Positions 1-64,000 of a stretch of DNA of 64,000 nucleotides are shown here, one piece after another. Location: NCBI RefSeq assembly GCF_020696975.1, contig NZ_JAJGBK010000019.1, positions 1 through 64,000 of the forward strand, in the 5' to 3' direction. The notes beneath the pieces were generated by a model. It was not told the origin of the DNA. It worked only from the letters and a program-made list of their open reading frames with translations, and searched no databases. The translations under genes and the position numbers were made by a program. Source of the stretch: Methanoculleus sp. GTDB lineage: Archaea; Halobacteriota; Methanomicrobia; Methanomicrobiales; Methanoculleaceae. How positions within the stretch are numbered: the first letter of the stretch is position 1; each line of letters opens with the position of its first letter.

Positions 1-126
1 TTGATGGGGCCGGCGATCCTCCCTTTGTTCGGGATGGCGAGACGGACGAGCCCGGGTCCGGGCCCGTGCTTTCGGGATGATGGTTTACTCATGGGTTACA
101 AGCTCCAGAATGTTTGGAGAAGAGGA

Positions 127-1329
127 TTAGAAGGTGGAGAGTTCTCCCCTGATGACCTTCTCGGTGATGGTGGGTGTCTTCTCCAGCCACCCGTCGATGA
201 TCGCCTCGACGTCGGGCTTGATGGACTTGATGTCGTAGCCGGGCTTCGTGAGGATCTGGGCGCTTGCCACGTGCGGCTGGTCGATCGGGTAGCCGATCTG
301 GGAGAGCATGCGGACGTACATCTCCTCGATGCCGTCGACCTCCCTGACGCAGTCCTGGGCAATCTGTGTCGCAAGAAGGTTATAGATCTTACCGATGTGG
401 TTGATCGGGTTCTTCCCGCTCGTCGCCTCCATGCTCATGGGGCGGTTCGGGGTGATCAGCCCGTTCGCGCGGTTGCCGCGGCCGACAGACCCGTCGTCGC
501 CCATCTCGGCCGAGGTTCCCGAGACCGTCAGGAAGACGCTGCCGGCATCAAGGTCGTCGGCGGTGTTGATGGCGACGTTGATATTTCTCCGGGTAAACTG
601 CTGTGCAACGGCGGCGATCTGCTCGGTCAGGACGTTCTTCTGCTCGATGTACTCGGTGATGCTCGAGCAGTAGCGGTCCACAAACGCCATAGCGATCGTG
701 AGGGTGATGGCATCGCCGTCACGCAGGCACATGATCTTGCAGTCCTGGCCGATGACCGGGTACTTCGGGCGGAGCGTCTTGTCAACGTACGCGGCAACGC
801 CGCGGACGATGCTCTCCGCCTCACTGAAGGGTGCGTGCCCGACACCGAACGATGTGTCGTTCGCCCGCGGAACCTTCCCCTCGCAGGACCGGAAGACGTC
901 CTGCAGGTCGGTCGACCCCTTCCCCATCCGGCAGTCGACGATGACGTCGCGGTCCATGTTGATGGCGGGAAGGATCTCCTTGATATAGTCCCGTGCCGCC
1001 TCGACAGCGATCGCGTCTGCAGGGATGTTTATGCCGTTGAAGGTCTTTGTGGCCCTGCCTGATATCAGGAAGTAGATCGGCCTGGTGATCCGGCCGCCGC
1101 CGAACTTCGGGATCGACTCCCCTGCCACGACCTCGCCCTGGTCGGTGTTGTGGTGCAGGACGCTGCCGCACTCCTCCAGGTATGCCCTGCTGAGCGCCCG
1201 GCTGATCGACTCGGCGATGCCGTCCGCGAGGCTGTCCGGGTGGCCGAGGCACTTCCTCTCCACCAGTTCTATCCGCTGCTTCTCGATCGGGATCTGGTCA
1301 AGCCCTTCTACGCTGATGTTCCTCGTCAT
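127..1329 (-). CDS. mat: S-adenosylmethionine synthetase, archaeal type
   Basis: This 400-residue protein matches the archaeal methionine adenosyltransferase family, which makes S-adenosylmethionine from methionine and ATP in the cytoplasm. Visible family features are the N-terminal stretch [18 protein letters not shown], the HHNTDQGE segment, [18 protein letters not shown], and the C-terminal [11 protein letters not shown] region. Length is normal for the archaeal enzyme. I start it at the ATG at 1329 (MTRNISVEG), preceded by GGTGGATTTG; an in-frame upstream extension has no family similarity. It lies 60 bases downstream of dacZ. That gap holds an AT-rich TTATATGA element near 1377-1384, so it may have its own promoter as well as read-through from the TCA operon. 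Confidence 0.96.
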
Positions 1330-1389
1330 CAAATCCACCGTAGTTCTAAAGTATGATAAAAGAAATGATTGCAATTCATATAACCATTT
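1330..1389 (-). promoter_or_regulatory. Probable promoter upstream of mat
   Basis: The 60-base gap between dacZ and mat is clearly more AT-rich than its surroundings. Read on the minus strand it contains GGTTATATGAA near 1375-1385 and TTTTATCATAC nearer the gene. Either could serve as an archaeal TATA box. The start site is inferred only from spacing. Confidence 0.4.
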
Positions 1390-2202
1390 CTAACCGTCAC
1401 TCCTGACACGGATGTCGGAACGAATGCCGATCTTGCAGTTGCCGTCCCTGAAGACACGCACCATACCACCACTCTCGGAGACGGTGATCCCGATGGCCGG
1501 GATCTCGTGCGTGATCGACGCGGTTGCGCGGTGCCTCCCTCCAAGACCGCCCTGGAGGGAGATGCCCCGGCCGGTGACGTCCAGGTAACGTCCTGCCGAC
1601 CGCACATCGCCGGTCTTATCGATGACGAAGACGCCGTCGAGCTGGGCGAACTCCTTGATGCTCTCCCAGTTGTCCCTGTTCTTGATGTCCCGGAGAGCAG
1701 GCGGCTGCCCCTGGTAGGGGTTGAGGATCGCCTGATGGGAGTGCCTGAAGATTTCCTCCGGATCCCCGATGATGAACGCGGTCCCGATAGCCCGCCCCTC
1801 CCGGCCCTCGACCCCGATCTCGAGGGCCAGCGTGAGGGCCGCGTGGAGCACCTCGCGGGGGGCGATGTCGGAGAAGTCCTTGAGGTTGATGAAGTTCTTC
1901 CCCTCCTCGATGTCGTAGATGATGATGGCGTAGGGGAAGACGCCGACGACGAGGCCGGTCTCCAGGTTTCGCCGGAGGTAGAGATGGACGGCAGCATCAA
2001 GCATATGCCGCTCGCTCACCTCCAGGATGTCGTGCATGGTGAGGTCTTTTAAGACGTCGAGCTGGAGCTCCTGCACCCGGATGATCGGGATATCGGGGAG
2101 ATCCGGGATGACCGGGATCGGCTCAACAAACGAGACGACTGCCCGGGCACCGATCTTTACCGCCACTTCGCAGGCGGTGGCAAGCATCAGGTCGCCGTTC
2201 AT
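1390..2202 (-). CDS. dacZ: Diadenylate cyclase (c-di-AMP synthase), DacZ type
   Basis: This 270-residue protein carries a C-terminal DAC (DisA_N) catalytic domain that condenses two ATP into cyclic di-AMP. The two signature motifs are visible: DGVFVIDKTGD near residue 189 (the usual DGA motif, here DGV) and GGRHRATA near residue 219 (the RHR motif that binds ATP phosphates). The N-terminal half, with SFVEPIPVIPDLP and an IIIYDIEEGKNF segment, matches archaeal DacZ layout; no membrane segments are seen, so it should be soluble. Its ATG overlaps the sucD stop codon by 4 bases, implying translational coupling to the fumarate hydratase-kor-suc operon. c-di-AMP controls K+ and osmolyte transport in other archaea and bacteria; the link to carbon metabolism here is an inference from gene order. 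Confidence 0.93.
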   Translation of the reverse strand: MNGDLMLATACEVAVKIGARAVVSFVEPIPVIPDLPDIPIIRVQELQLDVLKDLTMHDILEVSERHMLDAAVHLYLRRNLETGLVVGVFPYAIIIYDIEEGKNFINLKDFSDIAPREVLHAALTLALEIGVEGREGRAIGTAFIIGDPEEIFRHSHQAILNPYQGQPPALRDIKNRDNWESIKEFAQLDGVFVIDKTGDVRSAGRYLDVTGRGISLQGGLGGRHRATASITHEIPAIGITVSESGGMVRVFRDGNCKIGIRSDIRVRSDG

Positions 2203-3065
2203 AACACCTCGCGGATAAGCCCCGGTATCTCCGACGGTCGGGACGCGACCGGGACCCCGAGAGCGGCAAGCCGCCGCACCTTGGAGCGGGCGTCGCCCTC
2301 GCCGCCCTCGATGATCGCGCCCGCGTGGCCCATCCTCTTCTCCGGGGGAGCGCTCACGCCGGCGATGTAGGTGACGACGGGGAGGCTGGTCGAGCGGACC
2401 CCTTCCTCCTCAAGGTTCCCGCCCACCTCGCCGATGACGACGACGGCCTTTGTCTGGGGGTCCTCCTCGAACCGTGCGAGGACGTCCACGAACGTCTGGC
2501 CGATCACCGGGTCGCCACCGATCCCGACGACCGTGCTCTGGCCGATACCGGCGCGGGTGAGTTCGTCGACGACCTCGTAGGTGAGGGTGCCGCTCCGGGA
2601 GACGACGCCGACCGCCCCCCGGGTGGCAAGGTGGGCCGGCATGATCCCGAGTTTGCACTCGCCCGGCGAGAGGAAGCCCGGACAGTTCGGGCCGATGACC
2701 GTGCAGTCGTGGAGTTTCGCGTAGGCGATCGCCGACATGGCGTCATGGACCGGGATGTGCTCGGTGATGACGACGGCCAGATCAATTCCCGCGTGCGCCG
2801 CCTCCATGATCGAGTCGCCCGCGGCCCCTCCCGGGACGAAGATGACGCTTGCGGTGGCGTCGTGCTCGGCGAGAGCATCCTTCACCGTGTTGTAGACCGG
2901 GACACCGTGGACCTCCCGGCCGGCCTTGCCGGGCGCGACCCCCGCAACGACGCCCCGTCCGCCGACTTCGCGGGCGTAGGCGTTCATCAGTTCCGTGTGG
3001 AATGTTCCCTGCCTGCCGGTGATGTTCTGGACGATCACCCCGAGGTCTTTGTCGCCGTAGATCAT
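2199..3065 (-). CDS. sucD: Succinate-CoA ligase (ADP-forming), alpha subunit
   Basis: This 288-residue subunit binds CoA and carries the phosphohistidine of succinyl-CoA synthetase. The N-terminal CoA-binding Rossmann fold is seen in [19 protein letters not shown], the ligase motif in [28 protein letters not shown] follows, and the active-site histidine lies in [14 protein letters not shown]. Length is typical. In this pathway it turns succinate into succinyl-CoA, the substrate of the adjacent 2-oxoglutarate:ferredoxin oxidoreductase running in the reductive direction. Its start overlaps the sucC stop and its stop overlaps the dacZ start, both by 4 bases. Confidence 0.97.
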
Positions 3066-4135
3066 GATCTCGCCTCCATCGCCGCTTTCACGGCCGCATC
3101 CATGCTCTCAAGCATCCGGTAGCCGCACTCGGAAAGCAGCCGCCGTCCCTCTTCCTCGTTCGTCCCGGCCATCCGGACGATGACCGGCGGTGTGACGCCG
3201 GCGGCGATGATCCCCTTTGCGACCTCATCGCACCGGGTGATGCCCCCGAGGAGATTGACCACGATCACCGAGACCTTCGGCATGCTCGCCACGAGCCGGA
3301 CGGCGTGCTTCACACGCTCCTGGTCGGCGCCGCCCCCGACGTCGAGGAAGTTCGCCGCCCGCCCCTGATAGTACTCGATGAGGTCGAGCGTCGACATCGT
3401 GAGCCCGGCACCGTTCCCGATGACCCCGATGGTCCCGTCGAGTTCCACGTAGGAGAAACCGTGCCGTTCGGCCTCCCGCTCCCGCTCCGAGAGGTCGCGG
3501 TTGACCTCTATCCCCTGGCGGGCGAGGGCGTTGTCGTCGACGATCAGTTTTGCGTCCGCCGCATAGACCCCCCGCGGGGTCGTCACGAGCGGGTTGATCT
3601 CCGCGAGCATGGCGTCCTTCTCCTGGAAGACGTGGTAGAGGCTGTTGATGACGGGTGCGAGTTCCTTCGGGGCTCCGCCGAGGAGTTCCCGCATCAGGAA
3701 CGGCGGGATGTCCCGGAGGAGAGGAGATACAACGACCTTACGGACGGCAGTTACATCGCTCTCGATCTCCACCCCGCCTGCGTCGGCAAAGAGGATCACC
3801 GGCTGTTTGCTCGACCGGTCGATGGCAATGCTGACGTAATACTCGTGCTCGATGGGGAGGCGCTCCTCGACCAGGATCTCTTTCACGGGGATACCCTTGA
3901 TCTCCCGCGAGAAGAGTTCCCGGGCGGTCCTGACCGCCGAGGTTGCGTCAGCAAAAAGGACGCCGCCAGCCTTCCCCCGGCCGCCGACATCCACCTGCGC
4001 CTTCATCACCACACTGTCGCCGAACTCCGGCAGGTGTGCCGTGACCTCTTCCGGCGCCCGAATGAGGACTCCCTTCGGGACCGGTATGCCATACGTTGAA
4101 AAGATAGGTTTCGCCTCGTACTCCAGCATCTTCAT
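3062..4135 (-). CDS. sucC: Succinate-CoA ligase (ADP-forming), beta subunit
   Basis: This 357-residue ATP-grasp subunit binds nucleotide and succinate. Family features include the start MKMLEYEAKPIFSTYGIPVP, QVDVGGRGKAGGV, AEINPLV, DAKLIVDDNALAR, and GNGAGLTMSTLDLI with FLDVGGGA. It pairs with sucD immediately downstream (4-base overlap), and its own start overlaps the korC stop by 4 bases. The protein is slightly shorter than bacterial SucC (about 390 residues), which is usual for archaeal forms. Confidence 0.97.
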   Translation of the reverse strand: MKMLEYEAKPIFSTYGIPVPKGVLIRAPEEVTAHLPEFGDSVVMKAQVDVGGRGKAGGVLFADATSAVRTARELFSREIKGIPVKEILVEERLPIEHEYYVSIAIDRSSKQPVILFADAGGVEIESDVTAVRKVVVSPLLRDIPPFLMRELLGGAPKELAPVINSLYHVFQEKDAMLAEINPLVTTPRGVYAADAKLIVDDNALARQGIEVNRDLSEREREAERHGFSYVELDGTIGVIGNGAGLTMSTLDLIEYYQGRAANFLDVGGGADQERVKHAVRLVASMPKVSVIVVNLLGGITRCDEVAKGIIAAGVTPPVIVRMAGTNEEEGRRLLSECGYRMLESMDAAVKAAMEARS

Positions 4136-4671
4136 AGTTTACACGCTCTCTCTCCGAGTTCAAATCCCCGCTTTAATGCCTTTAAATTCAGGTTCTCGGT
4201 GCCTTTGGGGACACTGTCGAGCACCGCACGCTCGATCGCCTCCCTGCTCACAACCCCGGTCGCCGTGACGAGTGCACCGATCATGACGATGTTTGCCACG
4301 ATCTCCCGGCCGAGGTTGCCTTTCGCCTCCGTCGTCGCCGGGATCTCATAGTAGCGGGAGACCGGGCGCGACCTGACCAGATCAGCGTCGAGGAGCATGA
4401 CCGCGTCCTCCCCTGCCCTGACCCCGTACTTCTCAAACCCCTGCTGGGACATGATGACGTAGATGTCCGGGTCCGCCACCTCGGGGTAGAGGATCGGGGC
4501 GTCGTCGATCACTACCTGCCCCATCGAGGCCCCGCCCCGGGCCTCCGGGCCGTAGACCTGTGTCTGGACGGCGTACTTGTTGTCGTAGAGCGCCGCCGCC
4601 CGCCCGAGGATGACCGCGGAGAGGATGATCCCCTGCCCGCCGTATCCCGAGAACCTGACCTCGTGCCTCAT
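4132..4671 (-). CDS. korC: 2-oxoglutarate:ferredoxin oxidoreductase, gamma subunit
   Basis: This 179-residue protein is the gamma subunit of a 2-oxoacid:ferredoxin oxidoreductase. It begins with the characteristic RFSGYGGQGIILSAVILGRAA motif (glycine-rich, near residue 6) and contains QTQVYGPEARGGAS. The operon context, korD-korA-korB-korC followed by sucCD, supports 2-oxoglutarate as the product. Start and stop both overlap the neighbours by 4 bases, so all subunits are probably made in stoichiometric amounts. Confidence 0.95.
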   Translation of the reverse strand: MRHEVRFSGYGGQGIILSAVILGRAAALYDNKYAVQTQVYGPEARGGASMGQVVIDDAPILYPEVADPDIYVIMSQQGFEKYGVRAGEDAVMLLDADLVRSRPVSRYYEIPATTEAKGNLGREIVANIVMIGALVTATGVVSREAIERAVLDSVPKGTENLNLKALKRGFELGERACKL

Positions 4672-5456
4672 CGCCGCACCCCCATCGCCGGCCGGCTCCG
4701 TCGGACCAGTTCCCCGACGGTGAAGGTGCCCTCGGGGATCGGCTTTCCTTCCGCCGTCAGGCGGTTATACTTCTCGACAAGCATCGCGTGGCTCCGGATA
4801 TACTCGATCATGGCCGGGACGGTCCTGAGTTTGTTGTGGCGGCCGTAGTTCGTCGGGCACTGGGTCCGCACCTCGATAAAGGCGAGTCCCGGCGTCTGCA
4901 TCCCGGTCGTGACGGCCTTCGTCAGTTCCTTGACGTGGTAGGACGTCCAGCGGGCGACGTAGTTCGCGCCGGCGGCGACGGCGAGTTCCGCGAGGTCGAA
5001 TGCCGGTTCGCTCGCGCCGTAAGGTGTCGTCGTCGAGATGGCTCCCGGCGGCGTCGTCGGGCTCCCCTGCCCGCCGGTCATGCCGTAGATATGGTTGTTC
5101 ATGCAGACCACGGTCATGTCCACGTTCCGGCGGCAGGCGTGGATGAAGTGGTTTCCGCCGATTGCGGCAAGGTCCCCGTCTCCCGTGAAGACGACGACGT
5201 TAAACTCGGGCCGCGCCATCTTCACGCCCGTAGCGAACGCGAGCGCCCGGCCGTGGGTGGTGTGGAGCGAGTCGGTGAGGATGTAGCCGGGAGCCCGGGA
5301 CGAACACCCGATCCCGGAGACGAAGACCGTCTCTTCGCGCTTCCAGTCCATCTCCTCCACCGCCGCGAGGGTGCAGTTGATGACCGTCCCGTTGCCGCAC
5401 CCCGTGCAGTAGATGTGGGGCAGGCGGTCTTCCCGGAACCAGTCGGGCGCGATCAT
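4668..5456 (-). CDS. korB: 2-oxoglutarate:ferredoxin oxidoreductase, beta subunit
   Basis: This 262-residue beta subunit binds thiamine pyrophosphate. The TPP/Mg motif is visible as FTGDGDLAAIGGNHFIHACR followed by NNHIYGMTGGQ. The N-terminal YCTGCGNGTV, with a conserved CxGC, and the GIGCSSR cysteine are typical of cluster-associated residues in short-type KorB. It catalyses the reversible carboxylation of succinyl-CoA with reduced ferredoxin, together with KorA, KorC and the ferredoxin-like KorD. Flanking genes overlap by 4 bases on both sides. Confidence 0.96.
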   Translation of the reverse strand: MIAPDWFREDRLPHIYCTGCGNGTVINCTLAAVEEMDWKREETVFVSGIGCSSRAPGYILTDSLHTTHGRALAFATGVKMARPEFNVVVFTGDGDLAAIGGNHFIHACRRNVDMTVVCMNNHIYGMTGGQGSPTTPPGAISTTTPYGASEPAFDLAELAVAAGANYVARWTSYHVKELTKAVTTGMQTPGLAFIEVRTQCPTNYGRHNKLRTVPAMIEYIRSHAMLVEKYNRLTAEGKPIPEGTFTVGELVRRSRPAMGVRR

Positions 5457-6553
5457 CGGTATGCCTCCAGTGCCCGGACGAGTTCGGCGGGGGTGTGGAG
5501 TTCGCCGCCGATCTTTGGTAGAGAGATGACCGGCTGGTCCACGTGGCGCTGGACCTCCCGGACCATCTGGCCCATGTTCAGTTCCGGCATCAGGAAGACC
5601 CTGGCGTTCGGGAACTCCTCGAGAGCAAACTCCGGGAACGGCCAGACGACCCTGAGCCTGAGATGGCCGATCGAGTCGTCCTGGCGGTCGCGCATCACCT
5701 GCTCGACCGTCCGGGACGGCGGTCCGTAGGTGACGAAGACCGTCTTGGCGTCGGGGTTTGTGACCTCGTAATCGGCGATATCACGCCGCGCCGACTCGAT
5801 CTTCGTGACCAGCCGCCGCACGAGTTTGTCGTGCGCCTCGGGATCGGTCGTGTCCGGGTAGCCCCGCTCGTCGTGGGTGAGCCCGGTCACGTGGACGAAC
5901 CTTCCCGAGCCGAAGGGTGCGAACCCGGGGATCCCATCCTCCCCGGCCTCGTATGGAAGGCTGCCCTCCGCGAGCGCGCGAGGAGGAGTGATCTCGACCG
6001 TGTCGGGGATGGTCGCCCGTTCCCGCATGTGGCCGACGATCTCGTCAGACATCAGGAATGTGGGGACCCTGAACCGGTCCGCGAGGTCGAACGCCTTCAC
6101 CGTCAGGTCGAACATCTCCTGGACGGAGTTCGGGGTGAGCGCGATGGTGCTGTAGTCGCCGTGCGACCCGAACCGGCACTGGAGCATATCCCCCTGCGCC
6201 GCCCGCGTCGGCTGGCCGGTGCTCGGCCCGCCCCGCTGGATGTTGACGATGACGCACGGCGTCTCGGTCATGGCCGCGTAGCCGATATTCTCCATCATCA
6301 GCGAGAACCCGGGACCGCTTGTTGCGGTCATGGCGCGGACCCCTGTCCAGGCGGCGCCGATCACCGCGGCGATGCTCGCGAGTTCGTCCTCCATGGATAT
6401 GAAGGTCCCGCCGGCCTTGGGGAGTCTCCTGGCCATCGTCTCGGCGATCTCGGTCGACGGCGTGATCGGGTAGCCGCCGAAGAACCGGCACCCGGCGGCG
6501 AGCGCCCCCTCCGCACAGGCGGTGTTCCCCTGCATGAACTCCGTTCTGCTCAA
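5453..6553 (-). CDS. korA: 2-oxoglutarate:ferredoxin oxidoreductase, alpha subunit (TTG start)
   Basis: This 366-residue alpha subunit starts the TPP enzyme's pyrimidine-binding half. Family features are RTEFMQGNTACAEGALAAGC, FFGGYPITPSTEIAE and ATSGPGFSLMMENIGYA near the N terminus, and RGGPSTGQPTRAAQGD further on. I choose the TTG at 6553 as start. It overlaps the korD stop codon (TTGA) and sits 5 bases after a strong GGTGGAGGTGG ribosome-binding site, giving LSRTEFMQGN. The first ATG (6535) would remove conserved residues. An open frame continues upstream into korD, but that part is a shadow of the ferredoxin gene. Confidence 0.93.
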   Translation of the reverse strand: MSRTEFMQGNTACAEGALAAGCRFFGGYPITPSTEIAETMARRLPKAGGTFISMEDELASIAAVIGAAWTGVRAMTATSGPGFSLMMENIGYAAMTETPCVIVNIQRGGPSTGQPTRAAQGDMLQCRFGSHGDYSTIALTPNSVQEMFDLTVKAFDLADRFRVPTFLMSDEIVGHMRERATIPDTVEITPPRALAEGSLPYEAGEDGIPGFAPFGSGRFVHVTGLTHDERGYPDTTDPEAHDKLVRRLVTKIESARRDIADYEVTNPDAKTVFVTYGPPSRTVEQVMRDRQDDSIGHLRLRVVWPFPEFALEEFPNARVFLMPELNMGQMVREVQRHVDQPVISLPKIGGELHTPAELVRALEAYR

Positions 6554-6822
6554 AATTCCACCTCCACCCGGTGCGGCTCGAACGGCCTCTCCTCGACCCA
6601 GGTGATCGCCTGGTCGGGGCATATCATCTGGCAGACCCCGCAGAGCGTCCGCCCGTAGAGGGCCTGCAGCCTGCAGTTCGTGCACCGTTCGGGGCGGTTG
6701 AGCGCCGGGGAGACGATCCCCCGGCTGTTGAGTTCCTTCCCCTCCTGAAAGATCCCGTAGGGGCAGACCAGCACGCAGAGGTTGCACCCTTTGCAGCGGC
6801 TTTCATCGATGACGAGTTTCAT
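6550..6822 (-). CDS. korD: 2-oxoglutarate:ferredoxin oxidoreductase, ferredoxin-like delta subunit
   Basis: This 90-residue protein carries two [4Fe-4S] ferredoxin motifs: CKGCNLCVLVCP near residue 9 and a second set of cysteines in CTNC and CGVCQMICP. It transfers electrons between ferredoxin and the KorAB core. The two motifs are separated by about 35 residues rather than being tightly paired, as is usual for KorD. It overlaps the downstream korA start and the upstream fumarate hydratase beta gene by 4 bases each. Confidence 0.95.
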   Translation of the reverse strand: MKLVIDESRCKGCNLCVLVCPYGIFQEGKELNSRGIVSPALNRPERCTNCRLQALYGRTLCGVCQMICPDQAITWVEERPFEPHRVEVEF

Positions 6823-7379
6823 GAGACGGTATCCTGTTTACTATTGAATTGCTGGTGAAATTGTGTTTTCGCTTTCCCGCGTACGACCTCGAAGAGATCA
6901 CCGCCGTGGGCATCGATCCCGACCGTCAGGGGCAGGCGATCTGCCTCGATGACCCAGACCGCCTCGGCCATCCCGAGGTCTTCAAAATAAACGCCTTTAA
7001 GGCTCATGCGGGCGGCGGCGAGCGCCGCGCACCCGCCCGTGAGCGCGAGGTAGACGGCGCGCCCCCGGAGTTGCTCGACCACTTCGGGCCCCATGCCGCC
7101 TTTGCCGATGAGGGCGCGGACGCCCGCGTCGATGAGGAATCCCGTGAGCGTGTTCATCCTGGCGGATGTGGTGGGGCCGGCAACGACGAGCCGATCGCCC
7201 TGCACCACCGGGCCGCAGTGGTAGACCGCGGCGCCCGCGGGATCGAAGGGGATCCCCTCCTCCATCATCCGGAGATGCGCCTCGTCCCGGGCGGTGTAGA
7301 TCGTCCCGGAGAGCGTGACGGTATCCCCCGCCCGGAGCGCGAGAACCTCGTCGCCGAGGGGTGTCACAAGGTCCGTCAC
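6819..7379 (-). CDS. Fumarate hydratase class I, beta subunit (C-terminal type)
   Basis: This 186-residue subunit corresponds to the C-terminal half of class I iron-sulfur fumarate hydratase (or L(+)-tartrate dehydratase). Visible features are GDTVTLSGTIYTARDEAH, a GPVVQGDRLVVAGPTTSARM segment, GKGGMG and the ALTGGCAAL cysteine region. I start it at the GTG at 7379, which overlaps the stop of the alpha subunit (GTGA) and follows a GGAGGTGG site. The next frame-compatible ATG upstream lies inside the alpha gene. Together with alpha it interconverts malate and fumarate. The following kor and suc genes favour fumarate over tartrate as substrate. Confidence 0.94.
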   Translation of the reverse strand: MTDLVTPLGDEVLALRAGDTVTLSGTIYTARDEAHLRMMEEGIPFDPAGAAVYHCGPVVQGDRLVVAGPTTSARMNTLTGFLIDAGVRALIGKGGMGPEVVEQLRGRAVYLALTGGCAALAAARMSLKGVYFEDLGMAEAVWVIEADRLPLTVGIDAHGGDLFEVVRGKAKTQFHQQFNSKQDTVS

Positions 7380-8215
7380 CGTTCCACCTCCACGGTTGCA
7401 CGGCGGCAGGCCCAGCACTGGACGTTCACCGCCACCGGGAGGGATGCGGTGTGGCAGCCCGCCCGCTTGACCTTCACGCTGAGCGCCGTCGTATCGCCGC
7501 CAAGCCCCATCGGTCCGATCCCGAGGGCGTTCGCCGCGTCGCAGAGTTCCTGCTCGTAGTCATCCATGGTGTCGACCGGGAGGAGCAGGGCCTCCTTTGC
7601 AAGGGCTGCCGCCATATCAAACGTCCCGCCGATCCCGACGCCCAGGATCACGGGCGGGCAGGGCCTGCCCCCGGCGATGAGTATCGTCTCGGCGACGAAC
7701 CGTTTGATCTCCCCCGCCTGCGAGGGGAGGAGCATCCCGATCCTCGAGACGTTCTCGGAGCCCGCGCCTTTGGGGAGGACCGTTACGGTGAGCCGGTCCC
7801 CGGGCATGATGTGGATCGCAGGCATCCCGGGACCGGTGTTGTCACCGGTGTTCTCCCGGGTAAGGGGATCGACGACGTTCGGGCGGAGCGGGATCGTGGC
7901 CGTCGCCCGGCGCACCCCCTCCCGCACCCCTTCAAAGAGGGCGGGGGAGAACGGGACGTCGGGAGGCAGGGTGAGGTAGATCACCGGCACGCCGGTGTCC
8001 TGGCATATCGGCACCTGCCGCTCCTCTGCGAGTGCGATATTCTCCAGGATGTTGGCAAACTCCTGCCGCGCGATCTCGTTCCTCTCGGCACTCGCCGCCC
8101 TCGTGAGCGCCGCGAGGACGTCCTGAGGGAGCCGGATCTCCGCCTCTCTTAAGGCCCTCTCCGTGGCGTCTGCCAGTGCGCCCGGAAGCGTCGAATCTGC
8201 CGGATTAACCATCAT
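7376..8215 (-). CDS. Fumarate hydratase class I, alpha subunit (N-terminal type)
   Basis: This 279-residue subunit holds the iron-sulfur half of two-subunit class I fumarate hydratase. The motif CQDTGVPVIYL near residue 74, PCPPVILGVGIGG near residue 185 and a later cysteine are the usual cluster and substrate positions. It is the first gene of a run of nine overlapping genes. Upstream lies an ATTTTTATATT element whose spacing would put the transcript start at or beside the ATG. No Shine-Dalgarno sequence precedes it, so a leaderless message is likely. ATG codons at 8215 and 8212 are adjacent; I take the first. Confidence 0.94.
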   Translation of the reverse strand: MMVNPADSTLPGALADATERALREAEIRLPQDVLAALTRAASAERNEIARQEFANILENIALAEERQVPICQDTGVPVIYLTLPPDVPFSPALFEGVREGVRRATATIPLRPNVVDPLTRENTGDNTGPGMPAIHIMPGDRLTVTVLPKGAGSENVSRIGMLLPSQAGEIKRFVAETILIAGGRPCPPVILGVGIGGTFDMAAALAKEALLLPVDTMDDYEQELCDAANALGIGPMGLGGDTTALSVKVKRAGCHTASLPVAVNVQCWACRRATVEVER

Positions 8216-8233
8216 GTATACTGGTGGGAAGAG

Positions 8234-8244
8234 AATATAAAAAT
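8234..8244 (-). promoter_or_regulatory. TATA box of the fumarate hydratase-kor-suc-dacZ operon
   Basis: On the minus strand this reads ATTTTTATATT, in the only AT-rich patch upstream of the operon. It is centred about 24-27 bases from the first ATG, which predicts transcription from or next to the start codon. The lack of a purine-rich ribosome-binding site fits a leaderless message. Confidence 0.6.
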
Positions 8245-8317
8245 CTATATTCCCGCAGGTATCGGATCTGCCGTCTGCGAGGCACTCCCCGAAAAATGGA
8301 TGGAACGGGTCGGGTTT

Positions 8318-8830
8318 TTAGGCTGTTGCTGCCCGTTCTTCGACGATCCTTGCGGGAGTCGGGATCTTGTAGATGCCCCGCTTGAGGGAGGCCTTGGCCT
8401 TCTCAGCGTACTGCGGGCTCGTCCAGACGGTGAAGACCTTCTGGCCCTTCTCCACCCGTGCCGCGGTCCCGACGGCTTTGCCGAAGGCGAGACGCATGCC
8501 TTCCGAGACACGGTCCGCACCTGCACCGGTTGCCTGCTTGTTCTCACGGAGAACGTGGTGCGGGAAGGTCCGGATCTTTAGGTGGTAGTTTGCCCTGCCG
8601 ACCTCCTTCTGGAGCTGCCGGTTGATGCCGGTACGGGCGGCCTCAAGGGCCGTGTGCCGTATCTGGCAGGTCTCTTCGGCGACGATCGAGAACTCGACCG
8701 GGAAGTCCTGGCTGAGGTTGCCCATATCGAACTGCACGACCTTGCTCCCGGGGACGCCGCCCATATATTCTCTGCGTGTATATGCTTTCTTTGCGAGATT
8801 CCTGTACATCTTCGCTGGTTTTCGTACCAT
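8318..8830 (-). CDS. rpl10e: Large-subunit ribosomal protein L10e (uL16)
   Basis: This 170-residue protein is the archaeal/eukaryotic L10e homologue of bacterial L16, sitting near the peptidyl transferase and tRNA sites. Hallmarks are the start [20 protein letters not shown], the middle segment [22 protein letters not shown] and a positively charged C-terminal half. Length is normal. It is preceded by AGGAGTTTTTAACA and a TATA-like TTTTATAAA. It stands between the ABC transporter and the TCA operon on the same strand, probably as a single transcription unit. Confidence 0.97.
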
Positions 8831-8860
8831 TGTTAAAAACTCCTGCCGATCTATGAGTGC

Positions 8861-8870
8861 TTTATAAAAT
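8861..8870 (-). promoter_or_regulatory. TATA box of rpl10e
   Basis: The minus strand reads ATTTTATAAA in the 61-base gap before rpl10e, about 35 bases upstream of the ATG. It is followed by an AGGAG ribosome-binding site, giving a short leader of roughly 10-15 bases. Confidence 0.6.
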
Positions 8871-8891
8871 TGAGATCTCCTCTAATAAACC

Positions 8892-9653
8892 TTACTGGGT
8901 GTTCTCACTCTCGTCGATCATCCGAAGCACCTTCCGGCGGACCTCCGCGAACCCGGCGCTGGTGCGGTCTCGCGGCCGGGACCAGGGGATCTCGATGACC
9001 TCTCGGACCGATCCCGGCCGGGGGGAGAGGACGACGATCCGGTCGGAGAGGTAGACCGCTTCGTCGACGCTGTGCGTGACGAAGACGATCGTCTTCTTCG
9101 TCTGTTCCCAGAGGGAGAGGAGCTCTCTCTGCATTCTGTTCCGTGTCTGCGCGTCCAGCGCCCCGAACGGTTCGTCCATGAGGAGGACATCGGGGTCGTT
9201 TGCGAGCGCTCGTGCTATCGCCACCCGCTGCCGCATCCCGCCGGAGAGTTCATAGGGATAGGCGTCCCGGAACTGGGAGAGGCCGACCATCTCAAGGTAG
9301 CGGTCGGCCGTCTTCCGGCGTTCCTCCTTTCCGACCCCCTTCATCTCGAGGCCGAAGGCCACGTTGTCGATCACCCGCCGCCAGGGGAAGAGGGAGTACT
9401 CCTGAAAGACCATCCCCCGCTTCGGGTCCGGGCCGGTGACCGGGCGGCCGTCGACGGTCACGTCCCCGGTGGTCGCGGTCTCAAGCCCGGCGATGATCCG
9501 GAGAAGCGTCGTCTTCCCGCACCCCGACGGCCCGACCAGGCAGACGAACTCCTCGTCCCTGATCTCAAGGTTGACGCCGGCGAGCGCCTGCGTGGCAGTG
9601 CCGTCCTCCTTCGGGAAGGCCTTGCCGACGTTTGTGATCTTAACTCCGCTCAT
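8892..9653 (-). CDS. ABC transporter ATP-binding protein, nitrate/sulfonate/taurine type
   Basis: This 253-residue ATPase has Walker A GPSGCGKTT near residue 41, the Q-loop in MVFQEYSLFPW, the ABC signature LSGGMRQRVAIARALAN, and Walker B VLLMDEPFGALD followed by the switch histidine in VTHSVDEAVYLSD. The sequence is of the SsuB/TauC-like (NitT) branch. It starts at the ATG at 9653, one base past the permease stop. It works with the permease and lipoprotein upstream as a three-part importer. The exact substrate cannot be read from sequence; nitrate, sulfonate, taurine, thiamine precursors and molybdate-type anions are all possible. Confidence 0.93.
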   Translation of the reverse strand: MSGVKITNVGKAFPKEDGTATQALAGVNLEIRDEEFVCLVGPSGCGKTTLLRIIAGLETATTGDVTVDGRPVTGPDPKRGMVFQEYSLFPWRRVIDNVAFGLEMKGVGKEERRKTADRYLEMVGLSQFRDAYPYELSGGMRQRVAIARALANDPDVLLMDEPFGALDAQTRNRMQRELLSLWEQTKKTIVFVTHSVDEAVYLSDRIVVLSPRPGSVREVIEIPWSRPRDRTSAGFAEVRRKVLRMIDESENTQ

Positions 9654-9654
9654 A

Positions 9655-10431
9655 TCAGGCCACCTCCCCTGCCCGCCACCGCAGGAGTTGTCGTTCGACG
9701 TAGTTCCTGAAGATGCGGTCGATGATGAGGCCTGCAAAGCCGAGGATCAGCATGTAGACGACGACGTTGGGCATCTGGTGGAGGTAGTAGTTGTGCCAGA
9801 GCTGGTAGCCGAGCCCGTAGTTCGAGACGCCGAACATCTCGGCGGCCACGAGACACATCCACCCGACACCCATCGCAATCCTGATGCCGGAGGCTATCGC
9901 CGGGATGGCGGCCGGAAGGGCGACGTGGCGGATCAGTTCAAGGGAGGTGTCGCACCCAAGCACCTTGCCCGCCTCGACAAAGACCTTCGGGACGTCGCGG
10001 AACCCGGAGTAGGTCGCGGTCAGGATCGGGAAGAAGGCTCCCGCGAAGATGACGAAGCCCGCCGCCTGGGTGGTGAGCCCGAACCAGATGATTGCGAACG
10101 GGATCCAAGCGAGCGGCGGGATGGGGCGGAGGATCTCGATGATCGGGTCGAGCAGGAAGTCTGCCACCCGGAACCATCCCATCAGGATCCCGATCGGGAC
10201 GCCGAGAAGGAGCGCCGCTATGAGCCCGATCCCGAAGTGTTCGAGGCTTGCCGTGAGGTCGGCAAGAAGGGTGCCGGACCCGAGGAGATTGACGAACGCG
10301 CTGGCGACGTCGGTGACGCTCGGGAGGATGAAGGATCGGCCTACCACGTATTCGGCGATGATCTGCCAGATCACCGCCGCGATGACGAGCGCTGCAACGC
10401 CGAGTAGTCGTTTCTGTGTCTGTCGGTTCAT
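9655..10431 (-). CDS. ABC transporter permease, nitrate/sulfonate/taurine type
   Basis: This 258-residue membrane protein has about six hydrophobic segments and the EAA loop EAGKVLGCDTSLELIRHVALP, followed by AAIPAIASGIRIAMGVGW, typical of BPD_transp_1 permeases of the SsuC/TauC group. It sits between the lipoprotein and ATPase genes on the same strand; its stop codon lies one base from the ATPase start. A stable stem-loop lies between it and the binding protein gene. Confidence 0.93.
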   Translation of the reverse strand: MNRQTQKRLLGVAALVIAAVIWQIIAEYVVGRSFILPSVTDVASAFVNLLGSGTLLADLTASLEHFGIGLIAALLLGVPIGILMGWFRVADFLLDPIIEILRPIPPLAWIPFAIIWFGLTTQAAGFVIFAGAFFPILTATYSGFRDVPKVFVEAGKVLGCDTSLELIRHVALPAAIPAIASGIRIAMGVGWMCLVAAEMFGVSNYGLGYQLWHNYYLHQMPNVVVYMLILGFAGLIIDRIFRNYVERQLLRWRAGEVA

Positions 10432-10462
10432 GTCTTTATTCCGCTGCTCAAGAGTAATACTG

Positions 10463-10493
10463 CCGGAGCGGAGGATTGGCCTGTCCGCTCCGG
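10463..10493. other. Stem-loop between binding protein and permease genes
   Basis: The arms CCGGAGCGGA (10463-10472) and TCCGCTCCGG (10484-10493) are perfectly complementary, with an 11-base loop. The hairpin lies in the 134-base gap inside an otherwise compact ABC operon. Such intercistronic hairpins can stabilise the upstream message or reduce read-through, giving more binding protein than permease. That role is inferred. Confidence 0.6.
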
Positions 10494-10565
10494 GATCTTC
10501 TCTCCTATTTCATCGGCATCGCCGTAAAAGATACTTTTGGAAGAGAAAATGGGAGGGTTCCCGGG

Positions 10566-11552
10566 TTATGCCCGGGCCTTCTCGTAGAACGAGAGGTCGA
10601 AGAGGTCGGCCTCTGTGAGGGGTTTGTCGATGTAGCCGAGTTCGTACTGGAGGTTCGTGTAGTCGACCACCGAGGTCGTGATGACGTGCGGGTCAGCCGT
10701 CCAGGTGCCGTCCCAGTCCCTGAAGGATGCCTTCACGGTCTCGATATCCTGCCCGGTCTTTGTTGCGTAGAGGGCTGCGGCCTCGTCCTGGTGTTCGAGG
10801 TTATACTCCGTCGCCCGGATGTGCGTCTTCACGATCTGATCGACGATCTCGGGGTGATCGCGGATTAAGGAACCGCTCGCCACGAGAACACAGCAGGCGT
10901 GGTCCTTCATCATATCGCCCGACTGCACGACGGTCCTCCCTGTGCCCTCGGCCGCGATGACGGACGGGGACGGGTGGGGCAGGAAGACGCCGTCGACCTG
11001 GCCTGCGGAGATGGCGGTGGTGGCGGCGCCGGGGTCCATGGCGACGATGGTGACGCTTGCGGGGTCGACGCCGTTCTCTTCAAGCCAGGTCCGGAGGATG
11101 GTGTCCTGGATGGTCCCCGGCGGGAAGGTGGCGATCTTCTTGCCCACGAGGTCGGCGGGGGTCGAGTAGGGGACCTCGTTCCGGAGCACCAGGTCGGATC
11201 CTTGCGTCTGCACTGCGGCAATGATCTTTGCGTCAAGCCCGCTGCTGACGGCCGCTATGAACGGGGCGGAGCCGACGTAGGCGATATCGATATCGCCGGA
11301 GAGCATCGCCTGCATCTCGGGCGCGCCGGTGCCGAACTGGTAGTCGGTCACCTGCGTGACGCCGAGGGGTGCGAGGTCTTCCTGCCACCATCCATTCTCC
11401 ATCGCGGTCACGTGGGCGACCTGATGGGTGCTGGGCTGGTAGCCGATCCGCAGGTGCGACACGTCGCCGGTACCGGTGCCCGTGCACCCGGCGGCGAGTA
11501 TGAGCGCCGTGACGAGGGCCACGGCCAGAAGAACTGTAGTAATCGGTCTCAT
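10566..11552 (-). CDS. ABC transporter substrate-binding lipoprotein, NMT1/SsuA type
   Basis: This 328-residue protein has a lipoprotein signal (MRPITTVLLAVALVTALILA then lipobox AAGC at residues 20-23) and a type II periplasmic binding fold. LRIGYQPSTHQVAHVTAMEN, GDIDIAYVGSAPFIAAVSSG and VGKKIATFPPGTIQDTILR are typical of NMT1/SsuA/TauA proteins. I start it at the ATG at 11552, six bases after GGTGGAG; the in-frame GTG at 11564 lies within that site. It is the first gene of the operon and should be anchored outside the membrane. A dyad and a TATA element lie just upstream. Confidence 0.92.
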   Translation of the reverse strand: MRPITTVLLAVALVTALILAAGCTGTGTGDVSHLRIGYQPSTHQVAHVTAMENGWWQEDLAPLGVTQVTDYQFGTGAPEMQAMLSGDIDIAYVGSAPFIAAVSSGLDAKIIAAVQTQGSDLVLRNEVPYSTPADLVGKKIATFPPGTIQDTILRTWLEENGVDPASVTIVAMDPGAATTAISAGQVDGVFLPHPSPSVIAAEGTGRTVVQSGDMMKDHACCVLVASGSLIRDHPEIVDQIVKTHIRATEYNLEHQDEAAALYATKTGQDIETVKASFRDWDGTWTADPHVITTSVVDYTNLQYELGYIDKPLTEADLFDLSFYEKARA

Positions 11553-11570
11553 GTGTATCTCCACCAGATA

Positions 11571-11615
11571 TTACAATGGTATACGGTGTAATCTTCACGC
11601 TGTCCGTATATAGTA
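11571..11615 (-). promoter_or_regulatory. Promoter with possible operator upstream of the ABC transporter operon
   Basis: The minus strand has ACTATATAC (about 11605-11613), a good TATA box. About 25 bases downstream, at the expected start site, lies a dyad TTACA-N11-TGTAA (11571-11591 on the plus strand). A symmetric site over the start point is a usual position for an archaeal repressor. The regulator is unknown. Confidence 0.45.
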
Positions 11616-11944
11616 TTGTCGAAAATTACGGTGCATTTTATACTATAAGCCAAATTCATTATCATTAATTCTCTTACATGGGTGATCCGCATGGGCCCGG
11701 GAGGTCGACCGGGAACATACTCCCTGTGTAAGGGTGGCCGGAGATGAGGGTGCACGGCGGGTTGCCGGAGCGGTCTGCCAGGGAGTGAGGATTGTGCTCC
11801 GGGGCGAGAGTGGGGATGGGATCGCCAAAGTATGACTGCCTCTGAGTAGAAAGCAGGCGCATGACACCCCATCTCCTTCCGTCACCCCGGGCGTGGTTTT
11901 AATCTCTTTCCCGGCCAAACGGTACAGACAGGACTGTTGATAGG
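11616..11944. other. Intergenic region upstream of argH, no gene seen
   Basis: This 330-base stretch separates the divergent ABC operon and argH. I see no convincing coding frame. It contains a possible two-level fold: outer arms CTTACA (11673-11678) and TGTAAG (11727-11732) enclose a hairpin with arms CCCGG and CCGGG (11696-11713). A TTTTAATC element near 11897 could be the argH TATA box. Confidence 0.4.
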
Positions 11945-13423
11945 ATGCGGACGGATCAGATTCGGCAGGGCCGTCTTTCCGGCGAGCGTTCAGGCGATCT
12001 CGAGCACTTTCTTGCATCGATGGAAGCCGACCGCTGGATTGCACGGGCGGACCTCCTCGTGGACATGGCACACCTCCTCGGCCTCTCGCGGCAGGGGATC
12101 ATCGACGAGGCCCCGGCACGGGCGCTGATGGCGGCGCTCCTCGACCTCTACGACCACGGCCTCCCGGAGGAGGCGTTCGACGAGAGGTTCGAGGACATCC
12201 ATGCGGGCAAAGAGGCCTACCTCATCGACCGGGTGGGCGAGGACTTCGGCGGCCGCCTCCACATGGGCAGATCGCGCAACGACGAGGTCGCGACCTGCGT
12301 GAGGATTCGGCTGAAGCAGGAGATCATCGCACTCGTCCGGTCGCTCACCGATCTGCGCCGGACCCTGCTCGACGTCGCCGCCTCCCATACGGAGACGGTG
12401 ATGCCGGGGTTCACCCACCTCCAGCACGCCCAGCCGACGACGCTGGCCCACTACCTCCTTGCCTACGAGCAGGCCTTCTCGCGGGACACTGCCCGGCTCC
12501 GTGAAGCGTATGCCCGGGTGGACGTATCCCCGCTCGGTTCCGCGGCGTTCGCCTCGACGGGCTTCCCCCTCGACCGCGCCTACACCGCCCGGCTCCTCGG
12601 GTTCGCCCGCCCGGCACCAAATAGCATGGACGCGGTCGCCGCCCGGGACTTCGCGATCGAGGTGCTTGCCGACGCCTCCGTCTGTATGACGACGGCAAGC
12701 CGGCTCTGCGAGGAACTCGTCCTCTGGAGCACGGCGTTCGTCGGGTTCGTCCAGCTCGACGACGCCTACTGCTCCTCCTCCTCGATCATGCCCCAGAAGA
12801 AGAACCCGGACGTGGCGGAGATCATGCGGGCGAAGGCCGGATCGGCGGCCGGGGCACTCGCTGCGGCGATCACGATCGTGAAGGGCCTCCCCATGAGTTA
12901 CAATCGCGACCTCCAGGAGTTGACGGTGCACCTCTGGCGGGGTGTCGCGGCCGCCCGGCAGAGCATCCCGCTGCTATCCGGCATGATCGGCACCGCGACC
13001 TTCCAGACGGAGCGGATGGCCGCCGAGGCAGGGAGGGGCTTTTCCACAGCAACGGAACTCGCCGACGTCCTCGTCCGTGAGTACGGACTTGCCTTCCGGA
13101 CCGCCCACCGCATCGTCGGCCGGGCGGTCAGGCACGGGTCGCTCGACCTCGCCACCGTCGAGGCCGCAGCACAGGAGGCCGCCGGCCTCTCGGTCATGGA
13201 CCTGGGACTGACGGAGGCAAAGATCGCCGCGGTCCTCGACCCGGCTCATGCCGTTGCCGTGCGGAGCATCACCGGCGGTCCGGCGCCCGCGGCGGTCGCG
13301 GTGCAACTTTCCGAGCAGAGAGACCTCCTCGCCCGCGACGCGGCATGGGCGGAGGAGGTTGACGCGGCACTATCGAGCGCGTTTGAAGACCTTATCCTTG
13401 AATCACGGAGGCTGGCAGCATAA
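11945..13423 (+). CDS. argH: Argininosuccinate lyase
   Basis: This 492-residue enzyme cleaves argininosuccinate to arginine and fumarate, the last step of arginine synthesis. The fumarase/aspartase superfamily signature SSIMPQKKNPD lies near residue 279, with GRLHMGRSRNDEVAT near residue 101 and the catalytic-histidine region MPGFTHLQHAQPTTLAHY near residue 155. It opens a tightly overlapping argH-gatD-gatE operon: its TAA shares a base with the gatD ATG. The fumarate released could feed the fumarate-to-succinyl-CoA enzymes encoded nearby, though that is only inference. Confidence 0.97.
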   Translation: MRTDQIRQGRLSGERSGDLEHFLASMEADRWIARADLLVDMAHLLGLSRQGIIDEAPARALMAALLDLYDHGLPEEAFDERFEDIHAGKEAYLIDRVGEDFGGRLHMGRSRNDEVATCVRIRLKQEIIALVRSLTDLRRTLLDVAASHTETVMPGFTHLQHAQPTTLAHYLLAYEQAFSRDTARLREAYARVDVSPLGSAAFASTGFPLDRAYTARLLGFARPAPNSMDAVAARDFAIEVLADASVCMTTASRLCEELVLWSTAFVGFVQLDDAYCSSSSIMPQKKNPDVAEIMRAKAGSAAGALAAAITIVKGLPMSYNRDLQELTVHLWRGVAAARQSIPLLSGMIGTATFQTERMAAEAGRGFSTATELADVLVREYGLAFRTAHRIVGRAVRHGSLDLATVEAAAQEAAGLSVMDLGLTEAKIAAVLDPAHAVAVRSITGGPAPAAVAVQLSEQRDLLARDAAWAEEVDAALSSAFEDLILESRRLAA

Positions 13424-14652
13424 TGGAGACATTGCAGACCGGAGACCTGGTGCGCTACGTGAACGGCGGGACCGCCCTCACCGGCACCTACATTACAAAA
13501 CGCGACGGAATGGCCGTCGTCAAGTTGGAGAACGGCTACAACATCGGGACGTCTCCCGAGAAGATCGAGCTGGTCGGACGGGCGGCTCCGCAGCCGCCGG
13601 CAGGCGCAGGGGTCGTCGTCCAGAACCCCGACCTCCCGGACCTCGCCATCATATCCACCGGCGGGACGATCGCGAGCAGGGTGGATTACCGGACGGGGGC
13701 GGTGACGAGCCAGTTCTCGGCAAGCGACATTCTCCGGGCGATCCCCGAACTCGGGGATATCGCCCGCTACCGCGACCGCCAGATCGCGAGCATCCTCTCG
13801 GAGAACATGCGCCCGGACCTCTGGCAGGAACTCGCCCGGGCAATCTACGACGAGATCCGGGCCGGTGTTGCCGGGGTGATCGTCACCCACGGCACCGACA
13901 CGATGTCCTACTCGGCGGCGGCGGTCAGGTTCATGCTCAAGACGCCGGTGCCGGTCGTCTTCGTCGGGTCGCAGCGGTCCGCCGACCGCCCGAGCTCCGA
14001 CAACGCCATGAACGCCCTCTGCAGCGCCGCCGTTGCCGCCGGCGACCTCGGCGAGGTGGCGGTGGTGATGCACGCGACGACGAACGACGACAGGTGCGCC
14101 GTCCACCGGGCGACGAGAGTCAGGAAGATGCACACCTCCCGGCGGGACGCCTTCCAGAGCATGGGGATGGAGCCGCTCGGCTACGTCGACTACCCCTCCC
14201 TCTCCGTCACCCTCTCGGACGAGGCGGTCCGGCGGGGTGCACAGGAGCCGGAACTCCGCGATGCGCTCGAGGAGCGTTGCGCTCTCCTCCACTTCTACCC
14301 GGGGATGCCCCCTGCGGTCCTTGACGCCTTCGAGGGTTATAAGGGCCTGGTCATATCGGGGACGGGGCTTGGCCACGTGGCGACGGAGTGGATTGCCCCG
14401 CTCCGGGATATGATCGAGAGCGGGACGACCGTCGTCATGACCTCCCAGTGCCTCCACGGCCGGGTCTGCGACCGGGTCTACAACACGGGACGGGACCTTC
14501 TTGCCGCCGGCGTCATCGAGGGCGAGGATATGCTCCCTGAGGCGGCGCTCGTCAAACTGATGTGGGTGCTCGGGAATGAACCGGACCCCGAACGGGCGGG
14601 GCTGCTGATGCGGACCGACCTTGCGGGCGAGATCCGGCGGAGGTCGATATGA
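13423..14652 (+). CDS. gatD: Glutamyl-tRNA(Gln) amidotransferase subunit D
   Basis: This 409-residue protein is the asparaginase-like subunit of archaeal GatDE, which supplies ammonia from glutamine to convert Glu-tRNA(Gln) to Gln-tRNA(Gln). After an N-terminal beta-rich domain of about 70 residues come the asparaginase motifs: ISTGGTIASR near residue 76, with the nucleophilic threonine, and VTHGTDTMSYSAAAV near residue 155. It overlaps argH by one base and gatE by 4 bases. The GatDE pair is found only in archaea. Confidence 0.97.
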   Translation: METLQTGDLVRYVNGGTALTGTYITKRDGMAVVKLENGYNIGTSPEKIELVGRAAPQPPAGAGVVVQNPDLPDLAIISTGGTIASRVDYRTGAVTSQFSASDILRAIPELGDIARYRDRQIASILSENMRPDLWQELARAIYDEIRAGVAGVIVTHGTDTMSYSAAAVRFMLKTPVPVVFVGSQRSADRPSSDNAMNALCSAAVAAGDLGEVAVVMHATTNDDRCAVHRATRVRKMHTSRRDAFQSMGMEPLGYVDYPSLSVTLSDEAVRRGAQEPELRDALEERCALLHFYPGMPPAVLDAFEGYKGLVISGTGLGHVATEWIAPLRDMIESGTTVVMTSQCLHGRVCDRVYNTGRDLLAAGVIEGEDMLPEAALVKLMWVLGNEPDPERAGLLMRTDLAGEIRRRSI

Positions 14653-16511
14653 TGGACTACCAGAAACTCGGCCTCAAGGCCGGTATTGAGATCCACCAGC
14701 AGCTCGACACGGCCGAGAAACTCTTCTGCCGGTGTCCCACCTGTCTCCGGGAGACCACCGAGCGGACGGGGGAGTTCTACCGCTACCTCCGGGCGACGGA
14801 GAGCGAGCTCGGGGAGATCGACCGGGCGGCGCGGGAGGAGATGCGGCTCGTGCGGAAGTTCTGCTACTACACCTACGATACCGTCTGCCTGGTGGAGCAC
14901 GACGAGGAGCCTCCGGCCCCGATGAACCCCGAGGCGCTCGACGTCTGCCTCACGATAGCAAAGATGCTCGGGATGACCCCCGTCGAGCAGGTGCATACGA
15001 TGAGGAAACTCGTCATCGACGGCTCGAACACCAGCGGGTTCCAGCGGACGGCGCTCGTCGCGCTCTCCGGCGCGCTTCCTGACGGCTGCCGGATCGAGAC
15101 GATCTGCCTTGAGGAGGAGGCGGCCCAGCGGGTAGAGGACGAGACCTTCTCCCTTGACCGCCTGGGGATCCCGCTCGTCGAGATCACCACCGCTCCCTGT
15201 ATGCACACCCCCGAGGCCGTCCAGAAGGTCGCCGAGTACATCGGGATGATCCTCCGCTCGACAGGCCGGGTGAAACGGGGTCTCGGGACGATCCGGCAGG
15301 ACATCAACGTCTCGATCGCCGGCGGCGCCCGGGTCGAGATCAAGGGTGTCCAGGAACTCGCCCTCATCGCCGAGGTGGTCCGCCGCGAGGTCGAGCGGCA
15401 GACGAACCTCCTTGCAATCCGCGATGAACTCCGGGAGCGGGGCGCCCGGGTGGACCATACCGTCGTCGACGTCACGACCCTCTTTAGCGAGACGAAATCT
15501 TCCATCTTAAAGAAGGCGAAAGCCGTTCTGGCCGTCAGGCTCTGCGGGTTCGCGGGGCTTGTCGGGTGGGAGATCCAGCCCGGCCGCCGTCTCGGGAGCG
15601 AGATGTCGGACTACGCGAAGAAGTGCGGCGTCGGCGGGATCTTCCACACCGACGAGCTCCCCGCCTACGGCGTCACGGCAGAAGAGGTGGCCCGCCTCCG
15701 GGAGTTCGTCGGCGCGGAAGAGAACGACGCGGTCGTCATCGTGGCGGCGGGGAGAGAGCGTGCCGGGTGTGCGATCGAGCAGGTGCTGATCCGCTCAGAG
15801 ATGGCCCTATCCGGTGTTCCCGAGGAGACCCGGAAGATGCTCGAAGAAGGGAGCACGGCCTACATGCGCCCGCTCCCGGGGGCTGCCCGGATGTACCCCG
15901 AGACCGATGTCTTCTCCGTCACGATCGGTGCCGACCGCTGGGATGCGATCGCCGTCCCCGAACTCCTCACCGACCGGGCGGAGCGGTTCGTCAGGGAGTT
16001 CGGGCTCGACGAGGCGCTGGCACGGCAGGTGGCGTTCTCTGAGAGGCTGCCGCTCTTCGAGAAAGCCGTCGCCGCCGGTGTCCGCCCCACCCTCGCGGCC
16101 CGGACGCTCCTTGCCACCTGCCGGGAGCTCGCCCGCGACGGCGTGGCCGTCGGCCAGGTGAGCGAAGAGGAACTCCTCCTCCTCCTCTCGGCCGTCGAGG
16201 CCGGCCGGGCTGCCAAGGAGGCAATCCCGGACCTCATCACCGAACTCGCGCAGACGGCGGGTGCGGGTGCCGGGACGCCCGAAGACCGCGTGAACGTGGC
16301 CATCGAGAAGATGGGGCCCGCCGTCTCGCAGGCGGACGTGGAAGCGATCATCCACCGTATCGTGACCGAACGTGAGGCATTTGCCCGCGAGAAAGGGATG
16401 GGCGCGCTCGGTCCCCTGATGGGCGTTGTCATGCAGGAACTCCGGGGGAGCGTGGATGGGAAAGTCGTCAGCGAGACCCTCCGGCGCGAGCTCAAGCGGT
16501 TGATCTCCTGA
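14649..16511 (+). CDS. gatE: Glutamyl-tRNA(Gln) amidotransferase subunit E
   Basis: This 620-residue subunit binds tRNA and ATP and forms Gln-tRNA(Gln) with GatD. It begins with the GatB/E-type motif LKAGIEIHQQLDTAEKLFC, then has a cysteine pair CRCPTC, VKRGLGTIRQDINVSIAGG near residue 210, a GAD-type insert, and a C-terminal tail domain (AIEKMGPAVSQADVEAIIHR). ATG codons at 14649 and 14652 are adjacent; the first overlaps the gatD stop. A GC-rich hairpin lies directly after the gene. Confidence 0.97.
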   Translation: MMDYQKLGLKAGIEIHQQLDTAEKLFCRCPTCLRETTERTGEFYRYLRATESELGEIDRAAREEMRLVRKFCYYTYDTVCLVEHDEEPPAPMNPEALDVCLTIAKMLGMTPVEQVHTMRKLVIDGSNTSGFQRTALVALSGALPDGCRIETICLEEEAAQRVEDETFSLDRLGIPLVEITTAPCMHTPEAVQKVAEYIGMILRSTGRVKRGLGTIRQDINVSIAGGARVEIKGVQELALIAEVVRREVERQTNLLAIRDELRERGARVDHTVVDVTTLFSETKSSILKKAKAVLAVRLCGFAGLVGWEIQPGRRLGSEMSDYAKKCGVGGIFHTDELPAYGVTAEEVARLREFVGAEENDAVVIVAAGRERAGCAIEQVLIRSEMALSGVPEETRKMLEEGSTAYMRPLPGAARMYPETDVFSVTIGADRWDAIAVPELLTDRAERFVREFGLDEALARQVAFSERLPLFEKAVAAGVRPTLAARTLLATCRELARDGVAVGQVSEEELLLLLSAVEAGRAAKEAIPDLITELAQTAGAGAGTPEDRVNVAIEKMGPAVSQADVEAIIHRIVTEREAFAREKGMGALGPLMGVVMQELRGSVDGKVVSETLRRELKRLIS

Positions 16512-16520
16512 CCCCCGGTA

Positions 16521-16544
16521 CTGGCCGGCCCCGGCCGGCTCCAG
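16521..16544 (+). terminator. GC-rich hairpin after gatE, possible terminator
   Basis: CTGG-CCGGCC is followed by its complement GGCCGG-CT-CCAG around a two-base CC centre, and then by GTAACTTTTATC. The hairpin ends 10-30 bases after the gatE stop. The T-rich stretch behind it could end transcription, but it may also be the TATA region of the next gene. Confidence 0.4.
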
Positions 16545-16591
16545 GTAACTTTTATCAGCCGGTCTGTGCATAAATATAAAGGAGTTTTATC

Positions 16592-16900
16592 ATGGGAAAG
16601 ACAGGAAGTGTTCAGTGGGCCCAGGTTAAGGGCGTGAAGGGGCAGATCCGACTCGTCCCTGCAAGTGAAGGCGAAGTGAAGAAACCCGGCCCGAACCAGC
16701 GGTTCAAGCCGGCAGCGGCCATCCAGAAGCGGGCGAGCCGTGAAGGGCAGGACCAGCGGCGTGGTGGACGTGGCGGCCGGGGCGGCAGGGGCCGGGGCGG
16801 CAGAGGCGGCGGCGGCGCTCCCACGATGGACGTGCGGGTACGCCGGAGCATCCGGCGCGCCAAGGTGTCGGCTCTCGGGACCAAGCAGAAATCCAGATAA
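16592..16900 (+). CDS. Small basic glycine/arginine-rich protein, DUF5350-like
   Basis: This 102-residue basic protein has a conserved-looking N terminus (MGKTGSVQWAQVKGVKGQIR), a central run of RGG/GRGG repeats at about residues 50-75, and a basic C-terminal block VRVRRSIRRAKVSALGTKQ. RGG repeats commonly bind RNA, and the small, basic, repeat-containing form suggests a nucleic-acid or ribosome partner. The N terminus resembles the methanogen family DUF5350 as I recall it. It is well expressed in appearance: a clean AAAGGAG site 7 bases before the ATG and TATA-like ACTTTTATC about 40 bases upstream. Confidence 0.8.
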   Translation: MGKTGSVQWAQVKGVKGQIRLVPASEGEVKKPGPNQRFKPAAAIQKRASREGQDQRRGGRGGRGGRGRGGRGGGGAPTMDVRVRRSIRRAKVSALGTKQKSR

Positions 16901-16956
16901 ACCGTCCCGCTCTTCTCCTTCAATACTTTTTATACTAGCGAGTTCCAGTATGTGGT

Positions 16957-17313
16957 ATGGATCTTAAAACCGCCATCAGGACCTATCAGTTTGCCGAACG
17001 GGCAAAATCCGAGCTGATTGTCGGATCACAGCTGATAACAGCCCTGATCCAGTTCCCAATCCAGGAGAAACCAGGCGGGAAGCGGATGCTCGTGATGGTG
17101 CTCGAGTCTATCCGTTCGGAACTCGAGTTTGCTTATGGCGATACGGGACTCGGTGAGTTTAAGACGGCCATCAATCATCTCAACGAGGCGATCAGTCTGA
17201 CCGAGAGCATGGAACTGGGCACCGCTTCGGAACGGATAGCGAGAGCCGTCAGCGCCGCCACGACTGCAGCCCAGACCGCATGGGATACGCTCAGAGAGCA
17301 TGAACTCCTTTGA
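16957..17313 (+). CDS. Conserved small helical protein, function unknown
   Basis: I do not recognise this 118-residue protein. It is predicted to be almost entirely alpha-helical and soluble, with a mildly amphipathic pattern: AIRTYQFAERAKSELIVGSQ, then LVMVLESIRSELEFAYGDTG, then a long C-terminal helix with many Ala/Thr. It heads a run of genes (nitroreductase, UPF0212, PfkB kinase, DUF2070), and its end overlaps the nitroreductase start by 14 bases. Translation therefore looks coupled. Codon use and GC content match the neighbours, so it is a real gene. Confidence 0.8.
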   Translation: MDLKTAIRTYQFAERAKSELIVGSQLITALIQFPIQEKPGGKRMLVMVLESIRSELEFAYGDTGLGEFKTAINHLNEAISLTESMELGTASERIARAVSAATTAAQTAWDTLREHELL

Positions 17314-17827
17314 TCTGCTCCGTTTCCTGAAAGCACGGTCGTCGGTCCGGGACTACTCCGGGAAGCCGCTGGATCCGGAGGATATCGACTACATCCTCGC
17401 CTGTGCGAGCACGGCGCCGAGCGCCGGCAACCGTGAGGCCTGGGACGTCGTCGTCGTCACCGATGAGGATCTCCGGACGGACCTTGCGCTTGCGGCCCTC
17501 GAACAGCAGCATATCCGCGAAGCCCCGGCGGTCTTCGTGGTCTGTGCGAACTACATCCGGTCCATGTCGCACTACGGGGACCGGGGGATCCTCTACGCGC
17601 TCGAGGATGCTGCCATCGCCTGCACGTATATGATGCTCGCGGCACATGCCCGGGGTCTCCACTCGTGCTGGACCGGGGCGTTCAACGACGACGATATCCG
17701 TGAGGTCCTTGGCCTCCCGCAACACGTCCGTCCTGTCGCGCTCCTTTCAGTCGGCCGGGGGACACCGCCGCTCGAACCCATGACGCGGATGCCGGTGGAA
17801 GAGCACCTGCATCGTGAGACCTGGTAG
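17300..17827 (+). CDS. Nitroreductase family protein (FMN-dependent)
   Basis: This 175-residue protein has the nitroreductase fold: [21 protein letters not shown] at the N terminus, with Arg/Ser phosphate contacts, [20 protein letters not shown] for FMN, and the C-terminal [20 protein letters not shown] and VALLSVGRG. It probably reduces a quinone, flavin or nitro-type substrate with NAD(P)H or F420 as donor; the substrate cannot be told. It overlaps the preceding small gene by 14 bases and is 20 bases from the UPF0212 gene. Confidence 0.92.
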
Positions 17828-17847
17828 GTCATCTATTCGGAGAGATT

Positions 17848-18186
17848 ATGCCGGATTATTTGGTTACGCTTGAATCAGCGTGGATAATTAAAGACGTCAA
17901 GTCTATGGACGATGCCGTGAGCATCGCGATCAGCGAGGCAGGGAAACGGCTCAACCCTTCGGCAAAGTTTGTGGAGATCGAGGCAGGGATGATCGCCTGC
18001 CCCTTCTGCGAGGGAGAACTGAACACCGCCCTGGTGGTTGCCAACACCGCCCTTGTCGGGCTCGTGCTCCAGATGAAGGTCTTCCGTGCGGAGTCCGGTG
18101 AACACGCGTCCCGGATCGCAAAGTCGGTTGTCGGGAAAGCGCTGCGCGATGTCCCGCTGAAAGTCCAGGACGTGCAGGAACTATGA
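17848..18186 (+). CDS. UPF0212 (DUF555) family protein
   Basis: This 112-residue protein matches the archaeal UPF0212 family. It starts [20 protein letters not shown] and has [13 protein letters not shown]. The middle [12 protein letters not shown] contains a CPFC pair that could bind metal or form a disulfide. No biochemical function is established. Its stop overlaps the start of the PfkB kinase gene by 4 bases, pointing to joint expression. Confidence 0.92.
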
Positions 18187-19073
18187 TCGCCGTCGTCGGG
18201 CATACTGCCATCGATCACCTCTTCCGGGTTCCGCAGATCCCCGGAAGACACAACTCGACCTACATCACCGACCACAAGATCTACTTCGGCGGCGGGGCGG
18301 CGAACATCGCGGCCGGGATTGCGACGCTTGGCGAGCGGTGCCGGCTGGTCTCCTCGGTCGGCGGGGACTTCCCGGGCAGCGACTACGACCTCTGGATGCA
18401 CAACCTCGGGATCATGCAGGACTTCACCCTGGTCAAAGAGGCCCGGACCGCGACCGCATTCGTCTTTACGGACGATGCCGGCGACCAGGAGACCTTTTTT
18501 GAGTGGGGGGCGTCCGTTGCGTTCGCTACGGCCGAGGCACCCGCCCTTGACTTCGTCCACATGGCGACGGCCGATCCCGACTTCAATGTCCGGGTAGCCC
18601 AGATGAGCGAGTTTGCCTCCTTTGACCCGGGACAGGACCTGCTCCGCTACACCCCGGACCAACTCGAGATCATCCTCGCGAACATCGATATCCTCTTCTC
18701 GAACAACCACGAGATGGACCGGATGTGCGACATGCTGGGACTGGAACGCGACGCACTCGTTGCGTCGGTCCCGATGGTGGTCACGACCCGCGGGGCGGAG
18801 GGGAGCGTCCTCTGCATGGACGGCGAGGAGCACCAGATTCCGGCCGTCCGGGTGAACGCCGTCGACCCCACCGGTGCCGGCGACGGCTACCGGGCCGGTT
18901 TCCTCACGGCGTTTGAGCGGGGCTACGCGCCGGTCGACTGCTGCCGTGCGGGGGCGGTGGTCTCGTCCTTTGTCGTCGAGAAGGCGGGCACCCAGACGAA
19001 CCTCCCTGACTGGGACAAAATGCTTGAACGGTACCGGAAAGTCTTTGGCGAGCCCGGGGAAATATTTACCTGA
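18183..19073 (+). CDS. PfkB-family (ribokinase-like) sugar or nucleoside kinase
   Basis: This 296-residue kinase has the PfkB N-terminal pattern ([18 protein letters not shown] near residue 37) and the C-terminal active-site signature [18 protein letters not shown] near residue 227, with the catalytic aspartate in GAGD. The archaeal group it resembles phosphorylates nucleosides or sugars; the substrate is not decided by the sequence. It overlaps the UPF0212 gene by 4 bases. Confidence 0.93.
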
Positions 19074-19158
19074 GTTATGGGGTATAACGTGCAATTTGCC
19101 GGCAGAATGATGCCGGCCCCTGCCCCCGGCCAGAGAGCGGCATCCGGGGGCGTCTGAG

Positions 19159-20898
19159 ATGGAGTCCGGCCCCGACGTTCGTGTCGAACGGCTCACTCGC
19201 TACATCTTCTCGGCCCCCTCCTGGCCGCGGTCGCTTGCGCTTATCGCTGTGCTCGGCTTCATCATCGATGCCGCCACCTTCCGGGCGGGACCCGATTTCT
19301 TCCTGCTCGGCACCCTCGGTTTCTCGGTTCCGGCAGTGGTCGCCTTCCTGCTGACCGTACCGCTGGTCCGGGCCTCCGGCCGGCTGATCACCTGGAACCG
19401 GTCGGCCCTCCTCGCCCTGGCCTGCACGGTCCTCTCGGTTATCCTGAGCCTCTCGCCGGTCCTGACCTTCGGCCGGGGGATCTTCCCCGCCCTCTACGCG
19501 GTCGCCCTCGGCCTGACCTCCGGCCTCCGGCTGCTGGTCCTTGTGGCCGTGGCCGACTACCGGGTCACCCGGATGGTTCTTCCCGCCTTTCTCCAGGGCG
19601 CAGCCGGGATAGCGGTAGGTGCCTGGTTCTTCACGCCGGGGTTCGTTCCCTACGCCCTCCTCCTCCAGGTGGTCTTCGGGCTGGTCATCGTCTTCCTGAT
19701 CTGGCTGATCGAGCGGCCGCTGAGACGGGCGTTCCAGATCAGCGGGCTCAACTTCCTCAACACCTTCATCGCCCACCTGACCGACGGCTCAAAGAGGATG
19801 GAGGATTTCTTCCGCGAGATTGGCGAGGAGGTCTACGTCCCGCAGGTCTCGCTCTTCTTCTCCCGCAGTTCGGGGAAGGACGCCCTTTTCACGGTCCCGA
19901 ACGTTCACCCCGGGCCGATGGGCGACGTCGGCGGGGGCAACCTGCCCCGGATCCTTCATGACAGGTTTTCCGAGGAGACGCTGGTCGCCCACGGCTGCGC
20001 CACCCACGACTTCAACCTGGTCTCAGAGAGCGAGATCGAGAAGATCGCCCGCGCTGTCGCGGCGTCCCGGAAGGAACTCACCTTCTCCGGCACCGCGAGC
20101 CGCCCGGTTCGGGTCGGATCGGGATCGGTATCGATCCTCTGCCAGCGGTTCGGGGACGCTCTCCTGATGGTGAGCACCCGGTCCCCGGAGCGGACAGAGG
20201 ATCTCGATTACTCGATAGGCCTCGCGATCATGGGCGAAGGGAGGTGCGCCTTCTCGGAGGTCGCGTTCGTCGACGCCCACAACTGCATGACCAGCGTGGG
20301 TTCTCCGGTCCTCCCGGCGACGCGGGTAGCGACGGAGTATATCGCCGCAGCACGGGAAGGGTTCCGGGTCGTGCGGGACCTTCCGGAGGAACCGTTCGCA
20401 GTCGGGGTTTCGCATGTCCGGGTCCCGTTCAGCCGCGAGCAGGGGTTCGGGTCGCTCGGTGTGCAGGTGCTGGCGACCGAGGTCGGGGGGGTTCGGGCGG
20501 CGTACGTCCTGATCGACGGGAACAACATGGCCCCGGGTGTCCGGGAGCGGCTGCTGTCTGTGGCGCTCAACCACGCAGATGAGGCCGAGATCATGACCAC
20601 CGATACGCATACGGTCAACACCGTCAGCGGGAAGAACCCGGTCGGCTACCGGGTGCCGGCAGAGGAGATCGTCCCGTACGTCGAGCAGGCGGTCGGTGAG
20701 GCGGTCGCCGACCTCTCGGCGGCCCGGGTGGGGGCGACGACGGCCTCGTGCGAGGGGATCGTCGTCTTCGGGTCGCAACGGGTCTCGCAGCTCGCAAGCA
20801 CCGTCAACGCGATGCTCGCGTTCATCGCCCCGATCAGTTTCATGATCCTCCTCCTTGCGTTCCTGCTCTCGGTATTCGTCTACATCGCCCTCCAGTAG
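19159..20898 (+). CDS. DUF2070 family integral membrane protein
   Basis: This 579-residue protein has about seven hydrophobic segments in the first 195 residues, a large soluble domain (about 200-545), and one strong C-terminal membrane segment (AFIAPISFMILLLAFLLSV). The soluble part holds conserved polar motifs, NVHPGPMGDVGGGN near residue 250 and VDAHNCM near residue 372, which look like a metal or catalytic site. This matches the archaeal family DUF2070, whose role is unknown. The start at 19159 is the first ATG after the 85-base gap from the kinase gene. Confidence 0.9.
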   Translation: MESGPDVRVERLTRYIFSAPSWPRSLALIAVLGFIIDAATFRAGPDFFLLGTLGFSVPAVVAFLLTVPLVRASGRLITWNRSALLALACTVLSVILSLSPVLTFGRGIFPALYAVALGLTSGLRLLVLVAVADYRVTRMVLPAFLQGAAGIAVGAWFFTPGFVPYALLLQVVFGLVIVFLIWLIERPLRRAFQISGLNFLNTFIAHLTDGSKRMEDFFREIGEEVYVPQVSLFFSRSSGKDALFTVPNVHPGPMGDVGGGNLPRILHDRFSEETLVAHGCATHDFNLVSESEIEKIARAVAASRKELTFSGTASRPVRVGSGSVSILCQRFGDALLMVSTRSPERTEDLDYSIGLAIMGEGRCAFSEVAFVDAHNCMTSVGSPVLPATRVATEYIAAAREGFRVVRDLPEEPFAVGVSHVRVPFSREQGFGSLGVQVLATEVGGVRAAYVLIDGNNMAPGVRERLLSVALNHADEAEIMTTDTHTVNTVSGKNPVGYRVPAEEIVPYVEQAVGEAVADLSAARVGATTASCEGIVVFGSQRVSQLASTVNAMLAFIAPISFMILLLAFLLSVFVYIALQ

Positions 20899-20944
20899 GG
20901 CAGAATACCCGGCATTTTTCTTTTGATACGCCTAAAGATCGATC

Positions 20945-22126
20945 ATGAACTACCGGTTCGCTGGTCGGATGGGGCGGGTCCCGGCGTCGTTCCTCGAGGA
21001 GCTCTTCCGGGTCTCGGGAATCCCCGGGGTGATATCGTTTGCCGGCGGTCTGCCGGCCTCGGCCTTTATTGATGTCGAGGGAATCCGGGAGGCGGCCTGT
21101 GAGGTCTTTGATGAGATGGGGCAGAAAGCACTCCAGTACACAACGACGGACGGCTACCTGCCCCTCCGGGAGTTCATCGCCGACCGTTACCGGCGACGAC
21201 TTGATCTTCCGGCGACGCCCGAGGAGATCCAGATTGTGAACGGCTCGCAGCAGTGCCTGGACATCGTCGCGAAGATCTTCCTCGACCCGGGGGACGCCGT
21301 CGGTATGGAGCGGCCCGGGTACCTCGGGGCGATCGAGGCCTTCTCCCTCTACGAGCCGGACTTTTATTCGGTCCCCCTGGAGGAGGACGGGCCGGATATC
21401 GCGGCGTTCGAGTCGCTTATCCACGACCACGCGCCGAAGTTCTTCTACGGCATACCGAACTCACAGAACCCTTCGGGGAGGACGTATTCACAGGAGAAGC
21501 GCCGGGCCGTCGCGGAGATCCTCGAGGGGACGGATACGGTCTTTTACGAGGACGACGCTTTCGGGGAACTCTTCTTTGACGGGAAGCCCCGGCTGCCGGT
21601 GAAGCGCTACCTCCCGGATCAGACGGTGATCTCGGGGTCGTTTTCTAAGACCGTCGCGCCGGGTATGCGGATCGGCTGGATATACGCGCCGGAGCCGGTC
21701 CTCCGGGAGTTCAACGTCGCAAAACAGGCTGCCGACCTCCACTCGAACTTCCTCTCCCAGGTGATCCTCCACCGCTACCTCTCGACCCACGACCTTGACG
21801 CCCACGTTGCCCGGGTCTCGGCGGTCTACGGGGAGCACTGCCGGCTGGTCTGCGACCTCCTCGACGACCTGATGCCGCCGGGCGTGACCCACACCACGCC
21901 TGAGGGCGGGATGTTCATGACCGCAACCCTGCCGGACGGCGTCTCGGCGATGGAACTCTTCCGCGAGGGTGTCAGGGAGGGCGTTGCGGTCCTTCCCGGT
22001 GTGCCGTTCTATGTCGACGGCGGCGGGGAGGATACGATCCGGCTGAACTTCTCGGCGGCGGGCGAGGAGGAGATCGTCGAGGGGATCCACCGGCTGGCGA
22101 GGGTGGTCCGAAGGCTCGCGGCCTGA
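20945..22126 (+). CDS. PLP-dependent aminotransferase, class I/II (2-aminoadipate/aromatic type)
   Basis: This 393-residue fold-type I aminotransferase has the PLP lysine at about residue 235 in SGSFSKTVAPGMRIGWIYAP, NGSQQCLDIVAKIFLDPGD near residue 99, and YGIPNSQNPSGRTYS. It begins MNYRFAGRMGRVPASFLEEL and is close to LysN/AraT-like enzymes that also form the C-terminal domain of MocR regulators, here without the DNA-binding half. A 2-oxoglutarate-dependent role in lysine, tyrosine or branched-chain metabolism is likely. It is separated from DUF2070 by 46 bases containing a TTTTGATACG patch. Confidence 0.92.
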   Translation: MNYRFAGRMGRVPASFLEELFRVSGIPGVISFAGGLPASAFIDVEGIREAACEVFDEMGQKALQYTTTDGYLPLREFIADRYRRRLDLPATPEEIQIVNGSQQCLDIVAKIFLDPGDAVGMERPGYLGAIEAFSLYEPDFYSVPLEEDGPDIAAFESLIHDHAPKFFYGIPNSQNPSGRTYSQEKRRAVAEILEGTDTVFYEDDAFGELFFDGKPRLPVKRYLPDQTVISGSFSKTVAPGMRIGWIYAPEPVLREFNVAKQAADLHSNFLSQVILHRYLSTHDLDAHVARVSAVYGEHCRLVCDLLDDLMPPGVTHTTPEGGMFMTATLPDGVSAMELFREGVREGVAVLPGVPFYVDGGGEDTIRLNFSAAGEEEIVEGIHRLARVVRRLAA

Positions 22127-22140
22127 ACCGGCGCCACACC

Positions 22141-22590
22141 CTATTTGGGGAGGCAGGGCCGGCCGGGGGCCTCCGTCACCTGGACGAGCATCAGCACCGC
22201 GGGCTCAGTCCCCACCGTCCCCGACCGGTGGCCCTGGCGGTTCCGGGTATGCTGGTCGTTCCCGAACGAGAGTTCCCCCGGCCCCATCTCCACGCGGGTG
22301 CCGTCCATGGTCTCGACGAACCAGCGGCCCGAGAGGGAGACGATCCACTGCGGCTCCGGGTTCTCGTGCCACTCCCCCACCCAGCCCGCGGGGAGGACGA
22401 GGACGACGACGCGGGCGGCCGGGGTCTTCAGCCGCTCGATCCACGACGGGGCCGCACCCTCCGATACGCTCGCGAACGCGAAGTCGGTCAGCCGGCAACG
22501 GTCCTGGCGGCTCACGCCGTTCTCGTCGGTCCAGACATGCCAGTAGGGCACCTCGGGCGCGTCGCTCTGCGGGGTACGATCGGTCTCCAT
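22141..22590 (-). CDS. Cupin-domain protein
   Basis: This 149-residue protein has a single cupin barrel: a WVGEWHENPEPQWIVSLSGRW strand pair with histidine and glutamate in the first cupin motif, then MGPGELSFGNDQHTRNRQGH in the second. The His/Glu spread is consistent with metal binding. I start it at the ATG at 22590 (METDRTP); a longer in-frame start at 22659 adds a basic stretch that does not fit the family. It converges on the aminotransferase gene with a 14-base gap. The reaction is unknown. Confidence 0.8.
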   Translation of the reverse strand: METDRTPQSDAPEVPYWHVWTDENGVSRQDRCRLTDFAFASVSEGAAPSWIERLKTPAARVVVLVLPAGWVGEWHENPEPQWIVSLSGRWFVETMDGTRVEMGPGELSFGNDQHTRNRQGHRSGTVGTEPAVLMLVQVTEAPGRPCLPK

Positions 22591-22780
22591 GGTAACTCTG
22601 TTACTCCGGGTTGGGTGAAGATACCGCCCGGTCCGAAATACCTTTTGGCCCCGGTGCATCCGGCCGGCCGGCCGCTCCCGGCTGCGGCAGGGGTTGGCCG
22701 CTCTCCCCCTCCCCGCCGTGGCCGTTGCCGGGCGTCGGGCTTAATACCTGCAATCGACAATAGGTAATGGATCTTTTTGA

Positions 22781-22865
22781 GCGAGGGTAGCCAAGCCCGG
22801 CCAAAGGCGGTGGACTTAAGATCCACTCCCGAAGGGGTCCATGGGTTCGAATCCCATCCCTCGCA
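22781..22865 (+). tRNA. tRNA-Leu, anticodon UAA
   Basis: The acceptor stem pairs GCGAGGG (22781-22787) with CCCTCGC (22858-22864), discriminator A. The anticodon stem GTGGA/TCCAC encloses loop CTTAAGA with anticodon TAA at 22817-22819. A long variable arm (CCCGAAGGGG region) and the T-arm GGGTTCGAATCCC follow, as expected for a class II leucine tRNA. CCA is not encoded. It stands at the left edge of the accessory region. Confidence 0.97.
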
Positions 22866-22931
22866 TTTTGTTTTCATCAGGGAACGAAAATCTCTTATAA
22901 CATAGGGCGTAATGTGTACCTGTTATACGCG

Positions 22932-22967
22932 CTACCGTCCTGATTTGGGACGGTAGTTTCTTCTTCT
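22932..22967 (+). terminator. Hairpin plus pyrimidine tract between tRNA-Leu and the NYN gene
   Basis: CTACCGTCC (22932-22940) pairs with GGACGGTAG (22948-22956) around loop TGATTTG, followed by TTTCTTCTTCT. This looks like a terminator, but it lies about 30 bases downstream of a TATA-like CTTATAACAT and 20 bases upstream of the NYN gene. It could instead be a leader element of that gene. Confidence 0.5.
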
Positions 22968-22987
22968 AAGTCGCCCTTTAGTGATTT

Positions 22988-23518
22988 ATGGTACATCGGG
23001 CCGCTGTTTTCATCGATAACGGATATTTATCCAAAGTTATTCCCAACGGTACAAAGGTGGATTTTAAAAGATTTTGTGATGTTGCTTGCGGTGACAAGGA
23101 CCGGTTGCGGACCTATTTTTATGATTGTATGCCGTATCGGAGTGAGCCACCTACCGAAGATGAGAAGGCCCGCTATGCAAACTACTGTAAATTCCGGGAT
23201 ATCATCGAGAGCCTGCCCCGGTTTCAGATGAGGCTTGGAAAACTCCGCAAGAATCGCGATGGATCGTTTGAGCAGAAAAGGGTCGACATCCTCATGGCTG
23301 TGGAACTGGTGCGGCTGAGTTGGTCTCACCAGATTGGTCATGCGATCATCGTTTCGGGCGACAGCGATTTTGTTCCGGCAATCGAGGCGGCAAAGGACGC
23401 CGGGGTGATTACGACCCTCTATTACTCGAAGAAATCTGTTCATGACGAGTTGCTCTCAGCAGTCGATGAGAGATACGAGATGAACCAATCTTTCTTCGAG
23501 ACCGTTCAACGGAGTTAA
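22988..23518 (+). CDS. NYN-domain (DUF88/LabA-like) putative ribonuclease
   Basis: This 176-residue protein matches the NYN family, a PIN-like metal-dependent RNase fold. Conserved acidic residues are seen in AVFIDNGYL near residue 10, KRVDILMAVEL near residue 98 and IVSGDSDFVPAIEAAKDAG near residue 120. It is a compact single-domain form. It lies directly after tRNA-Leu at the start of the accessory region. Local GC is lower than in the housekeeping genes (visible AT-rich third positions), suggesting lateral transfer. Possible roles are RNA turnover or defence; nothing here decides. Confidence 0.88.
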   Translation: MVHRAAVFIDNGYLSKVIPNGTKVDFKRFCDVACGDKDRLRTYFYDCMPYRSEPPTEDEKARYANYCKFRDIIESLPRFQMRLGKLRKNRDGSFEQKRVDILMAVELVRLSWSHQIGHAIIVSGDSDFVPAIEAAKDAGVITTLYYSKKSVHDELLSAVDERYEMNQSFFETVQRS

Positions 23519-23550
23519 TCTCTCCTCTTACCCGGTGTAATGAAAGTGTC

Positions 23551-23751
23551 CTACAGTCCATGGCGCAATCGAATCGATTCCATTGCTTCGCGGGCATATT
23601 TTCGAATATCCATATCCTGATGGCAACTCCGGGGCGCCAATAGTTCGAGTGCGCGAGGATCTCCCCACCTCCCGAGAGCCTGGATTGGGCTTTGATTCAC
23701 TGATATAACCGTTACGGCCAGGCTTTTTCTCTTCCCCGCCGTGGTGTTCAC
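23551..23751 (-). pseudogene. HEAT-repeat protein remnant
   Basis: A 66-codon frame starting with GTG ends in one clear HEAT-repeat unit: IQALGRWGDPRALELLAP then CHQDMDIRKYAREAMESI. HEAT proteins normally have several such units, so this is probably the 3' remnant of a larger gene, though a small intact protein cannot be excluded. The N-terminal 25 residues look random. It is divergent from the gene beginning at 23768. Confidence 0.5.
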
Positions 23752-23767
23752 CAGGAGGGTTACCAGG

Positions 23768-24082
23768 ATGACCGATGCAAAGACTACCAGAGAACTTGCC
23801 TACGAGACGAATCGGGACGTGAAGTGGATCTGCCGGACGCGACGGGCCGCAGGGTGCGATGGTCCAAAGGACCGGAGTTTGAGAAAACGCGAAGCGTTTT
23901 CGGGGCCGGAGCAGGAGCACCGTAAGGTGCGACTCGAGGAGTTTGAGCACCGGCTCCGGGCGTTGGAGGGGTGGCGGGCAGAGAAGGCCGGCGAGGAACG
24001 ACGGTTATCGACGGTCAGCGCCGGGGCCGGCGGGGTCGTTGGTGGGGTGGTGGTGCTGGTAAAGGTGCTGGGCGGGGGGTGA
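23768..24082 (+). CDS. Small coiled-coil protein with C-terminal membrane segment, carrying an in-frame hairpin insert
   Basis: This 104-residue frame begins MTDAKTTRELAYETNRDVKW after AGGAGG. It ends with an amphipathic/coiled segment RLEEFEHRLRALEGWRAEKA and a C-terminal hydrophobic GAGGVVGGVVVLVKVLGGG. The layout (short helix, coiled coil, C-terminal membrane helix) resembles haemolysin XhlA-like or viral accessory proteins; this is a weak inference. The middle (about residues 30-55, DNA 23861-23930) is made of three consecutive small DNA hairpins and looks like an inserted sequence that kept the frame open. Confidence 0.5.
   Translation: MTDAKTTRELAYETNRDVKWICRTRRAAGCDGPKDRSLRKREAFSGPEQEHRKVRLEEFEHRLRALEGWRAEKAGEERRLSTVSAGAGGVVGGVVVLVKVLGGG
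23861..23930. repeat. Three consecutive short hairpins inside a gene
   Basis: Three perfect inverted repeats follow each other: GGTCC/GGACC with loop AAA (23861-23873), GAAAACGC/GCGTTTTC with loop GAA (23883-23901), and GCACC/GGTGC with loop GTAA (23917-23930). The second contains GCGAAGC, known to form an unusually stable DNA mini-hairpin. The block is in frame with the surrounding ORF. Confidence 0.65.
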
Positions 24083-24094
24083 GAACCAGAGTAT

Positions 24095-24442
24095 CTAGCG
24101 TCCGGCCTCGCTAAGAATTGTCCTGATCCCCTGCTTGAGGACAGGGAGATCGTCGCGCAGGGTCAGGAAGATTGCTTCGTAATCCACACCGAAGTAATGG
24201 TGGACGATCTTATCCCGCATCCCCGCGGCCTCCCTCCAGGGGATCTCCGGGTGCTCCTTGCGCAGCTCCGGCGATACCATCTTTGCCGCCTCGCCGATAA
24301 TGGTCAGCATGCGCTCGATCCCGGCGCGTTCCAGCCGGCGATTCCGGAGTTCTTCTTCTGATTCGATGCCTTCGGAGAACTCCTCGATGCTCAGTATGGC
24401 ATCAAGGATATGCTGGAGATATGCGAGGTCCTCCGGCGTCAT
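24095..24442 (-). CDS. hepT: HepT-like (DUF86) HEPN toxin of an MntA/HepT pair
   Basis: This 115-residue all-helical HEPN protein has the catalytic RNase motif R-X4-H-X-Y in GMRDKIVHHYFGVDY near residue 80, plus TIIGEAAKMVSPEL. It is full length for the family. It overlaps the upstream mntA frame by 41 bases. In characterised pairs HepT is an RNase toxin and MntA inactivates it by adding AMP to the tyrosine of this motif. Confidence 0.9.
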   Translation of the reverse strand: MTPEDLAYLQHILDAILSIEEFSEGIESEEELRNRRLERAGIERMLTIIGEAAKMVSPELRKEHPEIPWREAAGMRDKIVHHYFGVDYEAIFLTLRDDLPVLKQGIRTILSEAGR

Positions 24443-24731
24443 AGATCACCACGGCATCACGGTAGATTGCATCGGCAAGGTACGGGCTCACGGCGTTCGT
24501 GGTGACGAGATCCACCTTCATGCCCAGAGCCCGGGCGAGTTCGTCCTCGATCCGGATGAGCGAAAAGAGGCTTTTTTTGCGAGCGAACCGGACCAAAATA
24601 TCGATATCACTCTCCGGGCCGGCAGATCCCCGCGCATACGAGCCGAAGATCGCGATCCACTCGGCGTCGTTCCTGGTGAGTATCGCGACGATGATCTCCC
24701 GTACTGCCCTGGTTAATGTGCGTCCTGCCAT
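24402..24731 (-). CDS. mntA: MntA-like nucleotidyltransferase antitoxin
   Basis: This 109-residue minimal nucleotidyltransferase has the motif IFGSYARGSAGPESDIDILV near residue 28, with glycine-serine and the two metal-binding aspartates. It is the expected AMP-transferring partner of the HepT overlapping downstream. The N-terminal helix MAGRTLTRAVREIIVAILTR precedes the motif. Start at the ATG at 24731. Confidence 0.9.
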   Translation of the reverse strand: MAGRTLTRAVREIIVAILTRNDAEWIAIFGSYARGSAGPESDIDILVRFARKKSLFSLIRIEDELARALGMKVDLVTTNAVSPYLADAIYRDAVVIYDAGGPRISPAYP

Positions 24732-24879
24732 TGCGCCCGACCGTAACTATGCTGGTTAGTATGACACTCACCCCGTATCAGTCTTTTGAAGAACGAAGCG
24801 GCTTTCCAGGTCTGAACCTGTGCTTGAACCTCTATAGCGGATGCAGTGTAAACGGCGGTCTAATTTCTCCTGGCCAGTT

Positions 24880-25158
24880 TCAGCCCTCTATCTCTGCCAA
24901 CCGATCCTCGATCCAGGAGTGGACGACCTCCTTCATCCGAGGGCCCCGGAGGTCCTCCCCCTTGATTACCCCGAACTCACTCCGGATAAGATCCTGGAGA
25001 GCCTCGAAGATCGGGAAGGCGACCGCGTCGTAGGCCTCCACCCCCGGCGGGATCCCGCCGCGCCGCTGGATCTCCGCGTTGATGAGATCGTCTATGTGCT
25101 CGAACTCGTCAGTGATCTCGAGGATGTGTCCGACGTCGATCTTTAACCGTATCGGCAT
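24880..25158 (-). CDS. Hypothetical protein, 92 residues
   Basis: I do not recognise a family. The protein is acidic and looks folded: MPIRLKIDVGHILEITDEFE, a predicted helix with HIDDLINAEIQRR, then FPIFEALQDLIRSEFGVIK and a C-terminal helix VHSWIEDRLAEIEG. Composition is normal for a soluble protein, and third-position GC fits the host. It lies between two MntA/HepT pairs on the same strand, but no motif links it to them. No clear ribosome-binding site precedes the ATG. Confidence 0.6.
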   Translation of the reverse strand: MPIRLKIDVGHILEITDEFEHIDDLINAEIQRRGGIPPGVEAYDAVAFPIFEALQDLIRSEFGVIKGEDLRGPRMKEVVHSWIEDRLAEIEG

Positions 25159-25386
25159 ATGAAGTGATGTGAAGCTCCACCTGATATTGTTTTTTCCTGT
25201 TTGCTCCCCCGATATGTCTCCATCGGCGTATCAAAGGATTGTAGGCAGTTAGTTAAGCGAGGGGTTCCTTATCCGGCGTTGCTGTCTCTTTGCCCCGGGG
25301 CGCCACCCCGCCCATCGCGGTCGCGAGGCTCCTGTTCAGGGCGACCATGCGGTCGTGGCGGACAACGTCTGCGGGATAAGCCGTTT

Positions 25387-25812
25387 TTGGGCACTGAACC
25401 ACGGCAGAAGGCTATCAGGCAGCCTCGTCATCAAGCATCTGCCTGACTGCAACCTCTAGTTCCGGGATCTTGTTTCTAATGATGCCTCAGATCGGAGATC
25501 TGAGGCAGTTGCACTGAAAGTGCAACTCATCCCACACGATCTCGTTATGGATCCCGAAGTATGCGTGAATGAGGATATCCCGCATTCCTGCAATCTTTCT
25601 CCAGGAAATATCGGCATGTTTGCATTTCAGCGGTCGGGGATGAGTTTCACGGCCTCGCCGATGATCATGAGGTTCCGGATTATTCCGTCCTGCACCAGTT
25701 CGTTTGCCAGGAACTCCTCGTATTCCATTCCCCGGGTATACCGTTCAATTCTCCCGATGGCCTCAAGGATGTCGCGGAGATAGAGGTCATACTCCCGGGA
25801 CATATCGAACAC
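25387..25812 (-). pseudogene. hepT: hepT-like HEPN gene, broken by a frameshift and a 45-bp hairpin insertion
   Basis: The first 61 codons (MFDMSREYDLYLRDILEAIG to IIGEAVKLIPDR) are a normal HepT N terminus ending in a stop near 25627. A one-base shift restores the rest: CKHADISWRKIAGMRD, the catalytic region RDILIHAYFGIHNEIVWD and, after an interruption, RNKIPELEVAVRQMLDDEAA then stop. The interruption is 45 bases (25483-25527) made of two perfect hairpins and brings in a TGA. Removing those 45 bases joins VWD to VIRNKIPELE exactly as in intact HepT. The R-X4-H-X-Y motif itself survives (RDILIHAY) but cannot be translated as one protein. Confidence 0.85.
25483..25527. repeat. 45-bp double-hairpin insertion in hepT
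   Basis: Two adjacent perfect hairpins: arms GCCTCAGATC and GATCTGAGGC with loop GGA (25484-25506), then arms AGTTGCACT and AGTGCAACT with loop GAA (25507-25527). The unit plus one base is exactly the insertion that interrupts the HepT reading frame. Both have 3-nt loops, like hairpins at 23883 and 27302-27419. Confidence 0.75.
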
Positions 25813-26089
25813 TCCTGAGGATATGCGGTGCGAGAGTCGGTTTTATGGCATCGCGGTCGACGAGATCGACTTTCCTTCCGAAGAGATCTTCGAGGAAGAA
25901 CTTGAGGTCCATGTACGCGTCAAAAGAGCGCCCTCCTTCTTCAAACTCGATGAGGATATCGATATCGCTCTCATCGCTCTCTTCGCCCCGGGCAAACGAT
26001 CCGAAGACTCCGATCCGCCGGACACCCAGCCTCCTGATCCGTTCGCGGTGTTCCGCCAACGCACCGAGGATGCCATCAGCCGTAAGCAT
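25787..26089 (-). CDS. mntA: MntA-like nucleotidyltransferase (second pair)
   Basis: This 100-residue nucleotidyltransferase has GVFGSFARGEESDESDIDILIEF near residue 28 and a C-terminal KFFLEDLFGRKVDLVDRDAI segment typical of the family. It overlaps the start of the broken hepT at 25812 by 26 bases, as in a normal pair. The antitoxin gene looks intact while its partner is damaged, the order of loss expected for a toxin-antitoxin system under decay. Confidence 0.88.
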   Translation of the reverse strand: MLTADGILGALAEHRERIRRLGVRRIGVFGSFARGEESDESDIDILIEFEEGGRSFDAYMDLKFFLEDLFGRKVDLVDRDAIKPTLAPHILRSVRYVPGV

Positions 26090-26281
26090 ATCATACTCCT
26101 GTTACCCGCCCATCAGGATAACGCTTTTCCCGGGTTGCTGGCCTCAGCACAGTGCCGGATCATGTCCCGCGTTCCCGTACCTATACACCCGTTCGGGCTC
26201 AAAGATCCTGGAAGTGTATTACGGAGGGAATGCGGCCGCGGGCGACATCGATCGGGTAGTTTTCCCCGGAACATCACACTT

Positions 26282-26316
26282 CCGATTACATGCCGATTAC
26301 ATGCCGGTTACATACC
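26282..26316. repeat. Three tandem 11-bp repeats (CCGRTTACATR)
   Basis: CCGATTACATG, CCGATTACATG and CCGGTTACATA follow each other with no gap, one per DNA helical turn. Two diverged copies recur at 26425-26448 (GGATTACATA and CGTTATATA, each followed by CC). This spacing suggests side-by-side binding of a protein on one face of the DNA. Confidence 0.65.
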
Positions 26317-26845
26317 TGGAAAAGCGATATACGAGAAGATAAAACGATGCAGTGCTCGATTTAGAGTTTTACGAAGAGGGAAGACCCGGCTCTGTGAATT
26401 GTGGTGTACATGCTGGGATCACTGTGGATTACATACCCGTTATATACCAAAAACTAACTATCATTATCATTTTTGTTGTTTTCATTTGCAACGTTTCCGG
26501 AAATACATAGCGTGCTCCGGGGGTGCAGGCGATCAGGGTGTTCTTCCGGTGGAGCAGGATCGGGCGAACTGTGTGATCTGGGATTTGTTGCAAACGGCCC
26601 CGGATCACCGGCACAGATCTCTGCAATATCGCCATCATTCAGGAAATTCCCCTCATCCCTGGGAGAACCATCATCCTGGATCTCTTTGCAACCACCTTTG
26701 CAACCACTATTGCAACTGTCTTCAGAAGGTGATGAGGAGCCGGCCTCGCCCTCACCCTCCGCGCAGACCGCGAGCTCTGCCGCCCGACATCGGACCGGAA
26801 GTGGCCCTCATCCCGGCGAGGTTGCGGGCGGCAGCACGCAGGTGC

Positions 26846-26871
26846 GAAAATTATTATTCTTATTTTATAAT
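26846..26871 (+). promoter_or_regulatory. AT-rich promoter of the beta-domain protein gene
   Basis: The block AAAATTATTATTC followed by TTATTTTATAATC lies 10-35 bases before the ATG at 26881, with no purine-rich ribosome-binding site. The upstream half has the right distance for a start at the ATG, suggesting a leaderless message. Confidence 0.45.
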
Positions 26872-26880
26872 CTCTGGGCC

Positions 26881-27264
26881 ATGTCACCAACCTATCGGCC
26901 TGCAACCATCAACGCCGTCGAGGCAACTGCAACGGTCAGCGGAAGCGCGGGCGGCGCCCGCGACGAGAAGGGCAACGTGTATTTCTTCCCGAACGTCTCC
27001 GTAAGTATCGGCTACTGGTTCGACAACGAGGGTGTCTCCTCCTCGAACTGGGACACGTTCTTCACGGCGGAGTTGTGGATCAACGGCAAGCTGGCCGGCA
27101 AGAAGCAGGAGCTTGCCGGCAAGGGTCCCCAGACCTACACGTTCTTTGCGCACAAGTTCCCGGAGCCGGGAACATATAAGGTGGAGGTTCGCGGGAAGAA
27201 CTCAAAGTCAGTCGACATTACGATCAAGAATCCCCCTGTGCAGGAGAAGAAGGCGGCGCAGTGA
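26881..27264 (+). CDS. Small beta-sandwich (CARDB/Ig-like) protein
   Basis: This 127-residue protein looks like a single beta-sandwich domain. It has alternating hydrophobic strands, with YFFPNVSVSIGYWFDNEG and FFTAELWINGKLAGKKQELA, and ends with the CARDB/PKD-like FPEPGTYKVEVRGKNSKSVDITI followed by a lysine-rich tail. There is no signal peptide or membrane anchor, unlike most archaeal surface proteins of this fold, so it may act inside the cell. A longer open frame from 26473 is artificial; the AT-rich promoter sits directly before the ATG at 26881. Confidence 0.7.
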   Translation: MSPTYRPATINAVEATATVSGSAGGARDEKGNVYFFPNVSVSIGYWFDNEGVSSSNWDTFFTAELWINGKLAGKKQELAGKGPQTYTFFAHKFPEPGTYKVEVRGKNSKSVDITIKNPPVQEKKAAQ

Positions 27265-27301
27265 TGGGGAAATAAACTAACAGTTTTCACCTAACCGATA
27301 T

Positions 27302-27320
27302 CTCGCACAGGCTGTGCGAG
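27302..27320. repeat. Perfect hairpin, 8-bp stem and 3-nt loop
   Basis: CTCGCACA and TGTGCGAG flank loop GGC. It lies 38 bases after the beta-domain gene and could act as its terminator, but it has the same geometry as the hairpins inserted in genes at 23883 and 25507. Confidence 0.6.
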
Positions 27321-27400
27321 TTTCTCAGGGCTGGCGCATGCCTCAAAGACAACATTCCATACGCTAGAGACCATCGATGCCAGAAACTCCTCCTGCAGAT

Positions 27401-27419
27401 CTCCAACCGATGGTTGGAG
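27401..27419. repeat. Perfect hairpin, 8-bp stem and 3-nt loop
   Basis: CTCCAACC and GGTTGGAG flank loop GAT. It has the same 8-3-8 geometry as the hairpin at 27302, in sequence with no recognisable gene. Confidence 0.6.
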
Positions 27420-27647
27420 GATTGGCGCATTCCCGGGTATCGTCGGCCCCCAATACCATTACGCCATCAAGTTAGTGCAATGGACCGTTGCACAACCTCT
27501 CGTTTGACCCGGTGGATCTAACAGACCCGGGCAGAAACGCACCGGTGCCGGGGCCTGCCGTGCCGGAACCATCTTCTGCAGGGGATACCGCGATGACCGG
27601 ACCTACGCCGCCCGTCGACTCGTAAAAATCCATGAGGTGCCTGCCTG

Positions 27648-27932
27648 ATGCCGGAGGATGCCCCGGCGACCGACAACCTCTCCGATACCGTCGCCGGCGA
27701 AACGGGGCAGGCGATGGAGAACCTGCGGGCTGTGCTTCGCGAGGCCGGCCTCGACTTCTCGGATGTCGTCCAGACCCGGATCTACGTAACGGACCTCGCG
27801 GACTTCGATGCGGTCAACGCCGTCTATGGGGAATACCTGCAGGAACCCTACCCCGCACGGGCGACGGTGCAGGTCGCCGCCCTCCCGAAAGGGGCGAGGG
27901 TCGAGATCGAGATGGTCGCGAGGGTACGGTAA
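27648..27932 (+). pseudogene. ridA: RidA (YjgF/UK114) family protein, N-terminally truncated
   Basis: The 94-codon frame holds the C-terminal two thirds of RidA, a deaminase that removes reactive enamine/imine intermediates: GQAMENLRAVLREAGLDFSDVVQTRIYVTDLADFDAVNAVY, then PARATVQVAALPKGARVEIEMVA. RidA proteins are normally about 125 residues. The first strand region, with the FVSGQ motif, is missing and is replaced by a short unrelated start. The arginine of the active site (PARATV) is kept. The protein is probably non-functional or a fragment. An inverted repeat AATAGGA/TCCTATT (27973-27994) follows. Confidence 0.75.
27876..27919 (+). repeat. ridA 3' end, first copy of a 44-bp direct repeat
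   Basis: These 44 bases match 29885-29928 with two mismatches. Both encode AALPKGARVEIEMVA-type RidA C termini and are followed by a stop and a similar GC-rich tail. The copies are 2009 bases apart. Confidence 0.75.
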
Positions 27933-28189
27933 CCCGGCCGGGACGACACCGAACCCCTATCCGGAAACCATTAATAGGAGTGGGGATTCCTATTGCGCCC
28001 AAGCTGCGACATCCGGACGGCACGGTGCATTTTCCCGGCATTCATCGAGCATGCAGACCGACGACAGCGAATACCCTGCAGGGACGGCGTGAACGGGAGA
28101 CACGCGGTCGTGCACATGCGAGAGCACCCGGACGAAGACGCTCACAGCCGTCGCAGTGGACCGCCCGAAAGGGTGAAATGGTGGTAGTA

Positions 28190-28630
28190 ATGTCGATAGA
28201 GGAGAATAAGGCACTTGTACGCAGGTTTTACGAGCAGGTCTATAAAGCCCATGATCTGGACATGGGCGTATCGATGCTCGCCCGCGACTACATACAGCAC
28301 GATCCGATGAACAAATTCAGCGGAGGAGCGGAGGGCTGGAGACGGATCAATGCGGCGTACTGGAAGGCATTCCCCGACCAGATTCTCACTGTCAGGGGTC
28401 AGGTTGCCGAAGGCGATCTGGTGACGACCTGCTGGACATCGAGCGGAACGGATTCCGGAACCGGGCTCTGGGGCCGGCCGCCGACCGGGCGGAAGTATTC
28501 GTTCCAAGGAATATCGGTGTCCCGGGTCATCGACGGCAAGATTGCAGAGGAATGGATTGTATGGGAGTCCGCCGGTCTGATGCAGCAGCTCGGCATCGAA
28601 CGGATCCCGGAAATCCCGATTCCGGCATGA
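28190..28630 (+). CDS. SnoaL-like (NTF2-fold) polyketide cyclase/ester cyclase family protein
   Basis: This 146-residue protein has the SnoaL-like alpha+beta barrel pattern: ENKALVRRFYEQVYKAHDLD, then LARDYIQHDPMNKFSGGAEG, FPDQILTVRGQVAEGDLVTT, and the C-terminal DGKIAEEWIVWESAGLMQQLG. The family includes cyclases, but most genomic members have no known reaction. I start at the ATG at 28190, 5 bases after GGTGG; an ATG at 28178 is in frame and possible. It lies between the two copies of the ridA 3' end. Confidence 0.88.
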   Translation: MSIEENKALVRRFYEQVYKAHDLDMGVSMLARDYIQHDPMNKFSGGAEGWRRINAAYWKAFPDQILTVRGQVAEGDLVTTCWTSSGTDSGTGLWGRPPTGRKYSFQGISVSRVIDGKIAEEWIVWESAGLMQQLGIERIPEIPIPA

Positions 28631-28694
28631 TCTGATCGTCGGTTGCGAATCGGAACTCTGCCTCGATACGCAGGCGGCGGACTTCCTCACCGGG

Positions 28695-28722
28695 GGTGGT
28701 AACGACACCACCACTTCTTTTG
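28695..28722 (+). terminator. Hairpin and T-tract after the SnoaL-like gene
   Basis: GGTGGT (28695-28700) pairs with ACCACC (28707-28712) around AACGAC and is followed by ACTTCTTTT. Position and form suit a terminator of the SnoaL-like gene. Confidence 0.4.
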
Positions 28723-28823
28723 GTCGTGCGGCCAGATGGGTTCACTCGCTCATGCTCGCATTGCCGGTGATTTTATTGATAAACATATCAATCTCTCCCT
28801 CATATTCGCTATGGAGAGATTCA

Positions 28824-29858
28824 ATGCCCGCGATACGGATAGGTGAAGGAAGCGAGCTGGCCCAGCAGCCGGAGCCCTTCAGGAACGAGTACGAACTGCA
28901 GGAGATCCTTGCCGGGCACCCGGTCCTCCTTGTCGACCGGGGGGATTCCGCGCTCGTCACGATCGGCCGGGAGTTCCCGCTTGAGGGTGGGTTCGCCGAT
29001 ATCTTTCTCATCGATAACAACGGGCTGCCGGTCATCGTCGAGGTGAAACTGGCCCGGAACGGGAAATCGCGGCGTGAAGCAGTCGGCCGGCTCTGCGATC
29101 ACCTCTCCGCGATGGGCAATCTTACGCCCGACGAGGTGAACGAGAGATCCGCAGGCCTTCTTGAGGAGACATTCCAGTCTATAGCCGGTGCGGAGGGGGA
29201 AGAGAACCCCGAGGCCCGGCTCGCCCAGGTGAGGAGCACCTTTGCCTCGGATCTGGGTTCCGGGCGGATCCGGGGCATTATCGTCCTCGACACTGCCCCG
29301 GATGACCTTATCCGTGAGTTCAGTTACCTCAACGAACACAGTGATCTCGACCTGCGGTTGCTGGTGGTCGAGCGCTACCGGCTCGGCAGGCATGAATATT
29401 TCTACCATTCCCGCTTTCTGGTCTCGGGGGAGGCGGCTCTGGAGATAAAGCGGCAGAGGCTGCGGCTCCGATTGATCGTCGAGACGTTCTCGAAGATGAA
29501 GCTGCCGATCTTCTCAACCCACGCGACCGAGGAGAACGTCCGCGTATGCCGCGAAGGGTGGCCGGCAGCGGTGCACTACGAGTTTCGCGACTGGAGAGAC
29601 TCCATCAGTATCGAGTTACGGGTCAGGCACAGGGAGTACCCGAAGGTTGCGGACTTCCTGCCCGGACTCCGCGAGCACCTCTCCGCGGCCATCCCGATGA
29701 CGCAACGAATTGAACTCGCTACTGACTCGTCAGGATGGACGGGGCTTCAGATCTTCTTCGGTGAAGAGGTTGACCCATACCGGATTGCGCAATCGATGGT
29801 GCGCCTCTGCAGGACCGAGAAAGATATCTCCACCCTGCTGCAGGAAGGGCGTGGGTAG
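28824..29858 (+). CDS. PD-(D/E)XK nuclease-fold protein
   Basis: This 344-residue protein has a restriction-endonuclease-type core near residues 45-85: GGFADIFLIDNNGLPVIVEVKLARNGKS, giving the D...E-x-K triad on adjacent strands, preceded by LVTIGREFPLEG. A helical middle part (LLEETFQSIAGAEG...) and IIVLDTAPDDLIREFSYLNEH follow. The C-terminal half (FSTHATEENVRVCREGWPAAV onward) resembles DUF4268-like domains. It may cleave or bind DNA. I start at the ATG at 28824 after GGAGAG; the upstream frame runs through an AT-rich promoter. It lies alone between hairpin terminators inside the accessory region, so it is a candidate orphan defence gene. Confidence 0.75.
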   Translation: MPAIRIGEGSELAQQPEPFRNEYELQEILAGHPVLLVDRGDSALVTIGREFPLEGGFADIFLIDNNGLPVIVEVKLARNGKSRREAVGRLCDHLSAMGNLTPDEVNERSAGLLEETFQSIAGAEGEENPEARLAQVRSTFASDLGSGRIRGIIVLDTAPDDLIREFSYLNEHSDLDLRLLVVERYRLGRHEYFYHSRFLVSGEAALEIKRQRLRLRLIVETFSKMKLPIFSTHATEENVRVCREGWPAAVHYEFRDWRDSISIELRVRHREYPKVADFLPGLREHLSAAIPMTQRIELATDSSGWTGLQIFFGEEVDPYRIAQSMVRLCRTEKDISTLLQEGRG

Positions 29859-30208
29859 AGGCCGATCGGCATCCGCGGGCGGCCGCCGGCCTCCCGAGAG
29901 GGGCGAGGGTCGAGATCGAGATGGTCGCAACGGTGCCCTGACCCGGCCCGAACGGCACCGGCTCCGGGACCTGCCGGGCCCGGCATGGCAGACCGGAGGG
30001 TCGTACGCCCGTAACGAGGCCGCTAGATGGGTACTCCTCGGGCTGCGGCCCGGCTTGATGCGGAAATTCTCCGTGCAACCATCGCTCTTCTTTTACTCAA
30101 AGGTTGCATTATAACTGGTAATATTTCCGTATCAGGCTTAACGTGGCACTGATAAATTCGAAACAAATAAACATACCTTATTCCTTCCCTATATAGGAGC
30201 CATCGTGC
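29859..30208. other. Intergenic region before the histidine kinase, with a second ridA 3' fragment
   Basis: The left part contains the second copy of the ridA C terminus (29885-29941, reading AGLPRGARVEIEMVATVP then stop) with no gene in front of it. The right part (30100-30208) is AT-rich. The likely kinase promoter is near TATA-like AAACAAATAAACATACC or CCTATATAGG, with AGGAG 9 bases before the ATG. Confidence 0.6.
29885..29928 (+). repeat. ridA 3' end, second copy of a 44-bp direct repeat
   Basis: It matches 27876-27919 with two mismatches and keeps the RidA reading frame to a stop at 29939-29941. No upstream ridA sequence remains on this side. Confidence 0.75.
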
Positions 30209-33200
30209 ATGTCATCATCAACCCCTGACCGGATCCTCTACGTAGATGATGAGGAGGCACTGCTCGATATCGGCCGTGTCTTCCTTGAGCGAGCGGGCGG
30301 CATCACCGTCGATACCACTGCAAGCCCCCTGGAGGCGTTCCGCATGATCATGACCGGGCGGTACGATGCGATCGTCTCGGATTACCAGATGCCGGAGATG
30401 GACGGCATTGCTCTCCTGAAGCGGATCCGGGAGGCGGGATCCCGGGTACCTTTCATCATCTTCACCGGCAGGGGACGCGAGGAGGTGGCAATCGAGGCGC
30501 TGAACAACGGTGCCGACTTTTACCTCCAGAAAGGCGGCGACCCGAAGGCGCAGTTTGCCGAACTTGCAAACGCGGTCCGGCAACTGGCCGGGAGGCAGAG
30601 AGCGGAGGCGGCATACCACAAGAGTCAGGAGATGCTGTATAAGGCCCAGAGCCTTGCGCACCTCGGTAGATGGGAGTTCGACCCCGGCACCAGGCAGACG
30701 ATCTGGTCGGACGAGTTGTCCCGCATCTACGGTCTTGGCCCCGGGAGTCCGCCGGCAACGCACGAGGATTACCTGGCGCGTATCCATCCGGACGATCGGG
30801 CCGCAGTCGAGGCTGCGCGCTCCGTATCGAGCGCTGACGGAAAGGACAACCGTGAGATAGAGTACCGGATCATTCGCGCCGACACCGGGGAGGTCCGATA
30901 CGTCGTTGAATGGGTTGAGCATCAGCGGGACGAATCGGGACGGGTTGTCCGTTCCGTCGGGATGGTGCACGACGTCACCGATCGCAAACTCGCCGAACTC
31001 GAACTATTGCGCAGGCATAAAGAGCTCCAGGGGGCGTACGAGCAGCTTGCCGCCGTCGAGGAGGAACTCCGAACGAGTTTCGACGACCTTGCCGGGAGCC
31101 AGCAGCGTCTCAGAGAGAGCGAAGCGCGCTACCGCCGCCTCGCAGAGAGTGCGAGGGATATCATCTACCTGGTCGAGATCCTGCCGGAGATGCGGTTCGT
31201 GTACATGAACCCGGCAGTCACCCGGATTCTCGGTTACACGCCGGATGATTACTACGCTGACGCGCACTTCGTGGAGCGGATCATCCATCCCGACGACCTC
31301 AGCCTGATTGCGTCTCTTGACGAGGGTGTGGTTGCCGAAGGGCCGCTCACGCTCCGGTGGATACGAAAAGACGGAGGCGTCGTCTGGATCGAGCACCGCA
31401 GCGTCCCGGTCTTCGACGCTGCAGGAAGGGTTGTTGCGTTTGAGGGGGTCGGGAGAGACGTCACCGAGGCGAAACAGGAGCAGGAACGGCTCCTGAAGAG
31501 CAAAAGCCGTGCGCAGAAGAAACTGGAGAGCATCCTCTCCCCCGAAGGGGATATCGGGAGCCTGGACCTCGCCGAGATCATCGATCTGCCTGTGGTCCAG
31601 GCGCTCATCGATGGTTTCCACACCCTCGTGAACATCCCGGTGAGCATCTCCAATGCCCGCGGCCAGGTGCTGATCGGCGCCGGGTGGCAGGAGATCTGCA
31701 CGAAGTATCACCGGGTCCACCCCGATACCTTCAGGCACTGCGTGGAGAGTGATACCGTCCTCTCCGCAGAGATCGCCGCCGGTGAGTCGAAGATTTACCG
31801 GTGCCGCAACGGCATGTGGGACATGGTGACGCCGATCATCGTGGGCGGCAGGCATCTTGGCAACCTGCACGCCGGCCAGTTCTTCTTCAAGGACGAAGAA
31901 CCGGATTGCGAGGTCTTCCGGTCACAGGCGCGGCGATGCGGGTTTGACGAGGGGGGTACCTCGCCGCGTTCAGGGCCGTTCCCCGCCTCGACAGGGCATC
32001 CGTGGATGCTGCGGTGACCTTCCTCAGGGAGTTTGCCATCCTCATCTCGCGTCTGAGTTATACCAACATCACGCTGGCCCGATCGCTTGCGGAACGCGAT
32101 GCCCTGACGAGGTCGCTTGAGGAGACTGCGGATCGGCTCGGCCGGACGCAGGAGATCGCCCACATCGGCAGCTGGGAGTTCGACCGCAGGACGGATCGGT
32201 TGATCTGGTCCGACGAGGTCTACCGCATCCTCGGCCTTGACCCCGCGAAGCATGCGCCGACTTACGAGGCGTTTCTTGCGCTGGTTCACCCGGACGACCG
32301 GACCTGGGTCGATGCGACGTACTCTGCCTCGATTGCGGACGGGGCGGAGACCTGGGAGGTCGAGCATCGGATCCTTCTCGGCGGTACCGGTGAGGTCCGG
32401 TACGTCATCGAACGGTGCGAGCACCAGCGGGATGAGTCCGGCAGGGTCGTCCGCTCTGTTGGGATGGTGCACGACATCACGGACCGCAAGCTCGCCGAAC
32501 TCGAACTGCTCTCGCGGCACGACGAACTCCAGGCGGCCTACGAGCAGCTCGCCTCGATCGAGGAGGAACTCCGGACAAGTTTCGACGACCTTGCCGGGAG
32601 CCAGCACCGGCTCCAGGCGAGCGAAGAGCGCTACCGGCGGATCTCCGAGAGCATCTCTGACGTCGCGTACTCATGCGTCCTCGATAGTTCGGGCGATTAC
32701 ACCATCGACTGGATTGCCGGGGCGGTGCAGGAGATCACCGGGTATACCGCCGGGGAGATCGTCGCGATGCGGTGCTGGAAAGCGATCGTCCACCCTGAGG
32801 ACCAGGCTATCTTTGAACGCGAGGTCCTCTCGCTCTCTCCGGGCGCATCATCGCACTATGAGATCCGGATCGTCCGCCGGGATGGTCCGGTCCGGTGGCT
32901 CCGTGTCTCGGCCAACTGTACTGATACCGGGGGCGGCGAGATACGGCTGTACGGCGGGTGGGAGGACATCACGGCTCAGAAGGAGGCCGAGGAGGCGTTG
33001 CGGGAGAGCGAGCTGCACTTCCGCACCCTTGCAGACCGTGGCCAGGCGCTGATCTGGAGGTCGGGAGCAGACGGGATGTGCGACTACTTCAACGAGCCGT
33101 GGCTTGTCTTCACCTGCCGGACGCTTGAGCAGGAGAAGGGTGAGGGCTGGGTCGAGGGGGTGCATCCGGACGACCGTGCGCGCTGCACCAGGATCAGTGC

Positions 33201-34431
33201 GGGCGCCTTTGCCCGGCACGAGCCGTTCAGCATGACCCTGCGGCTGCGGCGGCACGACGGGGAGTACCGCTGGATTCAGGACGACGCCTCTCCCCGATTT
33301 GACACCCACGGCAACTTCCTCGGCTACATCGGGCACTGCCTGGACGTCACCGAGCAGAGACGGGCCGTGGAGGCGTTGCGGGAGACCGCAGAGAAGATGG
33401 AGAGCATATTCCGTGCTGCCCCCACCGGTATCGGGATGGCTGAAGATGGAGTCTTAACGGAGGTCAACACGCGGCTCTGCGATATCGTTGGCTACACCCG
33501 CGACGAGCTCATCGGCCGGCCCATGCGGCTGTTCTATTCGGGTGACGCGGAGTATGAGTCTTTCGTGCAGGAGATGTATGCCGGTATCCGGAAGGCCGGG
33601 ACGTGCACGCTTGCGACCCGCTGTGTGCGCAAGGACGGTGTGATCGTCGACGTGGTGCTCTCCAGCACGCCCGTTGATCCGGGGGATCTCTCCCGGGGCA
33701 TGACGTTCACCGTGCTGGACGTCACCAAGCAGAGGGAGATGGAGCGGGAGATCGCGTATCACGAGGAGGAACTTGTGCGGCAGACGAACAGCCTCGCGGT
33801 CGCGAACAGCAAACTTAACCTGATGAACAGCATCACCCGGCACGATATTCTGAACCAGCTGACGATCCTGCTCGGCAACCTCTCGCTTGCGGAGGAGAGC
33901 GGGCCGGGCCAGGAGATCGCGGGGTACCTCTCCCGGATGAAGACTGCCGCAGAACGGATACGCCGCCAGATCGAGTTCACCCGGGATTACACGGATCTCG
34001 ACGTCCGGTCCCCGGAGTGGCAACGGGTCTCTGGCGTGATCCAGACGGCGGCGCTCCACGGGCTGCCGGTTGACGACGAAGCCGGGGATCTTACCGTCTA
34101 CGCCGATCCGATGCTTGCAACGGTCTTTTCGAACCTGATGGACAACACGGTCCGGCACGGGGAGTCGGCGACCCGGGTCCGCGTCTGGTACCGGCCGGAG
34201 GAGAACGGGGGCCTCACCCTCGTCTGGGAGGACAACGGGGCCGGTATCCCTGCAGAAGAGAAGGAGCGGATCTTCTACCGGGGTGTCGGGAAGAACACGG
34301 GGCTCGGGCTCTTTTTGATCCGGGAGATCCTCGGGATCACGGGGATCAGCATCACGGAGACGGGGGAGCCCGGGAAGGGGGCACGGTTCGAGTTGCTCGT
34401 GCCCCGCGGGGGGTACAGGATCCCGGAATGA
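30209..34431 (+). pseudogene. Response-regulator/multi-PAS sensor histidine kinase, interrupted by a one-base shift
   Basis: Two frames (30209-32017 and a second running on to 34431) form one protein of about 1407 residues. In order: REC receiver domain (ILYVDDEEALLDIG, phospho-Asp in DAIVSDYQMPEMDG), PAS plus coiled coil, second PAS, PocR ligand-binding domain (LDLAEIIDLPVVQALIDGF, CTKYHRVHPDTFRHC), then PAS domains from about residue 630, H-box TRHDILNQLTILLGN, and HATPase with N-box NLMDNTVRHG, DNGAGIP and GVGKNTGLGLFLIREIL. The frame breaks inside PocR at a G6 run (31951-31956): one extra G, or a -1 ribosomal slip, restores GYLAAFRAVPRLDRASVDAAV. It may be a sequencing error, a phase-variable tract or programmed frameshifting. 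Confidence 0.88.
31951..31956 (+). other. G6 tract where the kinase reading frame changes
   Basis: The zero-frame codons are GAG GGG GGT; the heptamer G GGG GGT allows a -1 slip to GGG GGG TAC, which re-enters the downstream frame. Without it, translation ends 20 codons later at 32015-32017. Confidence 0.8.
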
Positions 34432-34476
34432 AGGATATTCCCCGGTGGTCAGGGGAGTGCGGTGTTCCGTGCCGGT

Positions 34477-37092
34477 TCACGTCGCCCTTTTCAGCGTAAA
34501 CCGGAACGCCGCGCCGCAGTCCGGCCGGCCCGGTATGCGGTCGTCGACCCAGACCCTGCCGTCGTACCGCTTGACCAGCGTCCGGACGATGAAGAGGCCG
34601 AGCCCCTGGCCGCTCCTGCGGGCCCTGCCCCGCTCGAACCGGCGAAAGAGCCTTCTCTTCACCTCGTCCGGCACCCCGGGCCCGGTATCCTCGACCGAGA
34701 CCAGCATGTCGTCATGTTGCTCCTCGACCCGGATGGTGATCTCGACCGCCGGCCCGCCATGTTTTGCGGCGTTGCCGATCAGGTTGTTAAAGACGGTCGA
34801 GAGGAGGCCGTCGGCCAGCACCCTTATCCGAGCGCCCTGATACCGGATCGATGCACCGGGAAACTTCTCCATCTCCTCTCGAATAACTGTGTCAAGGTCC
34901 ACCGGCCCGAGGTTGCCCGGCTCCTCCGAGGCTCGCCGGATCGTGGCGACGTTCATGAGGATCTCCGTGCTCCGGTCGATACTGGCGTGCAGTTTCTCCG
35001 CGTACGCCTTCAGGTCGCCTTCCGCGCAATCCACCAGGAGGTCGGCGTACATGCTCGAGACGTTGTTTGCGTTCCGGACGTCGTGGGTCATGATATCGAG
35101 GTACATGTTCGCCTCGTCGCGTGCCGCCTCGACCTCCCTGCTCGCCCGGATCAGGTCCTGTGTGCGGCGCTCCAGCGCTTCCGCCGCCTGCTTCCGCTCG
35201 GTGATATCCCGGGCGGTGGCGAGGATTGCCGGTTTTCCGTGGTACGTGATGAGGCGCGCCGAGATCTCGGTGGGGATGCGCCTCCCCTCGCGGGTGATGT
35301 CGGCGGTCTCAAAGACCATGTGGCCGTTTCGTAGAATCTCCCTGGTTCGCTCAGGCGCCAGGGAGGAAAATTCCGGCGGTGTGAGCATCGCCAGATCTCT
35401 CTTCAGCAGTTCTTCCCGCGAGTAGCCGAAGCGCTCCACCGCCACCCTGTTCACGTCAAGAAGCCTTCCTTCGAGATCGTGGATGACGATGGCGTCGCCT
35501 GCGCTGTCAAAGAGGGTCCGGTACTTCTCTTCGCTCTCCCGCAGGGCCTCTTCGGCCAGGTGTCGCTCGGTGACGTCTCGCAGCGATATGAGGATAGACG
35601 GAGCGCCGTTATAAAGAATGGTCTTTCCGAGACTCTCGATCCACCGCTCCTCCTGTCTCGCCGTGAGGATCTCGTAGCATGCGACATACGCGTCGATTCC
35701 TTCTGCCACCTGCTCAAAGTCCCTGAGCGCGTCGGCCTGTGACGCGGGGGCAACAAACTCCATGACGTTTCTCCCGATGAGTTCGTCGGGATACTCGATC
35801 TCTGCGAGCCGGGCTGCGGCATGGTTTGCAAAGAGGATCTTCCCCTGCGGGTCAAGGATGAGCGTGCCGTCAAGGGAGTGCTCGACAAGAGCCCTGAACT
35901 TCTCCTCGCTCGCGAGGAGCGCCATGTCCGCGCGCTTGCGCTCGGTGATATCGGTGAAGATGAGTGCACACCGGTTTTTCCCGGGCATCGGGCCGGCGTG
36001 GATGCTGTACCACCGGTCCCAGGCGGGGTTGTAGCCTTCGAACCGCGCCGGAATGCCGGTTCTCAGACCTTCGGCGCAACGCTCGGCCCAGGCCATCCCG
36101 ATGCCCGGGACGGCCCTGGTGAGAAGCCTGCCGACGATCTGGTCGCGCTTTGAGCCCGTGATGCTCTCATAGGCGGGGTCGACGTCGAGGATGGTGAAGT
36201 CGATAGGCTCCCCCCCATCGCCGGGGATCGCCTCGAGGATCGCAAACCCCGCTCCCATCGACTCGAGAACCTGCCGGTACTTCTCCTCGTTCTCGCGGAG
36301 TTCGTCCTCCGCCCGTCTCCGGTCGGTGATATCGTTGAAGAGGACGGCCACCCGGTTGCTCCCCGGCCTGCCGAACGGGAAGGCATAGACTTCGTACCAG
36401 CGGGCCATGAGGAACTTTGCCGTCTGGACGAAGCGTCTGGCCTCACCGGTCCGGGCAACGGCGCCGAAGATCTCGAACCAGTGCTCTTCGTGGCCCGGGG
36501 CAAGCTCCCGCATTGTCCTGCCCGCCACGTCGCGCATCCCCGTCAGCCTCTCGAATGCCAGGTTCGTCTCGATAAAACGGTAATCGGCCGGCCGGCCATC
36601 GGCATCAAAGATCATCTCGATGATGCAGAACCCCGAATCAAGGGAGTCGAAGATGGCCCGGTACTTCTCCGCGCACCCGGACAGTTCCTGTTTTGCACAC
36701 GCCTCACCCGTGATCTCCCTGAACCGGATGACCCCCATACCTCCGAGCAGCCCGTCTTCGATCCGGTTGCCGGAGATGAGGAGGTTGCGCTCCTCGCCCT
36801 CCGGGGTGCGGATGGTGCAGGGGATACCGGCGGAGACCTGCCGGTCCGGGAACGGTGCCGTTATCCTTGCCGCGAGGTCGTCCGTAGTGCACGCCGGGAG
36901 GTGCCGGTGCATGAAACGGTCGATATCGATCCCGCCGAGGGCGTCCCGGTCGAGGCCGAAGAGCGACGCGAGCCGGCTGTTGACCAGGATCACCCTGTTG
37001 CTGCGATCGATGATGAGCGCCCCCTCGTCGAGCGCGTCAAGTACGGCCAGCGCGGATCGTAGTTCTGGCGGCAGCGGGGATGGGGGATTCAT
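34477..37092 (-). CDS. Multi-PAS sensor histidine kinase
   Basis: This 871-residue soluble kinase has five or more PAS domains in tandem, each near a repeated RKQ/ERKRAEDEL-type linker (ITDRRRAEDELRENEEKYRQV, ITERKRADMALLASEEKFRAL, VTERHLAEEALRESEEKYRTL), then an H-box with HDVRNANNVSSMYADLL and an HATPase domain with NLIGNAAKHGG, VEDTGPGVPDEV and GQGLGLFIVRTLVKRY. No membrane segments are present, so it senses a cytoplasmic cue, such as redox or a flavin/heme-bound signal. It converges on the first kinase, with 45 bases between them. No response regulator is adjacent. Confidence 0.92.
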   Translation of the reverse strand: MNPPSPLPPELRSALAVLDALDEGALIIDRSNRVILVNSRLASLFGLDRDALGGIDIDRFMHRHLPACTTDDLAARITAPFPDRQVSAGIPCTIRTPEGEERNLLISGNRIEDGLLGGMGVIRFREITGEACAKQELSGCAEKYRAIFDSLDSGFCIIEMIFDADGRPADYRFIETNLAFERLTGMRDVAGRTMRELAPGHEEHWFEIFGAVARTGEARRFVQTAKFLMARWYEVYAFPFGRPGSNRVAVLFNDITDRRRAEDELRENEEKYRQVLESMGAGFAILEAIPGDGGEPIDFTILDVDPAYESITGSKRDQIVGRLLTRAVPGIGMAWAERCAEGLRTGIPARFEGYNPAWDRWYSIHAGPMPGKNRCALIFTDITERKRADMALLASEEKFRALVEHSLDGTLILDPQGKILFANHAAARLAEIEYPDELIGRNVMEFVAPASQADALRDFEQVAEGIDAYVACYEILTARQEERWIESLGKTILYNGAPSILISLRDVTERHLAEEALRESEEKYRTLFDSAGDAIVIHDLEGRLLDVNRVAVERFGYSREELLKRDLAMLTPPEFSSLAPERTREILRNGHMVFETADITREGRRIPTEISARLITYHGKPAILATARDITERKQAAEALERRTQDLIRASREVEAARDEANMYLDIMTHDVRNANNVSSMYADLLVDCAEGDLKAYAEKLHASIDRSTEILMNVATIRRASEEPGNLGPVDLDTVIREEMEKFPGASIRYQGARIRVLADGLLSTVFNNLIGNAAKHGGPAVEITIRVEEQHDDMLVSVEDTGPGVPDEVKRRLFRRFERGRARRSGQGLGLFIVRTLVKRYDGRVWVDDRIPGRPDCGAAFRFTLKRAT

Positions 37093-37205
37093 CGGGTGCA
37101 GTCATCCCTAAGATGACCCGGGACGTTATAAAAATGGGTGCATACCTCACATGTCCGGCGGCTCGACCCCTACATTCATCGTCTGCCGGTCCGAGACACT
37201 CTATC

Positions 37206-37643
37206 ATGCGTCTATCCCATCTCTCGCTCCTGGTGGTCCTCGCCGCGGTCCTGGCCTGCGGCTGCATGAGCCTGGAGACGGTGCTCTCCGGCGAGGAGGC
37301 GGCAGGGGTGCTCGCCTACGCCAACCCGATCGCCGGGAACGTCATGCAGGGGTTCAACGAGGGCAACTACACGAAGTACTCCCGCGACTTTGGCCCGGAG
37401 ATGCGGCAGGCCTTGGACGAGGCCGCGTTCGAGCAGAACCGCGAGTTCGTGACGTCCCGGATCGGGCTCTATGAGTCCCGGAGGGATCCTGTCGTCACGG
37501 AGATCGGCGACTACATCGCCGTCACCTACAGGGCGAAATTCGAGGGGGAGGACGGGGTGGCGCTCCGGTTTGTCTTCAAAAAGGACGATCCGTCGCACCG
37601 GCTCGACGGCCTCTGGTTCAATTCGCCGAAACTGCGCAGTTAA
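37206..37643 (+). CDS. DUF3887-like lipoprotein
   Basis: This 145-residue protein has a signal MRLSHLSLLVVLAAVLACGC with lipobox LACGC at residues 16-20, so it should be anchored outside the membrane. The mature part, GNVMQGFNEGNYTKYSRDFG then VTEIGDYIAVTYRAKFEGEDG and VALRFVFKKDDP, matches the small NTF2-like DUF3887 domain; its ligand is unknown. It starts at the ATG at 37206 and shares a divergent 113-base promoter region with the kinase; GTTATAAAAATG (near 37123) is a likely TATA box. Confidence 0.85.
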   Translation: MRLSHLSLLVVLAAVLACGCMSLETVLSGEEAAGVLAYANPIAGNVMQGFNEGNYTKYSRDFGPEMRQALDEAAFEQNREFVTSRIGLYESRRDPVVTEIGDYIAVTYRAKFEGEDGVALRFVFKKDDPSHRLDGLWFNSPKLRS

Positions 37644-37706
37644 AGTGTTCCATCAGAAAAATGAACCCCGGGGAGGTCCTCCCCCGTCTTCTTGCAGCGA
37701 TCTGCC

Positions 37707-39830
37707 TCAGGCAGGCACCTGCTCCTTCATCTCCCGGTCCCAGTGGCGATGCCGGGCGATCGCTGTCTTGAACTGCTCGGCGAACGAGTTCACATCTCCC
37801 TGGCTCCCGCAGGTCACGACCCCCATCTCGGAGACGGCCTCTCCCCCGGCACTGGCATCGACGAAGGCCACGCCCTTGATGCCGGATACCTTCAGGAGTT
37901 CGACCCCCTCTCCTACCGCCCCGATCGGCTTGCAGTGTTTGAAGGCCTCGTTGACGAAGTGGACCGCGTAGCCCTGGTTCTTCAGGGTCTCCGCGTGCCT
38001 CCCGCCCGGGACATACACGGCGTCGTACACGACGGAGGTGGTGGTGACGTAACTCCTGTCCACCTCCATCTCCTTGCCGTCGGCCGATTTGACCGTGCCG
38101 AGGAACTGCGAGACGATCTGCGGGTGGGCCCCCGCGTCTTTCAGCGCCTTCTTGACCTGCATCACCTCGTCGTGGTTGTAACCCTCCATCGCGAGGATCG
38201 CGACCTTCCGGCTCTTGATGGTGTCCATGACGGTCCTCTCCTGGCTGAGGTTCGGCGACTTTTTCGTCCCGGAGGACGCGCCCTTCTCCGCCGGGGGCGG
38301 CACCCCGATCCCTTCAGCAATCCGTATCGCGAGATCGCCGTCGACGTTGTTCATGAGGTCGACCACCCTCTTCCTGACCCCGAAGTCCGAGACCTTCCCG
38401 AGCTCGAAGTGGAAGGCCTTGATGATATGCTCCTTCTCGGGATCCGACATGCTGTTCCAGAAGAGTTTCGCCTGGCTGAAGTGGTCGTTGAACTTCTCGC
38501 TCCGCGCACGGACCTTCTTTGCGTCGATCTTCTCCTGGTAGTGGGCGTAGCCGCCCTCCTCCACCCGGGCCGGCCGGGGCTTGTTCTCGCCGAGCGCGTT
38601 CGGGAAGTAACTCGCGACCCCCTTATCGATTGTCATCCTGTGGTAGCCCTCCCGCTGGTTGTTCGCGATTGGCGCGAGCGGCCTGTTGATCGGGATCTCA
38701 TGGAAGTTCGGGCCGCCGAGGCGTATCAACTGGGTATCCAGGTACGAGAAGAGCCGGCCCTGGAGGAGCGGGTCGTTTGAGAAGTCGATCCCCGGCACGA
38801 CGTTCGCCGGGCAGAAGGCGACCTGCTCGGTTTCGGCGAAGAAGTTGTCCGGGTTTTTGTTCAGGACCATCTTTCCGATCCACCGGATCGGCACGTCCTC
38901 CTCGGGCCAGATCTTCGTCGCGTCCAGTATGTCGAAGTCGAAGTTATGCTCGTCTTCCTCCTCAATCATCTGGACCCCGAACTCGTACTCCGGGTAGTCC
39001 CCCATCTCGATCGCCTCCCAGAGGTCGCGGCGGTTGTAATCCGGGTCTTTGCCGGCCAGTTTCTGCGTCTCGTCCCAGACCAGCGAGTGGATGCCGAGCA
39101 GCGGCCGCCAGTGGAACTTGACGAACCGCGCCTTCCCCTCGGCGTTGATGAACCGGAAGGTGTTGACCCCGAACCCCTGCATCATCCGGTAACTCCGCGG
39201 GAGTGCACGGTCCGAGAGGACCCACATGATCATGTGCGTGATCTCCGGCAGGTTCCCGACGAAGTCCCAGAACGTGTCGTGGGCGGCGGAGGCCTGCGGC
39301 ATCTGGTGGTGCTGCTCCGGCTTGATGGCGTGGACGAGGTCGGGGAACTTGATCGCGTCCACGATGAAGAAGATCGGCATGTTGTTGCCGACGAGGTCGT
39401 AGTTCCCTTCTTCGGTGTAGAACTTCGTCGCAAACCCCCTGACGTCCCGGACCGTGTCGGCCGACCCCCGAAACCCGACGACCGTCGAGAACCGGACAAA
39501 GACCGGTGTCTTCTTCGCCGGATCCTGGAGGAATGCCGCCCGCGTGTACTCGGTCATCGGCTCGTAGACCTGGAAGTAGCCGTGGGCGCCCGACCCCCGG
39601 GCATGGACGACCCGCTCGGGGATCCGCTCGTGGTCAAAATGCGTCAACTTCTCGCGGAAGTGGAAGTCTTCAAGGAGCGTCGGCCCCCGCTCGCCAGCCT
39701 TCAGTGCGTCGTCGGTATGGCTCACCCTGACGCCCTGGTTCGTCGTCAGGTACTCCTGCTCCGTGTCCTGGCGGAATTGGTCGAGCTGCTCCCGCTTGCT
39801 CTTCTTGTGTATCTTGCCCTTCTCACCCAT
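37707..39830 (-). CDS. katE: Catalase, large-subunit (HPII/KatE-like) heme type
   Basis: This 707-residue protein is a clade 2 large-subunit catalase that converts hydrogen peroxide to water and oxygen. The active-site histidine region is RVVHARGSGAHGYFQVYE near residue 75, with FVRFSTVVGFRGSADTVRD and an NNMPIFFIVDAIKFPD segment, and the heme-ligand tyrosine in GRLFSYLDTQLIRLG near residue 362. After the catalase core, about residues 565-690 form the DJ-1/PfpI-like C-terminal domain (RKVAILAMEGYNHDEVMQVK). It starts at the ATG at 39830 after AGGTGAGAGT. TTTTATG near 39912-39918 may be its TATA box. A full-length catalase suggests oxidative exposure of an otherwise anaerobic organism. Confidence 0.96.
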   Translation of the reverse strand: MGEKGKIHKKSKREQLDQFRQDTEQEYLTTNQGVRVSHTDDALKAGERGPTLLEDFHFREKLTHFDHERIPERVVHARGSGAHGYFQVYEPMTEYTRAAFLQDPAKKTPVFVRFSTVVGFRGSADTVRDVRGFATKFYTEEGNYDLVGNNMPIFFIVDAIKFPDLVHAIKPEQHHQMPQASAAHDTFWDFVGNLPEITHMIMWVLSDRALPRSYRMMQGFGVNTFRFINAEGKARFVKFHWRPLLGIHSLVWDETQKLAGKDPDYNRRDLWEAIEMGDYPEYEFGVQMIEEEDEHNFDFDILDATKIWPEEDVPIRWIGKMVLNKNPDNFFAETEQVAFCPANVVPGIDFSNDPLLQGRLFSYLDTQLIRLGGPNFHEIPINRPLAPIANNQREGYHRMTIDKGVASYFPNALGENKPRPARVEEGGYAHYQEKIDAKKVRARSEKFNDHFSQAKLFWNSMSDPEKEHIIKAFHFELGKVSDFGVRKRVVDLMNNVDGDLAIRIAEGIGVPPPAEKGASSGTKKSPNLSQERTVMDTIKSRKVAILAMEGYNHDEVMQVKKALKDAGAHPQIVSQFLGTVKSADGKEMEVDRSYVTTTSVVYDAVYVPGGRHAETLKNQGYAVHFVNEAFKHCKPIGAVGEGVELLKVSGIKGVAFVDASAGGEAVSEMGVVTCGSQGDVNSFAEQFKTAIARHRHWDREMKEQVPA

Positions 39831-40035
39831 ACTCTCACCTGCAACCCCTGTGCCCGGCCGGTCGTACCGCTGATCCCCCGGCGGGCATGTCGCCCACATT
39901 CCGGGCGGTCACCATAAAAGTAACTGCATGCCACAGATGGGCGTGGTGGGCGGTCTTTGCAGGAGAATTCGTCTGTAGAACGGATACTGCAGGAAACCAC
40001 GCCCTGTTGGGACCCCGGCTCTCCCCGCGTGAACC

Positions 40036-41625
40036 TCACCCGCCGCCTGGCGGTTCCGTCACCCGGGTCTGCGCCTGCTCGCGGACGAACGAGAGGAGGT
40101 AGTAGGGCCCTCCCGCCCCCCTGCCCGTCGACCCGCTCGCCTTCCAGCCCCCGAACGGCTGGGCGCCCGGCCAGGCTCCGGTCGTTGCCCCCCCGCGCCG
40201 GTTGGCGTAGACGACCCCGAACCGGATCCGGTCGAAGAAGTAGCGGATCTCTTCGGGGTCTTCTGCGAATATCCCGGCCGTCAGGCCGTAGTCCGTCGCG
40301 TTTGCGAGGCGGAGTGCCTCCTCCAGGCTCTCGAAGGTCCCGACCAGGAGGACCGGGACGAAGAGTTCGTCCCGGAAGAGCCGGTGGTTGTGGGGAAGAC
40401 CGGTGATGACCGTCGGCCGGACGTAAACCCCCCGGCCGTAGAACCCGTCATCGAGGACGTCCCCGCCGGTAACAAGCCTCCCGCCGTCCCGGATCGCCTC
40501 CTCGACCGCCTTCTGGAACGTCAGCCGTGCATCGTCGTCGATCAGAGGGCCGTACGCGACCTCCCGCCGCCGGGGGTCGCCGACCTCCATCCGCTCCCCC
40601 CTCGCCCGGAGCGCCGTCAGGAACCGTTCCGCAACCGATGCGTGGACATAGACCCGGGACGTGGCGCTGCACTTCTGCCCGGCAAACCCGTAGGCTCCCC
40701 GGGCCACGCCCTCGACCGCTTTTGCCATATCGGCACTCGCGGTGACGATAACCGGGTTCTTGCTCCCCAGTTCCGTGACCAGCGGCCGGTGATAGGGCTG
40801 GGTTGCGGCGCTCTCCCGCTCCAGCCACAGCCCCACGGCCCGCGACCCGGTGAACGCGATCCCGGCGACGTCCGGGTCGGCAACCACGACCTCCCCGAAG
40901 GGGCCGCCCGGGCCGGTCACAAGGTTGATTGCGCCGGGAGGGACCCCGGACCCGGTAAAGAGCCGGTAGAGGGTCACCCCGGCAAGCGGCGTCTTGCTCG
41001 TCGGTTTGAAGACGACCGTGTTCCCGGTCAGGAGCGCGCCGGTGATCATGCCCGCGGCGAGCGCTACCGGGAAGTTGAACGGAGAGATGACCGCCCAGGC
41101 GCCGTAAGGCCGCATGACGCTCCGGCACTCCTCCCCGGGCGCCGGAGAGTGCATCGGAAAGACGTAACCGTTGCTCTGCTCGTAGGTGTTACAGTAGTAG
41201 CGGAGCATATCGACCGCCTCGCCGACCTCCGCCAGGGCCTCGTAGCGGGTCTTTCCCGTCTCATAGGTCACGAGGGCCGCAAGGGGGAAGAGCCGGTCCT
41301 CCATCGCATCGGCCGTCCGCCTGATGATTGCGAGCCGTTCCCGCCAGTCCCGCTGGCTCCACTCGAAGAAAGCCTCGTTCGCCGCTGCGATCGCCTCCCG
41401 GGCGTGCTCTTCTCCCCCCTCGGGAAACGTCCCGAGCAGGATGCCCGGGTCGATCGGCGACCGCGCCTCGAACTCCCGGCCGGCGGTGACCTCCCGGCCG
41501 CCGATGTACATCGGGTGGCGCTCCCCGAACCCCCGCTCGACCTCGAGCAGGGCGGCCTCATACTCGCCGTGAAAACTCTCGTCCGATTCGAGCGAGACGT
41601 AAGTGAATCTTCCAGACTCCTGCAT
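40036..41625 (-). CDS. Aldehyde dehydrogenase, 1-pyrroline-5-carboxylate dehydrogenase-like
   Basis: This 529-residue NAD(P)-dependent aldehyde dehydrogenase has the catalytic cysteine in GFAGQKCSATSRVYVH, the glutamate region LVTELGSKNPVIV, and the cofactor stretch PFNFPVALAAGMITGALLTGN. Length and the N-terminal extension resemble P5C dehydrogenases (RocA/PruA). It starts at the ATG at 41625, with GGGGAGG upstream; its stop is 205 bases from the catalase start. The preceding gene is a class III aminotransferase whose stop lies only 5 bases away. The pair could take ornithine to glutamate or 4-aminobutyrate to succinate; sequence alone does not decide. Confidence 0.9.
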   Translation of the reverse strand: MQESGRFTYVSLESDESFHGEYEAALLEVERGFGERHPMYIGGREVTAGREFEARSPIDPGILLGTFPEGGEEHAREAIAAANEAFFEWSQRDWRERLAIIRRTADAMEDRLFPLAALVTYETGKTRYEALAEVGEAVDMLRYYCNTYEQSNGYVFPMHSPAPGEECRSVMRPYGAWAVISPFNFPVALAAGMITGALLTGNTVVFKPTSKTPLAGVTLYRLFTGSGVPPGAINLVTGPGGPFGEVVVADPDVAGIAFTGSRAVGLWLERESAATQPYHRPLVTELGSKNPVIVTASADMAKAVEGVARGAYGFAGQKCSATSRVYVHASVAERFLTALRARGERMEVGDPRRREVAYGPLIDDDARLTFQKAVEEAIRDGGRLVTGGDVLDDGFYGRGVYVRPTVITGLPHNHRLFRDELFVPVLLVGTFESLEEALRLANATDYGLTAGIFAEDPEEIRYFFDRIRFGVVYANRRGGATTGAWPGAQPFGGWKASGSTGRGAGGPYYLLSFVREQAQTRVTEPPGGG

Positions 41626-41629
41626 ACCA

Positions 41630-42949
41630 TCAACCTCCCCTGATATCCTCCAGCGCCCGGTCGAGGATTCCAACCCCCGTATCGATATCCTCCTCGCCGA
41701 TGATCAGGGGCGGGCTCGCCCGGATCACCGACTCCCCCGCGGGGAGGAGGACGAGACCCCGCTCGAACGCCCGCCGGAGAACCATTCCCCGCTCGTCCGG
41801 TGCCGGCTCCTTTGTGGACCGGTCCCGGACGAGTTCCATCCCGACCATCAGCCCGAGGCCGCGGACGTCCCCGATGACCGGGTGGCGCTCCGCGAGTTCG
41901 CGGAGGCGCTTGACCAGGTAATCGCCCCGGGCCGTCACCCGGTCCCCGAACCCCTCCTCGCGGAGAAGGTTCATCACGGCGAGCGATGCCGCGCAGGCCA
42001 GGTTGTTGCCGCCGAAGGTGCTCGCGTGCGAGCCGGGCGGCCAGTCCATGACCTCGCTTGAGGCGACGGTCACCCCGAACGGCAGCCCCCCGCCGATGGC
42101 TTTGCCGAGGCAGACGATATCGGGGACCACCCCGGTGTGCGTGGAGGCAAGGAACCGCCCGGTCCGGAAGCACCCCGACTGCACCTCGTCCGCCACAAGG
42201 AGGATCCCGTGCTCGTCGCAGAGCCGCCGCAGCCGGGGAAGAAAGTCCGGCGGCGGGACGACGTAGCCCCCCTCCCCGAGCACGGGCTCGACGACGATCG
42301 CGGCGACCTCGTCGGGCGCGACCTCGAACCGGAAGACCGTATCCTCGATGTACGCCACGACGTCGGCGCCGCAGGTGGCGGGATCGCCCCCGAACGGACG
42401 GTAGGGGTCGGGGTAGGGGACGTGGACCACCGGGAGGAACGGCCCGAAGCCGCGGCGCTGGATGGCCTTCCCGGCCGTGAGACTGAGGGCGCCGTAGGTC
42501 CGCCCGTGAAACCCGCGATGAAACGCGATGAAGTAGTTCCGCCCCGAATGGTGCCGGGCAAGTTTCATCGCCGCTTCGAGACTCTCCGCCCCGGAGTTGG
42601 CGTAGTAGACCCGGTCGAGCCCCGCGGGGAGGAACCCGACCAGTTCTTCGGCACACTGCACGGGAGGCTCGGAGCAGAAGTCCATGAACGCCCCGTGCGA
42701 GAGGCGGTCGGCCTGCTCTCTGATCGCGGCGACGACATCCGGGTGGTTCCAGCCCGTGTTCATGACGGCGATCCCGGCCGTGAAGTCGAGGTAGCGGTTC
42801 CCATCGACGTCCCAGAGGTTCATGCCCTTTGCCTTCTCCAGCACAAGGGGATACTCCCGCGTGACCGACGGGGAGATGACCGCCGCGTCCCGGCGCAGCA
42901 CCTCCCGGCCCCGTTCGCCCGGGGGTCTGATGCGGATCAGGGGCTCCAT
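41630..42949 (-). CDS. Class III aminotransferase, ornithine/4-aminobutyrate type
   Basis: This 439-residue PLP enzyme has YYANSGAESLEAAMKLARHHSG near residue 115, the catalytic lysine in PDIVCLGKAIGGGLPFGVTV near residue 285, and VEPVLGEGGYVVPP. Its resemblance is to the omega-aminotransferases of Pyrococcus/Thermococcus, which act on ornithine, lysine or 4-aminobutyrate. It forms a two-gene unit with the aldehyde dehydrogenase following 5 bases later, the normal order for converting an omega-amino acid via its semialdehyde to an acid. Confidence 0.9.
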   Translation of the reverse strand: MEPLIRIRPPGERGREVLRRDAAVISPSVTREYPLVLEKAKGMNLWDVDGNRYLDFTAGIAVMNTGWNHPDVVAAIREQADRLSHGAFMDFCSEPPVQCAEELVGFLPAGLDRVYYANSGAESLEAAMKLARHHSGRNYFIAFHRGFHGRTYGALSLTAGKAIQRRGFGPFLPVVHVPYPDPYRPFGGDPATCGADVVAYIEDTVFRFEVAPDEVAAIVVEPVLGEGGYVVPPPDFLPRLRRLCDEHGILLVADEVQSGCFRTGRFLASTHTGVVPDIVCLGKAIGGGLPFGVTVASSEVMDWPPGSHASTFGGNNLACAASLAVMNLLREEGFGDRVTARGDYLVKRLRELAERHPVIGDVRGLGLMVGMELVRDRSTKEPAPDERGMVLRRAFERGLVLLPAGESVIRASPPLIIGEEDIDTGVGILDRALEDIRGG

Positions 42950-43041
42950 GCACCTACCCTGCCCCGGTCATACATAAAGCCCCCGCCGGGCCGGATACCA
43001 CAACGTTCAAGTAGGGCCCGCGAGTGAACAGACGGATAACC

Positions 43042-44781
43042 GTGAAGTTTGCAACCCTCGCCTCCTGCTTTGGGCGGCTCGAGTCGACACCGTCCCGGAA
43101 CGGCATGATCGCGCTCCTCGCCCGGCTGCTTGCCGGGGCGGCCCTGGACGAGATCGGGATCGTCTGCTACTTCGTGCTCGGGGAGATCGCGCCCGGCTAC
43201 AGCGCTGTGAACCTGGGCGTCGGGGACCGGACCGTGGCGGCGGCGATTGCTCTTGCGGCCGGGACTGATCTCTCCGACGTCGAGGCGGCGGTGCGCGAGA
43301 CCGGCGACTACGGCGACACCGCCGCCCGGCTGATCGAGGCACCTGCCACGGGGTACCTCTCGGTCCTCGACGTCTACCGCGGTCTCTCCCGGATCGCCCA
43401 TGCCTCCGGCCCGGGCTCGGCCGAGGAGAAGAAGGCCATCCTCGCCCGGCTGCTTACCGCCGCGCCGCCCCCGGAACGGCGCTACCTGGTCCGGCTCGCC
43501 GCCGGAGAGATGCGGCTTGGTGTCGGGGAGATGACCATACTCGACGCTCTGGCGGAGGGGTTCCTGGGGTCGAAGGCGGAGCGCCCGGCTCTCGAACACG
43601 CCTACAACATCTCCTCCGATATCGGTCTCGTGGCCCGGACGCTTCTTGAGGTGGGCCTGCCCGGGGTCCGGGCGATCACCGTCACCCTTCATCGCCCCAT
43701 CCGGCCGATGCTCACCCAGCGGGTCGGCCGGATATCGGAGATCTTTGAACGGATCGGCTCTCCCGTCATCGCCGTCGAGGAGAAGTACGACGGCGAGCGG
43801 GTTCAGGCGCACAAGGACGGCGACGACGTCACCCTCTTCTCGCGGCGGCTGACCGACGTCACCGCCCAGTACCCCGACATCGTCCGCCACGTCCGGCGAT
43901 GCGTCGTGGCCGATACGGCAATCCTCGACGGCGAAGCGGTTGCGTTCGACCACGCGGCCGGGACCTACCTTCCTTTCCAGACGCTGATGCGGCGGCGCCG
44001 GAAGCACCGGGTCAGCGAGGTCGCGGGTGAGATCCCCGCGACCTACCGGGCCTTCGACCTCCTCTACGCGAACGGCGAGTCCTATCTCCACCAAAGTTAC
44101 CCCGACCGCCGGGCGAGGCTCGAGGAGGTCCTTCGCCGCGACGACCACATCTCCCCCGCCGACCGGATCGTGACGGGGGATACTGACGGGATCACGGAGT
44201 TCTACCTCGCCTGCATCGAGCGGGGGCTTGAGGGGATCGTCTGCAAGTCATGTGCGGACGACTCGTTCTACCGGGCGGGGGCGCGGGAGTGGCAGTGGAT
44301 CAAGTGGAAGCGCGATTACGCTCCCGGAATCTCCGATACCCTCGATCTCGTCATCGTCGGCGGCAACGCCGGGCGGGGGAGACGGGCCGGGACCTACGGC
44401 TCGGTCCTCTGCGCCGCCTACAACCACGAGGAGGACCTCTTCCAGACGGTCTGCGGTATGGGGACGGGGTTCTCGGACCGGGACCTCGCGGATCTTCCCG
44501 GCCGGCTTGCCGGGGCGAGGGTGGACCGGGAGCCGGCGCGGGTGATGGTGAACCCGCCGGCGGTGCCCGACTTCTGGTTTGCGCCGCACCAGGTCGTCGA
44601 GGTGCTGGGCCTTGAGATCACCGAGAGCCCGGTCCATACCTGCAACTGGGACCCGGCGCGGCGGCGGGGGCTTGCCCTGCGGTTCCCACGGTTCGTGCGG
44701 TGGCGGGACGAAAAAAGCCCGGAACAGGCGACGACGACCGCCGAGGTCGCGGCGATCTTTGGCCGGCAGCGGGAGGTGTAG
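43042..44781 (+). CDS. lig: ATP-dependent DNA ligase
   Basis: This roughly 579-residue enzyme seals nicks in replication and repair. It has an N-terminal DNA-binding domain (KFATLASCFGRLESTPSRN), the adenylated lysine near residue 248 in the motif EEKYDGERVQAHK, and the downstream motifs IAYEAVAFDH-type (ILDGEAVAFD), GLEGIVCKSC and WQWIKWKRDY. I prefer the GTG at 43042, which gives the usual archaeal N terminus, over the GTG at 43024. Neither has a strong ribosome-binding site. It is followed 5 bases later by polX, making a repair operon. Confidence 0.94.
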   Translation: MKFATLASCFGRLESTPSRNGMIALLARLLAGAALDEIGIVCYFVLGEIAPGYSAVNLGVGDRTVAAAIALAAGTDLSDVEAAVRETGDYGDTAARLIEAPATGYLSVLDVYRGLSRIAHASGPGSAEEKKAILARLLTAAPPPERRYLVRLAAGEMRLGVGEMTILDALAEGFLGSKAERPALEHAYNISSDIGLVARTLLEVGLPGVRAITVTLHRPIRPMLTQRVGRISEIFERIGSPVIAVEEKYDGERVQAHKDGDDVTLFSRRLTDVTAQYPDIVRHVRRCVVADTAILDGEAVAFDHAAGTYLPFQTLMRRRRKHRVSEVAGEIPATYRAFDLLYANGESYLHQSYPDRRARLEEVLRRDDHISPADRIVTGDTDGITEFYLACIERGLEGIVCKSCADDSFYRAGAREWQWIKWKRDYAPGISDTLDLVIVGGNAGRGRRAGTYGSVLCAAYNHEEDLFQTVCGMGTGFSDRDLADLPGRLAGARVDREPARVMVNPPAVPDFWFAPHQVVEVLGLEITESPVHTCNWDPARRRGLALRFPRFVRWRDEKSPEQATTTAEVAAIFGRQREV

Positions 44782-44785
44782 CGGC

Positions 44786-46519
44786 ATGGAGACGCTCTCA
44801 CGGGTGACCAACATCGAGGTCGCGGCGATCCTCTACGAGGTCGCCGATCTCTTGGAGATCAAGGGTGTCCGGTTCAAGCCGCAGGCATATCGCCGGGCGG
44901 CGCAGGCGATCGAGACGCTGCCGGAGGATATCGGCGACATCGCGCGGAGAGGGGACCTCGATGATATCCCCGGGGTGGGGAAGGGCATCGCCGGAAAGGT
45001 CCGCGAGATCGTCGAGACCGGCAGTCTCGGGTATCTTGCCACCCTTTGCGAGGAACTCCCCGAGGGCGTGCAGTACCTGACCCGGCTTCCCGGGATCGGG
45101 CCGAAGAAGGCGATCGCGCTTTCCCGGGAACTCGGGGTCCGGACCGTCGACGACCTGGAGGCGGCGGCGTTGGCCGGCCGGATCCGGGACCTGCCCGGGT
45201 TTGCCGAGAAGACGGAGGCGAACATCCTGGCAAGCATCCAGGCGAGCCGGGCGGCACAGGAACGCCGTCTCCTCGGGCAGATCCTCCCCGTCGCCCGGGA
45301 TATTGAGAAGCGGCTTCGCTCGCTATCCAGCGTCGGGCAGGTCAGCCTCGCCGGGTCGATCCGCCGCAGAAAGGAGACGATCGGGGACGTCGACATCCTC
45401 GCGACCTCCCCGGACCCTAAAGAGGTGATGGAGGTCTTCGCCACCCTCCCCGGGGTCGAGCGGGTCCTCGCCCGGGGGACGACCAAGACATCGGTGGTCC
45501 TCGCGACCGGGATCCAGGTCGATCTCCGTGTGGTGGAGGACGGGCATTTCGGGGCCGCTCTCCAGTACTTCACCGGGTCAAAAGAGCATAACATCGCGAT
45601 GCGGAAGCTCGCGATCGCGCGGAACTGGCGGCTGAACGAGTACGGGCTCACGGACCTTGCGAGCGGCCGGACGATCGCGGGTGAGGATGAGGCCGGGGTC
45701 TACCGGGCCCTCGGGCTTGCCTGGATCGAGCCGGAACTCCGGGAGGACCGGGGCGAGATCGAGGCCGCCCGGGCCGGGACGCTGCCCGACCTGGTCGGCT
45801 ACGACGCGGTCCGGGGCGACCTCCATGTCCACACCCGCTGGAGCGAGGGCGCCCACTCCATTGAGGAGATGGCGGAGGCGGCACGGGCGCTCGACTACGA
45901 GTATATCGCCATATGCGACCATGCAGAGAGCCTGCATATCGCCCGCGGCCTCTCCCCCGAACGCCTGGCCGACCAGGTCCGCGAGATCGAGCGGATCAAC
46001 CGGGCGGCTGACGGCGAGTTCACCCTCCTCTCCGGGACCGAGTGCAACATCGGTATGGACGGCACGGTCGACCTCCCGGACAGCATCCTCGCCGACCTCG
46101 ACGTCGTGGTTGCGAGCGTTCACTCGGGGTTCAAGCAGACCGAGGAGGAACTGACCGAACGCGTCATCACGGCGATGGGAAACGAGCACGTCGACATCAT
46201 CGGCCACCCGACGGGACGGATCCTTCTTGCGCGGGAGCCCTACCGGATCAACCTCCCGGCGGTCTTTGACGCCGCGGCAACGCTCGGCGTCCTGATGGAG
46301 ATCAACGCCTTCCCGGGCAGGCTGGACCTCTCGGACGTCAACGCCCGCTCGGCGCGTGAGGCGGGGGTCCGGTTCTCGCTCGGGTCGGACGCGCATAACC
46401 GGGAGAACCTCCGCTTCATGGAGTTCGGGGTCGCGACCGCCCGGCGGGGGTGGCTCTCGGCCGGGGATATCGCGAACACCCGGCCGCTTTCGGAGTTGCG
46501 AAGACTGCTTCGGTCTTAG
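44786..46519 (+). CDS. polX: Family X DNA polymerase with C-terminal PHP domain
   Basis: This 577-residue repair polymerase has an N-terminal helix-hairpin-helix 8-kDa domain (LDDIPGVGKGIAGKVREIVE near residue 55; LPGIGPKKAIALSREL near residue 105), the polymerase catalytic strand GDVDILATS near residue 200 with metal-binding aspartates, and a C-terminal PHP phosphoesterase domain from about residue 343 (GDLHVHTRWSEGAHSIEEM, VVASVHSGFKQ, EINAFPGRLDLSD). It fills short gaps in base-excision repair; the PHP part can add 3'-5' exonuclease activity. It starts at the ATG at 44786, 8 bases after GGGAGGT, and is coupled to the ligase. Confidence 0.96.
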   Translation: METLSRVTNIEVAAILYEVADLLEIKGVRFKPQAYRRAAQAIETLPEDIGDIARRGDLDDIPGVGKGIAGKVREIVETGSLGYLATLCEELPEGVQYLTRLPGIGPKKAIALSRELGVRTVDDLEAAALAGRIRDLPGFAEKTEANILASIQASRAAQERRLLGQILPVARDIEKRLRSLSSVGQVSLAGSIRRRKETIGDVDILATSPDPKEVMEVFATLPGVERVLARGTTKTSVVLATGIQVDLRVVEDGHFGAALQYFTGSKEHNIAMRKLAIARNWRLNEYGLTDLASGRTIAGEDEAGVYRALGLAWIEPELREDRGEIEAARAGTLPDLVGYDAVRGDLHVHTRWSEGAHSIEEMAEAARALDYEYIAICDHAESLHIARGLSPERLADQVREIERINRAADGEFTLLSGTECNIGMDGTVDLPDSILADLDVVVASVHSGFKQTEEELTERVITAMGNEHVDIIGHPTGRILLAREPYRINLPAVFDAAATLGVLMEINAFPGRLDLSDVNARSAREAGVRFSLGSDAHNRENLRFMEFGVATARRGWLSAGDIANTRPLSELRRLLRS

Positions 46520-46523
46520 GGGG

Positions 46524-46979
46524 TTACCCGGCCGCCTGTTCCTGTACAGCCCTCACGATATCCACGAGCTGGATATCGAACGTCAGGGGTCTCCCGGCGA
46601 GGGGGTGGTTTGCGTCCAGCGTCACGGTCGACTCCGAGACGTCGCTGACGGTGACGATGGCGGCCCGGCCGTCCGGCTGCTGGATCTGGAGTTGCTGGCC
46701 CGGCTCGGGTTTGATCTCCTCGGGGAACTGTCCCCGGTCCACGGTGAGCGTCATGTCGTCACGGCGCGGACCGTATGCCTCTTCGGGCTGGATCGTGGCG
46801 GTCTTCGTCTCGCCCGGCTCCATGCCGACCACGACCCGCTCGAACCCGGATATGATCTCTCCGTTGCCGATGGTGAACTCCAGGGGTTCTCGCTCGGTTG
46901 AGGTGTCAAAGACCGTGCCATCTTCCAGTTTTCCGGTGTAGTGTACCTTGACGGTATCGCCTTCCTTTGCCTGTGCCAT
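46524..46979 (-). CDS. FKBP-type peptidyl-prolyl isomerase, SlyD-like
   Basis: This 151-residue protein has the FKBP core (GDTVKVHYTGKLEDGTVFDTS at the start, then FTIGNGEIISGFERVVVGME) with an insert-in-flap domain (YGPRRDDMTLTVDRGQFPEE) and the closing strand LTFDIQLVDI. This matches the archaeal SlyD/FKBP26-like group, which combines isomerase and chaperone action. It has no signal peptide, so it is cytoplasmic. It converges with polX with a 4-base gap. Upstream lies 135 bases to the FkbM-type gene. Confidence 0.95.
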   Translation of the reverse strand: MAQAKEGDTVKVHYTGKLEDGTVFDTSTEREPLEFTIGNGEIISGFERVVVGMEPGETKTATIQPEEAYGPRRDDMTLTVDRGQFPEEIKPEPGQQLQIQQPDGRAAIVTVSDVSESTVTLDANHPLAGRPLTFDIQLVDIVRAVQEQAAG

Positions 46980-47114
46980 ACTGCTTCACCGGCGGGGTGG
47001 TGATCCCGGGCTCCTATTTATGGGTGCCGGCCGGGCCCGGATCGCGGGTGTCTGGCGCGATCTCGTGATATTTTCGGGTCGTTGCGGTCCGGAGGCGAGG
47101 TGGTCGCGGGGCCG

Positions 47115-47756
47115 TCACCGATCGCTCTTCCGGACGGCGTGCAGGACCCCCATCACGCCCTTCACGTCGTAGCCGGGTGTCCGGTCGATCGTAAAATCGT
47201 AGTGTTCCCCGATGTAGTCGAGGAGCGTGCGGTTCATCGGCCCCCCGATCGGGGGCATGTGGAGTTCCATCTCGATCCGGCGGACCCCGTCGAGGTCTTC
47301 GGGCCGGATGGACCACTCCGCCCCTTCGCAGTCGCACTTCAGGAAGTCGCAGCCTCCGGCCATCGCGGCGATCGCCCCGAGGGAATGGGTCGTCACGGTG
47401 ACGGTCCCGCTCCCCCAGGTGATCCGCTCCTTCTCCCCGTTGCCGAGCGCCCCGCCGATCACCGTGACGTCCACACCGTTTGCCCGGACGTTCTCGCGGA
47501 GGGCTTGCGCCAGGACGGGTTCGACTGCTAGAACGTGGCGTGACCGCCGGGCGGCACGGATGCAGAACGCACCGACGTTCGCCCCGATATCGATGACGAT
47601 GTCGTCCGGCCGGATATCGTCGAAGTGGTACTCGCCGATGATGTAGACGGCGTCGGTTCCGTCCGGCATCCTCCTGAAGGTTACGCCGTCGTGGGTGATG
47701 ACCGGGGGCGGGCATCCGGAACCGCCGTCCGTTTTCGGGGCATCTATTCGGTACAT
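47115..47756 (-). CDS. FkbM-family methyltransferase-like protein
   Basis: This 213-residue protein has the SAM-binding motif VIDIGANVGAFCIRAARRS near residue 54, an acidic end of the second strand in AVEP, and FLKCDCEGAEWSIRPEDLDG near residue 140, typical of FkbM-type O-methyltransferases. The acceptor is unknown; many act on sugars or glycolipids. It is divergent from treT across a 318-base promoter region and 135 bases upstream of the FKBP gene on the same strand. CATATAG near 47787 may be its TATA box. Confidence 0.85.
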   Translation of the reverse strand: MYRIDAPKTDGGSGCPPPVITHDGVTFRRMPDGTDAVYIIGEYHFDDIRPDDIVIDIGANVGAFCIRAARRSRHVLAVEPVLAQALRENVRANGVDVTVIGGALGNGEKERITWGSGTVTVTTHSLGAIAAMAGGCDFLKCDCEGAEWSIRPEDLDGVRRIEMELHMPPIGGPMNRTLLDYIGEHYDFTIDRTPGYDVKGVMGVLHAVRKSDR

Positions 47757-48074
47757 TGTGCTGGATAATGTTGGGATTGCGGTCTATATGGGCGTTTCTC
47801 CCACGGATTGCCTTGGCGCTCCGGCTCATCGGGGCTCTTGCGCTCCCCCGTCCAGCGCCGTCCGGGCGGCCCGGAATGGTGCTCTTTTATTAACCTTTTT
47901 CGTCTCATACTCCTCGGCGCTGCATGGCGTTAATCCCTTTTATGTCCGGGATAATCGCTGTATGACCGTGAGGCTCGATTATAAATCACATTTTTATATA
48001 CATATCTTTATAAAATTGGGTGCACAGATGCTCTATGTAGTAGTCTCCACACGACCTTTGAGGGGTGAACTGCG
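47757..48074. promoter_or_regulatory. Divergent promoter region between the FkbM-type gene and treT
   Basis: No gene is seen in these 318 bases. On the plus strand TTTTTATATACATA (47991-48004) and CTTTATAAAATTG (48006-48018) are strong TATA candidates, giving a leader of roughly 40-60 bases before treT with GAGGGGTGA as ribosome-binding site. On the minus strand CATATAG near 47787-47793 suits the FkbM-type gene. The long AT-rich left-over (47880-47960) includes TTTTATTAACC and could hold a further site. Confidence 0.55.
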
Positions 48075-49346
48075 ATGGCCTACATGGACGGAATAACCTG
48101 CATCTGCGATAACGGCCGGACGCTCGAGGACCACCGGCCCATCGTCGGCGACGATGTCATCTCCGAGATCCACCGCAAGGCGGCGGGGCTCCAGGGAAAA
48201 CGGGTCCTCCACGTGAACTCGACCTACCAGAGCGGCGGCGTAGCGGAGATGATCCTCTCGCTGGTTCCGCTCATGAACGACGTCGGGATCAAGACGCAAT
48301 GGAACATCTTGAACGGCGAGGGTGACTTCTTCACGATCACCAAGAACTTCCATAACGCGCTCCAGGGGCAGGCGATCGCGTTCTCAAACGAGGCGAAGGA
48401 CCTCTACGTCAGGACGAACGAGTCCTTCTCCGGCCGGATGACGATCGACCACGACCTGGTCGTCATCCACGACCCCCAGCCCCTGCCCCTGATCCGGTTC
48501 TACAGGAAGGCCCAGCCCTGGGTCTGGCGGTGCCACGTCGACCTCTCGAACCCGAACCCCGACCTCTGGGCGTTCCTCAAGGACTTCGTCCTCGGCTACG
48601 ACCGGATGGTCATATCGCACGAGGAGTACCGGCGGGCGGGTATGCCGATGGAGCAGTGGATCTGCCGGCCGGCGATCGATCCCCTCTCGGAGAAGAACCG
48701 CGACCTCTCTGATGCGGAGATCCAGGGCCTCCTTGAAAAATACAACGTCCCGATCGACAAACCGCTGATCACCCAGATCTCGCGGTTCGATAAGTGGAAG
48801 GACCCCGAGGGCGTCGTCGACGTCTTCATGCAGGTGAAGAAGCATGTCGACTGCCGGCTGATCCTCTGCGGGAGCATGGCCCCCGACGACCCTGAAGGCT
48901 GGGCGATCTACCGGCGGGTCGAGGAGAAGGCGCGTTCCCTCATCGAGGCCGGCGACGTCATCCTGATCACCGCTGAAGACCATCTGCTGGTCAACGCTCT
49001 CCAGCGGGTCTCGTGCGTCATCCTCCAGAAGTCGCTCCGCGAGGGGTTCGGGCTGACCGTCACCGAGGGGCTCTGGAAGGGCAGGCCGGTCATCGCCTCC
49101 CGCGTCGGCGGGATCCCGCTCCAGATCGAGGACGGCGAGACCGGGTTCCTCCTCGATCCGACCGATACGGAAGGATTTGCCTGGCGGATCCGGCAGGTTC
49201 TCGAGAACCCGGAACTCGGGGAGCGGCTCGGCCGTGCCGGCAGAGAGCACGTCCGGCAACACTTCCTGATCACCCGCCTCCTCTCCGACTACCTGGATAT
49301 GCTCACCGCAGAACTCATACCCCCGGCCGATGGGGAGGCGTGCTAA
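48075..49346 (+). CDS. treT: Trehalose synthase, glycosyltransferring (TreT), GT4 family
   Basis: This 423-residue GT4 glycosyltransferase makes trehalose from an NDP-glucose and glucose. Near the N terminus it has the TreT pattern KRVLHVNSTYQSGGVAEMIL and LVPLMNDVGIKTQWNI; the C-terminal nucleotide-sugar site is QKSLREGFGLTVTEGLWKG near residue 315 (the E-x7-E pair), with GRPVIASRVGGIPLQ. Trehalose is a compatible solute, so the gene should support osmotic or thermal protection. The ATG follows GAGGGGTGA. Confidence 0.93.
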   Translation: MAYMDGITCICDNGRTLEDHRPIVGDDVISEIHRKAAGLQGKRVLHVNSTYQSGGVAEMILSLVPLMNDVGIKTQWNILNGEGDFFTITKNFHNALQGQAIAFSNEAKDLYVRTNESFSGRMTIDHDLVVIHDPQPLPLIRFYRKAQPWVWRCHVDLSNPNPDLWAFLKDFVLGYDRMVISHEEYRRAGMPMEQWICRPAIDPLSEKNRDLSDAEIQGLLEKYNVPIDKPLITQISRFDKWKDPEGVVDVFMQVKKHVDCRLILCGSMAPDDPEGWAIYRRVEEKARSLIEAGDVILITAEDHLLVNALQRVSCVILQKSLREGFGLTVTEGLWKGRPVIASRVGGIPLQIEDGETGFLLDPTDTEGFAWRIRQVLENPELGERLGRAGREHVRQHFLITRLLSDYLDMLTAELIPPADGEAC

Positions 49347-49374
49347 AAAGAGGAGACGTTCCGGGTCCCCCACG

Positions 49375-49412
49375 GAGGGCGGGACCGTGGGTGGCATCCC
49401 ACGGCCGCCCTC
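49375..49412. other. Long hairpin, 15 base pairs with a two-base bulge
   Basis: GAGGGCGG, bulge GA, CCGTGGG, loop TGGCAT, then CCCACGG and CCGCCCTC. It starts 28 bases after the treT stop. No T-tract follows directly, since a second hairpin begins within four bases. Confidence 0.7.
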
Positions 49413-49415
49413 GTC

Positions 49416-49454
49416 CCGGGTGCCCGGCGGACTCGTATGGCTCCGGGCACCCGG
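49416..49454. other. Perfect 12-bp hairpin with 15-base loop
   Basis: CCGGGTGCCCGG (49416-49427) is the exact reverse complement of CCGGGCACCCGG (49443-49454). It directly follows the first hairpin. Confidence 0.75.
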
Positions 49455-49477
49455 TATATCAACCCCGGTTTATCCTG

Positions 49478-49510
49478 GGAAGGGGGCTTCGGGTCGATTT
49501 GCCCCCTTCC
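49478..49510. other. Perfect 10-bp hairpin with 13-base loop
   Basis: GGAAGGGGGC (49478-49487) pairs with GCCCCCTTCC (49501-49510). It is the third strong hairpin in a row after treT. Confidence 0.7.
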
Positions 49511-49974
49511 TCCCTGGTGCAAGGGCAGATGGCACAGATGGCTGGCAGAACCCGGGCAGGAGTTTGCAGACACACCTTCTCACCATATAGTATTGCGAGT
49601 ATGCGGGTCAAGGGCAGATAATTCTCGATATTTTTGATGGCGATGAGACTCCGGAAGATTCAGTGATTGCATCCATACCTGTTGACGTCATCACCCCCCA
49701 GACGATGACAACCTATGCGTCAGGCTATATAACAGTTTCTCACGACCGGGAACAGTGCTGCTACCCTGGGGAACTCCTCCGCACTTCGGGTTGCCGTGAG
49801 GTGCTTTCGCCGGTCCGCACCCCATGAGGTTCTGGTATCAGGAAAAGTATTCTGGCTCTGTGACGGTCCAATTCCATGGCCGTTCGAGGCCGGTTCGAGT
49901 TTGCCATTACATTGCACCGTCCCGGCAAAATAGGTCTCTGGAACCGGCCCCGCCCAGGACCGGTCTGAATCTTC

Positions 49975-51570
49975 TTACTGCCCGTCGGGTGCTCCGATGA
50001 TCTCGATCGGCCGGGTCAGCCTGACCCGTGCGATGGTCTTCCCCTTCATCCCCTCGACGATCTGGTCTGCGAACTCGAGCGGGACGTCGACGGTCGAGTA
50101 GGTGTCGTAGATGTTGATCGCACCGATGGCGCTGCCGGGAATCCCGGTCTCGCCCGCGAGCGCCCCGACAATATCCTTCGGCCGGATCTGGTGCTCTCGC
50201 CCGACCGGGATCCTGAGGAGAGCCAGCCCCGGGACCGGCCTGATATCCTGCGGCAGGCCCTGGCCCCGCTCGGCCGGGCCGCCACTCAGTTCCAGTTTCA
50301 GGAGGGCCGCGGCAACCTCAAGCGAGGTATAGTCCTCGGCGATGATCCGTTCGACGAGGTTCACGTAGCGCTCGAGGTCGCCCTCGTTTATGACGTGCTG
50401 CACCCGGTCGATCAGTTTCCGCGTCCGGCTCTCCTCGACGTCTCCCTGGGTCGGGAGCGGGATCCGGGCGATCTTGATCTTCGTGTAGTTCTGGATCGTC
50501 CGGAGCTTGAAGTACTCCTTCGGGCCCACGAACGTCACGGCCCGGCCGGTTCGCCCGGCACGTGCCGTCCGACCGATCCGGTGGATATAGTACTCGATAT
50601 CCTGCGGGACGTCGTAGTTGATGACCAGGTCGACGTCCTCGACGTCGATGCCCCGGGCGGCGACGTCGGTCGCGACCAGGATATCGATCGTCCCCGCACG
50701 GAACTTCGCCATCACCCGGTCGCGGAGGGTCTGCTTCATGTCGCCGTGGAGGCCTTCGGCGAAGTAACCCCGGGCCTGGAGATGGGTGGTCAGGTCGTCG
50801 ACGCCTTTTTTGGTGTTCGAGAAGACGAGGGTCAGATCGGGATCGTACATATCGAGCAGCCGGGAGAGGATCTCGAGTTTGTCGCGGCTCCGCACCTCGA
50901 GATAGAGCTGCTCGATCTGCGGGACGGTCACCTCACGGCGTGCGACCGATATGAACTCGGGGTCTTTCTGGAACTTCTTTGAGATGTCCAGGATGGGTTT
51001 AGGGAGGGTGGCCGAGAAGAGGACCGTCTGCCGTTTAGCCGGGGTCTCATCGAGGATCTTCTCGATATCCTCGCGAAAGCCCATGTCAAGCATCTGGTCC
51101 GCCTCGTCGAGGACGACCAGATGCACGCCGGCAAACGAGAGGGTGCCGCGGTCGAGGTGGTCGAGCACCCGGCCGGGTGTCCCGACGACGATCTGGACAC
51201 CGCGTTGTAGTGCCTTGAACTGTCGGTCGATCGGCTGACCCCCGTAGATCGGGAGAATGCTGATCCCCTTATGGTATTTCGCCAGGCGGGCGAACTCCTC
51301 GGCCGTCTGGATGGCGAGTTCCCGGGTGGGAGAGAGGACGAGGACCTGGGTCTCCCGGCTATCGGGGTCAACCCGTTCGATCGCCGGGACGCCGAACGCC
51401 GCCGTCTTCCCGGTCCCGGTCTGCGCCTGGCCGGTCAGGTCACGTCCCCCGAGGATCGTGGGTATTGTGCGCATCTGGATGGGCGTGGGCTCCTCGAAAC
51501 CCATATCTTCTATTGCCCGGAGCGTCTGTTGCGATATATTGAGATCCTGGAAGGTAATGTTATTCTCCAT
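49975..51570 (-). CDS. DEAD-box RNA helicase with C-terminal DbpA-type RNA-binding domain
   Basis: This 531-residue helicase has the Q-motif region FEEPTPIQMRTIPTIL, Walker A AQTGTGKT, motif II VLDEADQMLD, motif III FSATLPKP, and motifs V and VI (ATDVAARGIDVEDVD; HRIGRTARAGRTG). The last 80 residues (RIPVGREHQIRPKDIVGALA, INIYDTYSTVDVPLEFA) form a DbpA RNA-binding domain, as in bacterial DeaD/CshA helicases that act in ribosome assembly and cold adaptation. It converges on the stem-loop-rich region, and treT lies beyond that. Confidence 0.96.
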   Translation of the reverse strand: MENNITFQDLNISQQTLRAIEDMGFEEPTPIQMRTIPTILGGRDLTGQAQTGTGKTAAFGVPAIERVDPDSRETQVLVLSPTRELAIQTAEEFARLAKYHKGISILPIYGGQPIDRQFKALQRGVQIVVGTPGRVLDHLDRGTLSFAGVHLVVLDEADQMLDMGFREDIEKILDETPAKRQTVLFSATLPKPILDISKKFQKDPEFISVARREVTVPQIEQLYLEVRSRDKLEILSRLLDMYDPDLTLVFSNTKKGVDDLTTHLQARGYFAEGLHGDMKQTLRDRVMAKFRAGTIDILVATDVAARGIDVEDVDLVINYDVPQDIEYYIHRIGRTARAGRTGRAVTFVGPKEYFKLRTIQNYTKIKIARIPLPTQGDVEESRTRKLIDRVQHVINEGDLERYVNLVERIIAEDYTSLEVAAALLKLELSGGPAERGQGLPQDIRPVPGLALLRIPVGREHQIRPKDIVGALAGETGIPGSAIGAINIYDTYSTVDVPLEFADQIVEGMKGKTIARVRLTRPIEIIGAPDGQ

Positions 51571-51661
51571 CTCCTCATCCCTTGGCGTTTATGCATCTTT
51601 ATATGTCGCATTGCGATGCCGTCCTGCAACGTATATCTCCTCTGCAGACGAACGTTCTGGA

Positions 51662-52387
51662 ATGGTTGCCCGGTCTCCTCCACGGGTGAGCGCCGCCGCG
51701 ATGCGGGAGGTCTACCGCCGCTACGCCGCCGGCCGCCCCGATCTCTCCGGGATCCTGCTCGCGGACCTCCTCCCCCACGACGTCTGCGGCGCCTGTGGCG
51801 AGCCCGGCCTCATCAAAGTCCTCTTCGTCGCGGAATCGCCGCCCTGGGCCGCTGGAAGGCGCGAGGTCGCCGGACCCGGCGACTGCAGGAGCCCCGATTA
51901 CCCATACTTCTGGAACGATCGCTACGCGGCCGGCCGACCCCGGGGCCCGCTCTCCGGCGGGCTCGCCGAGAACCTCTTTCTCCTTCTCGGGCTTGATGGA
52001 GAGTCGCGCCGGGAGAACCTCGAACGCTTCGTTGCGGAGGGGTTCTTCCTTGTCGATACGGTGCGGTGCGTCTTTCGGAAGAACCGAAAGGCGGCCATCC
52101 CGGCGGACCTCGTCCGGCTGAGCGCCAAGGAGACCCTGGGGCCCGAGATCGCCGCGCTCGCCCCGGAGTACGTCGTCGCCCTGGGGAGCACGGCGCTTGC
52201 CGGACTCCGTAATATCGAGCCCTACGCGACGGCGCTTGCCGGCGCCGGGAAGGTCACGGAGGTCGCGCGGGATCCGCCTGACGAGGAGACCCGCCTCCTC
52301 TGCCTGCCCTACCCGGGCTGGCGCAACCGGTGCCGCCTGGACCTGATCGAGTCGGGGTTCTCAGCCATCCGCGACCTCGTGGCCTGA
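51662..52387 (+). CDS. Uracil-DNA glycosylase superfamily-like protein
   Basis: This 241-residue protein resembles the UDG fold at three points: LIKVLFVAESPPW near residue 56 (where motif 1 is normally GEAPG), YVVALGSTALAGLRN near residue 175, and CLPYPGWRNRCR near residue 220 at the position of the C-terminal HPS motif. A CGACGEPG stretch precedes motif 1. The catalytic residues differ from characterised UDG families, so glycosylase activity is not shown. I start at the ATG at 51662, preceded by TATA-like GTATATC; an ATG at 51701 after GGGTGAG is also possible. Confidence 0.65.
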   Translation: MVARSPPRVSAAAMREVYRRYAAGRPDLSGILLADLLPHDVCGACGEPGLIKVLFVAESPPWAAGRREVAGPGDCRSPDYPYFWNDRYAAGRPRGPLSGGLAENLFLLLGLDGESRRENLERFVAEGFFLVDTVRCVFRKNRKAAIPADLVRLSAKETLGPEIAALAPEYVVALGSTALAGLRNIEPYATALAGAGKVTEVARDPPDEETRLLCLPYPGWRNRCRLDLIESGFSAIRDLVA

Positions 52388-52392
52388 CCGCC

Positions 52393-53082
52393 TCACCGGA
52401 GTTTCTTCCTCCCCTCCTCGTACATCCTCTCCTTCTGCCGGCGGAGTTCTGCGGCCGTCTTCTGCTCTTCGGGGCTCCCTGTATCCTCGATCTCGATCTT
52501 CCGCGCCGCTTCCATCAGGTCGCGGGAACTCAGGTAGCCGGACGGCTTCATCTTCTCCCGGTCCTCCCGGTACTCCTCCTCGATCTGGTGCCGGCGCTCC
52601 TCTGCGGCCGTGCCGACCCGCTGCCCCTCGGCGCCCACCGGGATCTCCCTGCCGCGGGCCTCGGCGACCTTCTTTAGCCGCACCTCAAGGACACCGTTCT
52701 TGAAGGTGGCGCGTGCCTCCTCCTCCCTGACGTCGGTGGGGAGGGAGACTGTCCGGGAGATCGCCCCGATCCTCCGCTCGCGCATGTGGTACCCGGCCTG
52801 CTCCTCCTCGCGTGCCTCCTCCCGCCGGGCGGAGATCCGGAGCGTGCGTGGGTCAAGGAGCCGGACGGTTATCCACTCCCTCTCGACGCCGGGAAGGTCG
52901 GCAACGACCACGACGTCGTCCTCGTGCTCGACGACGTCGATCATCGTCCCAGCCCCCGGGACGGGTGCCTGCTGCGCAGACCCCGATATGCGTTCCATCG
53001 TGTCCCGAAACTGCCGCTGCATATTCGCGAGCATATCCTCAAACTCTCCCCAGGGCCCGCGGGCCGTTCTTCGCCATGCCAT
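52393..53082 (-). CDS. Hsp20/alpha-crystallin family protein with long C-terminal extension
   Basis: This 229-residue small heat-shock protein has the alpha-crystallin domain at about residues 45-135: DVVEHEDDVVVVADLPGVER at the start and ATFKNGVLEVRLKKV at the end. It then continues with about 90 highly charged residues, a likely helix (RRHQIEEEYREDREKMKPSG then ELRRQKERMYEEGRKK). Ordinary archaeal Hsp20 proteins are near 150-170 residues, so the tail is unusual; it may be a coiled coil for assembly or a partner. It starts at the ATG at 53082 after GGAGAG and converges with the UDG-like gene. Confidence 0.88.
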   Translation of the reverse strand: MAWRRTARGPWGEFEDMLANMQRQFRDTMERISGSAQQAPVPGAGTMIDVVEHEDDVVVVADLPGVEREWITVRLLDPRTLRISARREEAREEEQAGYHMRERRIGAISRTVSLPTDVREEEARATFKNGVLEVRLKKVAEARGREIPVGAEGQRVGTAAEERRHQIEEEYREDREKMKPSGYLSSRDLMEAARKIEIEDTGSPEEQKTAAELRRQKERMYEEGRKKLR

Positions 53083-53293
53083 GGTTGATCTCTCCTGCTC
53101 GTTGGCGGTCTCTCTGGTTGTGAACACTTCATATATACGTTGCTGTGCGGGGTGCCGGGAGGCCGGGATGGCGGTATGCCGCGAGGATGGATGGGCCTTT
53201 GGCCCCGGCGGGGGCTGTCAGGGCGGATCCGGGGGGTCCTTCCCCCAAATCCCCAAGGTAGATATAGGGGGAAGCTGCCAGTGGGCGGGTGCT

Positions 53294-54142
53294 ATGACCT
53301 CGCGGATTGTAGAGTCAATGACCCGGAGACCTTCGGTCGCGCTGCCGGCAGCCGGCGTTATGACCGTCATCCCTCTGGAGAACCTGAGGATTCACACCTA
53401 CGAGGCCCCGGAGACGGCGGTCTATGTCAACTCGCACATCATCGAGACGGAGAAGAGGCTGGTCGTCGTCGATACCCAGCTCCTCCGTCCCCACGCGGAG
53501 GAGTTCCGCCGGTATGCCGAGAGCCTGGATAAACCGATCGACCGCGTCATCATCACGCACAGCCACCCGGACCACTGGTTCGGCTGCGAGTACTTCCGGG
53601 ACGCCCCCATCCACGCCCTTGCCGAGGTCGCGGACGGGATCGTGGGGGGCGGGGAGGCGATGATCCAGGCCTACGCACCGATCTTCGGCGACGCGATCAC
53701 GGGGACGGTGACGGCGCCGGAGCATATCATCCGGCCCGGGACCGAGACGATCGACGGTGTGACGTTCGCCTATGAGAAGGCCGAGGGTGCGGAGGCCGGC
53801 GTCAACCTCGTCATCGAGTTCCCGGAGAGCCGCGTCCTCCTCGCCCAGGACCTCGTCTACAACCGCGTCCACGTCTTCCTGCAGCAGAAGGAGATGGGGC
53901 CCTGGCTCGCTCACCTCGGCCGCTACATGGAGAAGGAGTACGACTACGTCCTCCCGGGGCACGGGCTCCCGTCGAACAAGCAGGCGCTTGCAGATATGGT
54001 GGGGTACCTTGAGGCCGCTGGGTCTGCCCTTGCGGCGAGCAGCGACGTCCCGACCCTGAAACAGCACCTGGTCGGGCAGTACCCGTTCTACCGGGGGGAC
54101 TACATCCTGGATATCAGCGGGCGGTATCTCTACGGGGCGTGA
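53294..54142 (+). CDS. Metallo-beta-lactamase fold hydrolase
   Basis: This 282-residue protein has the zinc motif THSHPDHWFGCEYF (H-x-H-x-D-H), with a later aspartate in VLLAQDLVYN and a histidine in VLPGHGLPSN. The N-terminal strands IHTYEAPETAVYVNSHIIET are typical of the SoxH/glyoxalase II-like side of the family. The substrate is unknown. The start is uncertain: ATG at 53294 (taken here), 53318 or 53360, which would remove 22 weakly conserved residues; none has a strong ribosome-binding site. TAGATATAG near 53260 could be a TATA box. Confidence 0.85.
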   Translation: MTSRIVESMTRRPSVALPAAGVMTVIPLENLRIHTYEAPETAVYVNSHIIETEKRLVVVDTQLLRPHAEEFRRYAESLDKPIDRVIITHSHPDHWFGCEYFRDAPIHALAEVADGIVGGGEAMIQAYAPIFGDAITGTVTAPEHIIRPGTETIDGVTFAYEKAEGAEAGVNLVIEFPESRVLLAQDLVYNRVHVFLQQKEMGPWLAHLGRYMEKEYDYVLPGHGLPSNKQALADMVGYLEAAGSALAASSDVPTLKQHLVGQYPFYRGDYILDISGRYLYGA

Positions 54143-54186
54143 GCAGAGTCTCTGAATGCTTGCCTGTGAGGAGTCTGCAAGGGAGG

Positions 54187-54420
54187 ATGGTTATGCCGTC
54201 GCGCCAGGACCGGAGACGCTTCTCCGATATCGCACAAGCTGCCGGCCGTATGGCACAGGTCACCGCGGGGAGGACCTGCGAGGAGTATCGCACCGATCCT
54301 ATGCTGAGATCCCGCGTGGACCGGGAACTCACGATCCTCGGTGAAGCCCTGAACGAGCTCTTCGGGGGGGAGAAGGCTCCCCGTGCGCCCGATTCGCGGG
54401 TACGCAGGCGCGGCCGGTGA
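54187..54420 (+). pseudogene. HepT-like (DUF86) fragment
   Basis: The frame of about 77 codons holds the HepT N-terminal helices: RRFSDIAQAAGRMAQVTAGR, then LRSRVDRELTILGEALNELFG. It ends before the helix that should carry the R-X4-H-X-Y RNase motif and turns into a basic tail. No mntA-like gene is beside it. It is the third HepT relative in the window and the most decayed. Confidence 0.6.
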
Positions 54421-54498
54421 GGCCCACCGCCCTGCCGGCCATGGGTGCGTCGGTTGGCTCGGCCACAAAGCCGCTGCGAGTTCTTCTCTGCTCCGGCA

Positions 54499-55029
54499 TC
54501 AGGCTCCGGTTCCGGGCTTCTTCAGCACGTAGGCGATCGTCCCCTTCTCGAACCCCTCCCCGGCGTGGACGAACCCGTTCTTCGCGAGCACCCGGATGGA
54601 CCCGACGAGCTCGGGGTAGGTCGTCGCCATGACCCGCCGGACGCCGGGGAGGGAGAAGGCGGCGGCGACGATCTGGCGGACCGCCTCGGTCGCGTAGCCG
54701 CGGCACTGGAACTCCTCGAGGACCGAGTAGCCGATGAAGACCGTATCGGGGAACGGCGATGAGGCAAGCCCCCCGGTCCCGACGAGGACCCGTTCGCTTT
54801 CGGCGGGGTCGTCCCGCACCCAGTACCAGGTGACGAAGCAGGGATCGGTCTTCTCCGCCGTCATCCGGATGAACTCCGCGATGATCGCGTCGTCGAGCAG
54901 CGGCGGCGGCCAGGACCCCGGGACGGCGGCGTCAAGGAGGCGGGCGAGGGTTTGGCGGTCTGCCTCCAGAATCTCGGTCGTTGCCGCTACCAGGTCGAGG
55001 CGTTCGGTGCGGATGCGGCGGGGCATCAT
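54499..55029 (-). CDS. GNAT-family N-acetyltransferase, RimJ/RimL-like
   Basis: This 176-residue GNAT has the RimJ/RimL-type start RRIRTERLDLVAATTEI, VFIGYSVLEEFQCRGYATEAV with the acetyl-CoA pyrophosphate loop (Q/RxxGxA/G, here QCRGYATEA) near residue 105, and the C-terminal SIRVLAKNGFVHAGEGFEKG. It may acetylate a protein N terminus or an antibiotic-like small molecule; the sequence does not decide. It faces away from the XRE-ImmA gene across 395 bases. Confidence 0.92.
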   Translation of the reverse strand: MMPRRIRTERLDLVAATTEILEADRQTLARLLDAAVPGSWPPPLLDDAIIAEFIRMTAEKTDPCFVTWYWVRDDPAESERVLVGTGGLASSPFPDTVFIGYSVLEEFQCRGYATEAVRQIVAAAFSLPGVRRVMATTYPELVGSIRVLAKNGFVHAGEGFEKGTIAYVLKKPGTGA

Positions 55030-55424
55030 CGTGGTTACTCCTGGCGGGATGACTCTTATCCGTTCCGGATTGCGTTTTTTGGCGCGATCATAATCGTGGC
55101 GGACGGTTCTGTACCGCCGCTGTACACATCTTATTTGAGATGCAGTGAAAAAGGATTGTAATCAATCGGGCTCTGCCCTGCCGACGCGTTTAAACGACCC
55201 TTTCACGGTTTTCTGCAGGCATCCCTTTCCCGGCTTCAGATGCCTTTTTGGGGTGATCGCATGATGCGAACCGGTGCAGGCTTATTGAGCAGGGAGTGAC
55301 GGGCATTTCCCGCCCTCCCCGGCCGACAGACTCGTCCGGGAAGCTGGAACGATCACGGGTGCCCTGGAGTTTACAAAACTATAAAATATTTTGAGATCGT
55401 AAACTCGTGCAGTGGTGAGGTGAT
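55030..55424. other. 395-base divergent intergenic region
   Basis: No gene is seen. The left part probably holds the GNAT promoter. The right end contains an inverted repeat around a TATA box (55367-55406) and the ribosome-binding site GGTGAGGTGAT of the XRE-ImmA gene. The middle is ordinary, GC-poorer intergenic sequence. Confidence 0.6.
55367..55406 (+). promoter_or_regulatory. TATA box flanked by a perfect inverted repeat, likely autoregulatory operator
   Basis: GAGTTTAC (55367-55374) and GTAAACTC (55399-55406) are exact inverted copies, and the TATA element ACTATAAAATATTTT lies at their centre. The symmetry and position fit an operator for the HTH protein encoded 19 bases downstream, which would block TATA-binding protein. 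Confidence 0.7.
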
Positions 55425-56453
55425 ATGACCATCGGGGAGCGGATCAGATCCGCACGTATCGGCGCGGGTTTGAGCCAGCGGGACCTGGCCCGGGAGATGG
55501 GCCTGAGCGCCATGGCAATCTCGAAGTACGAGACCGGCGAGGTCGTCCCGAGATCCGGGATTATCATTCAATTGAGCGAGGTTCTTGGAGTGAACGTCGA
55601 CTACTTCTTTCGCTCCATATGGGTGAACCTCTCACAACCGCAGTACCGGTGCCGGAAACCACTGAAAAAGAAAGAGGAGGGCCAGATCCATGCAAAGGTC
55701 CGGGAATGGTTAGAGAGATATCTCGAGATCGAACTGATCCTGGGCGAGGAGAAGGCCCTCACGCTCCCTTCCCCGGCGAACTGCCGCATAACAACCCTGG
55801 ACGAGATCGAAGACGTGGCGCTGAGGGTTCGCGATGAGTGGGACCTGGGGCTGGACCCCATCGAGAGCGTCATGGACGTGCTGGAGCAGCACGGCGTTAA
55901 GGTCGGCGTCGTCGAAGCCACGGATAAGTTCGACGCCCTGACGTTCTACCACAACGATACCACACCGGTTATCGCCGTGAACAACGATATGCCCGGGGAC
56001 CGCCAGCGGTTCAACCTCGCCCACGAACTCGGCCACCTCCTGCTCCGGATCGAGGGAGACGTCGATGAGGAGAAAGCAGCCCATCGGTTTGCCGCTGCGT
56101 TCCTCGTGCCGAAGGAGATGGCGTTCAAAGAACTTGGGGAGCGACGTCGGAGCATATCCCCGCAGGAGTTCTACGTTCTCAAGCATAAGTGGGGCATGAG
56201 CATGAGTGCCTGGCTCCACCGGGCTGCCGATCTCGGGATCATATCGGAGAACACGTCAGAACGTCTCTGGACTCTCTTCAATCAGCATGGGTGGGGGCAG
56301 AATGAGCCTGGAGCCCGGTTACCGCCGGAACGTCCAACGCATATGAAGCTGCTTGTGCTCCGCGCCCTGAGCGAGAAAAAAATAAGTCAATCGCGAGCCC
56401 AGGAATTACTTGGGGGAGAACAGCCCGTCGATCAGTGTATAGAGTCATTTTAG
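55425..56453 (+). CDS. XRE-type HTH protein with ImmA/IrrE-like metallopeptidase domain
   Basis: This 342-residue protein joins an N-terminal helix-turn-helix (GERIRSARIGAGLSQRDLAR, residues 3-58) to an ImmA/IrrE-type zinc peptidase whose motif HELGH lies near residue 203 in RFNLAHELGHLLLRIEGDVD, followed by EEKAAHRFAAAFLVPKEM. In phages and toxin-antitoxin loci such proteins are repressors or antitoxins that can be cleaved or cleave a partner. A PIN-domain gene follows 9 bases later. The inverted repeat over its own promoter suggests autorepression. Confidence 0.92.
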   Translation: MTIGERIRSARIGAGLSQRDLAREMGLSAMAISKYETGEVVPRSGIIIQLSEVLGVNVDYFFRSIWVNLSQPQYRCRKPLKKKEEGQIHAKVREWLERYLEIELILGEEKALTLPSPANCRITTLDEIEDVALRVRDEWDLGLDPIESVMDVLEQHGVKVGVVEATDKFDALTFYHNDTTPVIAVNNDMPGDRQRFNLAHELGHLLLRIEGDVDEEKAAHRFAAAFLVPKEMAFKELGERRRSISPQEFYVLKHKWGMSMSAWLHRAADLGIISENTSERLWTLFNQHGWGQNEPGARLPPERPTHMKLLVLRALSEKKISQSRAQELLGGEQPVDQCIESF

Positions 56454-56462
56454 GCGGTAGGT

Positions 56463-56954
56463 GTGAAGAGTCTCCGGTGCTCGGTCGATGCAAACTGTAT
56501 ATTCGACCTGGATGCCGGCGGTATCCTCGATTGCCCCTCACGCCTTGGCTACACCTTCCTCATGGCGAACTTCATCGCCCATGAGATAAAGACAGTCTCC
56601 CAGGAGCGATTACGACGCTGCGGCCTGGAGATCGTCGACCTGGAACCCGGGCAGGTTTCGGAGATCTATGAACTCCTCCGGAGACATCGTGGTCTCTCCC
56701 ACAGAGACCTTTCCGCATTCGTCCTGGCACGGGATTCTCGTTCCGTGCTGGTGACCGGTGACGGCCGCTTACGCACGATGGCCGAAGAGAACGGCGTGGA
56801 GTGTCACGGAACACTCTGGATCCTGGATGCCCTTGTGGACGGTGGTATTCTCAAGGGGGCGCGTGCCGCAGACGCCGTAAGGTCGATGCAGGCAAACGGC
56901 CGGTGGCTCCCGAAGGCCGAGTGCGATACGCGAATAAGAGTGTGGGGGCCATAG
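56463..56954 (+). CDS. PIN-domain protein, probable toxin partner of the XRE-ImmA gene
   Basis: This 163-residue protein has the PIN-fold acidic residues: SVDANCIFDLDAGGIL near residue 7, the middle SHRDLSAFVLARDSRSVLV and TGDGRLRTMAEENGVEC with GD, and the closing TLWILDALVDGGI. PIN RNases are common toxins, and the preceding XRE-ImmA gene, 9 bases away, is a suitable antitoxin. The start is the GTG at 56463 (an adjacent GTG at 56461 is out of frame); GGTAGG lies upstream. The RNA target is unknown. Confidence 0.85.
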   Translation: MKSLRCSVDANCIFDLDAGGILDCPSRLGYTFLMANFIAHEIKTVSQERLRRCGLEIVDLEPGQVSEIYELLRRHRGLSHRDLSAFVLARDSRSVLVTGDGRLRTMAEENGVECHGTLWILDALVDGGILKGARAADAVRSMQANGRWLPKAECDTRIRVWGP

Positions 56955-57130
56955 GGGTCTTCACCCGCATGTTCACGTGACCGGGGAGAAGGAACCGGAC
57001 ACCGACCGCCATCGCCAAGGACCCCCGGGCGCCGGTCATCTCTCCTCCCCGGGAGATCGGGCTGGTGGAGAGAGTTGTGTGCAAAACGACTGCCGTCCAG
57101 GCAGACGACGGAGACGAACGACACAGAATG

Positions 57131-57140
57131 GATATATACC
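57131..57140 (+). promoter_or_regulatory. TATA box of the small membrane protein/lipoprotein operon
   Basis: GATATATACC lies about 110 bases before the small ORF at 57243 in otherwise GC-rich sequence. It is the clearest TATA element in the 288-base gap after the PIN gene. Confidence 0.5.
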
Positions 57141-57242
57141 CTTCTCCCCAATCGCTCATCAATGGGTTTTCTATTTCGCCGATCGATGCTTCAGGCAGGG
57201 ATCCTAAGGGATCGGACGGCCCGGAAGACCGGAGTTGATCCG

Positions 57243-57362
57243 ATGAAGTATCTTCACGTTATCCTCATCCTCCCGACGGCGCCCGGCCGCGCTCCGGGGT
57301 TCGGGGTGCTCGCGGCGATGTGCGGCATCGGGCTCCTCTTCCGTGGGGTGAGGCGGGAATGA
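57243..57362 (+). CDS. 39-residue ORF ending in a PGF-CTERM-like sorting signal
   Basis: The frame begins MKYLHVILILPTAPG and then runs into APGFGVLAAMCGIGLLFRGVRRE: a PGF tripeptide, a hydrophobic stretch and a basic end. This is the layout of the archaeal PGF-CTERM signal, recognised by an archaeosortase for cell-surface lipid anchoring. Normally this signal ends a long secreted protein. Here almost nothing lies between the N-terminal hydrophobic part and the signal. Its TGA overlaps the start of the next gene (ATGA), suggesting it is translated. It may be a deletion remnant or a minimal peptide. Confidence 0.5.
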   Translation: MKYLHVILILPTAPGRAPGFGVLAAMCGIGLLFRGVRRE

Positions 57363-57904
57363 AGCCCGGCCCGCTCATCGCCGCGAGCGCGATATTCTTC
57401 TTCCTCTGGGCGGTCATGCCGGTGACGCTCGCATCCCATGGCTCCATCGGTTCCGGGAGCGTCATATTCCTGCTCTCGCTCATCTCGTTCGCCGGGTCCG
57501 TCGAGTTCCTGCGGGCGATGCGGCAGGAGTCGCCCCGGTGGCGCCGGGGCATACCGTTCGTCGCCGTCTGCGCCGCTCTTGTCCTCTGGACGGGGATGAT
57601 GGAGTGGACCGTAACCGTTCCCGATCTCGCGAACCGCGCCCTGCTCTTCCTGCTCCCCCCGGCCGCGGCGCTGCTCCTCTCCTCCTTCCCGGACGGCTGC
57701 CGGGACGGGGTGCGGATGCCGCTTATCGTCGTCGCGGTACTCGGCATCGTCTCGCTCTTCCTGGCCTTTAATGCGTTCCTGAAGGTCATCCCCTCGCCTG
57801 TGCCCGCACCGGGCATCACGGAGTTTGTCGGACCTCTCTATGCCCTCCTCCTCATGCCGCTCGTCGGGCTGCTCCTTATCCTGGCGGGGGTGGCCTGCCG
57901 ATGA
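57359..57904 (+). CDS. Integral membrane protein, function unknown
   Basis: This 181-residue protein has about five hydrophobic segments (LIAASAIFFFLWAVMPVTLA, IFLLSLISFAGSVEF, ALLFLLPPAAALLLS, VVAVLGIVSLFLAF, ALLLMPLVGLLLILAGV). I do not recognise a family. Its start overlaps the preceding mini-ORF, and its stop overlaps the lipoprotein gene start (ATGA), so the three genes are translated together. Confidence 0.75.
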   Translation: MKPGPLIAASAIFFFLWAVMPVTLASHGSIGSGSVIFLLSLISFAGSVEFLRAMRQESPRWRRGIPFVAVCAALVLWTGMMEWTVTVPDLANRALLFLLPPAAALLLSSFPDGCRDGVRMPLIVVAVLGIVSLFLAFNAFLKVIPSPVPAPGITEFVGPLYALLLMPLVGLLLILAGVACR

Positions 57905-59004
57905 AGCCTGCGGCGCTCGCGCTCCTCCTCCTCGCCTGGACCGCCGGGTGCATCGGCACCGCCGCGGACCCGCCGCCGGCGGACGAGATCGCCGCCCGGT
58001 TCATCGCGGCAGAGGAGGAGGCGGAGGACTTCTCCGCCACCGTAAGGGTAGTGGCCGATTCGGAGAACGTCACCGCGAGGCTCCTCCAGAAAGCCCCCGG
58101 GAGTTACCGGCTCGAATACCTGAAACCCGCGGAGATCGCAGGGACCATCGTCGTCTCGAACGGCACGCGGAAGTGGCGTTACGACCCGGCGACCCGGACG
58201 GCGCTGACGGTCGCCGGACCGTATATGGCAGCCACCTTCTCCGAGCCGTCGTATCCCGGCTGGGCGGAGGAGGTCCGGGGGTATGGCGGGATGGTTGCGG
58301 AGTCGCTTGCGGAGCAGAACGCCTCGTACCGCGGCAGCGAGGTCATCGGCGGCCGCACCGCCCATATCCTGGAGGTTGCCGGGGAAGCGAAACTCTTTGA
58401 GGCCCCAACCCGGAACCGGAAGGGGGTATACCGCCTCAGGGCATGGATCAACGCCGGGACCTGGCTCCTCCTCGGCGTCGAGATGTACGGGGCGGAGGGG
58501 GACCTGATCCTCTCTGCCGGATACACCGATCCCTCGACCAACACCGGCCTCCCGGACGACATCTTCACCTTCGACCCGCCGGCAGGCGTCGAGGTCCGGC
58601 CGATGCCGACGACCGCGATCACGCCGCTCTTCCTATGGAGCATCGACGACGCCCGGCGTTACGGTGCGCAAGTGCCGTCCTCCCTCCCGGAGGGTTATGC
58701 CTTTAACGAAGGGGCGGTCCTCCCCGGCGCCTACACGGTGCTCCGGTTCACGGATGGCAGCGACGAACTCACGGTCACGGAACGGCTCTACGACCCGTAC
58801 CGGGAGAGCGACGCGCTCCCCGGCACCCCGGAACCGGTGACCCTTGCCGGGGCCCGGGAGGCTGAATACGTCATTACTGGCGGGAAGGATCAGGTTCGCT
58901 GGCACGCCGGGGAATACCTATACCTGATCACGGGAGAGATGCTTGGGCGGGACGAACTCGTGCGGGTGGCGGAATCGGTGGCGGTGCGGGTATCCGCGCC
59001 GTAG
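57901..59004 (+). CDS. LolA/DUF4367-like lipoprotein
   Basis: This 367-residue protein begins MKPAALALLLLAWTAGC with lipobox WTAGC. The mature part resembles archaeal proteins with a LolA/LppX-like open barrel: EEEAEDFSATVRVVADSENV, ARLLQKAPGSYRLEYLKPAE, NGTRKWRYDPATR, and later VFTFDPPAGVEV-type (DIFTFDPPAGVEV). The last 100 residues (YGAQVPSSLPEGYAFNEGAV onward) look like a DUF4367 domain. It probably acts outside the membrane on a lipid or hydrophobic molecule; that is family-level inference. Confidence 0.8.
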   Translation: MKPAALALLLLAWTAGCIGTAADPPPADEIAARFIAAEEEAEDFSATVRVVADSENVTARLLQKAPGSYRLEYLKPAEIAGTIVVSNGTRKWRYDPATRTALTVAGPYMAATFSEPSYPGWAEEVRGYGGMVAESLAEQNASYRGSEVIGGRTAHILEVAGEAKLFEAPTRNRKGVYRLRAWINAGTWLLLGVEMYGAEGDLILSAGYTDPSTNTGLPDDIFTFDPPAGVEVRPMPTTAITPLFLWSIDDARRYGAQVPSSLPEGYAFNEGAVLPGAYTVLRFTDGSDELTVTERLYDPYRESDALPGTPEPVTLAGAREAEYVITGGKDQVRWHAGEYLYLITGEMLGRDELVRVAESVAVRVSAP

Positions 59005-59063
59005 GGGACGGTGCCGGCTCCCCGGCAGGCACGCATTTATTCCCGCGGGTCTCATCCGATAGT

Positions 59064-60224
59064 ATGCTCAACCGCCCCGCCGCTGTGCTTCTCCTCCTCG
59101 CGGTCTGCACTGCGGGCTGCACGTCGGCCCCGGATACCACGGACGCCGTCAACCGGACCCTTGACTCCCTCACCCTCGATGAGAAGATCGGGCAGATGCT
59201 CCTCGTCGGGTTCCGCGGCTACACCGCTGATGACGACTCGCAGATCGCCCGCGACATCGCGGCCGGGCGCGTCGGCGGGGTGATCCTCTTCGATCGGGAC
59301 GTGGCGCTCGGCAGTAACGAGCGTAACATCAACAACCCCGCCCAGGTCCGGGCCCTGACCGCCTCGCTCCGGGGCTACGCCGGGAAAGTCCCGATCTTCA
59401 TCGCCGTCGACCAGGAGGGTGGGGCGGTCTGCCGGCTGAAGGAGGCCCGCGGGTTCCCGGCGACCGTCTCCGCCCGGTCGCTCGGCGACCTGAACAACGA
59501 GACCGCCACCCGCGAGGCCGGGCAGGCGCTCGCGGCGATGGTCGCTGAGAGCGGGTTCAACCTGAACTTCGCGCCGGTCGTCGACATTGACGTCAACCCC
59601 GACTCGCCGGCGATCGGCCGGCTCAACCGGAGTTTCTCTGCGAACGCCACCGTCGTCGCCGACAACGCACGCTGGGTCATCGAGGAGCACCACCGGCAGG
59701 GCGTGATGACGGCGATCAAGCACTATCCTGGCCACGGGAGCGCCCTGACCGATACGCATGAGGGGTTTGCCGACGTCACGGAGACCTGGAGCGAGGAGGA
59801 GCTCCAGCCCTACCGTGACCTCATCGGCCGCGACCTGCCCGACATGGTGATGACCGCCCACGTCTACAACGCCGGGATCGATCCCGACTGCCCGGCGACA
59901 CTCTCAGAGGCGACGGTCACCGGCATCCTCCGCGAGCGGCTCGGCTACCAGGGCGTAGTTGTCACGGACGCGATGGATATGGGGGCTATCCACGACACCT
60001 ATGATCTTCGGGAGTCGCTGAAACTCTCGATCAACGCCGGGTGTGATATCTTCCTCTTCGCAAACAACCTGGTCTACGATGAGTTGATCGCACAGAAGGC
60101 CGTCGGGATCGTGAAGGAACTCGTCGAGTCGGGAGAGATCTCCGAAGATCGTATCGACGAGTCCTGCGGCCGGATCCTCAGGCTGAAGATGGAGTACCTG
60201 GACGGGGGAGCAGTGATGCCCTGA
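59064..60224 (+). CDS. Family 3 glycoside hydrolase, NagZ-like beta-N-acetylhexosaminidase, lipoprotein
   Basis: This 386-residue protein has a lipoprotein signal (LLLLAVCTAGC) and a GH3 core: TLDEKIGQMLLVGFRGY, IFIAVDQEGGAVCRL, the NagZ-type histidine region KHYPGHGSALTDTHEGFADV near residue 218 and the nucleophile in VVVTDAMDMGAI near residue 302. NagZ enzymes remove N-acetylglucosamine from peptidoglycan or chitin-derived sugars. Methanogens of this order lack murein, so the target is more likely exopolysaccharide, glycoprotein or bacterial debris; that is inference. It stands alone after a 59-base gap. Confidence 0.9.
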   Translation: MLNRPAAVLLLLAVCTAGCTSAPDTTDAVNRTLDSLTLDEKIGQMLLVGFRGYTADDDSQIARDIAAGRVGGVILFDRDVALGSNERNINNPAQVRALTASLRGYAGKVPIFIAVDQEGGAVCRLKEARGFPATVSARSLGDLNNETATREAGQALAAMVAESGFNLNFAPVVDIDVNPDSPAIGRLNRSFSANATVVADNARWVIEEHHRQGVMTAIKHYPGHGSALTDTHEGFADVTETWSEEELQPYRDLIGRDLPDMVMTAHVYNAGIDPDCPATLSEATVTGILRERLGYQGVVVTDAMDMGAIHDTYDLRESLKLSINAGCDIFLFANNLVYDELIAQKAVGIVKELVESGEISEDRIDESCGRILRLKMEYLDGGAVMP

Positions 60225-60399
60225 TACGGGCCGGGGGCGCTCGATCCGTTCTTCGCTGTACGGGCCCCGTTGCCGTGGCACTCCGCGACAAAGGCTGCTC
60301 GGTCACAGGAACTCCAACAAAAAACCATATCCGAACCGGTGCTGACGTATACCGCATCGGCTGTCGGCTGCGATCCCGGCGCCCGGACGAAGATCTATC

Positions 60400-62550
60400 A
60401 TGACCCCACGACCCCGGTTCCCTGGCCTCCTGGCGTTGTTCACGCTCATCGGTATCGTCACTCTCGGCATCTCTTCTGCAGGCTGCACCGCCGCACCCGA
60501 CCCCATCCGTGTTGGCGTCCTGCTGCCGGAGAACGGCTCGCTTGCCACGCACTCGCTCGACGGTCTCGGCTGGGCGGTGGATGCCCTGGAGCGGCAGGGC
60601 GGCCGGCCGGTCGAGCTCGTCTGCCGCGACACGAGCGCGGGGAACCTCACTGCGTACGCCGAGGACCTCGCCGGGCGCGATGATATCGACGTCATCATCG
60701 GCCCCGCGACGAGCGCGGACCTCATGGAGATCGCCCCCCTCGTCACCGGGCGGGGCAAACTCCTCATATCGCCGAGCGCCACCTCGGGCCTCGTCACGGC
60801 CGAATTCCAGGATAACGATCTCGTCTGGCGGACGTGCTCGGGCGACAGCGAGCAGTTGAAGGCGATCTTTGCCATCCTGCGCGAGAGCGGCGCAGAGAAC
60901 GTTTCGCTCGTCGCCGCGAACAACACCTACGGCACGACGTTCGCCCGGCTCGCCCCGGCGGCGGCGACGGTGGCCGGGATCCGGCTCACCGGGACGGCCT
61001 TCATCGAGGGGCCGGACGATCTTGCCGGGATCGCCGCCCGGCTCACCGCGGAGGGGCCCGATGTGGTTGTCGCCACCGTCTACCCCGAGGAGGCCGCCCG
61101 TCTCGCGGACGGTCTCGCAGGCTCCCGCGCCGGCCTCTTCCTCGCCGACGCCGGCCGCTCGCCCTACCTGATCGAGAGCCTCGGCGACCGGGCGGAGGGG
61201 ATATCGGGGACGTCGCTTGCCCCCGACCCCTCGACCGGCTACGCGATCGCCTACGAGGAGGTCTTCGGCGATGAGCCCCCGGCGTTTGCCGCACAGACCT
61301 ACGACGCCCTCCTCCTCGCCGTCTACACCGCGGCCCGGCAGGAGGCGGCCCCGGACGAGCCGCTCGCAGCCTCCCTCCGGTGGGTCGTCTCCGGCAACGG
61401 CGTCCCGAAGGGCTGGGACCCCCAGGAGGCCGCCGAGGCCGCGGCGATGATCCGGGCGGGTGGTCACCCGACGGTCACCGGGGCCTCCGGCCCCCTCCAG
61501 TTTGGCGACCGTCCCTCGGCCGGACCGCTCGTCGGCTACTACACCCGCTGGACGATCGAGGGCGGGGCGTTCTCCGAGAGCACCCCGGTCCCGTCCGCGG
61601 AGATAACCCCGCGCCTCCCCGGCCTCGCCGCGTCCGGCGGGGCTGTGGAGCGGCCGGTCGTCTGGATGGTCTACCCGCTCGCAAAGGGCGACCGGTCGTT
61701 TGCCGACTCGGCCTACCGGGGCCTCTTCCGGGCAGAGGAGTCGTTTGACGTCACGAAGAGGGAGTTCACCTACGCCGACCTCGCGCTCCTCGACGCCGTC
61801 TTTGCCGCCCAAAACTTCACCGAGAAGCCCGCCCTCGTCATCACTGAGGGGTTCCAGTTCACCGAGACCACCCGGGCGTGGGCGGAAGGAAACCCCGACA
61901 TCCGGTTCGTCACCCTCGAGCAGGCGGACTATGGCCTCCCGAACGCCTGCGACGCCGTGATGGTCCCGTATGGCGCGTCCTACCTCGCGGGTGTTATGGC
62001 GGCGAACATGACAGAGACGGGGAGGATCGGTGCGGTTGCCGGCGCCCCGGTCTCCGTCATCGAGCCCTTCGTCGAGGGGTTCAGCGCGGGGGCGGCAGCA
62101 TACGACCCGGCGGTGAACGTGACGGTCCGCTACGTCGCCGGGGGTTTTGAGGGGTTCGGGATGCCGGAGCGTGCGGGTGACCTTGCCCGCGACCTCCACA
62201 GCGAGGGCGTCGACGTCATCCTGATGATCGCGGGCTCCGGCAACACCGGGATCGTGGACGCTGCCCGGGAGACCGGGGACGTTTACCTCATCGGGGAGGA
62301 TACCGACCAGTCCTACCTCGCCCCGAACCTGGTGGTTGCGTCGGTGGTGAAGAACATCGACGCGATCGTCTACGACGCGGTGGAGGACGAGGTCACGGGC
62401 CGGTTCCGGGCCGGGCAGGAGGCCTGGACGCTCGTCGACGGTGGGACCGGGCTCTTTGTCTCCCCGCGGTTTGCCGGGTATGCGCCGGCCGACGGCTGGC
62501 ATGACCGGGCGGTCGCCGCGGAAGGAGAGTACCTGGCCAGGATGTGGTGA
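60400..62550 (+). CDS. Double periplasmic-binding lipoprotein: LivK-like domain fused to a BMP/PnrA-like domain
   Basis: This 716-residue lipoprotein (signal ending GISSAGC at residues 23-29) contains two different binding folds. Residues about 35-390 are a branched-chain amino acid (LivK) type domain: IRVGVLLPENGSLATHSLDG, VIIGPATSADLMEIAPLV, VSLVAANNTYGTTFARL. Residues about 410-700 are a BMP/PnrA-like basic membrane protein domain, as in nucleoside receptors: YGASYLAGVMAANMTETGRI, DVILMIAGSGNTGIVDAARE, GEDTDQSYLAPNLVVASVVK. No ABC ATPase or permease is adjacent, so it may serve a remote transporter or act as a receptor. A shadow ORF of similar length exists on the other strand. Confidence 0.88.
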   Translation: MTPRPRFPGLLALFTLIGIVTLGISSAGCTAAPDPIRVGVLLPENGSLATHSLDGLGWAVDALERQGGRPVELVCRDTSAGNLTAYAEDLAGRDDIDVIIGPATSADLMEIAPLVTGRGKLLISPSATSGLVTAEFQDNDLVWRTCSGDSEQLKAIFAILRESGAENVSLVAANNTYGTTFARLAPAAATVAGIRLTGTAFIEGPDDLAGIAARLTAEGPDVVVATVYPEEAARLADGLAGSRAGLFLADAGRSPYLIESLGDRAEGISGTSLAPDPSTGYAIAYEEVFGDEPPAFAAQTYDALLLAVYTAARQEAAPDEPLAASLRWVVSGNGVPKGWDPQEAAEAAAMIRAGGHPTVTGASGPLQFGDRPSAGPLVGYYTRWTIEGGAFSESTPVPSAEITPRLPGLAASGGAVERPVVWMVYPLAKGDRSFADSAYRGLFRAEESFDVTKREFTYADLALLDAVFAAQNFTEKPALVITEGFQFTETTRAWAEGNPDIRFVTLEQADYGLPNACDAVMVPYGASYLAGVMAANMTETGRIGAVAGAPVSVIEPFVEGFSAGAAAYDPAVNVTVRYVAGGFEGFGMPERAGDLARDLHSEGVDVILMIAGSGNTGIVDAARETGDVYLIGEDTDQSYLAPNLVVASVVKNIDAIVYDAVEDEVTGRFRAGQEAWTLVDGGTGLFVSPRFAGYAPADGWHDRAVAAEGEYLARMW

Positions 62551-62599
62551 TTGATATCCTCGCACGGCGATACCTGTATGCTGCACTGCGTGTGCACGG

Positions 62600-62986
62600 G
62601 TGATCACGACGACCTGGCAGGACTTCGCCATAACCGGCATCACGGTACTCTTCGCGGTCATGCTCGTGCCGCAGCTCCGCGACGTGATGACCCGCGGCGC
62701 CGTGCTGAACGTCTTCTCGGCGCTCACGACGAGCATCCTCGGCTATCTGCTGGCTGCGGTCTTTGCCACCCTGGGCCTCTGGGTCTCGGTCTTCGGCCAG
62801 GGGCTCGTCGCGACCGCGTGGCTGCTGCTTGCCTGCTTCTCGCTTCGGAACGTCCGCGACCACTCGTTCCCGGGCGCGACGCTCCTCTCCGTCGCCCTGG
62901 AGTTCCTCGCGATCTGGGCGCGAGGGGTGGCCTATCTCGTCGCGGGGGGCGTGAAGGGGCTCTTCACGCGGATAGAGCGGGACTGA
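62600..62986 (+). CDS. Small integral membrane protein
   Basis: This 128-residue protein has four hydrophobic segments (DFAITGITVLFAVMLVPQL, VFSALTTSILGYLLAAVFATL, WVSVFGQGLVATAWLLLAC, TLLSVALEFLAIWARGVAYL). I do not recognise a family. The start is a GTG at 62600, 50 bases after the double binding protein, without a strong ribosome-binding site. Its position makes a link with that receptor possible, but nothing in the sequence shows it. Confidence 0.65.
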   Translation: MITTTWQDFAITGITVLFAVMLVPQLRDVMTRGAVLNVFSALTTSILGYLLAAVFATLGLWVSVFGQGLVATAWLLLACFSLRNVRDHSFPGATLLSVALEFLAIWARGVAYLVAGGVKGLFTRIERD

Positions 62987-63231
62987 CCATCGACGAGGAC
63001 CCGTATCATGGGGATGGATACCCTCGGGCGCTCTTCCCCGCTCTCGTTTCTCCCTCCTCGTGAGGAAGGTTGCGCCCCAAAGAGCGAAAGGTGTCACCGT
63101 CGCGTTGACCCGCGTGGCCGCCGCTCCCCGGTGCAGCCGGACCACCCGTGGGGCCGGTAGAAGACGATCCGGGCAGATCTCTGAGCAAAATTATTCTTTT
63201 GGAGAAGAGAACGTTATCTGAGAGTGACAGT

Positions 63232-63474
63232 ATGGGGCCTGCGGCGGTAGGTAAGAGATCCGGCAGTGTTGAGGAGAGAGAGCCGGATGTGGCAGATGGT
63301 GTGCTGCTGACGAAAGACTGGATTGCTTTAATGATAAGCTGTATCGCGTCTACGTACTATGCGGTCATCCAGGACTTTTTTGAGGTTAACACCATCGTCG
63401 TTGTTGTATGGTCAATCCTGAACCTGGCATTGGTATACAGGGTCGTTGCCTCGATATACCGTTCAAAGAAGTAG
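63232..63474 (+). CDS. Small membrane protein, two segments
   Basis: This 80-residue protein has a charged N terminus (KRSGSVEEREPDVADG) and two hydrophobic segments, DWIALMISCIASTYYAVIQD and IVVVVWSILNLALVYRVVAS, ending RSKK. It lies alone in otherwise gene-poor sequence, after TTATTCTTTTGG, which may be its promoter. It is unrecognised; the size and layout are seen in holins and other small membrane effectors, but that is only a resemblance. Confidence 0.6.
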   Translation: MGPAAVGKRSGSVEEREPDVADGVLLTKDWIALMISCIASTYYAVIQDFFEVNTIVVVVWSILNLALVYRVVASIYRSKK

Positions 63475-63707
63475 TCACCCTGGACCCTTTTTTTGTCTGT
63501 GACGGTCGGCGTGAAGATGAATTGAGACCTCTCTCCATACGTCCTCGATAGCAACCAGCCAACGGTCTGGCCCTTCTGCAACACCGGTTCATCTGGCGGT
63601 GGGTTGGGGGCGGACCGCCCCCGTGCAGCCTCAACAAACTCTCTTCTCCAGGATCACTGCACCTCGTGCCTGGGGTCCGCCACATCCCCGGCGTATCGGC
63701 GGAGGAT

Positions 63708-64000
63708 ATGGAGATCGAGGAGGCTTTTTGCCTCTCGGGCGAGAAGGGTCGCCGGCTCCGCGTCCATCGTGCCGAAGGATTCGGCGACGAGCGGGCGGCT
63801 CTTCGTGATTACCTGCGGGGCGATGCACTGATGCGGCGGTTCTTCGAGGTCTTCCTCTTCGAGGACGTCTCTGCCGCCGACCGCCGCACCGACGACCTGT
63901 ACCTCGACGAGGTTCGGCGCTGCGATATCTATGTCGGATTGTTCGGGAGCGACTACGGCTCCGAGAACGCCGAAGGTCTCTCGCCGACCGAACGGGAGTT
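63708..64000 (+). CDS. DUF4062-type protein, 5' part only (runs off the window)
   Basis: The frame, open to the window end, has the DUF4062 pattern: ERAALRDYLRGDALMRRFFE, VFLFEDVSAADRRTDDLYLD, EVRRCDIYVGLFGSDYGSEN, then AEGLSPTERE. These domains sit at the N terminus of longer proteins, often with AlbA_2 or ATPase parts, linked to defence and signalling. The first 25 residues do not fit: the expected SS-x-x-K-x-F region is read in another frame (SIVPKD at about 63763-63780). The start may be damaged by two opposite one-base shifts. GGCGGAGGAT precedes the ATG. Confidence 0.65.
   Translation, partial: MEIEEAFCLSGEKGRRLRVHRAEGFGDERAALRDYLRGDALMRRFFEVFLFEDVSAADRRTDDLYLDEVRRCDIYVGLFGSDYGSENAEGLSPTERE

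What the first reader, a model, noticed from the sequence alone, without database searches (positions are those of the whole stretch)
25483..25527. Exact 45-bp double-hairpin insertion disrupting a hepT toxin gene
Removing positions 25483-25527 restores VWD-VIRNKIPELE of HepT perfectly. The 45 bases consist of two perfect hairpins (10- and 9-bp stems, loops GGA and GAA) plus one base and bring in a stop codon. The clean edges indicate a recent insertion by a short hairpin element or by a templated event; no transposase is coded inside.
Basis: seen in the sequence. Interest (0 to 1): 0.7.

Follow-up and report, generated by a model that had tools for sequence, protein, structure and literature searches.

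The report
Archaeal double-hairpin element inside toxin gene
The 45-base insert in this methanogen's hepT gene is one copy of a previously undescribed family of tiny two-hairpin mobile sequences that sit, often in frame, inside protein-coding genes of archaea, including essential ones, and whose means of moving is unknown.

Summary
The insertion is real. In 16 related hepT copies the site is empty, and the window has exactly 45 extra bases there, with no target duplication. Folding z is -8.3, with 0 of 200 shuffles as stable. The insert is not a singleton. A second copy lies elsewhere in this genome, and close copies occur in other Methanoculleus-type genomes and in Methanomicrobiaceae UBA207. 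Covariation-supported relatives occur across the phylum. Hairpin 1 has a GTTG...CAAC base. Hairpin 2 has an ATC-TYC-GAT apex and usually one T.G wobble. Consensus copies are open in all three sense frames. Copies lie in frame inside PurM, FdhD, Elp3, LeuRS, Trm1, a MoaD/SAMP1-like protein and the AtpB tail, and also in several toxin genes.

In the window, a substitution inside the element both perfects stem 2 and creates the stop. hepT has an independent frameshift upstream. The same insertion occurs at the same base in two other species, so "recent" is not supported. Most carriers lack Y1/RAYT transposases and reverse transcriptases. The window genome and the near-complete 1.07-Mb carrier also lack TnpB. 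The behaviour resembles Rickettsia palindromic elements; the mobilising enzyme is unknown.

The parts
25483..25527 (-). 45-bp double-hairpin element (family copy), sense with respect to hepT; differs from the family consensus at one base
   Evidence: 16 empty orthologous or paralogous sites, same ends at unrelated loci, covariance-model match 78 bits
25507..25527 (-). hairpin 1: AGTTGCACT-TTC-AGTGCAACT, 9-bp stem
25483..25507 (-). hairpin 2: TGCCTCAGATC-TCC-GATCTGAGGCA, 10-11-bp stem, perfect here; most family copies have a T.G wobble (C.A on the other strand) at the fourth pair
25487..25489 (-). in-frame stop codon (TGA) made by a substitution private to this copy; family consensus reads TGG
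25415..25803 (-). hepT (HEPN ribonuclease toxin), pseudogene: element insertion, in-element stop, plus a one-base frame disruption near 25631-25640; intact copies exist in related genomes
   Evidence: alignment with 15 related copies; PF01934 hits
25787..26089 (-). mntA-type nucleotidyltransferase antitoxin gene upstream of hepT, open reading frame intact
   Evidence: ORF list, PF01909
24095..24731 (-). second nucleotidyltransferase/HEPN-type gene pair next door; the same pair lies beside the element-bearing hepT in G002
   Evidence: ORF list, BLAST, ORF comparison

Best explanation
The 45 bp are one copy of a family of very small, non-autonomous mobile DNA elements made of two adjacent hairpins, found in archaea of the phylum Halobacteriota. 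Shown: copies with the same ends sit at unrelated sites, sites without them are intact, no target sequence is duplicated at the one site compared at DNA level (hepT), and the fold is kept by compensatory changes while the sequence drifts. Shown: lengths of 45, 51 and 54 bp, open in the relevant frame, let copies sit in frame in housekeeping genes. Inferred: each insertion adds a 15-18-residue stretch to the protein, tolerated at surface loops or ends. Inferred: the folded single strand is what an enzyme acting in trans recognises, as for REP or IS200/IS605 ends, but that enzyme is not Y1, RT or TnpB in most hosts and remains unidentified. In the window, the element entered hepT in frame in an ancestor (or the same hot spot was hit more than once), and the toxin gene then decayed; one substitution inside the element added the stop and perfected the stem.
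For: Second copy in own genome at C29:59685, 96% over 53 bp. Copies in G002, G015, G018, G019, G027 and UBA207 with identical ends and different flanks. Sixteen hepT copies without the element. Further genic sites: a second hepT (G018), a PIN/DUF3368-like gene (G015), a RelE-like gene (G083). In-frame copies: PurM (the 16 residues unaligned to solved PurM are the element; TIGR00878 325 bits), FdhD, a MoaD/SAMP1-like protein and the AtpB C-terminus, Elp3, LeuRS, Trm1. Covariation over 20 sequences: 29 double-change cells against 5.3 in shuffles, score 0.285 against 0.036-0.068 when partners are slid. Hairpin-2 pattern: 14 hits in 232 genomes, all but one in double hairpins; the reversed-pattern control shows 0 in every genome row listed.
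Against: Movement was not observed; mobility is inferred from presence and absence. No mobilising enzyme was found. The covariation alignment was fitted to the model's structure. Empty sites at DNA level were compared only for hepT; for the housekeeping genes the insertion is inferred from protein alignment. Several carriers are metagenome-assembled genomes.
Confidence: 0.82

Rival explanations
1. REP/REPIN-like or IS200/IS605-derived element mobilised in trans by a Y1 (HUH) transposase or RAYT.
For: Small imperfect hairpins, strand polarity (T.G wobble on one strand), insertion without target duplication at hepT. G083 C32 and C17 carry pairs of inverted hairpins of one type, REPIN-like.
Against: Y1_Tnp is absent from G000, G002, G015, G019, G027, G083, G097-G099, G139, G140, G236 (one contig, 97% complete, several copies), G254, G293 and G303. 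No conserved GTAG or CGTC tag or target tetranucleotide is seen at the element edges. Copy number is mostly 1-8 in Methanomicrobiales.
Confidence: 0.2
2. One-off templated or snap-back mutation inside hepT.
For: Perfect palindromes are a typical product of such events.
Against: The same sequence with the same ends at many unrelated loci and in other genera.
Confidence: 0.01
3. Structured functional RNA or regulatory site (terminator, operator, 5'-UTR element) rather than a mobile element.
For: Strong fold with compensatory changes. One site lies about 25 bp upstream of a gene start and is shared by four genomes. Methanosarcina copies are intergenic and lie in larger multi-hairpin repeats.
Against: Copies lie inside coding frames of unrelated genes and are absent from their relatives. 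Within Methanoculleus, changes usually break pairs rather than compensate. No Rfam match.
Confidence: 0.08
4. An mRNA intron-like element that is spliced out.
For: Hairpins in mRNA; archaea splice some mRNAs at bulge-helix-bulge motifs (general knowledge).
Against: The long ORFs carrying the element in housekeeping genes stay in frame and open through it; splicing would not require that. Stops and frame losses appear in toxin genes.
Confidence: 0.04
5. Several independent insertions into one hot spot of hepT rather than one ancestral insertion.
For: On a tree of the gene pair without the insert, the G000 and G002 copies do not group; one-clade test p-AU 0.042.
Against: Weak p value, poorly resolved tree, gene conversion between paralogues possible; the insert sits at the same base in G000, G002 and G019, which one event explains more simply.
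Confidence: 0.3

Closest known systems
Rickettsia palindromic elements (RPE)
   Same: Small palindromic repeats inserted in frame in unrelated protein-coding genes, including essential ones (PMC10969869; PMC3733652); how they move is, as far as I know, unresolved.
   Different: RPEs are about 150 bp and bacterial; these are 45-54 bp, double-hairpin, in archaea. Sequence relatedness to RPEs was not tested.
REP / REPIN / BIME elements with RAYT transposases
   Same: Short imperfect hairpins, sometimes in inverted pairs; some REP dimers also lie in frame in bacterial genes (PMC3733652).
   Different: No GTAG or CGTC tag seen, low copy in Methanomicrobiales, no Y1/RAYT in most carriers.
Double-hairpin elements of fungal and algal mitochondrial DNA
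   Same: Two adjacent hairpins with small loops, thought to be mobile (recalled; the term is used in papers listed).
   Different: Organellar; those papers were not read and no sequence comparison was made.
Archaeal MITEs
   Same: Non-autonomous and small; described in Sulfolobus, Halobacterium and others (PMC10969869).
   Different: No single pair of terminal inverted repeats spanning the element and no target duplication at hepT.

Membership tests
Rickettsia palindromic elements | palindromic repeat that folds and is repeated at unrelated loci | tested here: met
Rickettsia palindromic elements | inserted in frame in coding genes that otherwise look intact | tested here: met
   PurM, FdhD, Elp3, LeuRS, Trm1, MoaD/SAMP1-like, AtpB tail
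Rickettsia palindromic elements | length of about 100-150 bp and occurrence in Rickettsia | tested here: not met
   45-54 bp, archaeal hosts
Rickettsia palindromic elements | sequence relationship to an RPE family | not tested
   no RPE sequences were compared
REP/RAYT (REPtron) | GTAG or CGTC tag at the hairpin base | tested here: not met
   flanks of about 40 copies inspected
REP/RAYT (REPtron) | RAYT/Y1 transposase in the genome | tested here: not met
   PF01797 absent from most carriers
IS200/IS605-derived element | insertion without target-site duplication | tested here: met
   hepT filled versus empty sites; other sites not compared at DNA level
IS200/IS605-derived element | fixed target tetra- or pentanucleotide at one end | tested here: not met
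   5' flanks differ among sites; only a weak CATC-like 3' trend
IS200/IS605-derived element | TnpA or TnpB in the host | tested here: not met
   own genome has neither; G236 has neither
MITE | one pair of terminal inverted repeats plus target duplication | tested here: not met
Known structured RNA family | match to an Rfam model | tested here: not met
   20 loci, no credible match

The most novel reading that the evidence does not exclude
A phylum-wide archaeal family of in-frame 'gene-stuffing' double-hairpin elements that spreads by a mechanism unrelated to Y1 transposases, TnpB or reverse transcriptases, for instance a host recombination or repair enzyme acting on folded single strands, adding 15-18 residues to essential proteins.
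Probability: 0.4. Interest if true: 0.8.

Novelty: new variant of a known kind. Interest (0 to 1): 0.62.

Why it matters
In-frame palindromic elements were known from Rickettsia and some other bacteria. In the literature held here I found none described in archaea. Tiny elements that enter essential genes without breaking them are a source of new protein segments, and how such elements move is an open question. The 1.07-Mb single-contig genome G236 (97% complete), with several copies and no detected Y1, RT or TnpB, is a simple place to look for the enzyme.

Tried and rejected
Y1_Tnp partner, reverse transcriptase partner and TnpB: absent from most or the key carriers. Rfam: nothing credible. 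Viral contigs: no exact match to a combined pattern. Plain 19-mer hits in Acidiferrales, Sulfopaludibacter and Cytophagaceae lack the double hairpin and are chance. Hits in 'Clostridiales' and 'Phycisphaerales' bins (L024, L027) are near-identical to the Methanoculleus UBA430 locus, so probably binning errors. Papers on Methanosarcina repeats: nothing relevant found. The tree test on one versus several hepT insertions was inconclusive.

Full report
Observation. Bases 25483-25527 form two adjacent perfect hairpins. The fold is far beyond chance (z = -8.3, 0 of 200 shuffles). Adjacent hairpin pairs of this quality are rare: 0-2 in shuffled versions of 208 kb, against 11 in the real sequence, most of them members of this family (that sequence was partly fetched because it holds copies). 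The host gene is hepT, downstream of an mntA-type gene (PF01934, PF01909).

Empty sites. A DNA search of 35 genomes of the genus brought in related hepT copies. In 15 aligned copies the sequence runs GTGTGGGA-CGTYRTY (with minor variants) without the insert, while the window has exactly 45 extra bases. A sixteenth empty copy (G015 C98) lies beside the same second gene pair as in the window. No target duplication is visible. G002 C1 and G019 C36 carry the element at the same base of hepT, next to large deletions or replacements of the upstream part of the gene. The insertion is therefore shared among species, not recent. Whether it happened once or more than once is open: the filled copies do not group on a gene tree, but the test is weak (p-AU 0.042).

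A repeat family. The window's genome holds one more copy (C29:59685-59737), about 25 bp upstream of a gene start. Other genomes of the genus and UBA207 carry copies with the same ends in different flanks. The consensus on the hepT-sense strand is AGTTGCACTTTCAGTGCAACT-GCCTCAGATCTYCGATCTGGGGCA. The shared middle base can pair with either the first or the last base, so the 45 bp are exactly two hairpins sharing one base. The window copy has one private substitution, which turns the usual T.G wobble into a Watson-Crick pair and TGG into TGA.

Structure conservation. Within the genus, changes mostly break pairs, as expected for decaying copies. A covariance-model search of 232 genomes of the order found more distant members, with up to eight matches in one UBA207-like genome. 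Over 20 members the two stems show strong compensatory change (29 double-change cells, none of 500 shuffles as high; covariation 0.285 against 0.036-0.068 when slid). The alignment was made with the model, so this leans towards the structure, but changes such as CAGATC/GATCTG to CACATC/GATGTG or CATATC/GATATG are plain in the sequences. Hairpin 2 almost never occurs without hairpin 1.

Wider range. A phylum search (393 genomes) added a 54-bp form, GTTGAAATYCC-NNN-GGRATTACAAC-TC-YCNCAGATCTTCGATCTGNGRCAT, in several small-genome lineages (G236, G254, G277, G293, G303), and a similar module inside larger multi-hairpin intergenic repeats of Methanosarcina-like genomes (G536 has a length, 5,751,492 bp, that I recall as that of M. 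acetivorans C2A). Homology of the Methanosarcina module is likely but less certain.

In-frame insertion. In UBA207, PurM reads ...EVLRVA-DSCTFSATASDLRSGA-AECTIHG..., and the 16 residues unaligned to solved PurM are the element (TIGR00878 325 bits). The same holds, with looser gap placement, for Elp3, LeuRS and Trm1. FdhD and a MoaD/SAMP1-like protein match their families from end to end or nearly so with the element in the middle, and AtpB of G099 (with G097 and G098 alike at DNA level) ends in an element-coded tail. Coding copies are multiples of three (45, 51, 54 bp); non-coding copies vary in length. Toxin genes are hit repeatedly: two hepT genes, a RelE-like gene and two PIN-like genes (the RelE and PIN assignments rest on inspection, since Pfam gave no such hit to the fragments). 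I read this as tolerance rather than targeting: insertions in toxin genes survive even when they break the gene.

Mechanism. The evidence fits precise insertion of a preformed two-hairpin unit without target duplication. Conserved hairpin structure with a strand-specific wobble points to recognition of a folded single strand (inferred). Y1 transposases, reverse transcriptases and TnpB are all absent from the window's genome, and all three are absent from G236, a 97% complete single-contig genome with several copies. The mobilising enzyme is therefore unknown; it may have been lost, may belong to another family, or may be a host recombination or repair enzyme.

Comparison. By behaviour the closest known kind is the Rickettsia palindromic element; some bacterial REP dimers are also found in frame in genes (PMC10969869, PMC3733652). 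Length, host and architecture differ, and no sequence comparison was made, so this is filed as working like an RPE, not as a member. REP/RAYT and IS200/IS605 membership fails on the tag or target and on the enzyme. No paper describing such elements in archaea was found in the library searched, which does not exclude subscription literature.

Noticed in passing
window 25631-25640: hepT has a one-base frame disruption upstream of the element that none of the 15 aligned related copies shares there; it may be genuine decay or an assembly error.
   Followed up: partly
L006 (G002 C1) and L008 (G019 C36) beside the element: In both genomes hepT sequence upstream is deleted or replaced up to about 10 bp before the element, nearly the same junction; in G019 the new sequence resembles an inverted hepT start.
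   Followed up: partly
L123 9255-9304 (G018 C11): A diverged two-hairpin sequence, GTGCATCCG-TCAC-CGGATGCAC followed by GCCTCACGCC-GGA-GGTGTGGGGC, keeps the T.G wobble position; possibly another subfamily.
   Followed up: no
L127 7713-7762, L128 9040-9091 (G083): Further double hairpins of other sequence in UBA207-like G083, some with both hairpins of one type in inverted order (REPIN-like).
   Followed up: partly
Methanosarcina-like loci L207-L220, L150-L162, L181-L189: Intergenic composite repeat: GTCCTCTTGAGCG...AAAAGGAC hairpin, then the double hairpin, then CCCGAAGCGAAACTCGGG hairpin; multicopy, no Rfam match in the loci scanned.
   Followed up: partly
L024 (JAAYRX010000244.1), L027 (JAJVHS010000053.1): Contigs labelled Clostridiales and Phycisphaerales carry the Methanoculleus locus almost unchanged; likely contamination of those metagenome bins.
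   Followed up: no
L066 2003-2356 (G083 C9): Fragment resembling an IS256-type transposase about 500 bp from the RelE-like gene that carries the element; identified by eye only.
   Followed up: no

Follow-up and report, generated by a model that had tools for sequence, protein, structure and literature searches.

Substrate-binding proteins are usually annotated as parts of transporters, and the locus described here raises the question of what two such domains do when they are joined in one exported protein, in a genome in which no permease of the family serving either of them is detected. The window, which is the whole stretch of DNA analysed (64,000 nucleotides from Methanoculleus sp., genome G000), contains at 60400-62550 of the forward strand an open reading frame for a 716-residue lipoprotein composed of a LivK-type domain and a BMP/PnrA-type domain. 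In the following, the reality and spread of this fusion, its counterparts in related archaea and its possible function are considered in turn.

The fusion protein and its distribution

An earlier note on this DNA had proposed that LivK and BMP families are joined here in one exported 716-residue lipoprotein, and Pfam searches bear this out, with both domains well over their cut-offs. Peripla_BP_6 matches residues 35-319 (E 7.3e-29, 101.9 bits with a cut-off of 31.7, profile positions 1-301 of 343), and the C-terminal half, on whose relation to BMP the proposal hinged, matches Bmp at residues 421-677 (E 8.1e-45, 153.5 bits with a cut-off of 24.1, profile positions 4-259 of 301). In sequence searches against the PDB, the LivK half finds amino-acid-binding proteins, among them 3td9 and leucine-binding protein, and the BMP half finds Lbp, BmpD, BmpA and PnrA/TmpC. 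The parts of the protein are collected in Table 1. An AlphaFold model of the fusion (five sequences) reached a mean pLDDT of 43, and no structural claim made here rests on it.

Table 1. Coordinates of the fusion, the gene behind it and a representative two-gene unit of a relative
Feature	Coordinates	Strand	Remarks
Signal peptide and lipobox-like SAG-C29	60400..60486	+	seen directly in the letters; all 5 relatives aligned share C29
LivK-type (Peripla_BP_6) domain, residues 35-~401	60502..61602	+	Pfam core 35-319; end at about residue 401 set by the extent of homology to LivK-C13 proteins
Variable linker, residues ~402-418	61603..61653	+	gapped and weakly conserved in the alignment
BMP/PnrA-type domain and C-terminal tail, residues 419-716	61654..62547	+	Pfam Bmp 421-677
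Small membrane protein	62600-62986	+	GTG start; starts 50 bases past the fusion ORF
Two-gene unit, LivK-C13 then BMP	L061:8255-11418		adjacent genes

The search for the same domain pair elsewhere, which the note had suggested, was productive. The fusion is matched in 17 of the 40 genomes of the family, a patchy distribution, and 13 family genomes other than that of the window carry one complete or nearly complete open reading frame of similar length with 72-80% identity. A frameshift or assembly artefact is thereby ruled out as the source of the fusion. The remaining matches in the family are pieces at contig ends, and in G029 the copy is split across two frames. Divergent fused copies were found in other families as well, namely in G088 (family f4), G119 and G120 (f5), and G129 and G201 (f6). 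When the fusion is aligned with its relatives, many positions are invariant in both domains. Signs of decay are also present: the small membrane protein of G005 is preceded by a short leftover of BMP sequence (VEGFRAGAAAYDP; L170, around 5875-6015), and G095 retains a truncated end of the BMP part (L164:4723-5094). As the fusion is patchy and decaying in some genomes, its gene is not essential.

A two-gene unit in relatives and the origin of the fusion

The earlier note was right that the fusion is real, and missed that in relatives the same domains are encoded by adjacent genes, with an additional domain on the LivK protein. In eight other Methanomicrobiales loci, read in detail (L061, L062, L063, L067, L069, L081, L083 and L090), a relative of the LivK part (39-44% identity) directly precedes a relative of the BMP part (37-40%), so that both belong to the same subfamilies as the halves of the fusion. 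Where intact, the first gene encodes about 700 residues with a Peptidase_C13 (legumain-family) domain behind the LivK part (E-values of 1e-42 to 3e-55 in the six LivK-C13 proteins scanned). The second gene mostly starts in a 4-base overlap with the LivK-C13 stop, and its BMP protein bears an N-terminal membrane anchor of its own; the fusion differs from the pair in having neither the legumain-family domain nor a separately anchored BMP protein.

Legumain-family (C13) proteases are best known from plants and animals. Contig ends and broken frames aside, all strong C13 matches in the loci fetched in the order lie in LivK-bearing proteins. The C13 His and Cys, in the contexts HG and (D/E)xC, are present in 31 of 31 aligned sequences, and because this dyad is kept throughout, the peptidase is probably active. 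Association with BMP is also evident at the level of genomes: across the 232 genomes of the order, BMP occurs in 24 of the 30 with C13 and in 53 of the 202 without it (Fisher p 2e-8, ignoring relatedness), and within family f6 alone the corresponding values are 20 of 26 and 15 of 82 (p 9e-8, likewise ignoring relatedness). No PF01650 (Peptidase_C13) match was found in G000 or in any Methanoculleus searched. In titles and abstracts covering the literature in part, no paper was recognised as describing a LivK-BMP or LivK-C13 system.

In regard to the origin of the fusions, a tree of 49 LivK sequences places them in two positions. One comprises Methanoculleus together with G088, G119 and G120, and in the other G129 and G201 group with the f3 family's LivK-C13 proteins (support 100/98). 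A single clade of all fusions, a group defined by architecture, is rejected (AU p 0.00095) in a test made after the tree had been seen. The BMP tree splits the same two groups and needs two changes, with G129 and G201 standing among operon BMPs of f3 and some solo BMPs (100/100). LivK-BMP fusions have thus arisen at least twice, and that these two domains were combined more than once speaks for a joint function. A simple reading would be that the C13 domain was lost and the genes were joined at least two times. Since the trees are midpoint-rooted, the reverse route, with C13 gained, is possible too.

Within the first of these groups, the fused gene of G088 (L076), a genome of another family, nests among the Methanoculleus copies in the LivK tree, which suggests horizontal transfer between families.

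Fusions of this kind are also found outside the order. In family f10, LivK-BMP lipoproteins of 735-742 residues with both Pfam domains are encoded at L162:2986-5193 and L163:3712-5940. Their LivK part is barely similar to that of the window, and they probably represent a further independent event. Among the genomes with these fusions, G307 has PF02653 permeases and none was found in G408, so the argument about transport developed below does not extend to the f10 fusions.

Predicted ligands and possible function

In the LivK half of the fusion, S105, D149 and Y177 align with positions 79, 121 and 150 of leucine-binding protein, which have a role in binding the amino-acid head group; each of the three is shared by at least 43, and up to all 46, of the relatives compared. 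An amino-acid-like ligand is probable for this half. The domain and the order of motifs are those of LivK/LivJ-type proteins (PF13458), from which the fusion differs in the attached second binding domain and in the LivHM permease not found in its genome.

For the BMP half, residues lining the BmpA pocket are listed in PMC13325309, and PDB 9q1u served as the reference for alignment. BmpA D24, F27, F151, F176, D225 and K242 are kept as D431, F434, F557, F583, D634 and K651, D98 is changed to E507, and N28, V224, A200 and D19 are replaced by A435, E633, I610 and P426, respectively. By this pattern a nucleoside-like ligand is the likelier one, with its base recognised in an altered way; the four replacements could change the preference for the base, or the pocket could take something other than a nucleoside. 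By sequence the half belongs with the BMP/PnrA lipoproteins (PF02608; TmpC/PnrA, BmpA, BmpD), and it keeps most of their ribose and base-stacking positions. It differs from them in the replaced N28 and V224, in its position behind a LivK domain with no signal peptide of its own, and in the lack of a PF02653 match in its genome.

Of the two roles proposed in the earlier note, a two-ligand receptor and a supplier of a distant permease, the first is the better, with ligand binding predicted for both halves. The reading that we favour, and to which we would give about even chances, is a membrane-anchored dual-ligand receptor that is uncoupled from transport and acts on a signalling partner in the membrane. 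The lipoprotein would display two Venus-flytrap domains outside the cell on one lipid anchor, the LivK-type domain binding an amino-acid-like and the BMP-type domain a nucleoside-like ligand. Their ligand-driven closure would be read by a membrane partner, which could be a chemotaxis transducer, a sensor kinase or another envelope protein, in the way in which transducers read BasB and CosB in Halobacterium. Such a receptor has probably descended from the two-gene unit, with LivK-C13 followed by BMP, through loss of C13 and joining of the binding domains. If this signalling reading is true, the protein would be an external sensor for organic nutrients in these methanogens.

Docking of substrate-binding proteins on chemoreceptors and kinases is reported to be widespread, archaea included (PMC9602780), and in Halobacterium BasB and CosB associate with taxis transducers, as seen from their co-purification (PMC3579733). 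The likeness proposed between the fusion and the latter two is one of function; their partner is known, and the fusion has two binding domains. Some neighbourhoods of stand-alone BMP genes also contain sensory proteins. These genes adjoin sCache_2 lipoproteins in L065, L066 and L082, where the sCache_2/dCache_2 proteins upstream of BMP give no kinase or transducer match. In L064 a HisKA_7TM kinase lies upstream of a stand-alone BMP gene, and an N-terminus similar to that of this kinase is found near the BMP gene of L082. Counting against a signalling role, the fusion protein has no cytoplasmic part, and the window shows no recognisable gene for a transducer or kinase next to it. MCP signalling domains are encoded in the same genome, unlinked to the fusion, and are found in 35 of the 40 family genomes; being nearly universal in the family, they are uninformative on coupling.

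It is also possible, with clearly lower probability, that the domains form a module which regulates proteolysis in the envelope or acts as a scaffold for it. Binding of ligands by LivK and BMP would then gate the legumain-like C13 protease or transpeptidase in relatives, and the protease-less protein of Methanoculleus would have another surface enzyme as its target. The LivK-C13 proteins with their invariant His and Cys, encoded beside BMP, are in line with such a role, but no Methanoculleus searched has a C13 domain, and gating by ligand is a supposition. Related to this, a scheme that we put forward only tentatively would combine both readings in a surface sensory system of Methanomicrobiales. 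In it, amino-acid-type and nucleoside-type receptors jointly control an extracellular legumain-like protease or transpeptidase, and in Methanoculleus and others the coupled receptors alone remain, joined in a single protein that serves a new output. Relatives do tie LivK and BMP binding domains to a legumain-family protease, and under a signalling role they would offer a candidate protein pair for ligand-controlled proteolysis on the archaeal surface.

An import role, in which amino acids or nucleosides are delivered to an unlinked permease that is either of another class or too divergent for the profile, appears unlikely. LivK and BMP families are normally import receptors, archaeal substrate-binding proteins are usually lipoprotein-anchored, and the genome, about 95% complete (2.29 Mb in 33 contigs), could be missing a permease gene. 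However, permeases of PF02653 serve both LivK and BMP systems, and searches by profile, in genomes that are possibly incomplete, found no such LivHM/BMP-type permease in G000 nor in 33 of the 35 genomes of the genus, which include several closed ones. The exceptions are G006, with a marginal match (E 1e-3), and G015, with clear matches in an assembly of 660 contigs and 85% completeness. Co-occurrence with permeases, which had been suggested as a check, is likewise confined to G015, the only one among the 22 carriers of the fusion or its fragments in the order with PF02653 above the cut-off. The same profile gave a match in 12 of 14 control genomes. Moreover, the sole Bmp and the sole Peripla_BP_6 matches of the genome are the two halves of the fusion. 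The earlier statement that no transporter lies nearby therefore holds and can be widened to the lack of a PF02653 match in the whole genome, and the feeding of a distant cognate permease becomes unlikely because the family is not found there or in nearly all other carriers. Substrate-binding domains have thus been retained in this lineage without a matching permease, and joined more than once.

That the fusion is an accessory gene with little function left, a horizontally spread and decaying leftover of the LivK-C13/BMP unit, would agree with its patchy distribution, the remnants in G005, the truncated copy in G095 and the nested copy in G088, but is rendered very improbable by the 13 further genomes of the family with an intact frame of comparable length and by the many invariant positions, which argue for selection.

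Genes next to the fusion

The small membrane protein encoded behind the fusion, to which the earlier note gave four membrane segments, had been proposed there as a possible partner. It adjoins the fusion in most Methanoculleus carriers, and lies 3.7 kb from it in G028. The protein is also present in G004, G005, G008, G009 and G014, all of which have no match to the fusion, and it is unlinked in G036, where it lies on another contig, and in G037, where the distance is about 500 kb. These occurrences speak against the partnership proposed, and it is probably not specific to the fusion. As it is retained after loss of the fusion, it would either have a function of its own or be a bystander.

Upstream of the fusion, 59064-60224 encodes a lipoprotein whose glycoside hydrolase family 3 domain is beta-N-acetylhexosaminidase-like; in L002, L015 and L023 the only stretch of it seen matches residues 334-381, with 77% identity. 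The preceding lipoprotein (57901-59004) resembles LolA and DUF4367 only weakly, with scores short of the curated cut-offs, and no counterpart of it was seen in the relatives' loci. Further upstream, at 55425-56954, an HTH/IrrE-type (Peptidase_M78) regulator is followed by a PIN/DUF3368-like protein, forming a toxin-antitoxin-like pair. Among the relatives, repeated translations of the GSSPREWGT/VHPHASGEH type extend over about 3 kb near the BMP gene of G085 (L084:9465-12505) and probably represent a CRISPR array.
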